A stretch of DNA of 64,000 bases from contig JAQFWX010000053.1 of the NCBI GenBank assembly GCA_027605045.1, positions 188,609 to 252,608 on the forward strand, in the 5' to 3' direction. Under the pieces are notes generated by a model, which made no database searches, had not been told where the DNA came from, and saw only the letters and a program-made list of their open reading frames with translations. Positions 1 through 64,000 of the stretch are shown here, piece after piece (position 1 is the stretch's first letter; every line of letters begins with the position of its first letter). The position numbers and the translations under genes were made by a program. This DNA is from Phallus indusiatus. Its lineage: Eukaryota > Basidiomycota > Agaricomycetes > Phallales > Phallaceae.

Positions 1-363
1 TATTGTAAGTGCTTCTATGGAAATGTTTGCGACAAAGTCTGACATTCTTCGGAGGGATGAACACCTCAAGCAGGCGGTGGGTAATAAAAATGGGGTTCTA
101 GTACTCTTCGCTTGAAATTGTAGATTATTTTACATTTTTTTGATCGGCTGAGGAGATGAGGTCTAGTGATATACTTTGTGCTGGGTTGTATCACTGACTT
201 AGGTTTGGCTAAGAAATATAAATTGATCAAGTTAATCAAACTTCGAATGCGTCTGCGTACATGCAAGGAGGTTAGCGACCTCGGGCGCTTCTAGTTACAT
301 AACCGTTGACCCTAAGTTGAAACCCCGCTGAGTGGTGCACTTCTCGTCTAGCACTGCCACTCC
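1..363. other. Left-edge non-coding stretch
   Basis: AT-rich sequence with no convincing coding exon on either strand. It presumably contains the 5' flank and promoter of the F-box-like gene that starts at 364. No clear TATA box could be assigned. Confidence 0.4.
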
Positions 364-1336
364 ATGGACCGTTTACCTTTTGAAATACTATCTGATATCA
401 TCGAGTACTCTCTTCCACTCAACGGCCCTTTACTGGATAAATCCATCCCGGCTCGCTTCCAACGGCTACGCTCGCTCTCTTTCATTAATAGGCAGCTACG
501 TTGGGTCTGTCTGTACTTGTCGTCCCGTGATCTCTTCATACCTTCCAGATCCTTTTATGAGGGCTGGGTGTCCAGACTGGAGGGTCTTCCACGGGATCAT
601 ATCTTGAATACACGATGTCGCTCCTTGGAGCTTCAGCCGCGGCTTAAGCATGCGTCCCGGGAGAATACCTGGTTTTGGCAGCACAACTTGATGGTAACCA
701 AGGTTTATGTAGAATCCTACTTCATGGGTAACTTTTTGACCCAAAATGGTTTGCTTCCCAACCTCCGTACCATCCATATCCATTTTGGCTCAAGTATCAA
801 CATTGATGCTTATGACTTTTTGTTCACGGCGTGTCTACCGAAATCAGTCAACGCGCTTTATTTGCACTTTTATTTTCCTGCTTGCAAGTATAACGACCTG
901 TATTTTTGGGGCAAATCCATTGCTAAAGGCGGTCTTGAGAAGGACACCGATACGTTTTTCAAGTCGCAAGCACCCATTAGAAATACTGGACATGTTGATA
1001 TTAGGAGAAGAAGGGCGAAGCGAACTAGAAATACAATATTTCGCTGACGCACCCCTGATTCACGACGTGGCAAGGATCTGGGGTTCACTATTTGAGGCAA
1101 CACCCCGTCTTTTCGTAGAGGGAATCCAAGTGCCCATCGAGGAAGCGTCAAAACACCTTTTATCTTTGGATATGGACGAAGCACTCGAATGTTATTCCAA
1201 ACGTCAGGGTCTTGAAGGAATGGAATGGAGATGGTATCCTACACTAAAACCGCCGGGGTGGTGGTCAAAGAATCGGAAGAAGAAGCAAGGGATTCGACGC
1301 CTCGTTCGAAAATTTGCGTCGTTTTTCAAAAGGTGA
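364..1336 (+). CDS. F-box-like protein, reading frame broken or spliced near 930-980
   Basis: The N-terminus (MDRLPFEILSDIIEYSL) has the usual shape of a fungal F-box: L-P-x-E-I-L followed by a helix. Proteins of this kind are substrate adaptors of SCF ubiquitin ligases, normally with a variable leucine-rich C-terminus, and a leucine-patterned region follows here. The first frame runs from the ATG at 364 to about 930. The likely continuation (EILDMLILGEEGRSELEI onward) is one frame over and ends at the TGA at 1334-1336. A 49-base intron at 932-980 would restore the frame, but its donor (GTCTTG) is poor, so a one-base indel is an equal possibility. The protein would be about 300 residues with a basic C-terminus. 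Identity rests on the N-terminal motif only. Confidence 0.5.
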
Positions 1337-1794
1337 GATAAAGAACACGAGTTATGTAAAATTAGGAAGAGTTTGCTTGTTGCATGATTGCAATCCAAGG
1401 ATTCAGTGATTTCGTTTTGCGTAGCAAAGAAGAATAGTCTGACATGCGTTGTTTGTACTGTTGTCCTATATAAAATTATAAGGAAAGTGAACGAGTGACC
1501 TTTACGTCGGTTCTCACATTTGAAATTGTAGTACTTTAGCAATCGTATGGACAAACACAAATGCAACAAATGCACCTCCAACGCCCATGTTACATACTAA
1601 TACCTATATTAGATCTGAATTATACTATATATGCGCAGTTAAAACATCATACCACACTCAATACTGCAAGTGATGGGTGATTTAACTCATTCAAGAACGT
1701 TAGCTTACACGTCAGTTGCGACAGGATAATTCGGGGAAGCAGGTGACACAGAATGAGAAATCCGAGGAGAGTTCAAGGAAGAGGAAAGTTGATC

Positions 1795-1935
1795 ATGAGG
1801 CCTGGAGAATCCGCCATCGAGTCTTGACTCTTTATTCCCTCTACCATTGCTTCCTTTGTAGACTTTGAGAACGAAGATGACGACGCCGGGCCTCCTCTCA
1901 GTTCTGGTTTGCTGAGAGGAAGACTGCGGAAGTAT
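1795..1935 (-). pseudogene. Antisense fragment of HAPSTR1-like gene (copy 1)
   Basis: The reverse complement of this stretch aligns with the coding sequence at about 13425-13540. Shared landmarks are AATACTTCC, CTCAGCAAAC, GTCGTCATCTTCGTTCTCAA, ACAAAGA and GATGGCGGAT/GATGCCGGAT, in the same order. It is a degenerate piece of the Ser-rich linker exon, with small insertions. It ends just before the promoter-like TATGAAA of the small membrane-protein copy at 2078, which runs on the opposite strand. Confidence 0.7.
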
Positions 1936-1996
1936 TCTGTAATGATGATACTTCTTGCTTGCTAATCCAAATCCGTGACATTCTCCAATCTTCTCA

Positions 1997-2003
1997 TATG
2001 AAA
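1997..2003 (+). promoter_or_regulatory. TATA-like box, family copy A
   Basis: TATGAAA lies 81 bases upstream of the conserved ATG at 2078, within a block shared by copies A and B (TTCTCATATRAAAACCTG type). Copy B has TATATAA at exactly the same distance. Confidence 0.4.
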
Positions 2004-2077
2004 ACCTGTCTTCCAGCTATAATCAACTTCTCCTCAGTTCATCTCAACCACATACGTCCTTTCATTCAGTCCACCTT

Positions 2078-2617
2078 ATGTCCCACGCTTCACAATACCT
2101 GGTGGTCGTCATCTACAATCTTCCTCTTTCTAATCCTTTGCATCCCGCTGCCGGACATAAAGTTCGGATGTAAGTCGTTCTTTAAATCATCAATACTTGA
2201 AAATGACGTTCATTAGATTTTGTCAACATTACTAACTCGTTTTCGGGAAATGGTAGACGAAGTCTCTCCGGGTGTAGCAGTGGAAGTGGCGGCTGCAGAC
2301 GAACACGAGCGGGCCACACGGAGCTGGAAGAAGTTGAAGAATTATCATGAGTATGTTTATTCCATCTTATTTGTCAAACATTTTATAATGGATCCCGATC
2401 AGCGCTCTGATCAAAGCTTCGAACGTGACCGAACTGCGAATTCTGGTCGATGAACAGCCCCCATGCCGACCAGACCGCCTTCGGAGGTCAATAAAGAGGA
2501 TTTCTAAGCGTCTGGATAAGGCAAAAAAAGAGTTTGATGTGTGTCCATATTTCCGCCTCATTAATAATATTCCATATATTCTTAACCATTTTATGACAGG
2601 TGTATCTGGAGCGGTGA
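2078..2617 (+). pseudogene. Small membrane/coiled-coil family, copy A (damaged)
   Basis: I do not recognise this family. The start context CCACCTTATGTCC is shared with copies B and C. Exon 1 (2078-2169) codes MSHASQYL, but an extra G relative to copy B shifts the hydrophobic segment out of frame. Exon 2 is about 2217-2350 (EVAAADEHERATRSWKKL), exon 3 is 2403-2538 (acidic then basic, RLRRSIKRISKRLDKAKKEF, helix-like) and exon 4 is 2600-2617, ending DVYLER and stop. Introns are 2351-2402 (52 bases) and 2539-2599. Exons 2-4 join in frame although exon 1 is broken, so the copy is probably recently inactivated or mis-started. The charged heptad-like C-terminus suggests a coiled coil; function is unknown. 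Confidence 0.5.
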
Positions 2618-3784
2618 TCATGGCGCGGCAAATTTTAGAATTATGAGGGACCGTTTCCAAGAGAGGCTTTAGGTTAGACGAATTTATGATCTGAGACCCA
2701 ACGACAATAATTAGGGAGCACAGCCCCTTCTGTGTACGGTATCTTCTCTCGCATTCTAAGAAACGTCTCAATATCTCAATATTTGGAATAGATCCAACGA
2801 GGTGGCTACCACCAAGGCCGAGTGGGCCCTGGGGTCATCAAGCCATCAGCTTTTTTTTCATCGTGGTCTGCATGGTTGTACTGTTCTTCTTACATAGACT
2901 GTACAACCAAATCGCGCCATCCGTACGTAGAAAGGTGAGCACATACAGTTACTTCTTCCACCTCAACGAACCGATCTGACTGTTAGTAAGTACCGGAACA
3001 TTGTTCAGCTCCCGACTTTCAATAACGACGACACCACGGCCGTGCTGACGCAGTACAGGAGGTTGATGAGGAGGGAGGAGGTGAGTGGTTCTTTGACTCA
3101 TTAGTACTTGAGAATCACCTTCATCAGATTCCAAATATTGAAGTATTGAGAAGTCTCAGTGAGTGTATTTATCCCGCGATCAAACAGGACTGGATCAGTA
3201 CCAGTCCACAGCAATCCCCCATTCCATGTACGGTATCTTCTCTCGCGCTCTAGAATGAAACCTGGATGAACATCGCGAAGAGCAAATAGCAAATGATGGG
3301 AGATGATGGGCTGTCAAAAGAGACGCGTCGGGACGCGAGCATGAAAGGAGGTCACTGACATGTTCCGGTACCCGTACAACTAATCCCGCAGGATAGCGCA
3401 GGATCCGGAAGGCCGAGATTACCGTCTTCGGACTAATATTATCTAGTCCAATATGCGTTGTTTGTATTGTTGTCCTATATATAAGGAAAGAGTCTCCTTT
3501 TACGTCGGTTCACATTTGAAATTTTAGTACTTTAGCAATTTTATGGACAAACACAAATGCAACAAATGCACCTCTAACCCCCATGTTACATATTAATAAC
3601 CACATTAGACCTGAATTATACTATATATGCGCAGTCAAAACCTCATAGCACACTCAATACTGCAAGTGATGGGTGATTTAGCCTATTCAAGAACATTAGG
3701 TTACACGTCAATTGCGGCAGGGTAATTTGGGGGAGCAGGTGACACAGAATGAGAAATCCGAGGAGAGTCTAATAAAGAGAAAAT

Positions 3785-3930
3785 TTGAAGCCTTGAGGAT
3801 CCACCATCGAATCTTTGCTCCCTCTACCACTGCGTCCTTTGTAGACTTTGAGAACGAAGATGACGGCGCCGGGCCTCGTCTCAGTCCTGGTTTGCTGAGA
3901 GGAAGACTGCGGAAGTATTCTGATAAATGA
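3785..3930 (-). pseudogene. Antisense fragment of HAPSTR1-like gene (copy 2)
   Basis: Near-duplicate of the 1795-1935 fragment. Its reverse complement again follows the order of the Ser-rich coding stretch at 13425-13540. It precedes the TATA-like TATATAA at 4002 of family copy B. It has more small differences from the intact gene than from copy 1, so the copies were probably duplicated after the fragment was captured. Confidence 0.65.
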
Positions 3931-4001
3931 TGATACTTGTAGAGAAATATTTACGCTTCTCACTTGCTAATCCGAGCCCGTGACATTCTCCGATCTTCTC
4001 G

Positions 4002-4008
4002 TATATAA
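4002..4008 (+). promoter_or_regulatory. TATA-like box, family copy B
   Basis: TATATAA lies 81 bases upstream of the ATG at 4083, the same spacing as in copy A. Confidence 0.45.
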
Positions 4009-4082
4009 GCCTGTCTTCCAGCTAGAATTAACTTCTCCTCAGTTCCTCTCAACCCCATACGTCCTTTCATTCGGTCCACCTT

Positions 4083-4830
4083 ATGTCCCACGCTTCACAA
4101 TACCTGTGGTCGTCATCTAGAATCTTCCTCTTTTTAATCCTTTGCACCCTCATTGCCACACTTCGCTTCTTTTCCATTCTTCGCCACTCATGTACATCGA
4201 TCGCTTATCACTGAGTGTATTTCTTTTTTTATTGATCCCGCGACTAAACCAGACTAAACCAGCAGCAGCCTACTCCCACTCCCACCATGATGTAGTTTTG
4301 TTTCTGTTTTATCAAATCTATTGTCGGATCGTAGGATCATTCGGCAAAAGGGTGAGAGCTATCACCAGCAGAGGAGACGGATGCTGCGTTAGCGGAATAC
4401 AAAGGCCGGACAAGAAGGCCCGGTGTAAGTGTTCCTTCAATTCATCAATATTTTGAAAATGGTGGGCCAAATCTCTCCAGCTGTAATAGCAGGTGTAAGT
4501 TGCGGCCACCGATGAACATGAGCGGACCACGCGAAATTGGAAAAAGCTGAAAAGATATCATGTGTATGTTTATTCCATCTTATTCGTCAACTATTTTATA
4601 ATGGGTCCCGATCAGCGTTTTGGTACAAGCCTCGTACGAACCGCAGCTTCTGGTCGACGAACGGCTCTCACGCAGACCAGATCGACCCCGGAAATCGACC
4701 AAGAGGATCGCCAAGCGACTCGATAAGGCAAAAAAAAAAATCTGACGTGAGTAACCATATTTCCGCCTCAGTAATATTCCATATACTCTTAACCATTTTT
4801 ATTACAGGCGTACCGAAAGCAATGATCATG
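4083..4830 (+). pseudogene. Small membrane/coiled-coil family, copy B
   Basis: Exon 1 starts at ATG 4083. It codes MSHASQYLWSSSRIFLF, then a hydrophobic run (LILCTLIATLRFF) that looks like a signal anchor, then a basic tail. A later exon around 4500-4563 is followed by the hallmark 52-base intron 4564-4615. The next exon is 4616-4746, basic and ending in a run of lysine codons from a poly-A tract. The next intron is 4747-4807. The spliced frame stops shortly after 4808. The middle exons could not be joined into one uninterrupted frame, so I list it as a probable pseudogene, although a functional splice form is possible. It is a paralogue of copies A and C and its function is unknown. Confidence 0.45.
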
Positions 4831-5464
4831 GCGTCGTCTCATTATCCTCTACATTTGATCGGGCACAGCAGCGGCAGCAGTCAAGAGACGCGTCGGGATG
4901 CGAGCGTGAAAGAAGGTCAAATGACAGGTTCCGGTACAACCCAAATTCCGAGCAGCAAATTTCACTATGCATTAGTATTGGTGCAGATGGGTGCACGTAT
5001 ATGTCCAAGTCTCCATTTCGACCCAGTTTTACGTGCTCGCTTGATAATCATTAAGAGGAAGGGGGTGAGGGTAACTTACATACAGTATATATTTACGATA
5101 CAACTTTTATGCAGCTCGCTGGTATGTTCGTTGTGGCAATTAAGTATGCACATGCTTAAAAGTGTTCATGCTGTTGGAATATGAGTTACTCCTGGGACCG
5201 TATATGGTACCTAGCCACGGCGCTTATGGAAGACACCTTTTGTGTCTGCTACTTCGTCGAGCCTGGGATTCCAACACATGCACTTACGGGACATATACCG
5301 TCAATTATGAATTTATAAGTCACGACCGGTACCCGGGACACTTCTCAACCACACAACCCACATATTTTGTACATTGCATATAATAAACCAGACTCAGTTT
5401 GCCTGCAAATGCCAAAGCCTATAGAGTCCGCGACTTCATTTTCTTAGATCTACACAGCGTTGCA

Positions 5465-5520
5465 TTTTGGTACGGCGGCAAGTCCTATCCTGTCCTCATT
5501 GACGTCGGTTGAATCTGGAC
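5465..5520 (+). pseudogene. Possible aspartic-protease exon relic
   Basis: One frame reads GGKSYPVLIDVG, then a stop, then IWTRTLR. This resembles the strand leading into the first catalytic aspartate of pepsin-like fungal proteases (PVLIDTGSS-x-LW), but the catalytic triplet DTG is DVG and a stop follows. No second catalytic half was found nearby. It could be chance. Confidence 0.2.
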
Positions 5521-5594
5521 GCGAACTCTGCGCCTAATGCGGATTTAGATGCTGCGGTAACTCACGTCATGTTACTGATAAAACCAAATATTCA

Positions 5595-5680
5595 GTAATT
5601 TGAGATTTCTGCATTTCTAGCAGTGCCGATTCTAATCTTCCGAGCGGTCGAAATCATCTCTGGATTTGGAAGTGTTGCTC
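5595..5680. repeat. Short outlying copy of the tract repeat
   Basis: ATCTTCCGAGCGGTCGAAAT and the following CATCTCTGGA match the block at 10487-10515. On the minus strand both copies read PEMISTARKI. This is an isolated fragment between the tract and the peroxygenase gene. Confidence 0.5.
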
Positions 5681-6417
5681 GCGCAAACGGGCTATGCGGA
5701 GATTTGTCAGCACTCGGTATATGCGCCGGTCCGTCAATCCTTTGCCAAATTTGATTATTTTTGTACCTTTCACCCGTTCGCAATTAAACTCTTAGCCTTT
5801 TCCATTGTTTTTAGATTGCATCTTAGCACCATTCCAATTTCCTGGAAACTCCCAAAATAATGTATATAAAAATCTTCTCTTAGCTTACAAAATACAATAA
5901 CTATGTTTACCTCCTATTTCTCCCTTTGAGCACACATTCGCTGATTCCCTTATCTTCCCTGTTCGCTCCTGAGGCGCATGTATCAGGAAGCTGACGTGCC
6001 AAGGTTATCTATTGAGTTGGGGGAGTGGACCAGCGAGCCCTACTTGTCTTTCTTCCCATGCTGTATGTTTGGATTTTGTCTGTAGTGATGACCTCTCTTA
6101 AGCATAACTATTGCGAGGAGGTATCAAGACTCAGAATTGAACTGGGACAGAGCCGAATATATCTGCCTTCTAAACTAAGCCATTATTATGTTTCACTTCA
6201 ATGTAGACGACAGACGAAGGATTTGGAAGGAAACTTGCGGCTGAATGTTGAATTTAAAACTCAAAACATGTCACGGGTAGAGAAGTATTCAAACATTACT
6301 GAATTATCAAGCTTCGGACCTTTTTTATTGGAATATGACGGACGGTATGTCCCTACAAAGTATAATATCAAAAAATCTTCAGTGCAATAGAGCAGGGCGA
6401 GCCTAGCTCCGATCTCA

Positions 6418-7756
6418 TCAGTTTCCGAAAGGAAAAACCTGCGTGCAATTATGGCCTTTCACCGAAGAAAAGAGGAAATCCAAATTGGTATTCAGAGCAT
6501 CTCTGAGTTGACCAGTGGGGTTAGGATACTGAATCTTCAAAACACGAAGAACAATATCCTCATAAATCCCACAAAAGTCTGACAAAGCAGGAGTATCGGG
6601 CATTAACGTGAAGTTGTTAATACCATGGTTGACACCCGGAATGAACGGATGCTTGTTAAAAATTTGTTCAACGAGGGGCATTATGACAGGGAAACCGGCT
6701 GCTCTGGGCTGGCGATGAAATCCATTTGGAAATATGTTCTGGTCAAAGAAATCTCGAGCGGCTTCAAGATTGAGTTGTCGGTTATCAAGACGGCCGTCTA
6801 CTAAGAAGATCAAGGGAAAGATAGCCTCTGAGAAGGCGGATAATATCCGTGGAGAAGTGAAGACAAGTTCGGGGTTTGTGGCAATCGAGTCTTGAAGACG
6901 TCGGTGACGGAGTTCAGCTGCAGCGTTTATATCGTACGTATTGTTAACACCGAATACAATGGAAAAGGCTTCGAACTTATGTGTCTAGATTAGCCAAATT
7001 AATCTCAGGAGAGTGTATCATTCATACCTCCTCAAAACGTTGTTCATTGAAAACAGCTTGGTTTCCAAAGAAAGCGTCGACGCGAGTCATACTAGTATCA
7101 CCTTGACATGAAAATAATACTTGTATTGGCTGTATATGAAATAACAATGACGAAACGTACCTTCAAAGGTTCCGTGGAAGGTCAAGCCTCCTACAGCTGC
7201 TGGTTTCGGAGGATCAGTACCAGTTTTAGGTGTTTTCCCTCCGATACTCAAAAGGTTCGTCAAAGGATTTCCGTCCAACACGTGAGCTTGGTAGACTAGG
7301 AATCTTGCAAAATCGTTTCCCAAGTTAAAACCTAACGGTAAAATTCAGAATAGGGAACCAAGAAGCTAGAGTGTTACCATACCTTCCATAACGGCGGTTA
7401 CGAGCTGGTCTGGTCTCGCAACACCTGATCTAGGGAGGTACTGGCAGAAACATTGAAGTCAAGAGGGGAATGTTGTAAAAGATGTTTTAGTTACGTACAC
7501 CATGATTGGCAAGTGTATTCAACCCAGGACACGGTCCACGGATATCTGTTTCTCTAGGGTGGATGTAGGGATGTGCTGGATCGTTGACAAGCTTTATGGA
7601 GTCATTTTCCAAAGGACCTGGAGGATCGGGGATAACTACAATCGGATTATTAAGTATGAATTGATTGATATCTTCTTGATTAAGTCCAGCAAGAGATTCA
7701 TAGTGCGAGAATGCAAATGCAGGAGAGATGCAAAGAGACAAGAGTGCAAATCTCAT
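6418..7756 (-). CDS. Unspecific peroxygenase (heme-thiolate peroxidase family)
   Basis: This secreted heme-thiolate enzyme family transfers oxygen from hydrogen peroxide to organic substrates. Exons on the minus strand are 7756-7499, 7440-7383, 7331-7161, 7101-7028 and 6984-6418, all GT-AG and summing to 375 codons plus stop. Residues 1-15 (MRFALLSLCISPAFA) form a signal peptide. The proximal motif PCPGLNTLANHG carries the heme-ligating Cys76. The acid-base segment EGDTSMTR at residues 162-169 is the EGD-S form typical of peroxygenases rather than the EHD form of chloroperoxidase. FNLGNDFARF and a long C-terminal helical domain follow. An in-frame ATG at 7771 would add five residues; I prefer 7756 because it gives the cleaner signal peptide. 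The gene looks intact. A foldback element lies in its promoter. Confidence 0.9.
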
Positions 7757-7830
7757 GGTCACCACTAACATTAAGCTGAGTTGGGGATAATGGACAAGCT
7801 TCTGACCAGGTTAAGACCGCGGGTTAGGAC

Positions 7831-7836
7831 TATATA
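7831..7836 (-). promoter_or_regulatory. TATA-like box of the peroxygenase gene
   Basis: TATATA on the minus strand lies about 75 bases upstream of the chosen ATG (7756), a normal position for a fungal core promoter. Confidence 0.4.
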
Positions 7837-7864
7837 TCCAAAATCTGGAACAGAATGGAAATTT

Positions 7865-7984
7865 CCGAATCAGCAATCTGGGCGATGTTGTCCAGCCTCT
7901 CCAGCCCGTCTCAGCCCGTTTCAGACCGACCAAGAACGGCTGGAAAGGCCGGACAACATCGCCGAGTTTACTGATCTGAGTCGG
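7865..7984. mobile_element. Foldback (MITE-like) inverted repeat in the peroxygenase promoter
   Basis: Arms 7881-7906 and 7938-7963 are inverted copies (GGCGATGTTGTCCAGCC versus the complement of GGCCGGACAACATCGCC, with a few mismatches). Pairing extends weakly outward to CCGAATCAG and CTGAGTCGG, and about 31 bases form the loop. No coding capacity and no obvious target duplication. It sits 110-230 bases upstream of the peroxygenase start. Confidence 0.6.
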
Positions 7985-8080
7985 GGAAACCCATATAGTT
8001 TAATGTTAATAGCTGGTCCGGGCGTATAGTAATGTTGTCTAGCACTTGGCTAAAGATCCACTTCAGCGTATTGAAATGAC

Positions 8081-8823
8081 CATGTAGCTAGGGCTCCCCA
8101 CCGTACCGTAAACGGATACGGCCGTACACTATACGGAGGGAATACGGGCAAATCCGTACCGTATCCGTACCGTATAGTCACCTCTAGGTAGCCTGGACGG
8201 TACGGGTACGGGCAAAAAACGGCCGTTTACGTCCGTATTACGGATACGGCTGGGTTTAGATTCAATTTAAAGCATTATAAAGTATTATTCACACACCTCT
8301 GTATCCAATCATCTAAAATATCAATAAATAGGTGGGTGCCAAGGCGATGTAATCGTACGAACGCTGAAAAATGGGCGAAATCTACTGACTTGCGATGTGA
8401 CATGCATGTGACATTCGATATGTAACGTGTGTGACAGAAAATTGCGCCGCTTTAAACCGACCCTGACCACTTCATTAGCGCTCACCTCCGTTTGCCGAAC
8501 AGGAATGTTCAACTCAGACTCGGTTTTTTTTTAGATGGATGGCGCGGGTGCCTCGGGTTTTGCCTCAATAGGGTCAAATTTGAGACGGAGCTGCCAGAGT
8601 AAAGGTAAAATTCACAGTTCACCTAAAACTACTAACAGACATCGTAAAGCCGTATTTACGGCCGTAAACGGCCGTTTTTATACGGGCCGTATCCGTATGC
8701 CCAAAATCCTCAGACGGCATACGGCCAAATCAACCAGACTCGAGTTCGGTACGGATACGGCGCCGTAATACGGGTGCCGTATATACGGGTTATACGGCTA
8801 CGGTTGGGAGCCCTACATGTAGC
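8081..8823. mobile_element. Non-autonomous hAT-type element with 8-bp target duplication
   Basis: The element proper is 8089-8815 (727 bp). It starts TAGGGCTCCC and ends GGGAGCCCTA, perfect 10-base terminal inverted repeats. It is flanked on both sides by the same octamer CATGTAGC (8081-8088 and 8816-8823). Eight-base target duplications and TAGGG-like ends are characteristic of hAT transposons. Subterminal regions are dense in CCGTA/TACGG words such as CCGTATCCGTACCGTATA. Such subterminal arrays are often transposase binding sites, although that role is inferred here. No transposase is encoded, so this is a MITE. Confidence 0.85.
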
Positions 8824-9159
8824 CATATTGAAATGGCTCATTCCAAATGTATATGGAGGTTCCATGATAGTCAGCAAATTCAATGGCAATGGTTCGTCTG
8901 TACATTATTTCAGTTGCTATCAATTAAACAATTTCATCGGCGCATGGACTTTACCGTTGCGGTCATCAGTACATAGTTTGGTTCAGCAAAAGGCTACCGG
9001 GAATCCATTTCTCCCGACTTATATAGTTTTAGCTTTAATGCTATTTGACAGGACGCATGGAACAAACAGGCAATTGAAATTTGAGTTTCAGAAGAGGGGA
9101 GTCGCACGTTGGTTGATGATACCGTTTAGCATTTAGGGAGGTTTCACGTAGCTACTAGG

Positions 9160-9480
9160 TGCATTCCAATGTGAACTCGGGGTGAATTCGGTCTCAAATT
9201 CGGTCTTGAGCTCGTCCTCGGAATTCTCCAGAATCAGTTTTGGAGTTCGGTCTGGAGTTCAGTGGAAAAGCAGCTTTCCCAATTTGATCATTTTTTGATC
9301 TAAATAAATTATTTCTATGCCTGTATGTATACTACTTAATACCAATTAATTCTCATTAAATATCACATTGGTCTATCAATTCCCATCAACTTTGAGTGAA
9401 AGTGCGAACTAGAATTCAAGTGAAATTGCCGAAGGGGGAGGGTTTCGCGTAAACGGTAAGACAAACTTTCGGGGCTTATG
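9160..9480. repeat. Low-complexity stretch with GAACTCGG/TTCGGTCT words
   Basis: Repeated words (GAATTCGGTCT, AAATTCGGTCTTGAGCTC, GAGTTCGGTCTGGAGTTC) recur within about 100 bases at 9175-9260, followed by AT-rich sequence. No gene is seen. It may be the subterminal part of another decayed element, but no matching end was found. Confidence 0.3.
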
Positions 9481-9734
9481 CCGAACCTAGCTGGCACTCA
9501 ATACAACTGCCTTCACGCGTCGGCGTTTATCAATCTCTTCCTTACCACGTACTAGATCGGTGCCAAAAGCTTCAAAGACTGACACATTGACAAGCAGCCA
9601 GATGTTTACAACTCTTGGTGATCAATCTTCCCGTTTTCCTTTCACTTCAAAAAGATCATGAAAACTCAAGCTAGTTGCGATATAACCATGAAAGAAAGCG
9701 TGTGAACGTTATTTTTTGACCAAAAATATTTCCG

Positions 9735-9785
9735 TACACGTAATTGTCCGTATACGGCCGTATTAAGCTCATTCGGAGGGCTGTT
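9735..9785. repeat. Orphan CCGTA/CGGCCGTA fragment like the hAT MITE
   Basis: CCGTACACGTAATTGTCCGT followed by ATACGGCCGTATTAAGC and GGAGGGCT resembles the subterminal words of the element at 8089-8815. It is too short and diverged to define ends. Confidence 0.35.
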
Positions 9786-10044
9786 ACACCATCCATTCGT
9801 CTGGACAGTGGGTCCGACTCCTGTTCAGTCGCGAGATTAATCAAAATAAATACACACTTAATGATTGATTCGGAATGAATTGCGAAGATTGATGCAGATG
9901 ATGGAGCTGTCTAAGAGACGCGTCGAACATGGAAAACTTCGGACTGTTTCTAAGTAACCTTATGTTTCTTTTGTCTTGCTTACGAATACCTTTTTTACTT
10001 TTCTTCTTTATTTAATAATTAGATAAGTCTTTTGAGTATATAAG

Positions 10045-10470
10045 AGGCTTATACAAAAATTTTTGAACTTTTTTAACAAGACTTATTCTACTATAGTTGT
10101 GTGATATCTCTTTATTCCTGAAGTCCTGTATTGAAATCTTACATTGTAGTATACCCACCTTCTTTCCCCCTCCAAGACATGTTCCCTAAAAACTGTGACA
10201 GCCCGTGCATCAATGGATTCCCCATTAGTGATATACATTGGGGAAAGTCAGTAAATAGTTGCGCTAAGTGAAGTTAACGAAAATACAGCCAGCCACGACT
10301 AGTCGCGCGAAATCACTAAATGGACTGCTACTGATTCTCGTTGATTTCTCTCCAATACAAATATTAGATGTATCCGTTCTCTTAAGTGCTGTTTCAGAAA
10401 TTTCAGATTCGAGATAGTTTTGTTAGACACTAATAAATTGTGTAAACTAAGCAATCCAATTTCTGTTTTC
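10045..10470. repeat. Upstream block of tandem unit (copy 1 of 2)
   Basis: Matches 12068-12540 in order: TATATAAG, AAATTTTTG, ACGAAGACTTAT-like, TCTTTATTCCTG, TATACCCAC, CTGTGACAGCCC, AATGGATTCC, GGGAAAGTC, GAAAATACA and TTGTGTA. The two copies are about 2.02 kb apart, which gives the size of one duplicated unit holding family copy C and its antisense fragments. Confidence 0.7.
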
Positions 10471-10489
10471 CTCAGTGTGCGCGAAATCT

Positions 10490-10645
10490 TCCGAGCGGTC
10501 GAAATCATCTCTGGACATGGAATCCGCCATTGGGTCTTTGTTCGTTCTACCACTGCGTGCCTTTGAGAACGGTGATGACGACGGGCCTTCTCTTGTATGC
10601 CGAGCGGAAGTATTCTGTGTGATGATGCTTGTAGAAAAACGTTCA
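10490..10645 (-). pseudogene. Antisense fragment of HAPSTR1-like gene (copy 3, distal part)
   Basis: The reverse complement contains AGAGAAGGCCCGTCGTCATC, then CGTTCTCAAAGGCACGCAG and GAACAAAGACCC, with few differences from the intact gene at 13450-13530. This is the least diverged of the antisense pieces. It ends just upstream of TATAAAA at 10675. Confidence 0.75.
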
Positions 10646-10674
10646 CGCAGTCCGTGACATTCTTCGTCTTCTCA

Positions 10675-10681
10675 TATAAAA
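10675..10681 (+). promoter_or_regulatory. TATA box, family copy C
   Basis: TATAAAA in the shared block CTTCTCATATAAAAACCTG. The ATG lies 201 bases downstream instead of 81, because a GTAAGT...TTATCAG stretch (about 10735-10869) resembling a 5'-UTR intron is inserted. Confidence 0.5.
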
Positions 10682-10875
10682 ACCTGTGTTCCAGCTGGAA
10701 TCAACCTCTCCTCAGTTCTTCCGCTACTGAAAGGTAAGTACTAATGCTCAGACTTTTCGTTAATCCATTTCTTATGTCTTATGTCTTTTCTAGAATGTTC
10801 TTTTTTTTATCAGGTTAGCATAATACGATAGTTCTTTCGCTATACTGAGGAAATGTTCTTTTATCAGTCCACCTT

Positions 10876-11990
10876 ATGTCCCTCGCTTTACAATACCTGT
10901 GGTCTCCATTCCTGCGGTCTCCATCTAGAATCTTTTTCTTCTCAAACTTTTGAACCTACTTTAGCTGCTGCCAGTGTACCGGACCAAATGTAGAAGAGCC
11001 AGCATCCGCACTCTGACCGGACTTCCGACTCTCGCAAGAACTCGTAAGAACACAACAAACACGTTGAAGCAGCGGATAATGAATACAAAGAGTACGAAAA
11101 ATACAAACCGATAATAAGAAAAAAAAATGAACATTAAGCGAAAACGACATCTCCCACGCGGAGATAATATATTACAGGGTTAAACCAGCACCAGTCCACA
11201 GTGGCAATCCCCCCGTATAGTAACTTCTCTCGCACTCTAAGAGACATCTCAATATTTCAATATTTGAAATAGACTCGACAACCGTAATCTGCTACCACCA
11301 GGGCCGAGTGGGGACAACAAGCAATCAAGTTTTTTCTTCATCGCGGTCTGCATGATTGTACTGTCTTTCTTACATCAACTATACAATCAAATCGCGCGGT
11401 GCCTCCATAAGGTGAGCACATAAATTTACTCGTTCTTCTACCTCAATAAGCTGATCTGACTGTTCGTAAATACCAGGATGCTACTTACTTACCACCATAC
11501 GAGGGTTGACCGTCACCTGATGCAGTACAGGAGGCTGATGAGAAGGGAGGGAGTAAGTGGTTCTTTGACTCATTAGTACATGAAAATAACTTTCATCAGA
11601 TCATTTCGTCTGACCTCGACCCTCTCCTGGAAATCGCTCAGGCCACCATCCCTCGTGTACAAATTGAAGTAGCGGCAGCCAGTCAACGCGAGCAGACCAC
11701 CCGCGAATGGAAAAATATGAAAGCTTGCCTCGAGTATGTCTATTTTATCTTATTCATCGAACGTTTTATAACGAATCCCGATCAGCGCCTTGGTGAATAC
11801 TTCCCAGCAATTGGGCAATCTGAAAACGGAAGAACCGCCCCAGCCACCAGACCAATTGCTAAAGTCGTTGGAAAGAATCAGCTTGAGGACCCGCAAAGCA
11901 AAGAAGACTTTCTATGTAAGTAACCATATATCCGTCTGATTAATATTCAATATACCCTTAATCATTTTTATTACTGGGTTCGAGTCTATT
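10876..11990 (+). pseudogene. Small membrane/coiled-coil family, copy C
   Basis: The start at 10876 (MSLALQYLW) aligns with MSHASQYLW of copy B. A segment near 11325-11400 codes a hydrophobic helix (SSFFFIAVCMIVLSFLH). The best coding exons are about 11601-11733 (DLDPLLEIAQATIPRVQIEV, then AAASQREQTTREWKNMK) and 11786-11915 (ALVNTSQQLGNLKTEEPPQ, then a basic tail), joined by the 52-base intron 11734-11785. The next intron begins GTAAGT at 11916, but its acceptor, TTATTACAG in copy B, reads TTATTACTG here, so normal splicing is lost. Function is unknown. The predicted product is a short single-pass protein with a charged helical tail. Confidence 0.45.
10900..11050 (-). pseudogene. Antisense fragment of HAPSTR1-like gene (copy 3, proximal part)
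   Basis: The minus strand reads SGQSADAGSSTFGP, matching SGPSADTGSTAFGS of the intact protein (coding sequence near 13316-13360). It continues into AAGAAAAAG...GACCGCAGG, matching 13375-13415. It lies in the correct order relative to the 10490-10645 piece, separated by about 230 bases absent from the intact gene. The source is therefore one inverted partial gene copy interrupted by the small-gene promoter region. Confidence 0.65.
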
Positions 11991-12067
11991 CCCGCAGGAT
12001 AGCGCAGGATCCGGAAGGTCGAGATTACCGACTTCGGATCCGATTAATCTTTCGTCTTCTTACTTTC

Positions 12068-12540
12068 CCCTTTATATAAGCCTATTTAGTTTTTAGCATA
12101 TAATTTGGAGGTGTAGATACAGAAATTTTTGCTTCGTTAACGAAGACTTATCACGGTTCCGACACTCATTACTGTGATGCATGATATGTCCTTATTCCTG
12201 GAATTGTGTTAAAGACTTTTACATTGGTATACCCACGTTCTTTTCCATTCTGAAAGATGTTTCCTATGATATATGATCGATATATGATCTGTGACAGCCC
12301 TAACATTAATGGATTCCTTACTAGTGGCAAGTATCAGGGAAAGTCTGTGGGCAGAGTGTTAATGAAAATACAAACTAGTAGCGCGACATGTATTTCTTGC
12401 TGATTTTTTTTGGATTTTTTTCTCGGTACGACTGAGTACGACTGCCAGAGAATCTTAGATGCCCTTGTTCTTAGCCGTTTCGGGATTCGAAATAGTTCTG
12501 GTAGACAGAAATAAAATTGTGTAGACTGATCCTCAGAGCG
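12068..12540. repeat. Upstream block of tandem unit (copy 2 of 2)
   Basis: Second copy of 10045-10470. It runs directly into the 5' flank of the intact HAPSTR1-like gene at 12891. The tandem unit boundary therefore lies next to that gene, consistent with the antisense pieces having been derived from it. Confidence 0.7.
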
Positions 12541-12890
12541 CGCAGTGGACTTCAAAAGAGGAGCAAGCGCCACCCACAGTGGTCCACATGTCCAAGTAAA
12601 TACCGCTTGGGTGGCTGAGAAAAAGCCATACCCTAGACGCCCAGCAAACACGCAGCCTTCCCTTGTTCATTAACTACGAACTTGACTTCACTTCCGGCTA
12701 CTTGCTACTATTCGTATTTGTCGTGTGGAGAAGGAGAAAAGGTTCAGTTACACGTGTACAGAAAGGCTAGACTTTTTTGTTATACTATTGTTCAAGGTAA
12801 TGTAATGTGGTGTTATATTGCATCCGGTGGACGTTGGTTTGCTAAATGGTCCGAATCTAGAAGGATATTTTCAATTGTTATCACTCCAGG

Positions 12891-14178
12891 ATGGAGTCGC
12901 TTAGTATGAAGACGTTGGCCAGTTCGTTGCCTGCATCAGGTAATGCTGCATCCGAGAAGCAGCTGATGGACAACTTTAAAGGTATGTGTTTGTGTGCGTT
13001 GAATGAGTCATTGATATTGTATACTGATCCGCACGTATTTTCGAATAGCTGCTGCACTGTCTATAACAACTCTATACCGGTCATCCCTAGATGCGTCCAA
13101 ACAAGCTTATTCTTCAGGGTATGTGGCCTGTTTGAAGGACATACTTCAGTTTGTGCAGGCTGGGGTTTGCACGGTCGGCGACGCCGGTGGCGATGGTCGG
13201 GAAGGAGAACACGGCATGATGACTATTGGGAGGGTTATGGATTGGGTGGAGGCTCGTCTCGAGGCCATTAAATGTACCGACGAGGAGGAAGAAGAAGAAA
13301 GGGCTAATCGAGAGTCCGGGCCAAGTGCGGATACCGGTTCTACTGCATTTGGGTCGGCACAGCAGCAGCAGCGTTCCAAGGATGAAAAGGAGAAGGACAC
13401 CAGACGAAGACCGCAGGTACCATCATCGTCACACAATACTTCCACTCAGCAAACGAGAGAAGGCCCGTCGTCATCTTCGTTCTCAAAGGCACGCAGTAAT
13501 AGAGCGAACAAAGACCCGATGCCGGATCCACAACCTTCCTCTTCCTCTCCTCGACACTCTCATTCTGTATCACCTGCTCCTCCTAGTTATCCCGCTGCAA
13601 CTGTTTTATCATCGCCATCTCCGCCGCCACAGCTCGGACCAGCTCTCCGCTCCTCGACGCGATCAAAGCGTAATACAGGCGCAGCAGCTATGTCTCCAGT
13701 CCTCTCAACCGTCTCAATACCAGCCCCACCACATCCTCATGCGCATATTCACCACGAGTCTTCGCAATTACAAACCACTCCTTTGGAGATGATACCTCCG
13801 TCATCCGCATCAGCCTTCACGTTTGCTCCCGAAGTGGTAACTGCCTTGCCGCCTGTTAGTGTCACAGCAGCTGTGGCAGGCACGAAACGCCGACATGCTA
13901 TGATAGCTGCTGCTGCTGCGTTTGCTGCCGGTGGTGGTGCTGTTGCTGTTGATCCTTCAGGAGGTGGTGTAGGAGGTGATGACACTTCAAGTAATAGCAG
14001 TACCAATTCAACGCCGAACGGTGGTCCGCATGCGCACGGAAGAGGTTCACGACGACGTGGAGGTCATTATAATAGAGGGAAAGTTGCTTCGGAGAATCCG
14101 TTACAAATTCAGAATGGATATGACTCGATGGATGTTGAAGAAGATGGGCGAGAAAGGAAAAGGATTGCGAGGCGTTAA
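12891..14178 (+). CDS. HAPSTR1-like (DUF4588-type) nuclear stress-response protein
   Basis: Exons are 12891-12981 and 13049-14178 (intron 67 bases, GTATGT...AATAG), giving 406 residues. The N-terminal helix-forming block MDNFKAAALSITTLYRSSLD and the following ASKQAYSSGYVACLKDILQF resemble the core of human HAPSTR1/C16orf72 (N-A-A-x-x-V-x-x-L-Y ... GY ... D-x-L-x-W/F-V). In human cells that protein partners the ubiquitin ligase HUWE1 in stress responses. The acidic motif DEEEEEERANRE, a long Ser/Pro/Ala-rich disordered linker, an RGSRRRGGHYNRG basic patch and a KR-rich C-terminus ending ERKRIARR follow. The end resembles the nuclear-localising tail of the animal proteins. Family assignment rests on the short core. 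Antisense fragments of this gene lie in the preceding 11 kb. Confidence 0.7.
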
Positions 14179-14191
14179 ACGATGGATGTAA

Positions 14192-15098
14192 TGTTCGGAT
14201 GATGTTTGTAATTTCTCTCTCTCTCTCTCTTTTGTATGGTTAATGGATACCTTGCCATTCTCCCTTTCACATTTCATTTTCCTCAATTTGTATATCCCTG
14301 TTCTTCTACTTGCACCGGCGCAATCCCATGCATTGTTTCTCTTTTGTTACTCTTTTTATTTCATCACTCCCTCCATTTACATTTACATGGCACTGGATTT
14401 CGTTAGATCATTTCATTTAGCAATCCCCAGTAACAGTATCTCACAACACTGCAACGTTATTAGTATCTTGGACTCTTGCCCTTTTTTTGTTATTTCGAAT
14501 TCGGCTAAGCCTACATGTTTGACTACATAATATAGTGATGAATTGATGACACGCCACCTCCTTGCCAATTTAACTCAAACAGGAGAACAACAGTAAGGAT
14601 TATGCTTGTATTTGCAATTGCAAGTCTTAAGGGTCTTAAGGATTGCTCCCGTACCTTGTGATTCATGATGTTGGCCAAAGTTTTGCGATGAGTTGTAATT
14701 AGGAGGTGATAATTACAAGATGCCCAGAAAATACTTGACATTTTTTGTTTTCTTTTCCTTGTGTGCTTTTCAAAAACAAGGTCACTTACTCTCAGAAAAC
14801 GACGAAGTAGGCTTATAGACCGTGTCGGTGAAGCTCGTGTTCGTGTTTCGTCTCGTGTTCTCACCAAGAACTTAGATACTCTCATATAATCATTCAAGTC
14901 GATTTGTTCCCAGAAGTGGTTTAAAATTCAGAATTCGAGGGAACAAAGGCAAATGCAGGAATTTCGGCGCTTGTTCCCTGCCCTCAATGTCACCTCCATG
15001 ACGTCATTGGCCGCAGCTCAACGCGGCGTGCTTTGCCCGATCACTTTTTTCTCTATCATGCAGGAGCATGCAGGCTCTCAACTTGTTTCGTCAGTATC
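14192..15098. other. Intergenic stretch, 3' flank and P450 promoter region
   Basis: Begins with a (TC)n run at about 14215-14231, continues with T-rich sequence suited to a 3' UTR, and later carries the 5' flank of the P450 gene. No supported coding exon was found. Confidence 0.4.
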
Positions 15099-17417
15099 AT
15101 GGCCCCGTCCAAACAAACTTCATTCGAAAAGACAATCCCAGATTATCGAAAGCGTATACTGGTTGCACTGTCGAAAGCTTTGTTCATCCCACCTTTAATA
15201 ACCACGTTGGTATTATGGCGAACGAATTCTGCTGATCTCCCCTTGTCGAGACATTTCATTGCGTTTTTGAGTATCCCGATTACGATCACTATTCGTTCTC
15301 GATATTCCATTTGGATGCAGGATAGAGAAACGAAGAGACTCAATGCGAGGATTATTCCCCGTGTCCAGGGCAAGCTTCCCGGAAATCTAGATGTCGTACG
15401 ACGAATTATGAAGTCGTTCAAGGAAGATTATATACTCCAGGGGTTCGCCGATTTGATGCGAGAGCATAATACAACGATACTCAATACGAGATTCTTTTGG
15501 GACGATCAGGTCGGCTCTTTTTTTTATTCGACGTTTATGATGCTTGACTCTGAATTGCTTTTGACGCAGATAATATCTATGGACGAGGGTGTTATGCAGT
15601 TCGTTTTTTCGACGGGTTTTACCCATTTTGAAAAAGGAATACTCTGGCATGAAAGAATGTATTCCGTTTTCATTTCATCCAAGAAGCAATGTGCTGACTC
15701 GTTATACCATCCAGCGACAAACTCCTTGGTACCGGATTATTCAACGCGTATGTTATTTCTCAGATATAGATATGGTATGAACTAAAACGGTTTTCCACAG
15801 CGATGGTGCAGCCTGGAAAAAGGTATCATTGGCTGTTAAACAAAATAAAACTGTAGCTAACTACTTTCTAGGGTCGGGCTATGGCGCGTCCTTTCTTCTC
15901 CAGGGACCGTATCTCCGATGTCGATATTTTTGAAAGAACAAGCAACACAACACTGGACCTTATTTCGTCTCGATCTATCATAAACCAGCCAATTGACATA
16001 CAAGATCTTCTACACCGGTTTACCCTCGACACGGCATCCGAATTCTTATTTGGCACGCGGCTGGATACCCTTTCACGACCTTTGACAGAACCCGGGAAAG
16101 TTAAACTCGGTCCTAAAGGCTCAATTCCAATTGACCGGACCAACGAATTCGACGCTTTCACTGAAGCGTTTGAGCGTGTTGCCGTACTTGTGACGCGTCG
16201 GGGTGCTCAGGGGACGACGTGGCCGTTGATGGAGTTGTTTGAGGACAAGACTGAAGAACCGATTCGGATAATAATGGACTGGCTTGAACCATTGGTGAAA
16301 CAGGCAATTGAGCGAAGAGAGAGTATGAAGGGTTTGCAGGGGTTAGATATCCAAGACGAGGTGTTTTTGGATTTTTTAGCGTCGCGGACAGATGGCGAGT
16401 AATCTAGTTATTGGCAAACCGAATCTCTCATCCAAACCGATCCCCTATACATAGATGTGGAACACATTCGCTATGAACTAGTCACTTACCTCATTGCGTC
16501 AAGAGATACGGTCAGTGCTTGAGTTTGTTGTTGACCTGAAGATCAAAGCTGATAGATATTCTACCAGACCGCCACCCTGCTTACATTTGCCATATATTTC
16601 TTCGCGATGCATCCGGACGTTTGCGAGCGGTTGAGAAACGAGATCTTGGATACCTTCGGTCCAAACCAGCCCCCAACGTACGAGAAATTGAAAGGATTAA
16701 AATACTGTTCGTCTCACGCCTTTCCCTGTTTTATCTTTCGATAAAAACGACAGCTGATTCGTTCAGTGCGTGCGGTCTTTAACGAAACCCTTCGGTTATT
16801 TCCAAGCGCACCTTTGGTCACTCGACGATCTGGTGACGTTTCACTGACAATCCCAACCACGGGTGGCCCTTTATACTTTCCTCGCAGAACTCAGGTCGTG
16901 AATATCTCTTTACTCCTTCACCGACGACATGACCTGTGGGGCGATGACGCGGATGAGTTCCGTCCCGACCGTTGGTTTGACCCGAAGACACTAGAAAAAG
17001 TGAACTCTACCCCTTTTATGTACTGTCCATTCTCCGGTGGTCCCAGAAGTGTAAGAACTGTTTGTCCTCGCGAAGTCTAGTAGGATGGGGAGACTGATGT
17101 ACTTATTTTGGTTGCACTAGTGTATCGGTCAAGAATTCGCTTTCAATGAATCTGCGTACTTTTTGGTGAATTTGTTGCAACGATTTTCGGCTTTTAGTCT
17201 GGCGACCGAATACCAACCTGAAGGTTCACTTCCTAATCCGGTGTGGAAAGGACGATCGGGTCGACAATCCATTGAGAAGATAGCTCCAGCTACAAGTATG
17301 ACTGTGTTTAGTAAGGTAAAAAAAATCTTTTTTTCCTAATCCTTGTATGCGATGTGCGATTGACGGATATTTTCTGCGGTGTAGGGTGGCCTTTGGGTCT
17401 TTGCTGACTCTGCTTAA
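15099..17417 (+). CDS. Cytochrome P450 monooxygenase, CYP63-like
   Basis: Ten exons: 15099-15509, 15570-15658, 15715-15747, 15801-15822, 15872-16394, 16455-16510, 16568-16706, 16767-17050, 17121-17315 and 17385-17417 (594 residues). The N-terminus has hydrophobic membrane-anchor segments. The I-helix motif is IASRDTTA (threonines 378-379), the K-helix ExxR is ETLR (431-434), the PERF region is FRPDRW, and the heme loop FSGGPRSCIGQ has Cys520. MARPFFSRDRIS and FTLDTASEFLFG match basidiomycete CYP63-type enzymes, which oxidise alkanes, fatty acids and xenobiotics at the ER. The intron after exon 5 uses GC (GGCGAGT) as donor. With a GT donor four bases later the frame is lost, and TAA follows without splicing. 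Otherwise it appears intact. Confidence 0.88.
16395..16454 (+). other. GC-AG intron in the P450 gene
   Basis: Donor G|GCGAGT and acceptor ATACATAG, 60 bases. Only this donor joins ASRTD to DVEHIRYE in frame, rebuilding the T-D-D stretch usual before the I-helix region. GC-AG introns are a known minor class in fungi. Confidence 0.65.
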
Positions 17418-19990
17418 GTCTTAAGCTGGTGTCTGATAAATGGTTAAGGGTATAAGGGAATGGTATGAGGCAATTGCACCCGATGTCGAAAATATCATGA
17501 ACTTTTCATTGTTCTGTACCTTTCGTTGTTTGGAAGATGAATTCAAAGTACTGCGTTATTTTTCATATACTCATTATAATAGGTGCAGTTTTTCTGACCA
17601 AAGCATTTTATTTAAGCGCGTTCTCACAGTACCGAAGATTATTCCTAATTAACCTCCATCCGCTGATACTCCAAAAGGAGTTTCGTTGAACGCTCGTTTA
17701 TTTATTTTTATGATATCTCTTCCGCTCGTGGCCAGGTCAGAAGATTGTGTTGAAACAATCAAATCTGATGATTTGATCGATGAATCCAGTCCGCAAGAGA
17801 CTGCAAAACAACAATGGACGACCCGGCGAGGTTCACAAATGATCAATATTTGATATGCGGACAGCTATTTGAATTGCAGATAACGAAATATCATTCCGGT
17901 ATGGTGGCGATTGCTGATAATGTCGTCCCTTTTTTAAGTTTTTTTTTCCCGTACGTGCGTTAGAAATACCGATGACTTCGTCGGCACCGCTGGACGCGTG
18001 ATTAACTTGATTGACGTATCGTGAAAGAGCAGGTGTTCAGAATCTCACTTCCTCCTTCTGCTTTCTGAACCACCATACCCACGCTCATTCCTTTCAATTT
18101 AAAATTCATTTTGCAGAGATGATCCATCAGTATTCCGGTCTAGGGGTTTTTCCGACAAGGTATGTATCCACCGAATTTTGTGATTGTGGATTCTGGTCTT
18201 TAAGGCTTAAGAGCTATAAGGGATGTCGGGGAATTGAAAATATAATCCGTTGGCAGCTGCGTGTTGGAGGCTAATTAAACCCAAACCTCTTGATATGGTA
18301 CCTTGATGGGCTTCGTGAACACTTCCAATTTAGTATCACTGCTACACGAATGTGATACTATATTCCAATTCGGTCTCCACTGCCATTGGCGACGTTATGA
18401 AGGTCAGCCCAGGATCTACGATGGACATCACTAGAAGCTGTTTCACAGTATTCTGAAGGCGGTACCGGTGTGATAATGAATTCAGATCAGGCGCCCCCTG
18501 ATCATCTCAGTTGACTATACAAATGTGACATTCGTATACATATATTTGAAAAAAAGGGTTTCTGAATCGGAGCAAACGGACATTTCGTGCAGACCTTTTT
18601 CTCTCTTTTCTCAATGGCTTCACTGATACCTCTTCTACAAGAATTCGAGTTACTTGAAAAGACAATAAGTGGGATTGCAGTTATCAACTATCTTGTAGTA
18701 ATGAGAACTCTTATATTTTAGTTTGTGCTACCGGATCATTGATTTTTCTTAGTTGCAGTATTCGCTGCATTAATTTACGATACCGTTTTAAGTTTTTCCC
18801 AAGAAGTATGATTTTAGACATGTTGGTATAAAGTGATTTGCATTGACAATTTTCTGTCAAGGTCGAATTCATCTGGAGGTTGTTATTTTTCTACTCCGTT
18901 CTTACATGTAATTGTTCACTTACGACAAAAAAATCCCCAGCAAACCATTCAACTTTCCAAAAGGCCTATATCTTATCTCTCGATATTATGGACTGTTAAG
19001 TTTAGGGTGAGGCAGAAAAAAATTCATGGATATCATCATTATGCTAATATAACTGTTGTTCAGAGTCGTAACTTACAGTAAATTTTGCCCCTATCATGCT
19101 TTCGCGAGAGTGCTAATGATTTCAAATAGTGTCGGTGGTCCCGAATAGGTCGTTAAGCGTAAGTCAATTCCGTTAATACTATCCATGCGCATGCCTCACA
19201 AGCTGACAATATTTCTGCTTTTTTTAGAGGTAGGTTGATAATGCTATAAAGTCCAACCTGTGTATAACTCAATGTTATAGCTGCCATACCTTTATAGCCT
19301 GGTACAGCAGGTATAAGCAGGTCTGAAAACTTGGCTGATAGCTTGAAACTGACAAATAACACACGTAGCGCAACACTGCAAATAGCTGAAACAACCATCA
19401 ATGTGATTCTTTTCCTGCGGATTTATGCACTGTATAGCCAAAGCAAAAAAAGTTATTATATTTGTTCTCTTATTCTTATTCAAGACTACTGATTTTATTT
19501 TAGTTATATATCTTCTGGTGCCTCTTTTGCTGAGTAAGTTGATAAATTTCTTAAAAAAGTCACATACTATTCCTAACCGCTTGGTAAATCCAAATAAGTC
19601 GAGACAGGTGTATGTTCCAATTTGTTCAGTCTGATTACCTTCAAGACGTTTGAACGGTTTCGACTATCAGTGCACTTTCTACGGTGGCATCGAAGCTGGG
19701 ATAGTGCTTACCAAAGCCATGGTGGCTTTGCCGTTCAAACTCACACTCGCTAACTGTGAGTTGTATGTGAGAACCTTCCCCTCATTTAAGGTGACACTTG
19801 CCGCGTGGTTAGTATATTCTCCTAGATCAGAGCTTATCCCGTGTGTTCATTCTTCTAAACTTTGATACTAGGGTACCTTCTCTCGTCATTGCAGGTACAT
19901 GTTCACGTAAACATTAGGAATAAAAACATATAATCACATTCCTTCTTTAGCGATTTTCGTCGGATTATCGGTGTATAAGGTTTATGAAAA
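17418..19990. other. Gene-poor AT-rich stretch
   Basis: No convincing exon. A perfect small hairpin, TAGTATCAC...GTGATACTA, is at about 18332-18360. A 10-base inverted pair GTTTGAACGG / CCGTTCAAAC brackets about 19650-19740. Nothing else assignable. Confidence 0.4.
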
Positions 19991-20459
19991 GGCGATGATC
20001 ATAGGTGGCTATGAATCCCGATCATCATCCAGAACAACCGGTCAGGATCTTGGAATTCCTATACTTGTGCAGGTCATCTTCCGAGACGGTGTTGTTTATT
20101 ACTTTGTGTAAGGAATTGTTCACTCCAGTTCGTATTTTGTCAGAATCTTCTGAATACGAGCTTCACAGTATTACACGTGAGAAGATATTCATCTGGTGTT
20201 ATCAGTTACTCAAATTTCACGATCTTTTGGCTATGTTTACCAGTCGTGACCATAATGAATGCTGTTCTGGTTCTCAGACCAAACTCCAATACTAGCACTT
20301 TTACAGGAATAGGTCTACCGTACGTCTGACCACTTTCGTTCTTGCGCATCTTTCACATATCGTGCTTAGCATATATCTACTATTTGAATATCTCTGTGTA
20401 AGCATAAAAGTTTCAGCCAAAAAATTTTTTGGTTTTGTTTGGGCCGTTGGTAGCTGATT

Positions 20460-20649
20460 TTTCCATTTAATTCTAGGCTGTCATCTTATACTCAATCTGT
20501 ACGAGATCGGAAAGAAGCAGCTGCTCGCAACGCAAATAACGGGAGCTGATATCGTCTTCCAATCGCCAAGGAATGTCTTCATGGTTCAGACCGATCTGTC
20601 CATGTCAGGTACCATGGTCGATAGTCTGGCCTTTGTCAATGAAGAATAG
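20460..20649 (+). pseudogene. Possible 3'-terminal exon relic, unrecognised
   Basis: After an acceptor-like TTCTAG, one frame reads GCHLILNLYEIGKKQLLATQ and continues through SGTMVDSLAFVNEE to a stop. The shape resembles the cytoplasmic end of basidiomycete multi-pass membrane proteins (C-x-L-x-L-N-L-Y), but no upstream transmembrane exons join to it cleanly. Treated as a decayed gene end. Confidence 0.25.
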
Positions 20650-20949
20650 ATAATCTAATTAGTAACGAGAAGGAATGATTAAGACGTATATGATTTTATG
20701 ACTCAGCATGTCGCGTATGTACTCTAGACGTCGGATATTTATATATCACCAAACTTGAATATGTATGATGCAGGCTCATCAAGCTGTCTAGATTCCAGAT
20801 ACCTTTCTCATATCTGTAACTGGCGGTGAAAATTTCTCCACTCTCATGATGTTTTTCAGTCCTAAATAGTAAATACATGACAATTCTATAGCAGCATCGA
20901 TGCGAAGGTTCAGACAGGAATAATAGGGGCAAAAATATCAATAATTTAG

Positions 20950-21510
20950 TATGATGCAAGAAATGGAACTCACTTCGGACAGTCCGATAGAGCCTGTCAT
21001 GATCAGGTTTTCCAACTTGTTCCTTGAACCACATCGGATATCCCCGAGCCTTATCTTTACGGTCACAATTGTACTTTTATCAGCGTAAACCTCATATAGG
21101 CGGACCTATGACATGATCAAAGATTCCTCGTTTACCAGTCTCAATGAGAAAAACATTTAATCTGGGTGTTCTGTCAAGCGAGATGCCAAGACCGAACCAG
21201 AAACCTGCAAGCGAGAAATTAACGCACGGAGTTTAGAAAATTTGACCAGAGGAAAAGATCCCGTTGCTTTTTGATATCATCCAAAACACAACAAGAGAAT
21301 ATTTTACCAATAAGTAATCGTCTGACTTGTCTGCAACTTCATTAGCACGAGCAAACGTGATGCGGCTTCTACTATACTAATCAATAGTGTTCGATGCGAA
21401 TTTCGCTTGGACGAGTTGATCAAGCTTGATAAAGTTCATCTTATTAACGAATACCAACAGAGAATTCATCTTACGAACACCTCGGTCGATAATGTCAGTC
21501 TTTCAATCAG
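20950..21510 (-). pseudogene. Decayed minus-strand gene, unrecognised
   Basis: Three coding-like pieces in order on the minus strand: MNSLLVFVNKMNFIKLDQL, an in-frame TAG, then ITFARANEVADKSDDYLL; then GFWFGLGISLDRTPRLNVFL with IETGKRG; then DKARGYPMWFKEQVGKPDHD with RLYRTVR. Plausible GT-AG introns separate them (roughly 21220-21310 and 21045-21110). The pieces look like genuine protein but contain a stop and have no clear start or end. No family was recognised. Confidence 0.35.
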
Positions 21511-21976
21511 TCAGAGAGAATGAGTTCAGCTCACACCTCTCGAGTCTCTGGCGTCTCTAATTTGGGGCGCTTACTGTATGTGTAACCGAGAGGGCCGGTG
21601 AAAGGTTGACAAATCGTTTACCTTACCTAAACTCATCCTTTCGGACCTTTCCTCCCAGCTCCGTTTTAAAGTTTCCCCTCAGTTGTTCCTCAGCCAAACG
21701 CCGCTTCTAATTACCGAAAAGACACGAATGCAACGTAAGTAAATATACATTTTTAGCATCAAGGTTCAAACAGGCTCAAACAGGCTCCCGAGAGCGGCTG
21801 AATCAGAATTCAATGAGGGTCGGAGAGTTTTACGTTTTCAATCATATAATGGCCAATCGATCATCGATTTAATAACCATCCATAGGTAAGAGGAGGTAAG
21901 AGGATATATCTATACCATCTTCTACCATCTTTAAGAGATTCTCCTCAGCTATTACTTCTTAAGCTCTTAATTGGCG

Positions 21977-23530
21977 ATGAGCTCATTCGAAGAAGACCTA
22001 GAATCTCAATCCGACGTTGAAGTGACACGAATGATTAGACCCGCTGCCACCGAAGAAGATAAAGCAATATTCGATGAGTTGCTTCGAAAGATATCAACCG
22101 TTGATTCTTACTTTTGCTGTGGCGGGATTCTGGAATTAATCGACAGACCTCTAACTCTTTACTACAAGTCGGAAGCTGCTGGTAAAAGAAACTGGTAATA
22201 AAGTCAATTCCACCGATAAGTAATACTTTTGACTTAACTTTTTTGCTTTTTTTGAATCGCTAGGCTTGATTTCAGCAACTTTTTTAAACAATCGCAAGAG
22301 GACCGCCAGACCGCGATCAACGACCTCCTTAAAGCGTGTGTGCCTGCTCCCCACGGAAGGGGAGATGAGACCGTTATTGATGAATCTTATCGATTAGCTC
22401 GCGAGCTCCGTCAAAACGAGTTCGCGCTCAGCAGGGATCTTTTGGGTGAAACCGGTGGCGATGTTTTGTCAAGCATTAGCGCTTTAGTCGCAGGGCGATG
22501 GGTCCTCGCTATGGAGCAAGCCTTCGAAGACGATAACAAGACACGAAGGAGACTGGTAAATCCTGCCGCGAGTGTTCCGAGTCTGACGATAATTCCGCGA
22601 TTGTACAAACTCAACGCCTATTCTAAAGATGGCTTCTTCAAATCTCATAGAGACACCCCCAAGGGAAATGATCATATAGGTACATTAATGATTGCTCTTC
22701 CGGTTCCTCATCAAGGCGGCGCATTGCGAGTTAATCACGACGGGAAAGAGGTTCTTTTTGATTGGCATCAACAATGTTCCAATGGTGTTCAAGTTCAGAA
22801 GGATGAATTGAAGATCATCAGGCACAGTAGACGTTGGACCGTCTTTGATGGCGAATTTAGATGGAACGACGACCCCATTGTACAACTGTTTGGTTGCTGC
22901 GCTGCGTAATCCTTTGTTCCTTACCAAGGGTGCCGAAGTTGCTATTGCGCTTTCGCATTCATACCCCATGCCTCGCAAAGCAATTAAACTGACAAACTCA
23001 GAATTCGCGGCACATTTAAAAGGCATCGATGCGATTGTATATCGTGCGATGCAAGCGGCTGGATTTGATGTTTCTCTGAAAGCTGTAATGATGGGAGAAA
23101 CGTACGATTACCAGTCTGCGGGTATTCCGGAAGACGGTTACGACCCCGTTATCACTTCAAGTCGGCCACACCGATTGGGTAACACAAGCTACACGAGGGC
23201 CAAATTCCTCATTACGTCCGATGTCTTCACTTTTATCGACAACCCCGATTTGTACGTGGACGAATTAGATTATAAGGATGTGGTTAACGCCCATTTTGGT
23301 GTCCAAGCAAGTCCTCAGCTGATGTGTGAGTCACAAGCATCTCTAACTTTTCGGTGACCATATAATTATCTTTTGTAAAAAAAGGGGTGAAGAAACCGAA
23401 AGACACGTTCATCAACGCTGGTGCGTATCTGGCCTACTCGAACGAGCATTCAATGCATTTCTTTTACGCTGCGGCTGCGTTCATATTGAATGTTCCACCG
23501 TTTGGGGAAGGATATCGCGCCTTCTCTTGA
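21977..23530 (+). pseudogene. 2-oxoglutarate/Fe(II) dioxygenase paralogue, catalytically deleted
   Basis: Collinear with the intact gene at 29621-31286. Exon 1 is 21977-22196 (MSSFEEDLESQSDVEVTRM). Exon 2 starts at about 22264 (LDFSNFFKQSQEDRQTAIND) and keeps the iron-binding SHRDTPKG and the strand following it. After DELKI near 22820 about 40 codons present in the paralogue are missing, including the segment with the distal histidine (LEHEV) and the 2OG-binding arginine (GTRVTIAYD). The frame shifts as well. Sequence similarity then resumes (ANLDGTTTPLYN) and runs to FGEGYRAFS and stop, including a conserved last intron. A truncated protein ending at about 22909 could be made but would lack a complete metal site. 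Confidence 0.8.
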
Positions 23531-23954
23531 GAAAACTGGGAAGATCTAAGATATTTAAATCTAAGAACCTCGTAGTTAATTTGTTCCTTCACACAATAAA
23601 CGCCGGTAACGCGCCGCGCTGAGAATTTTCCCGCTAAATTTAAATGTTGTTTGAACGCTTGGTGCTGCGCCCGACAGCATATTATGGTTACGAACGCCGG
23701 GAATAATCTCACTTCCGTTTGTCCACGCTTTCCCGTTCAGAAACAACGCTGAAAATTTGGTGTTAAATAAACTGATCTCCGATGCTTCGTCGAGTTATAG
23801 TATAATTTGAGAATATTGAGAATAATTAAAATGCAGTACGATGCAAATTCAATGTTATTGTACATTATATCTACCTGATATGGAGCACAGCTCAATGATA
23901 ATAAAAAAATGCAAATACGACAGTCCCAGAGCGCCCTTTGATTTGATTTATGAC

Positions 23955-26639
23955 TCACTCATCATCAATGATTCCCTCCAACAGCTCATTTCTAAGACTT
24001 TGCATACTGGGCCTGTTAGTCGGAATCAGCCTCCAACACCGTTCCAAAAGAGGCCACAGTCTCAGAAGGGCACGAATGGTTTTCACATCATGCGGAGTTT
24101 GCGCGACGCGTTGTCGATGCTGTTGTTGTCGGTGCTGTTGCTGTTGTTTGGGTTTGATTCTTGGTTTTGGATAATACACTGATGCGATACTAGATGTCGA
24201 AGTCGAAGTCGAAGTACAGGAGACGATTTTGCTTAGAACGTCCGCATCTGAGTCGATGTTGGGATATGGTTGTTGAGATGTTAGAACCTAAAAGAAATGT
24301 AAGTGCGTTTTAGGCAGGTGTCCAAGATACAGGCTCGTTTTTATTCTCAGAAGAAAACACACCTCAACAATACATCTCCCAAAAGAGAACACATCGGCCA
24401 TGTCGGTCATATCTTTTCTCCCGCCAAATATCACTTCAGGAGCAGCCCAGCGAGGTGAGGGCGTGACATTCGGTAAAGCCCATCTTGCGTCTTCATCTAT
24501 TAGGAGCGGGTTGAACCCGAAACCAGTTATAAGCGCTACTGGTTCTCGATCTGAATCTGACGCTTGGATTAAAATTTGGGACTGAAAGAGAAAATCGCGC
24601 AGTTAGCGGTATATTTTGTATTTGGGAACGATTGCTTACGCCGCGAAGGGAGCCGTGAAGGATTCGATAAAAAAAAGTGTGTACTGGATGTGAGGAAAGA
24701 ATATATTCGTTTAATCTGTTATAGTATATTATGAGCTTAGAACGATTGTACTCACGATAAGATAAACCGGATGCAGCTTCAGCGAGCTAGAAAAAATAAA
24801 AACTCTCAATTAATAAGAAAGTATAATCACCTCGCGGTGCTGAACAGCATAACATATAACACGATATGTCACTCTACTCACCCATTTTAATCTACACCGC
24901 GGACTAACAACAGTTGCGCTATCATTTAAATATTCCATAATATTTCTATCTGATATCCACGTTGAAATAACAGCTGGTACACCACCGACGCCGGTGTGAA
25001 AAAGGTCTCGGGTATACCCGCGTATGCGTACTACATTAGGGTGTCGAAGTTGATGTAATGCTCTTAATTCACGGAGTAAGATAGATGTAAATTTGTGGAC
25101 TAGCTCTGGGTTGTTAAGGGATGGGTTTTGATTGGTGGGGGTATTATTATTGTTATCGCTACTGTTTGTAAAGCGGAAGACGTGAATTGCTACCTAGATA
25201 AAAAAAATTCACATTAAAGAAAACATGAATATTCTGTTACGAGCACCCACCTGTCTGGTCCCAAATTGGCCTGTCCATCTTCCTTTCCACGTATCCCAAT
25301 AGTCTTGTTGTGCTATAGGGAGAAGGTGTACGGTTTGTACAAGGCCTGTCAAGTCGCGGGCGTCAAGATTAGACTGGTACATTGGTTGCTGTTGTTCAGG
25401 TTGGTGCGTGTGACTGTTGTGGGCAAATGTTGATGTTGATACTGATGAAGTCAAATTGGGAAGCGGGGATAAGTGTCGTTGTCGTTCTGCAAATGGAAAA
25501 TCACCATGAGTTTAAATGACCTCCAGAAAAAGAATAAAAAGGAATGAGAAGGACATACGGTCGTAATTCTGGTGAGAATGATGATGATGCTGGGTCCTGA
25601 TCATTCCTGGCGGTGATCTTGGTTCTGGCTCAGAGTTGGGTATCGATTTGAGTTTTGATCCTGATCGTGAGCCAGTTGAACCATTAAGGTCAACGTGGGA
25701 TGGACTTCGCTTATGGAGATCTGGTGTTGCAGGTATTGAAGCTGAGGTTGTTGGCATGGAACAGGCCAATGGTTCTCGCAGTCCCTGCGGTTGTTGTCGT
25801 TGTCGGGTTTGTTGTCGCTGTTGTGATGGTGACAATGATGATGCCGCCGACTGCGATGAAGAACTCTGGACGGGTGAGTGTAATGGTTCAGTCATCGGAG
25901 TTATGGCTTCTTCGATGTCGGCTTCTGGTTCGTTAATGCTGTCATGATGTGATAGGCCTATTTGTTTGATCCATGATAAGGGTAATCCCTGAAAACATTG
26001 GAGATGAGAGAACAATCACGGCTAAGAAAAAAATAAGTTTTATTTTCATACGTTTACATGTCCGTCAGTATAGGTAACGTGCAATAGGTGCCTAATACCT
26101 GTTGGACTGCTGATATTCAAGAGTGGACACCGACGCTGAATCTCGGTAGACCAGCTCTGCAACATGGCGTTATCGCTAAATGTAAGAAACCAAGTGTCGA
26201 CAGGTGTACGAATGCGGCAACAGAATCTTTTCGACTCGACTAGGTCTAGTTCGTGCACTTGATTGAGGGGAAGAGCATCCGTATACTCGGCATCTTCTTT
26301 CGAATTGGATGCGGCTATGTAATCCTCATGTAGAGTCACCCATTTCTTGGATGTCCAGGACCAAACCCAGCTTCGAAGTTTACCTCGTTGTAAGCCTATA
26401 TACTCACTACGGACAGCGGTTTTCTCCTTATCTCTGTCCTTCAGAGGTCGAAATACGGCATTGCTATCGTATGTAAAACCACCGCCATTGTCGACGTGGA
26501 GACCATGGGACCTCAACAGCGATCCTTCTGACCTAGCATATCCCCAACGTGACTGGCTGTGGGAAGGAGGAGAAGGTGCAGGTCGAGGGTGCTTGAATGT
26601 CGAGAATGGCACAGTCTTGGTCGTATTCGCCCTAGGCAT
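23955..26639 (-). CDS. PH-CRIB-pseudokinase, putative Cdc42/Rac effector
   Basis: Minus-strand exons: 26639-26052, 25988-25559, 25486-25251, 25193-24882, 24786-24756, 24683-24640, 24581-24363 and 24287-23955 (730 residues). Residues about 82-178 resemble a PH domain (GKLRSWVWSWTSKKWVTLHE). Residues about 180-206 form a CRIB motif (ISSPTGIRHLLHVTY...GLPLSW), which in relatives binds GTP-loaded Cdc42/Rac. A Ser/Gln/His-rich linker follows. From about residue 400 the fold is kinase-like (ELRALHQLRHPNVVRIRGY, GLSYLH, WAAPEV, DVFSFG). All three key catalytic positions are altered: VAIK is VAIH, HRD is HGS (542-544) and DFG is GFG (567-569). A TKL-like pseudokinase is inferred; PAK/Cla4 kinases share the PH-CRIB-kinase order. 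A poly-Gln/Arg stretch lies near the C-terminus. The start could be further upstream. Confidence 0.82.
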
Positions 26640-26699
26640 GCAGAAATTGGCAAGTAAGTGAAAGTTGAGACGAGTGGCGAGATGGGAAGAGCACAAAGA

Positions 26700-29620
26700 A
26701 GAAAAGAGATATCGTCGTGGCTTACAAAATAGAAACTCAGGCCAAAGGTGCAGGTGAGTTGAGATGCTAGCTTGGGCGATTGATGCGGTTAGACGCCCAT
26801 GCAGCGCAAATCAATTACATAATTAATTGATTTGGTAATTTTGATTCACAGTCCTGAGCCGTCGTTGGCTCAACGTTGCCAGCTGCAATCTCAGATCGCT
26901 CCTCTTTCTCATCTCCCAATGTAATTATAGAATGTATCTCGGTGGATACGCGTTGCCACTGCGTAAGTATTGTTTTATTGTAACATTTGGTTGCTCCGGA
27001 TTCCATACATTTTAGAGGCGGTGTCTTTTGTATTCCGGTATGAACACATTGTACTTTTTTTAGAAGAGCGCTGAGGAATGATCGTCAAAGGAGTTGATAG
27101 GCGGCTTCTGGTTTATACTTGTTTATGCCTTTGGCTTCCCGAGTTTACGCATGGAGAATACCATTCCTTCGGACTCTGGCACGTAATAAAGAATATCATT
27201 ATATGATCCGCAGTACCTCGATCATTCAGGCATCCCGATACATCCGTCATGTTATCATCTAGATTCGTCATGAGAGGGTTTTAAACCATATTGAGAATAG
27301 CACGCTAATTAAAAGTCATCCATACCACTAGCCCTCGAACCTGATGGGGGATGTTCGATGTCTGGCAACTTTTGAAGGGTTTACGAAATGACGAGATTGC
27401 CATATCTCTAACAGGCTACTGTATGGTGTACATTTGTGGTCAGCTCCACTTTTTGTGCCGGCCGATGACCGGCACAGGGTCTGAATATCTAAGATACTAC
27501 CTATTATTGAGAATGCAAATGGAGTGCGATAAAATGAAAAATGGCGGCAAATTGTTAATGATATATTGCTATTTTACACATTTTTCTCAAATCCGTGATT
27601 AAGATGCAGAAAACCAAAAAGGAAATCACATAATTCAGAGCTACAATGCATTGAAATTCGAAAAACACTCTAAGATCAGCGATTTAAGCTCTGAAGCACG
27701 TTCCGCCATCAGAGAAGAAATTCAAGGGAATAGGCTTTATTTTAAATGATACATTTCAGTAACTCAGAATTAAAAGTATCAATAAAATCAAATCTTAAGT
27801 TCTTTTGCATCACATCCAAATACAGTCTTTCGTACAAATCTTGAGATTATTGAATTCCTATTCTGAGAATCGTGATACGTGCATGGAGGAGCATACAGGA
27901 AGGGTAAGGGAACCAAATAGTAGAGTGTGTAAGGAAAAGATAGTGTAGAATAGGAAATGTAGGGTAGTTAATCGAAAAAGGGAGGTTTTAAATGCTTATT
28001 GAGAGACTGAGGGAAAAGCTGCAATACAATCCAAAAAATTTGGCGTCTCGAAACGACGGGTTTATATACAAATTGTAGTTCAGTGTCTGAATGAAAAGCG
28101 AAACACCGATTATCTAAAATGTGAAGAAAACAAGGGGAAAGCATGTGGAAAGTGAAAACATGGTCTGAGAAATGAAAATTCAACAGGTTTTACTGAATAA
28201 AATTGTGATTAAAATGTAGGAACAGGGGAGAGAAAATATGAAAAAAGTGAGGGATCAAGCCAAACCCAAGTCTAAATAATTTATCTCTTTTGTAATTTCC
28301 ATCCGGAGCACGGTAATTGTGCATATACGCTGTCTTCAGCTAGTCTGGCTGTGCTACACCACTCGGAATACTACGCCCGGGGCGTCAACTAATGCTCATT
28401 CTCTCAGTAAGTCATTCTCGTGAGCAACAATTGAGAAAAATTGAATTTTAAACTAAAATCGACGGACTAATTCTCGTGTGCACACGTCTGAACACCCAGT
28501 TTTAGCAATCAGCACTGATTATTCATTTCAATTCGCATGATCTTTGATGCATGCCATGGCATCATTCATTCAATCTCAAACTTTGAACAACATTGAGAGC
28601 ATCATTCTAATCATGTGCAACCAACCTATTTTTATGTTACTAGTAAAGGGCACTAACAGCTTAACACTTGTATTTCTTCCTCTCGACATTTTGTTTGCAC
28701 CAGTATTTATGTTACCTTATTGTACTGTTGACGTTTGTCATGGTTTTAAGCGTTCCTAGTTTTACAATATTAATAATCAGTCTTCGAATTATTGTATTTT
28801 CATTTTGCGCAGTTTGATTCTCTCGGATATTTGTTTCAGAGAGTTCTATTTATTCAGATCTACCTGCATACATCTCCGTTGTCGTACATTTTTCTATATA
28901 AGCTCTTGCCTTCCTAATTTCATTGATTTGGGACGTATGCTAAAAGTGTCATAAGGAACTTTGTGACATGTTGAAATAATTCCTGCTCTCAAACCTACTA
29001 GGAAACGTTCCCGAATCCTGAAAGGTTATTTACTTAGACAAAGGTAAACTTCCATGAATCAATTTTTTGATTTATTATGGAAGAAAACAAATTTACCGCA
29101 TCTATATTGAACTAATTTATCTAGAGGCAGCATTGTCCAGACCAAATATTCATAACTATGGTACTTGAAATATGAAAATTACCTCTTTTTATTGTAGTTC
29201 TAGTCAAAATCATTACATTACGGCGAATAAACACCGAGAACCATGCAATCTTACAACTATCTTGAGGTATCCCATCAGGCCGAATCATCCCGAACTTAAG
29301 CGATGTGCCGAAATGAAGCTGACCACAAATGTACACCATACTACTGGGCTGGTTCGGAGAAACTCGACACCTAGCGTTAATCTAAATTTGAGTATTATGG
29401 TCAACTGCGTCGTTCAAGCGCAAGGGTTGACATGACAGCTCGCTCGATTCAGAATCAATGAATTTTTAAACATTGATGATTTTGGCTCTTCATCTGACAA
29501 TTTTATCAATATTCATATAGTGCGTCATCAATCATACCCTTGCAAAACCCATATAAATTGACTAACTATCAAATAGCGACACACTTCCACGACTTTCAAA
29601 CTTTAATTATCTTAATTTTT
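26700..29620. other. Intergenic stretch between kinase and dioxygenase genes
   Basis: Mostly AT-rich without supported exons. TATGGTGTACATTTGTGG (plus CAGCT) occurs at 27422-27445 and, inverted, at 29317-29340: 24 identical bases about 1.9 kb apart. A GC hairpin GTGCCGG...CCGGCAC is at 27455-27475. No transposase lies between the inverted copies. Confidence 0.4.
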
Positions 29621-31286
29621 TTAAGAGAAGACACGAGAGCCTTCCCCGAACGGTGGAACATTCAGTATGAACGCAGCCGCAGCGTAAAAGAAGTGCATTG
29701 AATGCTCGTTCGAGTAGGCTAGATACGCACCGGCGTTGATGAATGTGTCTTTCGGTTTCTTTACCCCTGTTTGGAAAAGATGGTTGCAACGTCATCGGAT
29801 GAAAGGCTTGCAATTGGAGATAATACTCGTAACTCACACATCAGCTGCGGACTTGCCCGAACACCAAACTCGGCTTTGACAACATTCTTGTAATTAAACT
29901 CATCCACATGCAGATTGGGGTCATCTGTAAAAGTGAAGACATTGGACGTAATCAAGAACTTAGCCCACGTAAGGCGTTTCCCGGTATAATATGTCCGACG
30001 TGATGACATGACCGGGTCGTAACCGTCTTCTGGGATACCCACAGGCTGATAATGATCTGTTTCTTGCACCATAACAGCCTTCAGGGAGACTTCAAATCCA
30101 GCCGCTTGCATCGCACGATACACAATTGCATCAACGCCTTTCAAATGTGCTGCGAATTCTGTGTTCGTCAGTTTGATTGCTCTACGGGGCATGGGATATG
30201 AATGTGAAAGCGCGATGGCAACCTCGGCGCCGTTGGTAAGGAATGAAGGATTACGCAGCGCAGTGACAAAATATTCATATAATGGGGTCGTCGTTCCGTC
30301 CACGTTAGCCATTAAAGACGGTCCAAGATCCACTGGTCCGGATGATCTTGCTTTCGTTGGAGAGAAAATATCGTAGGCAATGGTGACACGTGTCCCAGAT
30401 TCGACAGGAAGAACCTCGTGCTCAAGATCGGAAAAGATGAATGCCCAAGGGAGTGAGATCTTCAATTTATCTTCCTGAATTTGAACACCGTCGGAACACT
30501 GTTGATGCCAATCGAAAAGGACTTCTTTTCCGTCGTGGTTAACGCGCAATCCACCACCTTGATGAGGAACCGGAAGAGCGATCATCAATGTACCTATATG
30601 GTCATCTCCTTTAGGTGTATCTCTATGAGATTTGAAAAAGCCCTTCTCAGGATAGGCATTGAGTTTATACAAACGCGGAATCATCTTCAAACTCGGAACA
30701 TTTTTGCGAGGATTTATCGACGGTACTGTTCTTTTTCTCTTTTTCATATCAGCAGCGCGTTGAGCTTCGATAGCTTGTTCTTTGGTGAGTACCCATCGTC
30801 CCGCAGTCAACGCGCTGATGCTCGACAAAATCTCGTCACCGATTTCACTCAATAGGTCGATGCTGAGCGCGAATTCGTTTTGACGGAGCTCGCGAGCTAA
30901 TCGATATGATTCATCAATAACGGTCTCATCTCCCCTTCCGTGGGGAGCGGGTACACAGGCTTCAAGGAGGTCGTTGATCGCGGTCTGACAGTCCTGAGCT
31001 GATTGTTCCATTAGGTTACCGAAATCGAGACTGATGAATCAAACAATAAATTTGAGAGGTTCATTGTCGGAATGGATTGACTTTATTACCAATTGCTTTT
31101 GCCAGTCGTTCTAGATTTGTAGTAAAGAGCCAGAGGTCTGTCGGCTAATTCGAGAGTCCCGCCACAGCAGAAATAAGAATCAACGGCTGATATCTTTTGA
31201 AGCAGTTCATCGAATATTGCTTTATCTTCTTCGGTGGCAGCGGGCCTGATCATTTTGGTCTCTTCAGCCTTCTTGGAGGAACTCAT
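29621..31286 (-). CDS. 2-oxoglutarate/Fe(II)-dependent dioxygenase, prolyl-hydroxylase-like
   Basis: Minus-strand exons 31286-31090, 31030-29838 and 29766-29621 (GTAATA...ATCAG and GTGAGT...ACAG introns) give 511 residues. The double-stranded beta-helix core shows the iron ligands His201 and Asp203 in FFKSHRDTPKG, the distal His270 in DLEHEVLPV and the 2OG-anchoring Arg280 in GTRVTIAYD. The N-terminus (MIRPAATEEDKAIFDELL) and an HRGD-free PAPHGRGDETVIDESYRLA block are shared with the paralogue at 21977. The long C-terminal half has no recognised domain and may set substrate choice. No signal peptide is seen, so it is probably intracellular. Members of this type hydroxylate proteins or small molecules; the substrate cannot be told from sequence. 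Intact and probably the functional member of the pair. Confidence 0.85.
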
Positions 31287-32746
31287 TTTCGGTAAATTGA
31301 GGAAAAATGTCAGTATAACACAGGTTTTGACAGGTTTTGACCTCTTATTTAAATGTGAGACACGGAGTTGGACGTTGATGCAGATGGCTCGGACCCCCTT
31401 ATGTAATTGAATTCGGCGGAGCCGTTGTAACTAATCGATGTCACAATACCTGTGAAGAACACGAGTCGTAATCAAGAAACGAACTTATTTTTTTCTACTG
31501 TTGATTGGTAGCATTGATATCACTGGCCTAGAGTCAATTTAGAGGCGAGGATAAAAAGAGGTTAACGTACACCACGGGCGACCCCGGAGCTCTGTAAAAT
31601 CGCGTCCAATCAAGATGCTGGGACGTGACGCCTAAATCTGTCTCCGACGTTAGCCAAATGTCCGTGGAATGTTTGCCTATGTCCACAACCTTCCCCCAAT
31701 CTTTGCAGCCGTCCACACACTTTAAGCTGAAGATGGGGCTGGTCCAATGTGTCATGGGGGTGCACAAAACATCGCACAAGGTTTGATTCTCTTTTATTCT
31801 CAGTCCGTCATATACTAATCTACTCTCCTTGTCACAAATTCCGAACATCCCATGGATCTCATTTGAAATCGCCATTTTTTTTGGCTAACGGCAATGTTTG
31901 CATTTTCTCTCCGGGCAAGCATCATCACGTTACGCGCGTTACGCGTTACGGATGTGACGTTCGTTCGCTTTTTGTCTTTGGCTTGCCCTTTTTCCTCGTA
32001 TTTCGTGGCGGTGAAACCCCATACTCTTTTAATTTTTTAGTATCTTACTCCCCTCTCATAGACTTGACATTCTTACGATGCCAGTCCTTCGCTACGCAGG
32101 TGCTGCGGCCACCATGCATGACACCCACTCGCCACTGCCGCCTTAACCCAAAGGCAGCCCATTCTACCTCCTTGTGTTGTGATCTGGGGTCAGTCGGGAC
32201 ACTTGGAAGGGTCCAGTCTTAATGACTGGATTATGGTGGGTGCGCTTAGGGCAAAGGGCAGCAGCTGGTGGGGGGTATGTTTTGGATAACATGCAGGCTG
32301 TGGCATGGCTGGCTAAATCCGGCCTCCCCAGCGAGCTGACAGCAGCCTCAACAACCGCGGCCTCTGCCACCACCGCATGGTACACCCACCACACTATTCT
32401 GAACAAGATGACGAAGATGGACGAAGATGGAGAAACAAAGATGAAGTGGGAGAGAGAAGGTGATGCGAAGAGACGATAAACCTGAAGTCGAAGATGGCAA
32501 TGATGGCACTCGCCTGCTGAGCTGGATGCTGGAGCTGACCGGCCCCATGCTCATTACAGTTGCCTGGTGTTTGGAGTTGACAAACAGTATAACTTAATCG
32601 GGACGCGTCACGTCGTCAAAGCGCAGTGGGCAAAAACGCGCAAAACGCGCAAACTTCGCGCTTTCATTCTGTCATCCTGGTGCTCTGTGGGCATGGTAAT
32701 ATGTATAGAAGCAAGTAGTCGTCTTTAGATTTACAACTGTATTAAC
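31287..32746. other. Intergenic stretch before the transposon
   Basis: 5' flank of the dioxygenase gene, then a minus-strand open frame 31875-31534 (113 codons, ATG start) with no recognisable domain, then a more GC-rich stretch (32090-32560) with short open frames on both strands. I cannot support a gene here. CAAAACGCGCAAAC-like words occur at 32630-32655. Confidence 0.35.
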
Positions 32747-32931
32747 CATATTTCGAGAAATACATTTATTTTCATCATGAACGTTGATGATTGCCTTCCA
32801 ATTCGAGTCCAACAATACGTCCAGAACCATGACTGTAGTGTGCCCAAGACAATTATTGACAAGGACACAATGACATCGCGTTGTAACTTCTTACCTCCAC
32901 ACCACTCTTGTCAATCCTCCAAGCAACCAAA

Positions 32932-35900
32932 ATGCCCCGTCAACCTGACCCACTACCAAAGTGTAAGTTTTAATGTTCACCCTGTTGATCTGAAACAAAA
33001 AATATTCCCTATTTAGTTTGGAAAATTAATGAGCAGAATCCGAGGCAGATTCGCTGCATGATTTGTGCGGCCCATGACGTTCGGGAGGTTTGGATGTCTC
33101 GGGACAACCGGCTAAAACACGAGAAAACCCAACGTCACAAAGGTTGCATAGATCTGGACGAACTTACTCGTATTGAGAAGGCACGCATAGAGCAAGAACT
33201 CGATGAACAAGATGCACAGCTAAGGCCTCTCAACCTGAGCTTACCAGAAAACCTGCATCATGATGATGCACATTACTTTAATCCACAACCGGTGTCTAAA
33301 AATCTCAGTGATAATGACATTAACATGGCAGAAGACGAAGAACGATTGCCGCAAACAGCTGAAGAAGTAGACGAGTTTATACAGCAATATTCAGCAGACT
33401 TAACCTGGGTCAATGATTTTGACGAGACTGAGGATAACATTGATGATCCCCAGGAGATCGGCTTTGAAGATGAAGGTTCGTGCCAATCATTGCAGTATGT
33501 CAGGTACAAACTAACTGTTATGACACCAGTGTACCATGTGGGATCGCGCACAGATATGTCAGTCTGGGATAAAAAGGAAGAAAACTGGTTTCCATACCCT
33601 TCTAAAACTGTATGAGATATCGAATACATGTTTTGATCTCCCTGACAAATTTGTTTAGATGTTTTTAATGGATCTTCTGGGCAATTTACCCCGACTTCGT
33701 CTTTCATCTCAGCAGATGAAATTGATTTTATGGATAATGCGCGAGTGTGGAGCTGTGAATGTTCCGACATATAGCCAGTTGCGAACCATGACAAAGAAAC
33801 TGCACGATCGCGTTCATGGTGTCTCAACAACTCGGATATGCAGTTCACTCGGTAATATCTTCTATGTAAATGACATACGAGAATTGATTGCACGTGTAAG
33901 TGGGCTTCTTCTGTTCTTATCTCCCATCTAACCTTTTGACAGGATGTTGCAAGCCCGCATACAGCTCCCTTACTTGAATTTTATCCCGTTGAAGCACAGC
34001 CAGTTTTTAGCGAAACTTGGCATGCCAAAAAAATACATGAGCTCGATCCATCTTTGCTCACTCCGATGGCGCGACAAGGGTATAAAGACTTCTATGTAAA
34101 GGAGCTTGCTCAACTAATCGATGGGTCTTTTGTAATTCCTATCCGGTGGATTAAACGGTCGTCAGGGGAACTTGAAGCAGATGCTTATGAAGTTCTGCAG
34201 ACAGAAGTGAGTGGTTGTATGGAAGTATCAAGAGTATGCTGATTCTTGACTTAGAGTGGGCTTGCAGTACAAAATGATAAAGAAATCAAAGTACCCTTAT
34301 CTAAATTTCATTTAAACTGGGTTGAGCTGGAAAACGAGACCTCTATTAAATGGACTGGTATGTAATTTCATCATGGATGCCTCAATTATTGCTTTACACA
34401 CACTATTAGATCAAAGTATTTGGTTTCGCAAACAAATGCCTAATGCACTCCGAACAGTTGCAGAAGGCGATGAAATTTACACTATCTTTGTCAATGTTTG
34501 GGCAGACGATGTTAGTGGAAATGTGTCGAAACAGATGAATCCACACAAAAATATTTATGTCACCAATGCAAGTCTTCCAGGAAGATTATTACAACAAGAA
34601 TTTCATGTGAAATTCGTGTCAACATCTCAGCATGCATCTACAGCAGAGCAAATGGATGCAATACGAGAGTTAGTAAAGTATGAACTTTCCTTCTGGCATG
34701 TATAACATCTGTACTGACAAGAAATTTGACAGTTCAACACATAAAAAACCTCATCGGGTTTATAATCCTTATCTTGGCCGGTACATTCGTTTTCGTATTA
34801 TTGTCGCACAATTGCCATGTGACAACCCTCAAGCATCCGAAGAATGCAGTCATATTGGAGCACAAGGTAACTTCAAGTGCCGAAAATGCAAAGTTGGAGG
34901 TTCTGCCAAGGAAGTTGAACAAGAAGAAAACTATCATGCTTTACATGAGGTGATTTATAAATTATTTTTTTTACTTAGATTTTTCTAAAAAAAAACAGGC
35001 AGGAATACTGCGTACTGTGGAAGAAACACGTGAGGAAGTTCTACGCCAGCTTGATCTTGCAGCCGAAGGGGTAGCACAGCCCATTAAAGACCTTCAAAAA
35101 AGTACCGGGATCAAAGATAAGGTTGCGCAAGGTTGGATTATCAAGTCTCTGAGCAAGTTTCATGAGCTTCGTCAACGAAACCAGGAATTGTCAAATGCTG
35201 AAATCAAAAAAATGGTCAGGGAATGGGTCAGTCAACAGACGCTTGAGCCATTCAATCCACTGCTAAACCTAAGAGGTAAGGGCTTTAAGCCTTTAATGAT
35301 GCAACATGACAAGGTTTAATTCGAAATGTAGGTGTAGATCCCCACAGAGATACTCCAGTTGAACTACTTCACACAATGCTCTTGGGAATTGTCAAATATT
35401 TCTGGCACAATCAAAATCAAATCTGGAAGGACGAGGATCGTGAACAGCTGGCAATATCTCTTCAGTCATTAAATGTCAGTGGGTTAGGAATAACCACAGT
35501 CCCTGGTCATTATATGGTACAATACCGGAACAATCTCATTGGAAAACATTTTCGTATTCTAATGCAGCTCCTGATTTTTGCGAGTCACACCCTTATTGAT
35601 CGAGATCACTTGATTCTCCTTATAGCAATTGGAAATCTTGGAGCGCTACTTTGGGTACCTGAGATATATGATTTAGATCAATACATGGTGGATTTAAACA
35701 TTCGTGTAGGCAATCTGTTGGATGCATTTGATAAAGTTGATGGTGGACGAATCATTGACAAACAGAAACTGCATATCCTGGTTCATGCAGCAGGTGATGT
35801 GATGTATCACGGACCACTTATTCGGAGCGAAACCGAGACTTTCGAATGCTACAATCATGTTTTCCGATTATGCTCAATACTTAGCAATCGCCAAGCTCCG

Positions 35901-37212
35901 TCAAAAGACATTGCAGCAAAATTTGCCCGGATGGAGTGTACCAAACACATCGTCTCAGGTGGATATTGGCCTTCCGATTCAGAAGAATCCGGGGAACATT
36001 GGCTTCAGGCAGGCCCTGGAATTTTGACATTCTTTGATCAGCATCCAGAAATTCAGCAGCATTTAGGATGGGTGAGGCACGAAACTAAAGTTCCTGGTAT
36101 GGTGTCAATGACTTGCAATTGGAGTATTTATCTTGATCACATTTTGAGACAGGTGTTTTTCATACCTCCCGTAGCAAACCACGTGCTCAGAAGTGGGAAA
36201 GTTGGAACACAAACCAATTTGTCTTGCCTGTGGGATATGATCCTGCACCCAGTTCCTCGTGGTGTGAATTTGAAAGCACTATAGCAATCAGTCAAGATCT
36301 GTGTACAGTTGGCTCATGGGTATTTTTCAAGCATCACAATGTGAGTCACAATGGTTACTATGACAGGACAATTTCTTTATCATTTTTAGGATAAAATTGC
36401 TGTTGGTAGGATTCTGTGTCTGGTGGGATCTGCTTCCAGACCTGGTGATCGACTGGTTTTTCTAATATGTTTTGACATTGCCGACACTCTTCACACACTT
36501 TATCAAGTACCTGTTTTACAATTATCCTCAAGTGTACCATATATGGCAATCACTCCAGATGTTTGTCCTTTTCAATAATTATGGTCATAAATTAACATAT
36601 TTATAGAAACTTCTCTTTGCTGTCAATGTGCAACATGACTGTTCTCGTAAACAATGTCATCGGGTTCTCACTCGAACTGTTGCTCAGGAACGCGAAAAAA
36701 CTCAAAACAAAGTCCCAACAATTGAGCATGCCAATGACAATTGTTATGTTTTGAATACTTATGCTCTTCACAACCACCACCGCCTTCATCAAATCCCCCA
36801 AATCCAGCTCCTACTGTGCCCACAAACTTTAAATGCTAACCGAAAAGAGTTTCACCACAGTATTGCTGCACAAATACAGGCTACCCGCAATGCCCGACGA
36901 TTGAAATCTGCTGCTAAAAAAAAGGCCAAATCACAACACACTCAATTAAATAATGACATTCCTGCTAATGCAGGTGCCAAACGTCCGCGCAAAACTCACA
37001 AAACCTCAGCCCAGGTTATGCCTCCAGACATTGGCAGTGAAGAAGAAGAAAGCATTCCCCTGGACTCTGAAGATGAACAGCGGTTAACCAAAGCATGGAG
37101 TGATGGTGGTATAAACTCACAGGCAGAATCGGAGGATGATTTAGAAAATATAGTCCAGATTCGCTCACGCAGAAGCCGACCAATAGTTAAACCACAACGC
37201 TACCAAGGATAA
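32932..37212 (+). CDS. Transposase-like protein of an agaricomycete DNA transposon (Plavaka/CACTA-like, tentative)
   Basis: The frame is spliced from 32932-32962, 33017-33609, 33659-33895, 33943-34206, 34254-34357, 34410-34677, 34733-34949, 34999-35275, 35332 to about 36250, and further exons up to the stop at 37212. The N-terminus carries a BED-like zinc finger (IRCMICAAHDV...NRLKHEKTQRHKG). Core landmarks include WFPYPSKTMFLMDLL, WADDVSGNVSKQMNPHKN, GNFKCRKCKVGG, HRDTPVELLHTMLLGIVKYF and KLHILVHAAGDVMYHGPL. These are typical of a large repeated protein family carried by basidiomycete DNA transposons. I assign it to the Plavaka/CACTA group from memory of such proteins, not from a search. The acidic, basic-patched C-terminus ends RRSRPIVKPQRYQG. 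No internal stop was met in the joined exons, so it may be recently active. Confidence 0.75.
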
Positions 37213-37484
37213 TATAGATAGAACAGATGTTTATTTACAATAGAATTTATCTATATCTCGTTTCACATGAGCCAGACGCACGACCGTGACTCCAAGACAC
37301 AGTGCAATGGATGAATTTACTGGACCCGGACTGGACCAGTCTCAATCAGTTTGTCAGCACCTGCAAATCTGTCCATATTTCAAAATCCAGTGTCCACAAG
37401 ATTTGTCCAAATCTGTGTGACTAGACCAACACATTTAAATACAAAGAGATTGTGCTCACACCATTCCATCCCCCAATCTTCCCT

Positions 37485-38890
37485 ATGTCTGCTCCAATTA
37501 CCCCTCACCGTGACACTGACCAATCAGAAGCAACTTTGCAAGTCTCATTGAGTGCTCGTCTGAAACGTTTTGAAGCTCGGGCTTCCAGAAACACTCAGCC
37601 ATTGACTCAGCGATCAAGTGCCGTACTGTCAGACTCAGTATTTGACACACCCTTGGACTTTGGTGGCGGCTCTGCAGATTATGATGATGAGGATGAGCCA
37701 CCAGTGTCAACGACGCACAAGCGAACATACGCAGAGATGAGTGGTGAAAATGACCATGAAATCAATGGCACTGGTATTTCTATTTCGCGTCGGCATGCCA
37801 TGGCTCAGGCATGCATTAACACTTTGAAGATTGAATATCCTCTGACACCTGAACATGAAGCTGCCATTAAATCATTCTCTGAGGTGTGCTTGCCATGTCA
37901 TTTTTTTTCTTACCTGACTAATTTATACAGGCTGACCTTGTCCAACAACTTATGATGCTATATGGTCGTCTTCTTGGCATGGATCAAATGTTTCGCAAGG
38001 CAGAGGTATTGAAACCTGCCTACAAGATATCTTCCGAAATGAATACCACCATCCAAGCTTATGTTTGGCAAGTCGGTTTATCACCATATTTAAAAAAATA
38101 TAAATCTACATGGGCTGAAATTGTGGTGGTAATATCTACTGTTGTTGCATAATATTGAGTGCCTCTGATATTTACTCCAGACCGTGATGCGTGAGACACG
38201 CATTGAAAACTTACCACCAGCGAGCCATGCAGGGCAGATGAGCACTCTTTCTGCATGCATCGGTAGCCATGCCACGAAAGTCCGTTTTTACATCAAAGAA
38301 GCGGTGAGTCTGACATTCTATGTTGACTTGACATACCTTAATCCATATCTTTAGCTTGAGCTATCCTTTGGAGTTGTGCGAAAGAAGAAGAATGATGCCG
38401 CCGAGACTCAAAAAGCGCACATAACGACCATTGCGCGCACCCTGGCGGCAAGATGTTCTGTTAGCGGAAAACGTTCTATCGCTATCACAGTTGAACTATT
38501 ACAAAGATTGGCTCTGCTCGTATGTTTTCCATAAACTTTTGGCCCAAAATTTCTAATTTTTATCTTCAGCGCTTCATATTTATAAAATACCAGGAAGCCG
38601 GTGTGGGTGGGGATTTTTGGTCTTATGTAGATGAGCAACTGAAGAAATATACTGCTGAGCGTCCCAATCCAACAGACTATAAAGCGTATGAGCTTCTTAC
38701 CAATTTATTCGCAAGTACTGACAATTCCAACAGGTGGCTGCATCTCATTCTTCAATTCGACATGGAGAGTTACCCACGTGAAGATGGCTGCTCGGGCTTC
38801 CAAGATACAATTGTCACCCAAGACAAGGTTCCAGAATCCCAGAAGATTGTAGATAAACAAACTAGAATAACGCTTATCTCTGCAATGTAG
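37485..38890 (+). CDS. Second transposon-borne gene, unrecognised
   Basis: Starts MSAPITPHRDTDQSEATL at 37485. Exon 1 ends near 37883 and exon 2 begins at 37931 (ADLVQQLMMLYGRLLGMDQM). Further exons code TVMRETRIENLPPASHAG, LELSFGVVRKKKNDAAETQ and FIFIKYQEAGVGGDFWSYVD, ending TRITLISAM. Short introns (for example 37884-37930) separate them. The protein is mainly helical with a charged N-terminus, and no enzymatic motif was found. Its place inside the element, 270 bases after the transposase on the same strand, suggests an accessory factor such as a DNA-binding partner of the transposase. That role is inferred. Exon borders after 38130 are approximate. Confidence 0.55.
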
Positions 38891-39041
38891 TCCACACATT
38901 TACTTAACCAATAAACAACACATTTTTTAATACTTAATATTGTCGTGTGACCAAATAACAGCCAAATTTGACTGAATCCTGAGAATAACAATGAGAAAAA
39001 TGATACGCACACTATAGGAGACATTGCATAACGCTCATCCC

Positions 39042-39318
39042 GATGTCATGACGTGTTTCAAATTAAGTGACACTGACGTCTCAGTAATGCTCCCCATGCT
39101 TCATTTAAACCACCCATTCCTGTATCAGAAATGATGCAAAATTCTTTATCGGATGTCATGACATATTTAAGTTCAGTCATGACGGAGGTCTCAGTAACGC
39201 TACCTATACATCATCTAAACAACTCATTCCTGTATAAAAAATGATGCAAAATTCTTCGTCAGATGTCATGACATGCTAAAGTTCAGTCATGACGGAGGTC
39301 TCTGTATCGCTACCTAGA
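39042..39318. repeat. 110-bp tandem subterminal repeats (2.5 units)
   Basis: Units begin GATGTCATGACRT at 39042, 39152 and 39262. They share CAGTCATGACGGAGGTCTC, GTAACGCTACCTA, CATTCCTGTAT and AAATGATGCAAAATTCTT. Units are exactly 110 bases apart; the third is partial. Each holds the near-palindrome TGTCATGACA. Subterminal arrays like this commonly bind the element's own transposase; here that is inference. Confidence 0.8.
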
Positions 39319-40283
39319 GATTATGTACATGTCCCAATGCTGTCAATCAAATAATACATGAATCTCAGCCAAACATTGCCTGAACATCTGCCCAAAGCTT
39401 ACTCAATTGCAATATCATTCTTCAGAAGGCGAACCAGATCGTCCACGGACCAAGACATGTCATTTAAAATATAAGTTGTTCATGTCCAGCGAAGGACCCT
39501 AGGTCGGAACATTGGGCCGTCGAGTATTGTGCAGGAATGGACAATAGTCATTCCACACAGGACAATCAAATCTATTAGGACATTACTGGGGTAACAATAG
39601 CCATCACAATGGACACCGCTCGGACATGCAACAATGCTCTGGGAAATACCTACATTTTTAAACGATCCGTGAATTCACGAGGACAATATGCGAGGAACAT
39701 CATCGCCGGATCCTCAAACTGACCACGGAAGAATGTGTCCACAGCCACACGCTGACGTGCACTGGACATCCGGCCTCGTCTGTGGTGTAGCTTAGGTAAG
39801 TGGGCGACGAATTCCTGCCGTAATGCCACATACGCGGAAATTGAGCCGAACACTCAAGAACGATGTCACGGTGACCGACTGAGTCTCAATTCGGAAAAGC
39901 GGCTTGGTACGCCGAGAGATATGTACTCAAGTCATGACTTACACCCAAATTGTCAACATCTCGGGTCTGGTTATATCTACATGATTTAAATACAAATTTC
40001 TCGAAATATGCATGACTGCAAGTTTTGGCTATTTTGGGAGGGACCTATGTCCGTCCGCTGCCCATCGTCCGTTAAGTTGTTACAACTAATTGCTCCGCCA
40101 TAAAAAAAGCAAGTTGTGGCTATTTCAAAATTATTCTCTACTGCGATGAATGAAACATAACAATTCCTTTATCACTTGAATATAGAACTCTATTCCTTGT
40201 TTCTTGTATGAACCATATAACAAAAATATGCACTCAACGCGCCTGAGACCATTTCACATCGAAACAACTCTTATCTTGTTCCT

Positions 40284-41772
40284 TTAGGATTGCAAAAATT
40301 TCACAAGCGACTCTTTGAACTCTTTATGCCCAGCATTATTGGGAGACACGACCAAGTCATGCTCTGCTCCCTCGATGATTACGAGTTTAGCAAAAGAGAT
40401 TAAATCTTTAATGCGCTGTCCAGCACGCAGTGGAACGACCGAGTCCTTGTTCCCCTAAAGCGATAGACGTGTAAGTGAGGGAAAACGAAGTTTTAGAATT
40501 TGACCATTCTCATACGTGGATTAACAATACTTGCACGTTTTCTTGGGTAGCGATGGTTTTGAAGGCATTATCTAAATCCCGTATCGGACCAGAGATGATT
40601 GATGATGTTAGAGCTCTATAGTAGCCTGGTAGATATTCAAGTTGAAGGCCGACAAGCTGAACGAGGATTTCTTATTCAGTGTCAACCGTGTAAACATCAA
40701 AAGCGGGGAAAGACGAACGGGGTTGTGGAAGGAAGGAGGAAGAGCCGTGATAGGGGCTTTTCCATTTTCAAACTTGTAGGTGATGACAACATTATTAGCT
40801 ACGATGCGAATAATTAATGATAAAAATCACAAAACATACAGATTCGGCAGGTGGAAATGTCACCCCTGGTCGGATAGGCTAGTTGTGGTGAATGGATTGA
40901 TCAGCCCTTACATTGTGACGTGGAGATTGTTGGGATACACCTACATCCATCAATCCTGCACTTGCTATCAAGACAACCTTTCCATTTACAAGATTCGGAA
41001 ATGCAGCTGCGAAGGCTGCTGCTACCCCGCCCCCCTTATTACAGGAACAATTTCAAGTAAAATGACTTATGGAACACAAAATTGAGCAAAATTGAGCATT
41101 TAAACATACCATGGAATAACCAACGGGGATAGCTTTGTCAAATCCTACGTGTTGGAACAATAGTGCTAATTGAATGATATACAAATTCGCATCATATCGT
41201 ATTGTAGGATCAGCAGGTGCCTCGGTGTATCCTCTTCCGCAAAGATCTAAAATTTTATTCGTATGTAAGAAATAGTAATTGAGGGCGAAAAAGACGTTTA
41301 CCATATATGAGTACTCGAAATCCGAGATCGACTAGATCGGGAACGACGTGGTAAAACGCATTTGAGGGAGTCGATATGCCATGGATTAAAACGAGCTACA
41401 CAGCCATATCAGGTTGAATCAAGGCTTTGGATATTGGATATGTCAACTTCTCACTTTTGGTCCATGTTCGGGGCCTAGCAGCCAATACGTCGTTTCACCA
41501 AAAGGGAGTTTTGCAGCTTGAGCTAAGTATGATAGATGCATATCAGACACCACATAAATAACGAAATAATGACGAAAATTCACGATTAGGATAAATATCT
41601 ATTGGATAGATCTTTCGTAACTCATTGTCAGGTGGGAGAGCGGTGAGAGAGGGATGCGTTGGCGTTGGCCATGGGAACTAGTTCAAAGCGTGTTCAGCAT
41701 ATTCAACCCGAGCATAAAATATGCTGTAGGTGCACTACCTTAGCAGGATGAGGTTGATCAGTAGTTGACATC
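40284..41772 (-). CDS. Alpha/beta hydrolase
   Basis: Reads on the minus strand from ATG 41772 (MSTTDQPHPAK) through short exons: FPWPTPTHPSLTALPPDNEL, AQAAKLPFGETTYWLLGPE, LVLIHGISTPSNAFYHVVPD, DLCGRGYTEAPADPTIRYD, then GYSMGGGVAAAFAAAFPNL. It ends GNKDSVVPLRAG...AEHDLVVSPNN and TAA at 40284. The oxyanion HG, the nucleophile elbow G-Y-S-M-G, the acid D in NKDSVV and the histidine in AEHDL make a complete Ser-Asp-His triad. No signal peptide is seen. Splicing between about 40640 and 40950 is uncertain: one TAA near 40670 must be spliced out by a short intron. Substrate is unknown; relatives include epoxide hydrolases and esterases. It is the first of three minus-strand genes. Confidence 0.75.
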
Positions 41773-42163
41773 GCAGTTACTTGATGAGCTTGTAGGATGC
41801 ATTGTTCCCATGTCCCGCAGAAGCTTGTGTTCAGTGTTCACTGGGAAAGTTTCGTGAGAAGCCGCGACCGGCATTGCTACCGGGTATAGCCGAAACACTC
41901 GATAATCAGCTAAACTAACTAACCGGTCCAGACACGTTGTGCGCATACAAGTAAGCACCGAAATTGCGTTTTCAATTTGATTATGCTGTACTAGCATGAC
42001 AAACCCTGTCGATGGGATTTTAATACGTATATTATGATAACTCATCTGTTAATTAAGGAGTACTGACATTCGCATACATATATGTAGATATTCAGGTATC
42101 AGCGATGGTGAAAGAGAAAAAGAGAAACATTCTGAAAAGCTAAACAAAATGTCGTACAAACAA

Positions 42164-44272
42164 CTAACAATCCCAACCCTTCATAGCGGGAGATTCGCCT
42201 TCTCGACTTTCAGGGCATGCAATCGCACTCGGGCCGAATACATTCTCTAGCAAGAGGCGTACGGCGTTTAACGATGAGACCTAAACAAAGACGGTATGAG
42301 GTTTTTTTGCGAGATTGTTGTTTTTTTCACGTACGGTCTCAGTTTCCATGGTTGAGATAAATCTACATTAAGCATTGAGAACACAAAATACGGGTTTCTT
42401 ATCGGAACTTCCCAACTTACGGTTCAAACGAATTGACGTAATATATTCCCTCAGCGGGTACGACAGGGGCATGTGTAATATTTGGCGGGAGAACTGGGTA
42501 TGAATCCCACTAAAAAAATAATGAATCAATTCTTTCGCACTCAAGTTTTCGCCCAGCTCACCTCTTTTCTGTATATCCAAGAATACCTTCCGAAAACCTT
42601 TCTCAAAAATGACGATTCAATAGGCTGCTCGGAGAAAATCTTGACAACATATTCATCCGGTCGTCCATCATGCCCTTTCACGCGACCAAGATACGTCAGC
42701 GAGTTGAACTCTGGAGAAGGTCCATTGCCGGCCCTGAAATTAGCATTCGTGGTTAAAACGCTGGTTGGAGTTGTGTCGTCGGGTTTGAGGGAAAAGTACT
42801 CCGGACGCGGGTCTGGCATTCCGGTGGTTAGTAATGTGACGTGGAGGTGAATGTAGGGTTGAGGTGGGATGATTGAGGAAAGTGAAGGCTCTGTCACAAT
42901 TCCGCTGAGATGGAATGGTGCAGCGAGGATGATACTGTCGTACACGCGACTTTCGCCGCTGGAAGTGGTCAGTGTCCACGTATTATCCTTTTTGACCAAG
43001 GAAGTTATCTTAAAAAAAAACAGAATACAAGCTTCTTAATCAAAGTAAGAGAAATGAGAGCAAAAAAGGCGTTACAATTGTGTTGAGATAAACTTTGGCC
43101 GATGAGCGAGACACGAATTCTTGGAATATTTGGTAATTCCCTCCTTTGACGCTCGTAGCGCCACTGGTTGCTTGGCTGATTAGACCTTCTAGAGCGTGTA
43201 TTTTGGTGGCATCCTGGACGAAAGCAATGATATTATGAGACAAGGAATTCTGATAAACTATATATAACATACGTGGGCATAATTGACTCGGGTGAAAGCT
43301 ATTGGTTTAAAAAAAATCAAAAACAGCGCTACTGATTGGTAACGTATAGATACCTTCGGTGAATTCATCGATATATAATTGACCGACGCCATTATCAAGC
43401 ATGTATGTTTCGATGGTTTGGTGAAGAAGGTCGGAAAACCCGAGGCTCGACGCTACATCTGATATACTTGACCAATCCTTGAATGATGTATTGTATACAT
43501 TAACATATGAGCTGACCGCTTGATCAACACTAAAGGAAAACAGTGCGTTAATAAGGGACGAGAAAGATGTTTGAACGAAAGTCCTGACAGAGATTGGGCT
43601 TTTTGAGGTGTGGTAAGGCCATAACGGAACATGATCCTGATCATATCCCACCAACTGAACGACCCGTTTTTCTGGGTAATCTACATGAATCCATAAGAAA
43701 ACCTTTTAGCGTTGCGTGAGACGCGTGATAAAAACTTACACGAAACCTAAACGATGACCCATCCCAGATACCTAACTCTTCATCACCCTCGCCAAGATTT
43801 GACAGAGAGAGATTGAACTCTTCAGCAGCCCTCATGAGGTTCTTATTCGCATTGACAAATATCGAAGCGCCTAATTCAACAGGATCGTAAAACTCAGAAT
43901 CGTGTGGTCGAACCACCGTGCTGCCTGCATAAGGGCAGAAACAAGAAAAGATTACATCAGCTTTCACGCTGAAAATGCGAGAACCCAAGCTAACGTACGT
44001 CCACCGATGTATGTCTCTTTATCATATATATCAACTTGAACCTTGACAAGCTCAGGATATCTATTAGCTGCCTGGGAAAGCCAGTACGCAGCACTGGAGC
44101 CACCGGCGCCGGCACCAATGATGGCAACTCGATGCGGAGTATCGTTATTGATGTTGGGCAGCGGGTCATCTCTGGTTAAGAATGGGAGTTGAAATGGTAT
44201 TTGAAATGATTGAACATTCGTAAAAAGAGATAGAATAACGGTCGCTAAAACCGGTGACAATGGCAGTAGCAT
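42164..44272 (-). CDS. Prenylcysteine oxidase-like FAD flavoprotein
   Basis: Starts at ATG 44272 with a signal peptide (MLLPLSPVLATVILSLFTNV) and a Rossmann FAD-binding motif VAIIGAGAGGSSAAYWLS. The next regions read PVELGASIFVNANKNLMRAA, SFSSLINALFSF and YIDEFTEG. Near the C-terminus are TLTTSSGESRVYDSIILAAP, VTLLTTGMPDPRPEYFS and DSYPVLPPNITHAPVVP. It ends MKGWDC and TAG at 42164. The order matches prenylcysteine oxidases, lysosomal or vacuolar enzymes that break down farnesyl- and geranylgeranylcysteine released from prenylated proteins. About eight exons; only approximate borders were set. The gene looks intact. A CaaX pheromone gene lies about 5.3 kb away, which would yield this enzyme's substrate on turnover. 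Confidence 0.8.
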
Positions 44273-44447
44273 GATCACAGGTTGCAGGCAGTCGCGTCGT
44301 CGAGGAGCGATCGGACTTTGTTGGACGAATCACGTAATCATTATCCAATCCCAAGAGGTAACAATATGTCACACGAGCAAGTCAACTTTGTTGTCATTCC
44401 CCAAGTCATCTCGTTTGTATCTTGTTCACCGAAAGGGAATCATAAAT

Positions 44448-46741
44448 TTAGTGCATATGAAGGATATCATCGAGTACATGGGGAAACATTTCTTTAAATG
44501 ATGTTACAAAATCCATCGCTTCTTCATTCACCAGTGGTGCCAGCAGTCTTTCGAAAAAAGAAAGATCAATAACCAGCGATCCGACCAAAGAGAAGGCAGA
44601 GAAGCCAATAAAAAAACTTACAACACTACCATGCACACCCCAGAACACACCAAGTCCAAATATTATCCATCCGACGACAATCATACCAATTGACAGGCCC
44701 AACATAGTCCAGCTCAACCACCTCCGATTCTCACCGAGAATTTTGAGATTATACTCTCTCGCTTGAAGTTCTTTGAATTGCTCATACTCATCTCCGGATA
44801 CGATCGGTCCGAGCTTATCTAGCCGTTCGACTTCTGCGATTGTTCGTCGGGCAGGGACTTGCGCGAGTCGTGCAGCCGGGAGAACGGGCCACCATGACGA
44901 ACCGAGGAGAAGTAGAGAACCAGATATCGCAACGCTGACGAAGGCGTATGCTAACCAAAGTGATATGGCGTCTATTTGACATTGTAAGTTGGTGATATTT
45001 ATTTAATTGAGAGAAGAGTTCGCAAAGCTTACTGTCAAGCGATCCCTTTGAATTGTCCTGAATCTTGCCAGCAGCTGTCGTTATAATGACGATAGACGCT
45101 TGCACAACAGATTCTAATGCACATGGTCAGTTGGTTCCAGGGAATTTGGAATTGAGATAAACACTTTTGATAGCAAAGGCTGTTGCGAAATAGCGAGGGT
45201 CCGGGATAACGTTCCGAACAATCTCTACTTGGGGCGCTGGTGTTACACACTAAGCGGAAACACGTGAAACATAAATATCAAGGAAATTGTAATACAAATA
45301 CTTCTAATATATCTCACCTGAGACAGCGCGTAAAATACATAGGCAGCTACGAAGGTCGGAACTGAATGACTGAATCGTAGAAGAAGCATTGAAATGAGAA
45401 AAGTGAGCCCCGACAAGAACACTATAGGATGTGAACATGAGTTAATCATTGATCATTGACGTTCAGTAGATCATAAGATCACATACACAATGTTACACGA
45501 TTCCCGAATGCATCAATCCAAACGCCCAAGAAGGGGGTAAGGCCTACCGGAAGAAGTAAGTAGAAGCTCGAAACCCAACCTCCAATGACTGCTCCCTTCT
45601 TGAGACGCTGTTGTGCGAATTGACTCAATTAAACAGCCAGATTAGTTTTTAATAATGAGCATCGCTTTTTTTGGAGAACTTACGTGGAAATAGAAACGAA
45701 GCTTTGAACTCCAGCGTTCTCGAAAACCGCGAACCCAACGATAATCCAAAATGTGGTGCTCAGTCTTCGTAAGGCTGTCAAGGAAAATATATTCTTCTGA
45801 GTTTTCCTGACATGTTGAGTTCCGTCCGTGCAGTCGGTAACATGATATCGACGAGTGAGATATTTGTCGAGTATCACCAGTCCGATTGCGCAGATGAAGG
45901 AGAAGAGGGCGATGATTGCGCTGATCCACAGAGACCATGCATATGAGCCCAAGTTTCTCGTGATAACGTTAGCGGTCGATTGTCCCACAAATTGACCGAG
46001 GTTGGCGACCGACCAAATCATCTATTACGGATATCATAAGATAAAAAAGAACTGGTAAGAGATTTCGTGAGAACACACCCCAATGGAAAACGCGAATCCT
46101 TTTCCTGGGGCAAAGTAGGTTGAAAAGACTCGGTGCTGAGCGTTATCAAGGCTACTATCTCCAACCGCTGCAATAACCTTTCCGACAATGAGAACCACAA
46201 AACTGTTCAGGTTGTTCGTTGCAGCGCCTGCCATGATCGTCGCACCCGCTAGATGGAAAAAAGCGAGAACGACAGAAAGTCTTGCGCCACCCCATTTGTC
46301 AATAGCAAATCCGAGTAAGATGCATAGGAATGTGTTGACTAGATTGGTTACGGTGACAAGAGTTGCAAACTTGGAGTTGTTGACGTGGGTATGGGAGATG
46401 ATGGTAGTTTTCAAGGCAACGATTAACCCCTAGTGGAAGAATAGTGAATAAGGTTTGAAGGTGAGTGTGATAGAGAAAGCACGCACGTTAGACCAGTGAT
46501 TCCCGACTTCATTAAATAAAAATTAATGAAAGGTAGCCTAAAAATGCGTTTACGTACAACTGCATAGGCAGGTCAATACAATCATTCCCAACCTCCAAAG
46601 AATGGGTAAGCTGGGTTTCCTGGCAACTTCAACGACAAGACCTGATGAACCATCTCCGTCACTTTTTGACGGTGAGTTTGGAGTTTTTTCGTCGATGGGA
46701 GAGAGGCTTCTTGGTCGTTTCTCATCAGAATCGCTGGACAT
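44448..46741 (-). CDS. Major facilitator superfamily transporter
   Basis: ATG 46741 opens a hydrophilic N-terminus (MSSDSDEKRPRSLSPIDEKT). About twelve membrane segments follow, among them LGMIVLTCLCSC, ATLVTVTNLVNTFLCILLGF, VVLAFFHLAGATIMAGAA and LWISAIIALFSFICAIGLVI. The loop after TM2 carries the MFS-type GFAIDKWGGARLS. The C-terminal part reads AYVFYALSQCVTPAPQVEIV, then AISLWLAYAFVSVAISGSLL, and ends LLAPLVNEEAMDFVTSFKEM with VLDDILHMH. It belongs to the fungal plasma-membrane or vacuolar MFS group with a large central loop; substrate cannot be inferred. Roughly ten exons split by short introns, with approximate borders. It shares its strand with the prenylcysteine oxidase gene, 175 bases downstream. 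Confidence 0.8.
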
Positions 46742-49533
46742 AGTTGGCGATGAGAAGATACGAGCTCGACTAATACCCTGTTTTTTATGCAAAACCAAGT
46801 TGGAAAGGGTGCTCGAGGCGGGCAGGGGGGAGAAAGAGCTCGTATTTTTCTATTCCCCTAGGCACACACACATCTTATCAGATTTTTTTTTTTAGGGCAT
46901 GGAGAAGCCAAGGAGAAGCGGTTGGCCGGAATGCAACTGTCCGCCGAGCGCTAAGGAAAATTCCCCGATTCGGAAAGTGATTTCCCACTCAGCCGACTGC
47001 GGTTGCATAATCAGCTGCTTATCAGATAGTAGAACGTTTATCTGATTTGATTTGAATTGCATCATAGCTCTGGTAATTTGGCCCTCGAGCTTCGAGGGTG
47101 GCTCTTGGCCTTGTAAATTTCTACTCTCAGGACCTAAAATAAATTTTGGAGAAATATGGCCTTTTTCCGAGTGGGCGCGGACGACGTTCTTCCCTCATGC
47201 CCTGTGATGAATCTGAATAGACCATCAACGGATTTTGACAGTCATAAATCACATCATTATGGTTTTTAGAAGTACACTAGAATGTAAATCTGCCAATTGA
47301 ATCGGTTGACTAAGCCTAATTCAGATAAACACGGCCGCTCGCGCCACATGGGCAAGGGGAAGGGGAAGAAATAAGCGGTGCATGCTATCGAGTAATATCG
47401 AAGTTCCCACCTACATAAAAATTGTCTTGGGAATTTACTCTAAATGTATGAACAGCCTCACGCTCTACAAAATTGTAGAACCAGGTGAAATGAATTTTCG
47501 AAAGGACGGCACCCAGTAGCGAAATGAATGTTGGAATCGTTGTCCGGTACCAGACAAATAATGAATTCTCAGGAACATATGTCAACAGAGATAGAAGAAG
47601 AAAAAGGCAAGTAATTCAGGTGGACTGCCAGTCGGAAACAGAATGTGTCTCAAGTCTGATAAGCAACGATGGCGGCAAAACGAAAGTTAGAAAGCTTCTG
47701 GCTAAAGTTTACCTGCTTAGAAAATCTATGACTAGCTTAAAATCAATGGGGTAAGCTTTTTAAAGAGGATGCGACGCGGCACTGTCGGCGTTCATGTTCA
47801 GTATGACAGTAAAGCGGAAAGCCCTGTCTTTTCTTGTAACGCCCAGCCTCAACCCCCAATATGGCCTCGGATCCATAATGAACTCTAATACCCTTGCACC
47901 GATTAATTCATGTAGAAGAGTATGTCAAAAAAAAAAGCGCACAATTTGAAAGATCCAGTTGTAAAGACTTGCATACTAGGCCCGGACACCTGCCCGTATA
48001 CCGACTTGATCAGTCTTCAATTTGCTCTATTAATAAAGTTGCTCCCTGCCTGTATAGTTGCTGGCCGCTGACAATTTGTCTTAGACGGGAAATCACTTTC
48101 TTAATACAGCGTATAATTATGCGTCTAATACAGGAAAGGAATCATTAAGCCCGAAGGGTGTCGTGCTGTTGAATTTGACTTCATATGTAATGGATATCCT
48201 AACCGTTCTTAAAATAATGAGTTTCATCAAGCTAATAAACAAGTTCATACGATGTTTGCCTCACATGGGCTGGAACCCACTTTATCTCTTCGGCAGTTCT
48301 ATTTCCATAAATTTGAAATTTCTATTCTAAATTTTGCTTCCATTTCAGACTTCATACCATAATCTTGACTCACTAGGATATTTATATTTATGCTAGTCAG
48401 ATCAGAATTATCGTGCAAGTCCACGGCTCGCTGGCGGGGAAAAAGTTTCTAATTCTGAAATTCAAATGAAGCGCGGAAGCAGCTTGGACCTGAACTAGAC
48501 TAGTCTAACTCAAAAACTGATTCTGAGGAAGTTCCCGCTAAATGAGTGTTAGACACCTCCTGAACCTTCACAAGTTTTTTCAAATTGTTCTTAGTTTGTT
48601 CTTAATATATATATAATCCGGAGTTCAAATATTTCATCTATAATTCAAATTCTTTTCAATTGGTACACCCTGATAATCAATATATTGTTGGACTGAGCTT
48701 CTATGGTCATGTAAGACACACATCCCGAAAACAAATTCGTCCGTCATTCGCCTCATATAGAAGCGGAGCTAAATTTCCTAACAACCAATCGGAAGGCGGG
48801 ACGTAAATACATATTGCCTCTTTTTGGGTAAGAATAGGAATTTTGACGGTTATCAAATATCGTAGGCTAATAGAGTAGACCGGACTTGGGGACTGAGAAC
48901 ACCGAGCTGTCAACATGACCCCTCTCAGTCGTTAGAAACGTTGAAGGATGATGTTGTCTTTTCGTATGGAACTATGAGGTTATCTCAAAATTTGAGACCT
49001 TGTAACGTCCTATCCTCTCGTGTTCTTGTTGCGAAATGACGGCTGGCACTTCAATGAAGCACCCACGTACGAATTATAGTCTATGCCCGAGATTGTCAGT
49101 CCGGAACTGGAAAATCAGTATGTCTATGTTGATGGAGATGATATATCCATTTATGGATGCGAGTTTCTTTTTGTTTTCTTTGAGCGGTGATCATGTTGAC
49201 GAAATTAGCAAAAAGACACGGACTCAGAGGCCGATGTGAGACATGAATTTAGAAAATAGACGCGAACCGAACATACCCCGAAGCGCATGTACAAAAGTTG
49301 ACTCCAAAAAGCGTTGATATGCCAGGAACGGCGAGTATAAACGGATAGTGGTCTATTGTACATCTCATTCCGAGTAATACCTGTCAGACATTCCCGATGG
49401 TCTCGATCAACTTATTTCACAGAACAATGCAAGTCTCACTTCGTCCGAATTTGCAGCCCTATATCTTCCATTCTGAGAAAAGACAAAGAGTGAAAGCCTC
49501 GAAACCCATTTTGGGTCGGGGTGCTCCGCGCGA
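46742..49533. other. Intergenic stretch
   Basis: 5' flank of the MFS gene, then about 2.5 kb AT-rich sequence with no supported exon. A small palindrome CTCGAGCTTCGAG is at about 47083, and a TA run (ATATATATAATC) at about 48605. Nothing else assignable. Confidence 0.4.
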
Positions 49534-49540
49534 TATAAAA
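49534..49540 (+). promoter_or_regulatory. TATA box of the pheromone gene
   Basis: TATAAAA lies 87 bases upstream of the ATG at 49621. The intervening leader is pyrimidine- and A-rich, as in highly expressed fungal genes. Confidence 0.55.
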
Positions 49541-49620
49541 GACCGCGAAAAATGAGTCGAGGAGACCCCACCCAACTTTCGAACTTCAACTCGAAACCTA
49601 ATCACTCTCAATCTATATTC

Positions 49621-49801
49621 ATGGACTCTTACTTGGAACTCTTATTCGCTCTCGTCTCCAAAGACAAGCAAGACAAACCCGACGAGGATCTCACCAAGAA
49701 CGATGATACCCCCGTCTCTGGTGGCCCAAGCGGCTGTGTTATCGCTTGGTACGTTCCAAATTCTGTAAGGCTTGTGTTATTCCTGACTTAGAGATTTCAG
49801 A
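49621..49801 (+). CDS. Lipopeptide mating pheromone precursor (CaaX), split stop codon
   Basis: Exon 1 (49621-49748) codes 42 residues: MDSYLELLFALVSKDK, an acidic Asp/Lys/Pro middle, and a C-terminal SGGPSGCVIA. Exon 2 contributes only the A at 49801. The codon TG|A is completed by splicing the 52-base GTACGT...TTTCAG intron (49749-49800), so the protein ends exactly at CVIA. Basidiomycete pheromone precursors are 40-80 residues, begin MD-S/A-F/Y, and end in a CaaX box for farnesylation, trimming and carboxymethylation. The mature peptide is cut out of the C-terminal part and read by STE3-type receptors. Unspliced, translation would run through Trp and bury the CaaX box. No receptor gene was found in the window, so this may be a stand-alone copy outside the main mating locus. 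Confidence 0.8.
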
Positions 49802-51011
49802 ATGAACACGCGCACTCACCCCCCTAACCCTTTTCGAGTTCGGTTTGATGGTTCCTTCGGGTTCCATCCGTTGTGTTTTGTTCTGGCATAATCTTCGTTC
49901 AATTATGTTATTCTGTAATTTATAAACACTGTAACTTCTGGAGTAATTTGAGACATGTATTCCAATGACCTACTTTTATTTATTTTGACGCGTGAATTCA
50001 GCGACAAGTTCAAGGGCTATCTGCCATCTGCCAGGCTACAATTGTCAATCCTTATCATTGACCAATCTTCGTTGGAAACTTTCGGAACCGAGAATTTACA
50101 GGAGATCATAGCCTATCTGAATCACGATGCGATTATTGTTTGATCAAAACGGTAAGTAGCAAAGCCAGTCCTTGTGATGTGCGACATGTTTTCATCGCCG
50201 GTATTGGCAAAGCCGCGCATGTGACAGGATCGGTGACAGTCCCCGTTATAACGCGTTACGTTGACTTCCCACCTTATTGTTTCCCATACGGCACGAACAA
50301 AAAGGAATCTGCTCTTTCTAGGTTCGTTTTTCGCCTTACTATCCAAATCTTCAAATGAAACTTAGATTTTACTTCCTGAGATTCAACCTTTTGGACCAGG
50401 AGCTCTATCATATAACAAGCTGTGCCGGCCTAGATAAAAAAAAGGAGGAGCAAATGAGAAGCCGGGTTCGAATTTCAGCGATTTGCGCCGTGGTTTGGGC
50501 TGTGATGTTTCGAAAATATTTGACTGCTCTATTTGACACAGCATTTTTGCTTTTAGAAGACAATCTGGAGAAAAGGTAGTGACCACCATCGATTCAATTA
50601 CTAGGGCCGATAACGCCGGATTTTACCTAATACGGCGTTCAATGCACCGTACAGGCTTTGTGTACACTCCTGCTTTTTGTGATTTTTTCAATGGTAGTCA
50701 ACGAAAGCTCGGAGAAAAACATTACCGATGGATTCACTGGCCGTCATCCTCCGTCATCCCCTCGCCACGAAAACTTTGCGATTCCATCAATGTCAACATT
50801 GTGGAGAAGGTCACGTCCGGCTGACCGATTAGACCGAGGAAGACTTTATAACAAGGACAAAATAACCCTGCGATTGTATAGTTTTCTCGGGAGCAAACTT
50901 CTGTTAACAACAAAGAATATATATCAAGGTTAACCCTAGCTTTTATATAGTACACATATACAATTAAAGGAGTCCTTAAATATTAATAACCATTTATAGA
51001 AATCGCATCCT
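49802..51011. other. Intergenic stretch
   Basis: Short open frames on both strands but no domain, no consistent splice pattern and no second CaaX precursor that I could see. Includes the 3' flanks of the pheromone and manganese peroxidase genes. Confidence 0.4.
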
Positions 51012-52466
51012 CTAAGAGCCATCGTCCCCGCCAGATTCAGCGGCCAAACAAGCAGTGTCGGTGGCAATGCAGTGTCTGTGAATATTATTTTATGAATAAG
51101 GCTTTCTGGTCGAGATGAACAATAGGGATACATACGGAATGATAGTTTGAGTTGCACCAGGAAGGGTCTTGAGCTTGGGGAATGGGGAGGCATTGCAAGC
51201 CTGTTGAATATCGGCGCGAGTCTTGGTAGCGGGAAGGCTGAAAAAAAAAATAGCGATGAATTTATCCCGATTGAGGTTAGCTAAGTACTTACAATGCGTG
51301 AGGAGTGACTGGTGGCCGTGGGGTGGGGATGACTTCAGAGCAATCGATTAACTTGTTTCTGTCTTGACCGATAAGGGAAAGTTTGAGCATGGCGTCTTTG
51401 AATTCACACATCATTTTCTCCTGTTCGTTGACAAATCCCTGCCACTTGCATGCACTAGTATTTCAAATTTTGGATGGATTTGATTGATAAAATGAAAATT
51501 GAACACGTAATGTGGACTTACGTTCGGGGGTCACGAGCAAGGGCGAAATCGGACTGAAGACGAAGCTCACCGACATTCTTGTCTTCACCCATGGGCAAAG
51601 GAGAATCCACCTCGCCTACATTTCCGGAAGAACCTGGAACTCCGACACCTTTAAGCAATACTTCAACGAAAATTTGGGTATCGAAAGTGAACGGGGTAGA
51701 ATCAAAGGGAACAGCACTCAAATGCGGATCAACATGGTCGGCACGAGCGATAGTATGAGAAGCAAGCAGCGCAATAACTTCATCGGGAGTGAAGTCTCCG
51801 CCATCCGCAAACCGCGCTAAAATGGAAGTTACATTGTCCTGAGGTTCAGGGATGAGACCGATGGGTGCGGGTGCGGTCGCGTTCTTACGACCGGCTAGGA
51901 AATGCAGTTGAGGAGCTCCAGGACAGTTCGTGATAGCGACACTGGATGCAAACTGAACTAAGTCTGCGGCACTGACTTCGCTGTGGTTTTTAAGGAATGG
52001 AAGAAGACTGTCAACAGCGTCAGAAATGCCGAGGTTGGCTGGGAAGTTTGGTTCGACGTCCGGGAAGACGAGGACGGAACCATCGGCACCTCCGCCTCCC
52101 CACTGGCCTTCCTGAGTCAGTGCTTTGGAGTAAGAGATAGAGTCGTCTGTTAAAGGTTGAGAAGATCTTTGCGATTATTATATGATAGAAGTTCTTACGG
52201 AAGACGAGGCGCAGGACTTCGTGAGTGTCCTCGCCGCACTCGTTCGAGAACCTGAGTGAATACATAACTTTAGAACAGGGTAACACAAAGACAGGTTTCA
52301 AAGCGTACAAATGAGCTTGAAGATCATCACGGAGAGCAAAAAACGGGCAGCAAGCTTCGTTGCTGGCCTTATTGCCATCGGGACAAGTAACGCGGTGTGA
52401 GCTTGAGGGAATTGCATTGACAACTGTCAATAGCGAGATAAAAGCAAGAGACAATTTGACCGCCAT
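51012..52466 (-). CDS. mnp: Manganese peroxidase (secreted class II peroxidase)
   Basis: Minus-strand exons 52466-52309, 52251-52199, 52146-51522, 51454-51293, 51237-51136 and 51075-51012 give 387 residues. A signal peptide (about 1-18, [18 protein letters not shown]) is followed by VTCPDG and paired cysteines. Distal heme residues are Arg67 and His71 in EVLRLVFHD; the proximal His lies in ASHTIARAD. Manganese ligands are all present: Glu60 and Glu64 in GEDTHEV, and the Asp of ARADHVDP. The position of the exposed catalytic Trp of lignin/versatile peroxidases is Ala in [10 protein letters not shown], so this is a true MnP. It oxidises Mn(II) to Mn(III), which diffuses to attack lignin phenols. 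The C-terminus is short and ends AESGGDDGS. Intact. A TATATAAA lies 80 bases upstream. Confidence 0.95.
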
Positions 52467-52545
52467 CACTTTGAATGAGAGTTAGTGAGGTATCCAACTC
52501 GAACCGAGTACTGGAGAATGACTGATTGGCAGCATAAATGTTAGT

Positions 52546-52553
52546 TTATATAT
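52546..52553 (-). promoter_or_regulatory. TATA box of the manganese peroxidase gene
   Basis: TATATAAA on the minus strand, 80 bases upstream of the ATG at 52466. No clear metal-response motif was identified by eye. Confidence 0.5.
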
Positions 52554-54073
52554 CCGTGTTTCCATTGCATTTTCTTTTTCGGCATTTTCTTGTCTTAACA
52601 AACTAGGATCGTTTAGCAAAACGGCAGGGGCAGCCCAATGGCAATGAAAGTATAAAGCAGATACCGGACCCGGCGCCGGATTACACGTATGCCTGTCTCT
52701 ATAGCCAACCCCTATCAATTGAAAAGACAAGGATATCGAAAAAGTGAGGACGAATGATAACAATCTCCTTGTCAAATTACGTCTTCGGGGAAGCGCGGAG
52801 TTGTATCGCGGAAGTGGTAAATGAATACCGGATATCAAGAGATTTTGATGAGAAAGCTGTCAATTATGAATAGATCCTTCCTATGGTTAGTGCCTACAAT
52901 ATTTTGAAGTCGAGCCAATATGAGCGGAAAGTACAGGTTTGCTGTGTGCGTACGTTTAAGATGTAGGAGTACGCACCATAAGACCATCCCAATTGATTTC
53001 ATAGGTTCCGGGAGAGAGTGACCGGCTTCGTGACTCGGGCATAAAGGCATAGAGCGCTTCTTGAAAGACCGTTCAACTCAAATCCTTTGATTGGGTTACG
53101 AATTCCATATCAAACTTCTGTTGATCTGTTGATGTGGTTAACCAGTCGCCCGGATGCAAGTGGCGCCGCCAAGTAAATTCATGTTTCCCTTTCTCTGCGT
53201 GCATATGGATATCACTGCAATTGCCGTACAAAATGGGCAAAGCGTAATGCGCCATATGTACCTTACTGTTTTCCAAGGCGGTTCCTTTTAATTAAACAGC
53301 CCCTTCCCCCCCTTTGCGTGGCCATTACCTAGCCATTATTTGCGACCTAAGCTTGGTAGTAGTTTCGTCAGGTGTGATCTGGTGTGATCCGCTAGTCCGA
53401 AGTCTCATTCCAATTTATGTAGCTTAATTTGTGAAAGAATGGCCGCCCGTTCCGGTACCAGAGGGTAAGACGAGGCAAAGACGAGGTAGAAGTTGGGTAA
53501 AAGGACAACAGTAAGGGCGTGACATCACGTGGCGTCACACCCCGAGGGTTTCTAGACTACACATTGAACTAGGCTGAGCTTTAAGCTAATGGATATTCTA
53601 CCAGTCATATGTATACCGCTCTTTATGACGAGATCTTAGGATAGTGTGGGGCTCATCTGACTGAGAACATTTTCCTGTTTAAAAGCGAGATTCGCAGATT
53701 TCATCAAAATAGCAATCGGGATCTGTCAGCTCTGATACCACGCAAGTTTAAACGTGTCCCCCTTCATTTCACGTAGATGTTCTTGTCTGTCAAGGGGAAA
53801 CTTGTAGTATGATGTGTCGACATCGTTTTCTTGGAGTTGAGGGACATGTTGAGTCTCTATTATCCATGAGATTGAGTGCTTACAATATAGAGTATTTTCA
53901 CACATCGAGGGCTGGGGTTGCGAAAGAAACGCACGTATGGTTCAAGAAAGGTCTATTAAACCGCAATTCCTACATTAGTTTACATCTAATCGTGGAACAT
54001 GAAAAGGCTTGCGTTGAAGCAGAACCTGCACTCGTAGCACAGTATGTGCTTTTAAGCGTACGTGGTGTGACAC
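52554..54073. other. Intergenic stretch upstream of the manganese peroxidase gene
   Basis: Open frames here lack domains and splice support. A C-rich run (CCCCTTCCCCCCC) is at about 53300. Nothing assignable beyond promoter sequence. Confidence 0.35.
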
Positions 54074-54927
54074 TCATAACTCCTTTTTGAATTTTGCTGA
54101 AGATCCTGCATTTGTAGAGTATATCATGGTCGTAAAAGGTCTGTTTTGAGATGTATGAGTACAGTCAAACTAACACGGATATAATCAACCTAACCCTTCA
54201 AATCGTAATGCAATAAGGTAGACGAGATAGATAAACAGCGACACTACCAGCCCTGCAGGTTTTTCAACCCTATCAAATAAAAGTTAGGGGTCACTTCCGC
54301 AAGCAAACAAGAATATTAATTTGTGACCGCACCATAGAGAGCCACCGATGAAACAGAGTGTTGAGCCGATGTACATTGGGTTTTCAACAATGTTGAAAGG
54401 AAATCCTTCCACTCTTTTCTCCATTAGGATACCAAAATAATCGCCCAAGAATGTTCCTGTAATGCCAAGAGCCCACGTGGAAGATAATACCAATACTTGT
54501 CCGGTGACAAGAAGAGCTACGGGTACATAAATGTTAAGCGGTGATGGAAGAATGGAATAAGTGGGTTGGTCTCGTAGTGCTCTTTCAAAGCTGTGTAAGA
54601 TGGCTGAGCCTTTGGTTTGATCAAAGGCTAAAAGGGGGAAGACGTACAGTGTGTCCCGCACAATCCCCAGTGTAAAAATTGCCACAGCCAAGAAATAACA
54701 GCCTAGTCGTGCGTTCCCTCCCAAAACACGTGTGATAGTTTTATTTCTGTATTCTATTGCTCTGGTTTAGTGTTGTGGTTTGACAGGAAAAAAGCGATAA
54801 TAAGTGGTACGTCACCATTACGAGCCACAATGTTCCACCAAGTAGGATTAAACGCAATTGCTGCCAACGAAATATATAAAGAAGTCTGATTTAAATCGAT
54901 TAAATCAGATATCTTCGGATAATCCAT
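54074..54927 (-). CDS. OPI3: Phospholipid N-methyltransferase (phosphatidylcholine synthesis)
   Basis: Minus-strand exons 54927-54816, 54759-54333, 54269-54195 and 54140-54074 give 226 residues. Hydrophobic segments include LYISLAAIAFNPTWWNIVAR, LGCYFLAVAIFTLGIVRD, VPVALLVTGQVLVLSSTWAL and PAGLVVSLFIYLVYLIAL. GTFLGDYFGILMEKRVEGFP, then FNIVENPMYIGSTLCF, is the S-adenosylmethionine-binding region of Opi3/PEMT enzymes, and the end EGPFTTMIYS matches E-x-P-F-T-x-x-I-Y. These ER enzymes methylate phosphatidyl-monomethylethanolamine twice more to make phosphatidylcholine. Length and topology fit the family (about 200-230 residues). The start is fixed by MDYPKISDLIDLNQTSLY and by the divergent neighbour only 104 bases away. 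Confidence 0.88.
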
Positions 54928-55031
54928 GTCTTTCTCGAACGAAGAGAAACTACCGTCTACGATTGGGTGAAAAAAAGGGAGAGAGCTGACTAACCCAGTC
55001 GTTGTGGACGCCAGTTGTGTGCGCTAAGCAA
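54928..55031. promoter_or_regulatory. Compact divergent promoter
   Basis: Only 104 bases separate the ATGs of the phospholipid methyltransferase (minus) and the small membrane protein (plus), so the two genes must share a bidirectional promoter or overlap in their leaders. No TATA box is obvious. Confidence 0.5.
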
Positions 55032-55644
55032 ATGTCGACGCAACGTGGTCGACTTGCGCCATACAAAGCGGCGTTGGAGGCAATCTCGTCTCGAACTCGA
55101 ACTCCATTATCTTCATTAGCTGTCTCATTCGCCATTCTCCACGAATTAACGGCAATTGCGCCCCTTGTATCTGTATTTTTTCTGGCTCGCACTTTCGGCA
55201 TCGGAGAGCATGCTGTCAATTTTGTTAGGAAAGAGATATCAGAGGGCGAGCGGGATAATGATGCTTGGCTCAGAGAGAAGGGTAGAAAGTGGATAGATGA
55301 AGGCGAACAGTGGACTGGTAGAGTTGGCCGGCGTTATGGAATTTTTGGGTATCCCAAGACGATTAAGGGATCGGAAAGCGAGATGAATACTACCGAGCAG
55401 GCTTCAAACAGTGTAGTTGGGGACGTTGCCAATGCAGTATTTGCTTATGGCGTAACGAAGGTATGACAAGTCAGAGATTCGTTGGGTAAAGTGTGTATTT
55501 TCTTATCAAGTATATACATCATTCAAGGCTTTGCTCCCTGCCCGCATCGGACTTTCATTATACCTCGCTCCTGTCTTTTCTAGGACCTTTGTCGACCCTT
55601 TCAGACGAGTAATTTTCAGTCGATGGACTAGAAAGAAAGTCTAG
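55032..55644 (+). CDS. Small membrane protein, conserved-looking, probably organellar
   Basis: Exons 55032-55460 and 55528-55644 give 181 residues. The basic start (MSTQRGRLAPYKAALEAISS) could be a mitochondrial presequence. FAILHELTAIAPLVSVFFLA is a membrane segment, followed by RTFGIGEHAV, a charged loop with GRKWIDEGEQWTGRVGRRYG, then VVGDVANAVFAYGVTKALLP and IGLSLYLAPVFSR, a second membrane segment. I recall similar fungal two-pass proteins without a settled function, so I give no name. The intron (GTATGA...TTCAAG) joins in frame and the stop follows a KKV end. It is transcribed away from the phospholipid methyltransferase gene; a common role in membrane lipid or mitochondrial biology is only a guess. 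Confidence 0.75.
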
Positions 55645-56323
55645 ATATTTCCCGACTTTGACGATAGGGCCCAGGGGCAAAGTGGTCTCGACTCTCATGA
55701 CTGTCCCCACCGGGTTAGTAATACCGTTATTATTGTATCAAAACGACACGTATATATGTGATCGATGTTGCTTTCGTGTACTTTGAGTGCATGTTATTGA
55801 TAAGTAGTGTACATAGGATTTTGAACATTGAAATTTGGCTCTTTAATGAGTTAAACGTAAATCAGAAAGGTAACCTACTGACGGAAAGGAGGCTTGAAAG
55901 ATGGCAATAAATTTAGGTAAACAGTTTAGTGAGAACATATGTTTTAAGTCAGAAAAAGTAAGAATAGCGCAGTCGGTGACAAATTAGACTACTGTCAAGC
56001 TCACGTAAGCGTAACTGTGACAGGTGTGTGACAAATTGTCCAAGGACCTATTCACATTGTCCCGACGTATGTACATGACATAATTTCTCGGTCCTGTTGT
56101 CCACCCTCACCTCCCTCGACCAAAGTTTGGACGATGCAGTCAAATTCACCGAAACAGAGCGTCCACGACTATGGCCGAGAACTCTTTATAAACCCTGTAG
56201 CTTCCTGCCACAGCTCATCATCACACCCCCCCCTCTTTCCAAGTTTCGACAGCCCCGTCACCAATTTTCTCTTAAAACCTTTTCTACGATCTACTTAAAT
56301 TCTTATCATTTCTTGCTCTCAGA
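55645..56323. other. Intergenic stretch
   Basis: AT-rich 3' flank followed by a pyrimidine-rich 5' flank (about 56200-56320) before the small CRIB gene. No coding evidence. Confidence 0.4.
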
Positions 56324-57150
56324 ATGCGTTTGTTCACGTGTACTCGCACCTCCGAAGTGGAACTCCCGGAACGTCGTGTTCCAATAATTTCGGGACCATT
56401 TGATTTCCAGCATGTGCAACACACAGGCGTCGACAACGTTATGAGTGGGCTCACCCTCCTCCCATCTGCTTCTCAGCCTGAGCAGCATGGGAACCTCGGA
56501 GAGGAGATGCAGTCTATTACACAAGTGGTATGTCCCGGACTTTAACATTCGCCGTCTTTTACGTTCTCCTGACTTCCTCCTCCCTGTAGCTGAACACGCG
56601 GGCTCCAACAGTCGCCCCTCCTAGTTCAGTCTTAAATGGTTATGTTTCCAATCCTGCTATGAAGGAAACTCCCTCTATCAAATCAGTTATTCAAACCGAC
56701 AGGAAGCTCGCCAACCGGAAGGCTCGTGTTCACATGGGCGTGGACCCGACCATGGATATACCCCCATTGAAGAACCTGAGATCTGTTTTTTCTACTCCAG
56801 AACTCAGAGATCCCGACGTTTTTCAAGACGCAACTCGTCTTCGTCCTACGGTGTCTAGAAGTTCCGGCTACGGACCTTCCCGTAGGAAATCGTGGTTTTC
56901 GTTTACGACCGATATTATCGAAGGACGCCGCACCATGGTCCGCAAAGTATTTGATACTTTTGGATGCACCAAGAGTGACAAGTTCGATATCTATGAATTT
57001 GAATTCGTTAAACCACCTCGCAGCGTCGTCGCGCAGGCTTTTCGGTCCCCCAACTCCACCGGATCCTCTAGAGGTAATCCCAAGGGATCGTCTCTTTCTT
57101 GGGGAAAAACTCGCGTTTTTCCTGCCAATACTTTCACCCGTCGCAGATGA
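56324..57150 (+). CDS. Small CRIB-domain protein, putative Cdc42/Rac effector
   Basis: Exons 56324-56527 and 56590-57150 (GTATGT...CTGTAG intron) give 254 residues. Near the N-terminus ISGPFDFQHVQHTGVDN fits the CRIB motif I-S-x-P-x-x-F-x-H-x-x-H-x-G, preceded by basic residues (PERRVP) as is usual for membrane contact. No kinase or PH domain follows; the rest is Ser/Arg-rich and probably disordered (SVFSTPELRDPD, SRSSGYGPSRRKSWFSF, SLSWGKTR). Small CRIB-only proteins such as yeast Gic1/Gic2 couple Cdc42 to polarity and septins; a comparable role is inferred. Intact. It is the second CRIB protein of the window, with the PH-CRIB-pseudokinase 30 kb away. Confidence 0.7.
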
Positions 57151-59151
57151 AATAGGTGAATTTATATGAAATCGAGTTGAGTGGACTAATGTCCCGATAG
57201 CGAAATTGTCTCATCTAAAGAACGAAGTCTTGTATTTATCATTTATGTCTATGCATCTCTTTTTTTGTGTTTTTTCTCTATTTGTTTTATTCCATTCTTT
57301 TTGCTTTTTAAATTTCCGTCCATTCTTTCTGTTATCTTTTTCTCCATTATGCGTGCCGGTGCTCTTTCCCTTCCTTTTCATTCATTCCTTCAAACTGCCT
57401 GCTTCAAAACTCATTCAGCCAAAATCATCTAAAACCCTCTTATAATTTTTCTTCATTCGACGATTTTTCCACTTTAACACTTCAATTGCATTTCTTCCTA
57501 GCTGCTACTGTATAGACTCGGCCCCTTTCATCACTTTCAATTGTATCCCCAAAAAGCATTCTCATCATCAGCATTTTTCTTTTATTCTTGATGTATCGTT
57601 TACCTTAATAATCCTGTAATAGCTTGAGGCCTTTATAATTTTAACAAAATTTGCTCATAAAATGATAAATAGTAATCGCAATCTTGTACATGAATCCGAC
57701 TGACCACACAATTTCTGAGTCGCGTGTGGGTGACCATGACGTGACGAACCATGACCTGACGAAAGAGCACCGGCTAAGACAACACCTGACAATGAAAATG
57801 AAACTGAAAAACGATTCAAACGAAGTTTAACGAACCGTCATTGCTGCTACTGCGACTGTTACTGTCAGCACTGGAGTAAATTGAATCTCTATCGGGAAGA
57901 AACTGATCATCTTAGTTTCAGAATCCGATACTGGTTTCGTCGCCAACAGCTGGCGTATCCCAGAATGATAAACCTAGTCTATTATAGCGACGGCGGAATT
58001 TCGTCTACTCGGAACTGAGATTGGATGGAAACTGTTTCTTCCGACTATTCAATTACGACGGCTGCAAAAAACCGATGAGGATGAAGATGTAGTAATGTAC
58101 ATCCTTCAAGGCATGTGTCCGAAACGAGTTTGAACCTGATTGCCTTGTGGCTTACGAGGCCCCCACAGAACCCAACGCGTCAACTATGTTCAACTTGTCC
58201 TGATACACAGGAAAAATGGAGAGGGAAACAACAGTCGGAAATATCTAGCCCCAAGTTAACAATACTCGTTCTTCAGCGACGACTGTAGGTTCAGCAAAAG
58301 TCCCTTCATCCTTGTCTTCTCCCGAATTCCCCGAGACGGATATCCATCGCTGTCTAGATCTCGGACAGACCTCGATTTTGTCAAGTGAACACTAAAAACT
58401 GCCATTTCAAGGGGCAAAAGTCAGGGGACAAAGCTCGAGTAGCTCGAGAACGCAGACCACGACCAACTCCACTAGTTGATGTAGAACTTAGTAAAGAAGA
58501 AACAAAGCGGAGGACCGTATAAATTATCATGGATCTGCTTATTCACTTTTTCCCTCTAAACAAAACAAACGCACCCGAAAACAAAACAAGATTATGTACC
58601 GGCCGTGACGGAAAATTTTGGGTGTAGGTATTGTCCCGTGTCCATTACCATTATGATTTCAACCACTTATCGACATTATCTGCACTTTTTAGATTATTAA
58701 TATGTATGGTCCCCACTTTTACGTCGATAATTGAGTACCATGGATCCGGAAGGGTTCAAGGCTGACGTTTAGAAGAAATTCGCGTTCGCACCGCCTTGCC
58801 GACCATATTATCCAGGGCAAGGGTCAACACACACACTCTCTACATAGATTTATTCTCGTGTCTCTAATGGGGAATTTACTGCTGCGTGGGTTCGAATCGT
58901 TTGCAACTAGCTTAGACTTTGGGGACGCGGCTTTTTGCTGTGGTTGCCTGGTCCGAAACCCAAGGACAAATATTGACCACATAACCTACATCGCCAGATA
59001 GGAAGGACCTATTTTTCCGTCCAAAAAAGAACCCGAAGCGACACGGGTTTTGATTGTTTATAAACCAACCCATTGCGCATCTCTTTTTCAGCTAGTCTTT
59101 CACAACATCTCTCTCCCCTCACACATTAACAATCACTCGTCGATATCAATC
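57151..59151. other. Intergenic stretch
   Basis: Starts with a strongly T-rich 3' flank (57240-57610), then about 1.5 kb without supported exons. The last 100 bases are pyrimidine-rich and lead into the zinc-finger-like gene. No RNA gene could be supported. Confidence 0.4.
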
Positions 59152-62100
59152 ATGCAATTCGGACATGGTGCTCCCTCTTCACAAGTAAGTACTTACATAC
59201 TGCCACTTCCACCTGGATGCTATCTTGTATCGACGCGTTTTCTCGTGATTAGCCTCAATCAGACGTTCCAACGCATGTCGAGGGAAACGTTGCCGGACAA
59301 AGCACGTTTAACCCCTACATCATACAGAATATGTATTTCGATTTTCCTCCGGATTACGCGACTGCCGTCTCTGTGAATAATAATGCTGGTGGTGTCGCGC
59401 AGAACTTTACACAGAATGGGAATAGGAGAGATGTAAACGAGGTAAAGTTTTCTCTTTGAAAAGCCACAACGCGTGTATAGTGCCCATTTCCTAACATATA
59501 TCGCAGCTTCCAACTTCTACTCCCCACGAAATAGCGCGTCAACCTCAACAGCGCAACCATGTCGCGTCCGGAGGGCTTCAAACGAGCATTGAGCAGCAAA
59601 ATGCACAGGTGCGTGCCACATGATCTTCAATGAATTTCAATTAGCCCTAACAAAAGTTTTAGATGTCTCAAGTTCCCGGTGTTCATACAGTCGCTCCACA
59701 TTCTCAAATGTATGTCGGAGGTAGATGGCAATTCGGTGGAAGCGAAAACTGGCCGATACCCAACTCCAATCTCCCGAACCTCGGTTACACCCGGCCTCGT
59801 CAAGATTCGTCTAAGAGTAATGACATATTCAGGGATCAAAACACTGCTTATAATTTAGGTTCCTCGGGCATTCCGACCACACATTCGAATCAGAACGTTC
59901 CTCCTGCATCAGTCCAGCAAAGAAATCATTCATTACAATTCGCCGATAGCGCTAGTGTCCCAACCCTCGGCCTTTTTTCGCGGGGTCTCGGTGTTCGGAA
60001 CATCTCTCGCGATATACCATCTCAGCAAAGGAACGATCCAATCGTCAATGACATTAACTTTTCGGTGCCCAATCCCAATTACCAAAACATTACTAATGCT
60101 CCGGTTCATCAAGTTAATGCGTCTCAAGTCACTCAGAATGCTGGAATTCCTGTGCCAGACTCGAATGTTCAGAATGTTCTTCCAATCCCGACAGCGGATA
60201 CAGGCGATAGCTTGTTCTCTCAGTTCGCTGATAATACTGATCTGTCAACTTTGTTGAACGCCAATCTCCAAGATCTTTCTCAAGTATATAGTCAAGAGGA
60301 TTTTTTTGGTTTGAATTTCGGAGATGAAGTTCCATCAGTGGAAAATCATGTCGATTTGCAAAATGTTCCTCACATTTTTGACGTTGCACAAGGTGGATGG
60401 ATGGATCCGAATATTCAGCCTGAGAACTTTCCAAACCCAAACGAACAGGTATGTGTACATGATTTTTCTTATTCTTTCGTTAAAAAATAAAATGCAAATG
60501 ACCTCGTTCATTCTTAACGTAGCCATCCGTACCTTCCAATACGCCGGTTCAAGATCAACTTGAAGAACTCGACACCGTTAAAAACGATACGGATGAATAT
60601 GATTCCGATGACCTTTCTGATTTGCTCTCAGAACTAATTGATGATGAAGACGATTATTCCGATCTGTTTTCAGAAATAAATGAAGACGACTTAGATGATT
60701 GTTCCGATTTGCCTTCAGAACCGCAATATGATCTCGTATGTGCCTTATTTTATTTTCAACTTCATTCCACTTTTTTTTGACAGTGTTATTTTAGACGGCG
60801 AATTACGAACCCAATGCAGCTAATACTAATATGTGCCCAACGGTAGTACGTACCACACCCATCTACTCTACATTTTCGTCGCGTTGTTTATCTAATTTTT
60901 CTTCTTTTGAAGGCACAAGCGCCGGAATCCAATGTAAATGAAATGTACGACCCCGAGTTGCAATCAACTAATGAGTCGGTATATGGTGATGGTTCGGTAT
61001 GTCAATCTCAATAATAATCTTTCTTCTTGAGAGTGGTTCCTGAGAGATCGCTAGCAGTGGACCCAGGAACAACTTGACCCCCAGACGTCAGCAGTACACG
61101 CACTCAATCGACAAATGGTATGTTTATCGTTTATTGAACAGTTTTATGGGTGATAACAATTAGCCCCAGCAGTATAACGGGGTACACTCCTGGCAAATGC
61201 AGTCGCAACTGGCGTTCCAAATGCCACAAGATGTCAATGAACAGGAAATATATGGGTCGGGATCGGTACGTTGTTTATCATGCTTATTCTTCGACTCTTT
61301 TTTCAAACATACGCCCCAGCAGCTCAAAACCCCAAACCCAACCACTTATCCGAGAAATCAAAGCCAAAGGGTATGTCATTATGTATTTAACTATTTTTTT
61401 TTACCCGCGCTGATTAATTGAAAAAAAAATAGCCCTCTGTATATAATGCTGGACAAGTCCAAGGGCAAGGGATGGGTATGCCGTTCGTAACAACGCAGGC
61501 GGCCCAGACCGTAACCCTGGACTTCCAACAAGAGCCGTGGATACCTGAAGCGGCGAAGTGTATAGAGCGGATATATGGGTTTAGGATACGTCCCGAAGAC
61601 TATGAAGTAAGTCATGTTTCTTTTTTGTTTACGAACTTGCTAACCGGGTGATGTTCAGCTCTTAAACCTAGGATATAATCCTAAGGGCAAAAAAACTGAC
61701 AGTGAGTTTTAAAACGTGCTCGTCATTACGCGAGTAACAGTCTAATCCCGCGTATTGCAGATACCAACGCTAATGGCTACGGCCAGCAACCCTCCACGAC
61801 GCAAGCTCTTTTTGTTCAAGGGAGCTCAAGAAATGGTATAATCTTTTCCTGAAAATGCATAGCCCTTAGATGTATTAATATTTGATCTATTAGGAGGGAC
61901 ACACCAAAAAAACTCGAATTCACGTAAACGTCGACGTGAAGGGGACGACGGCGCTGGGCCAGCTTCAAGACCCACGCGGCGTCGCAAGAAGGAACATCTG
62001 GATCGTGCGCTTCCTTCATTGAAGCAACTTCCAAAACCAGGCTCCAGCTCAACTTCTCCCAACCAGCCGATTACTGAATATGATACCTCCTTTTACGACG

Positions 62101-62525
62101 CAGGAGATCCCGAGGAGGTCTTTTTCACTCCTCAGGCTGACGACAAGGGATTCACGTGCCGGTACCTGCAACCAGAAACCGGAAAGCCCTGTGCTGCATT
62201 TTTAAATAGCCATCTTAAACGGGTGCGGTATCGTCACCTCGCCACACACGCCCAGTATGAGGAGGGCCTCATTGCTACTGGTCATCTTCAGCCGGCCGAC
62301 GCTGTAATACTAAGGCGGCTGGGGAAGTTGGTGGTGCATTGTGAAGTTGAAGGGTGTGGCTGGAGCCGAGAGGTGTGGAGGACTGATAGTGTTAGAGAGG
62401 AGCACGAACAGGATAGTCATCCGGATTTGTACATTCAACGGTTGGCAAAGAAGGAGGAACAAAAAAAAGGAAAGGAAAGGCTCAAGGAGTCTGCCAAATT
62501 TTCAGAGCCGCCGTGGTATGAGTAG
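59152..62525 (+). CDS. Many-exon acidic protein with C-terminal zinc-finger-like Cys/His region
   Basis: Exon 1 (59152-59184) codes MQFGHGAPSSQ. At least ten further short exons follow, mostly with in-frame GT-AG introns: 59255-59441, about 59508-59610, 59663-60450, 60523-60736 and several mini-exons of 40-110 bases at 60800-61370. The later exons begin near 61433, 61660, 61761 and 61895, the last running to the stop at 62525. The long N-terminal region is Asn/Gln/Pro-rich with an Asp/Glu cluster (DEYDSDDLSDLLSELIDDED) that could be an activation domain. The middle has a basic KKNSNSRKRRREGDD signal. The C-terminal region has two Cys/His sets (CRYLQPETGKPC...H...H and CEVEGCGW...H...H), resembling paired C2H2 fingers. 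A nuclear regulator is likely; I do not recognise the family. Mini-exon borders are approximate. Confidence 0.6.
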
Positions 62526-63343
62526 TTGAAGGCAAACGTTTAGATTGATATCACATTGTATTTATAAATTTCTGGCGTATATCGATGTATCAGTTTTCCT
62601 TTGTGATTGATAATCAACGGTCGTGAAATCGATTGGGGCGGATGATCATTGATGTGAAAGGGGAACAATGAAACAGTAATGAACAAAGGAAGATGATCCC
62701 ATTCCGTTCTTCATATTGAGAGTATTCCACGATTATGTATGATCATGTTACACCCCGAGTTTTCCAACAAAGAAAGACAATTTGCAAATTAAAAAGGATT
62801 ATTTGACTCTTGAGGCGACCGCCGACGTGGCATGTACACGGCATGATGCCGATGCGACTCGGAGCGTCAAAGTTGTAACAGTGTGTCTTGACGTTTCCTG
62901 AACAAAGCGTACTTCAAAGCCCAAAGCCAATGTGAGAAATCTATGCCACAGAAACACTTCCAAAGTCTTATCGGGTATATTTACAGTGAAAGAGGGGTCC
63001 AAAGCTCTCCGACGACGCGGCGAACGGGAGCGGGTATGAGAACGACTTTGGTAGCTGTCAACTTCCGCCAGGCTATCAGGATTTATGATTCACAATCCTT
63101 CAAATATTGTAAGGAAATCCCGAATGCGCACATGAAATGTCCAATGTGGCATTATCGAACAGCGTTATTCTAGCGTTCATTTTCGGATTGGGGTTGCGGC
63201 TGCCTGCTGCCGCGGCTAGCGCTGATCGATGATCCTTAAAGTTACAGGCACCAGATCAAACCGCGCGCGTTAATACAAAGTGAGGTTGTCTATCCATATA
63301 TTGCTTCCCACTGTACACCTCTGCCTTTCCATAAACTTGTAGA
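62526..63343. other. Intergenic stretch
   Basis: 3' flank of the zinc-finger-like gene and 5' flank of the terminal gene. Short open frames on both strands (for example minus 63002-62799) have no domain or splice support. Confidence 0.35.
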
Positions 63344-64000
63344 ATGGCGGAAATCTCGCCATGTTTCACGTTTCACTATTATTACGAGGGTCCGGATCCG
63401 AGCCACGACACTTCTCCCTTCACGATCCACTGCACGTTCGAGAAAGGCGTAGAAGCATACTATTCCGGAATTCGTGTTGTTGTGATTGCTAAGAAGACTG
63501 GGTATGACGAAACGTTTGCGAAAGCGGTGATTTTATTTACTTCTGATAAATCAGAATAAATCTCTGATAATTTAGCAGGAGATCCGACCACGTCGTTCAT
63601 CGAGCAGGTTGACCACATCTGTAATAGGAAGTCTTGTGGCAGAGTCCCTGGAAGTCGTCGAGGAGAGCGTCGATGATCATGGTCCGTCTGAAGATGGTTT
63701 ACCCGTGTACGCCCTCATTTTCGAGCTCGTTGACGTGAGTTGTGAAACATGGTCTGGTGCAAGCATCGAGTTTCAAAGCGCCGTGGAAACTTCGAAGACT
63801 AAGCCCGTACAGATCCCCGAAACTCACAGGGTCTTATACAAATATGAGAAAAATACAATTGCTCATTCATTGTCTTGCAATTTGCTTCTGGCCACACGAA
63901 ATGCTGGACTGCGGCGTCGTCTAAAGCCAGACAACCCGTCCGGACTTGATTGCGTTTATCCCGCCCCAATGGGCCCGCCTACACACGGATTCCGAGTTCT
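63344..64000 (+). CDS. Unrecognised gene, cut by the right window edge
   Basis: Exon 1 (63344-63526) starts MAEISPCFTFHYYYEGPDPS and ends GYDETFAKA. A 52-base intron (GTGATT...TAGCAG) leads to exon 2 (63579-63734): EIRPRRSSSRLTTSVIGS, LVAESLEVVEESVDDHGPSE, LPVYALIFELVD. A GTGAGT donor then gives an intron to about 63812 and exon 3 stays open to the end of the window (IPETHRVLYKYEKNTIAHSL...). Splicing restores one frame across all three exons, which supports a real gene. No domain was recognised. The C-terminus is missing. Confidence 0.5.

Follow-up and report, generated by a model that had tools for sequence, protein, structure and literature searches.

On the forward strand of the window (the whole 64,000-nucleotide stretch analysed here, C155:188609-252608, from an assembly of 67.2 Mb in 206 contigs), an ATG at position 49621 opens a frame of 42 codons. 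The frame (49621-49746) encodes MDSYLELLFALVSKDKQDKPDEDLTKNDDTPVSGGPSGCVIA and ends in CVIA (49735-49746, +), a CaaX box by its translation and one also carried by the a-factor of yeast. In genomic DNA, the codon directly 3' of CVIA is TGG (49747-49749), and the unspliced frame runs past the box for 14 extra residues, the Trp included (WYVPNSVRLVLFLT), before it reaches a TAG. The last base of this TGG is at the same time the first base of a candidate intron of 52 bases (GTACGT...TTTCAG, 49749-49800, +), with its donor GTACGT at 49749-49754, a branch-point-like CTGAC at 49783-49787 (+), 13 bases from the intron end, and its acceptor TTTCAG ending at 49800. Base 49801 is an A. Removal of the intron would thus join exon 1 (49621-49748, +), made up of the 42 codons MDSYL...CVIA and the first two bases of a stop codon, to the third base of a spliced TGA at 49801 (+), with a 3' untranslated exon from 49802. 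CVIA would be C-terminal in this spliced reading only. The coordinates, the TGG codon and a 52-base intron yielding TG|A had all been put forward in the original prediction, and they were confirmed as given by the sequence and its translation.

With 42 residues and an MDSY start, the predicted product falls among the short precursors (about 35-100 aa) that begin with MD(S/T/A). A charged motif, N27-D28-D29 (49699-49707, +), stands 10-12 residues ahead of the Cys at position 39 and is a candidate N-terminal processing site; it is acidic, and none of its residues form the canonical ER or EH among the charged pairs (ER, EH, ED, DR...) considered. The general rule given in two sources places charged residues about 10-15 aa ahead of the C-terminus (PMC3140503, PMC8305134). 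Upstream, a TATA-box-like TATAAAAG (49534-49541, +) lies 87 bases 5' of the ATG and may act in the promoter. An in-frame upstream ATG at 49552 was set aside as a start codon, because it lies merely 18 bases behind the start of the TATA box. Still further upstream of the TATA box is an ACAAAG (49483-49488), which could be there by chance; the same hexamer is given as the core of the HMG-box or smut pheromone response element ACAAAGGGA (PMC3248468).

Quality of the candidate intron

The order GT...branch...AG and a length usual for this genome are both as would be expected of a spliceosomal intron. On an ad hoc score of our own, combining donor, branch and acceptor, the candidate reaches 12 and ties with the best of 13 STE3-receptor introns from the same genome, which were themselves inferred from sequence in 14 gaps between STE3 exon matches and picked by the same score (4 to 12; 46-82 nt, median 54). 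Positions that open a candidate scoring at least 12 occur at about 3 in 100,000 (264 kb, both strands), a background of which real introns form part. Furthermore, the 3' end contains three AG dinucleotides, ending at 49791 (very near the branch site), 49793 and 49800, and each of them is followed by an A, so that TGA would be restored with any acceptor used; three acceptors with a single predicted outcome favour robustness.

The complete arrangement (MD, 30-70 codons, CaaX and TG|GT...AG|A) appeared in 0 of 20 random replicates (first-order Markov, 264 kb, both strands), and MD...CaaX frames with a direct stop came at 0.1 per 264-kb random replicate of the same dinucleotide make-up. The CaaX set of this test leaves out Leu as X, and for this reason one of the frames described below (MDVFI...CTIL) is uncounted in it. 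The short pattern CaaX-TGGTRNGT is not significant by itself, with two genome matches, both of them the window gene on its two haplotypes, versus two in the reversed control. As judged from these sequence features, the proposed gene structure, a frame with an intron in its stop codon, is very probably right.

Other split-stop patterns were also searched for across the genome. CaaX-TA|GTRNGT gave two matches versus two in the control, one being the MDTFF gene described below and the other lying on C100 without a pheromone frame. The wider CaaX-TG|GT pattern gave 29 matches versus 25, of which two were read, both the window gene. The T|GTRNGT form gave six versus three, with an MD frame in 0 of the five read, and the sixth (C45) shares the 19 letters of the C1 match. 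The survey is incomplete, its reading covering two of the 29 wide-pattern matches and five of the six T|GTRNGT matches.

Receptor-linked pheromone genes and a shared position of candidate introns

Frames with CaaX-like ends, direct or split, were screened in the window and 20 loci. Among the 26 rows obtained, six were kept for their MD start, representing four distinct genes, and 20 were dropped. Besides the window gene, these are three genes beside the STE3 receptors of C153 and C120: MDIFF...CTIS on both contigs, MDVFI...CTIL on C153 only, and MDTFF...CIVT on C120 only (C120:273571-273684, 0.7 kb from an STE3 receptor, thus on one haplotype only). Alignment of the two contigs around these receptors runs at 93% or higher and breaks off at a core without a match (about C153:133.5-140.0 kb versus C120:270.4-274.2 kb), within which MDVFI and MDTFF lie. 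With several STE3 genes, three distinct pheromone genes and a haplotype-specific core, this region (C153:130-140 kb / C120:267-274 kb) looks, from its sequence, like a heterozygous B locus.

An intron candidate stands near the stop in each of the four distinct genes, at distances of 2, 2, 15 and 28 bases counted from the first base of the stop codon. In MDTFF, as in the window gene (score 12), it begins after the second stop-codon base (TA|GTGCGT...CGCAG|A, 60 bases, score 9.5). MDIFF, scored on its C153 copy, has a candidate of 53 bases (score 10) at the distance of 15 bases, and MDVFI a weak one of 64 bases (score 8) at the distance of 28. Random 34-base windows contain a candidate at thresholds of 12, 9, 10 and 8 in shares of 0.0011, 0.029, 0.013 and 0.051, respectively; the product, about 2e-8, is only rough because the 34-base range was chosen after the genes were seen. 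Since all four genes have such a candidate, we infer that an intron placed at the stop codon or shortly after it is usual for the pheromone genes of this genome, and in two of the four (the window gene and MDTFF) the candidates occupy the identical place within the stop codon.

MDTFF...CIVT resembles the window gene in its MD start, its CaaX end and an intron candidate after the second stop base. It differs in that its stop would read TAA if spliced and TAG if unspliced, both readings ending at the CaaX box, which is thus free without splicing; it is also STE3-adjacent and confined to a single haplotype. The window gene alone has a CaaX end dependent on splicing, because its stop at this intron site is TG|A, while the other three stop after the CaaX box when unspliced too.

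These comparisons bear on how the TGG codon should be understood. Were it the trace of a decayed gene, whose stop had been lost by a change from TGA to TGG, the intron signals would be coincidental and the product an inactive precursor ending in FLT. The authors of a Flammulina study interpreted their own gene with a Trp behind the CaaX box in this manner (PMC3140503, PMC5100862). For the window gene we consider such decay improbable: an intron scoring 12 would fall precisely at TG| with an expected rate of about 3e-5 per position, the remainder of the gene is intact, and its paralogue MDTFF has a candidate intron in the same place.

The original prediction had moreover suggested a switch, in which regulated intron retention would choose between a farnesylated pheromone (spliced) and a non-prenylated form of 56 residues (unspliced). 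As this idea demands, the unspliced frame does continue for a further 14 codons and has no CaaX at its end. Nevertheless, donor and branch are strong rather than weak, TGA would follow from each of the three AGs, and the search for unusual RNA structure in the 261-nt transcript region found none (z -0.26, with 77 of 200 shuffles folding at least as well). In addition, retention would leave the CaaX box terminal in the other three distinct genes, all of which stop in the unspliced reading, and the family intron position would therefore serve no switch. On these grounds we regard the suggested on/off switch as very unlikely; the arrangement seems rather to be a gene layout that would escape simple searches.

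Genomic setting and relatives of the gene

A second copy of the gene lies on C125, in a region that aligns to the window at 93-97% over two long stretches and was for this reason taken as the other haplotype. The gene and its intron are identical there, within a block of 3,722 bases (about 46576-50298) that matches without a difference; the surrounding 13 kb holds 484 columns that differ between the haplotypes, 0 of them inside the block. The block may reflect a recent conversion, a crossover or an assembly effect. Because the haplotypes are identical over these 3,722 bases, their comparison gives no test of selection.

The 24 STE3 exon pieces of the genome are distributed over C153, C120 and C61, and STE3 matches are absent from C155 and C125. 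A pheromone gene of the B mating-type (P/R) locus would be linked to STE3 and differ between haplotypes; the window gene does neither. With the same sequence on both haplotypes and at a distance from the receptors, it looks in its context like a non-mating-type pheromone-like gene. Genes of that kind have been described in Agaricus bisporus (PMC8305134).

Searches for relatives were negative within their scope. The protein database returned no homologue of the window precursor for the 42-aa query, and when the four distinct precursors were aligned and used as the query it gave a single candidate, with no match at E <= 10. The Pfam scan recognised no family for the window precursor; the pheromone family PF08015 matched neither this genome, receptor-linked genes included, nor the control genomes, and its silence is hence not decisive. 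That the frame is no pheromone gene but an ORF that arose by chance and happens to carry a CaaX-like tetrapeptide, a view to which the missing family or homologue match and the lack of STE3 matches on C155 and C125 would lend themselves, is highly unlikely given the rarity of MD...CaaX frames at random (0.1 direct and 0 split per 264-kb replicate), the position of the remaining MD...CaaX frames in 264 kb next to STE3 receptors, and the presence of a TATA box and a strong intron.

We thus read the locus, with a probability of about 0.83, as a basidiomycete farnesylated-pheromone precursor gene from an agaricomycete, possibly of the Phallomycetidae, unlinked to a receptor on its contig, whose stop-codon intron is most likely removed constitutively. 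Splicing of TG|GT...AG|A would create the TGA and a precursor of 42 residues ending in CVIA, which would be farnesylated, trimmed and methylated, and cut near NDD to release a peptide rich in Gly, about 10-13 residues long. The intron itself would be the one usual for the family at or just behind the stop, the stop having here become TG plus A over the junction; translation of an unspliced copy would add 14 residues and bury the CaaX box. The high quality of the intron and the same-position candidate in MDTFF support, in this sense, the claim of a basidiomycete lipopeptide pheromone precursor that needs intron removal for a free CaaX box.

Comparison with published pheromone genes

A prenylated pheromone has to terminate exactly with its CaaX tetrapeptide. 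A stop formed only by splicing is therefore an unusually unforgiving layout, and one that searches for CaaX-ended ORFs would miss. Pheromones have been sought as ORFs ending in CaaX in three studies (PMC4938666, PMC10598064, PMC12387193), and two surveys found no pheromones near receptors (PMC10598064; PMC9498453, by TransDecoder). The original prediction that gene finders would miss the gene is supported in part, by the published searches of CaaX-ended ORFs just cited.

Several described genes invite comparison. In Agaricus bisporus, three pheromone genes have ESTs with an intron in the 3'UTR (PMC8305134), which agrees with the intron position usual for the four genes studied here. The precursors resemble the window gene in their length (44-54 aa), their mature peptides of about 11-13 aa rich in Gly, and an intron near the 3' end in the three expressed genes; unlike in the window gene, the intron is reported after the stop.

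FvPp1 of Flammulina velutipes was published as a 'CAAXW*' gene, in which a Trp codon and a stop follow the CaaX box. Its authors proposed a mutated stop and later an inactivated pheromone, with resequencing and transcriptome data backing the Trp (PMC3140503, PMC5100862). It shares with the window gene the genomic Trp codon right behind the CaaX box, and differs in the authors' reading of this Trp as a mutated stop, with transcriptome data in support. We predict that FvPp1 may be a misread case of the same split-stop layout, since a TG|GTAA or TG|GTGA donor would read as Trp followed by a stop in genomic DNA, and 10 of the 13 STE3 introns inferred here begin with GTAA or GTGA. The authors' transcriptome statement speaks against this link, and would have to come from unspliced reads or from a real Trp. 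A weaker candidate, perhaps, is php-s1 of Pleurotus ostreatus, with an MDTF start, an ER motif, a receptor-adjacent position and a 74-aa model without a terminal CaaX (PMC12387193).

More generally, and only tentatively, we propose that stop-splitting introns recur in mushroom pheromone genes, that CaaX-ORF searches lose or misjudge such genes, and that the Trp of FvPp1, and perhaps the CaaX-less end of php-s1, are splice-donor artefacts; this extension seems to us possible but rather doubtful. Recurrence is proposed because an old intron would sit at the stop codon and drift among TA|G, TG|A and a place just behind the stop. If this were true, mating-type inferences resting on an inactive FvPp1 would need redoing. 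A split stop would also give a simple reading of the Flammulina puzzle. The literature searched, mainly open-access, yielded no account of a pheromone gene whose stop is split by an intron, which is weak evidence of novelty; of interest is rather the intron position common to the family and its possible bearing on odd pheromones already published.

Neighbouring genes

Other features of the window were recorded around the gene. For a neighbouring PEMT exon, the nearest named relative comes from Hysterangium stoloniferum, at 67% identity (among the best 120 of 2,237 matches); a position of the genome near the Phallomycetidae may be guessed from this single exon. At 42541-43035 (-), about 6.6 kb from the pheromone gene, an exon matches PF07156 (prenylcysteine lyase, E 1.5e-13); an enzyme that degrades prenylcysteine would thus be encoded beside a gene for a putative prenylated peptide, perhaps by chance. 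Finally, two related 2OG-Fe(II)-oxygenase-like frames are found at 29761-31038 (-) and 22256-23357 (+, interrupted), PF13640 being seen in the first and the second being linked to it by its similar translation.
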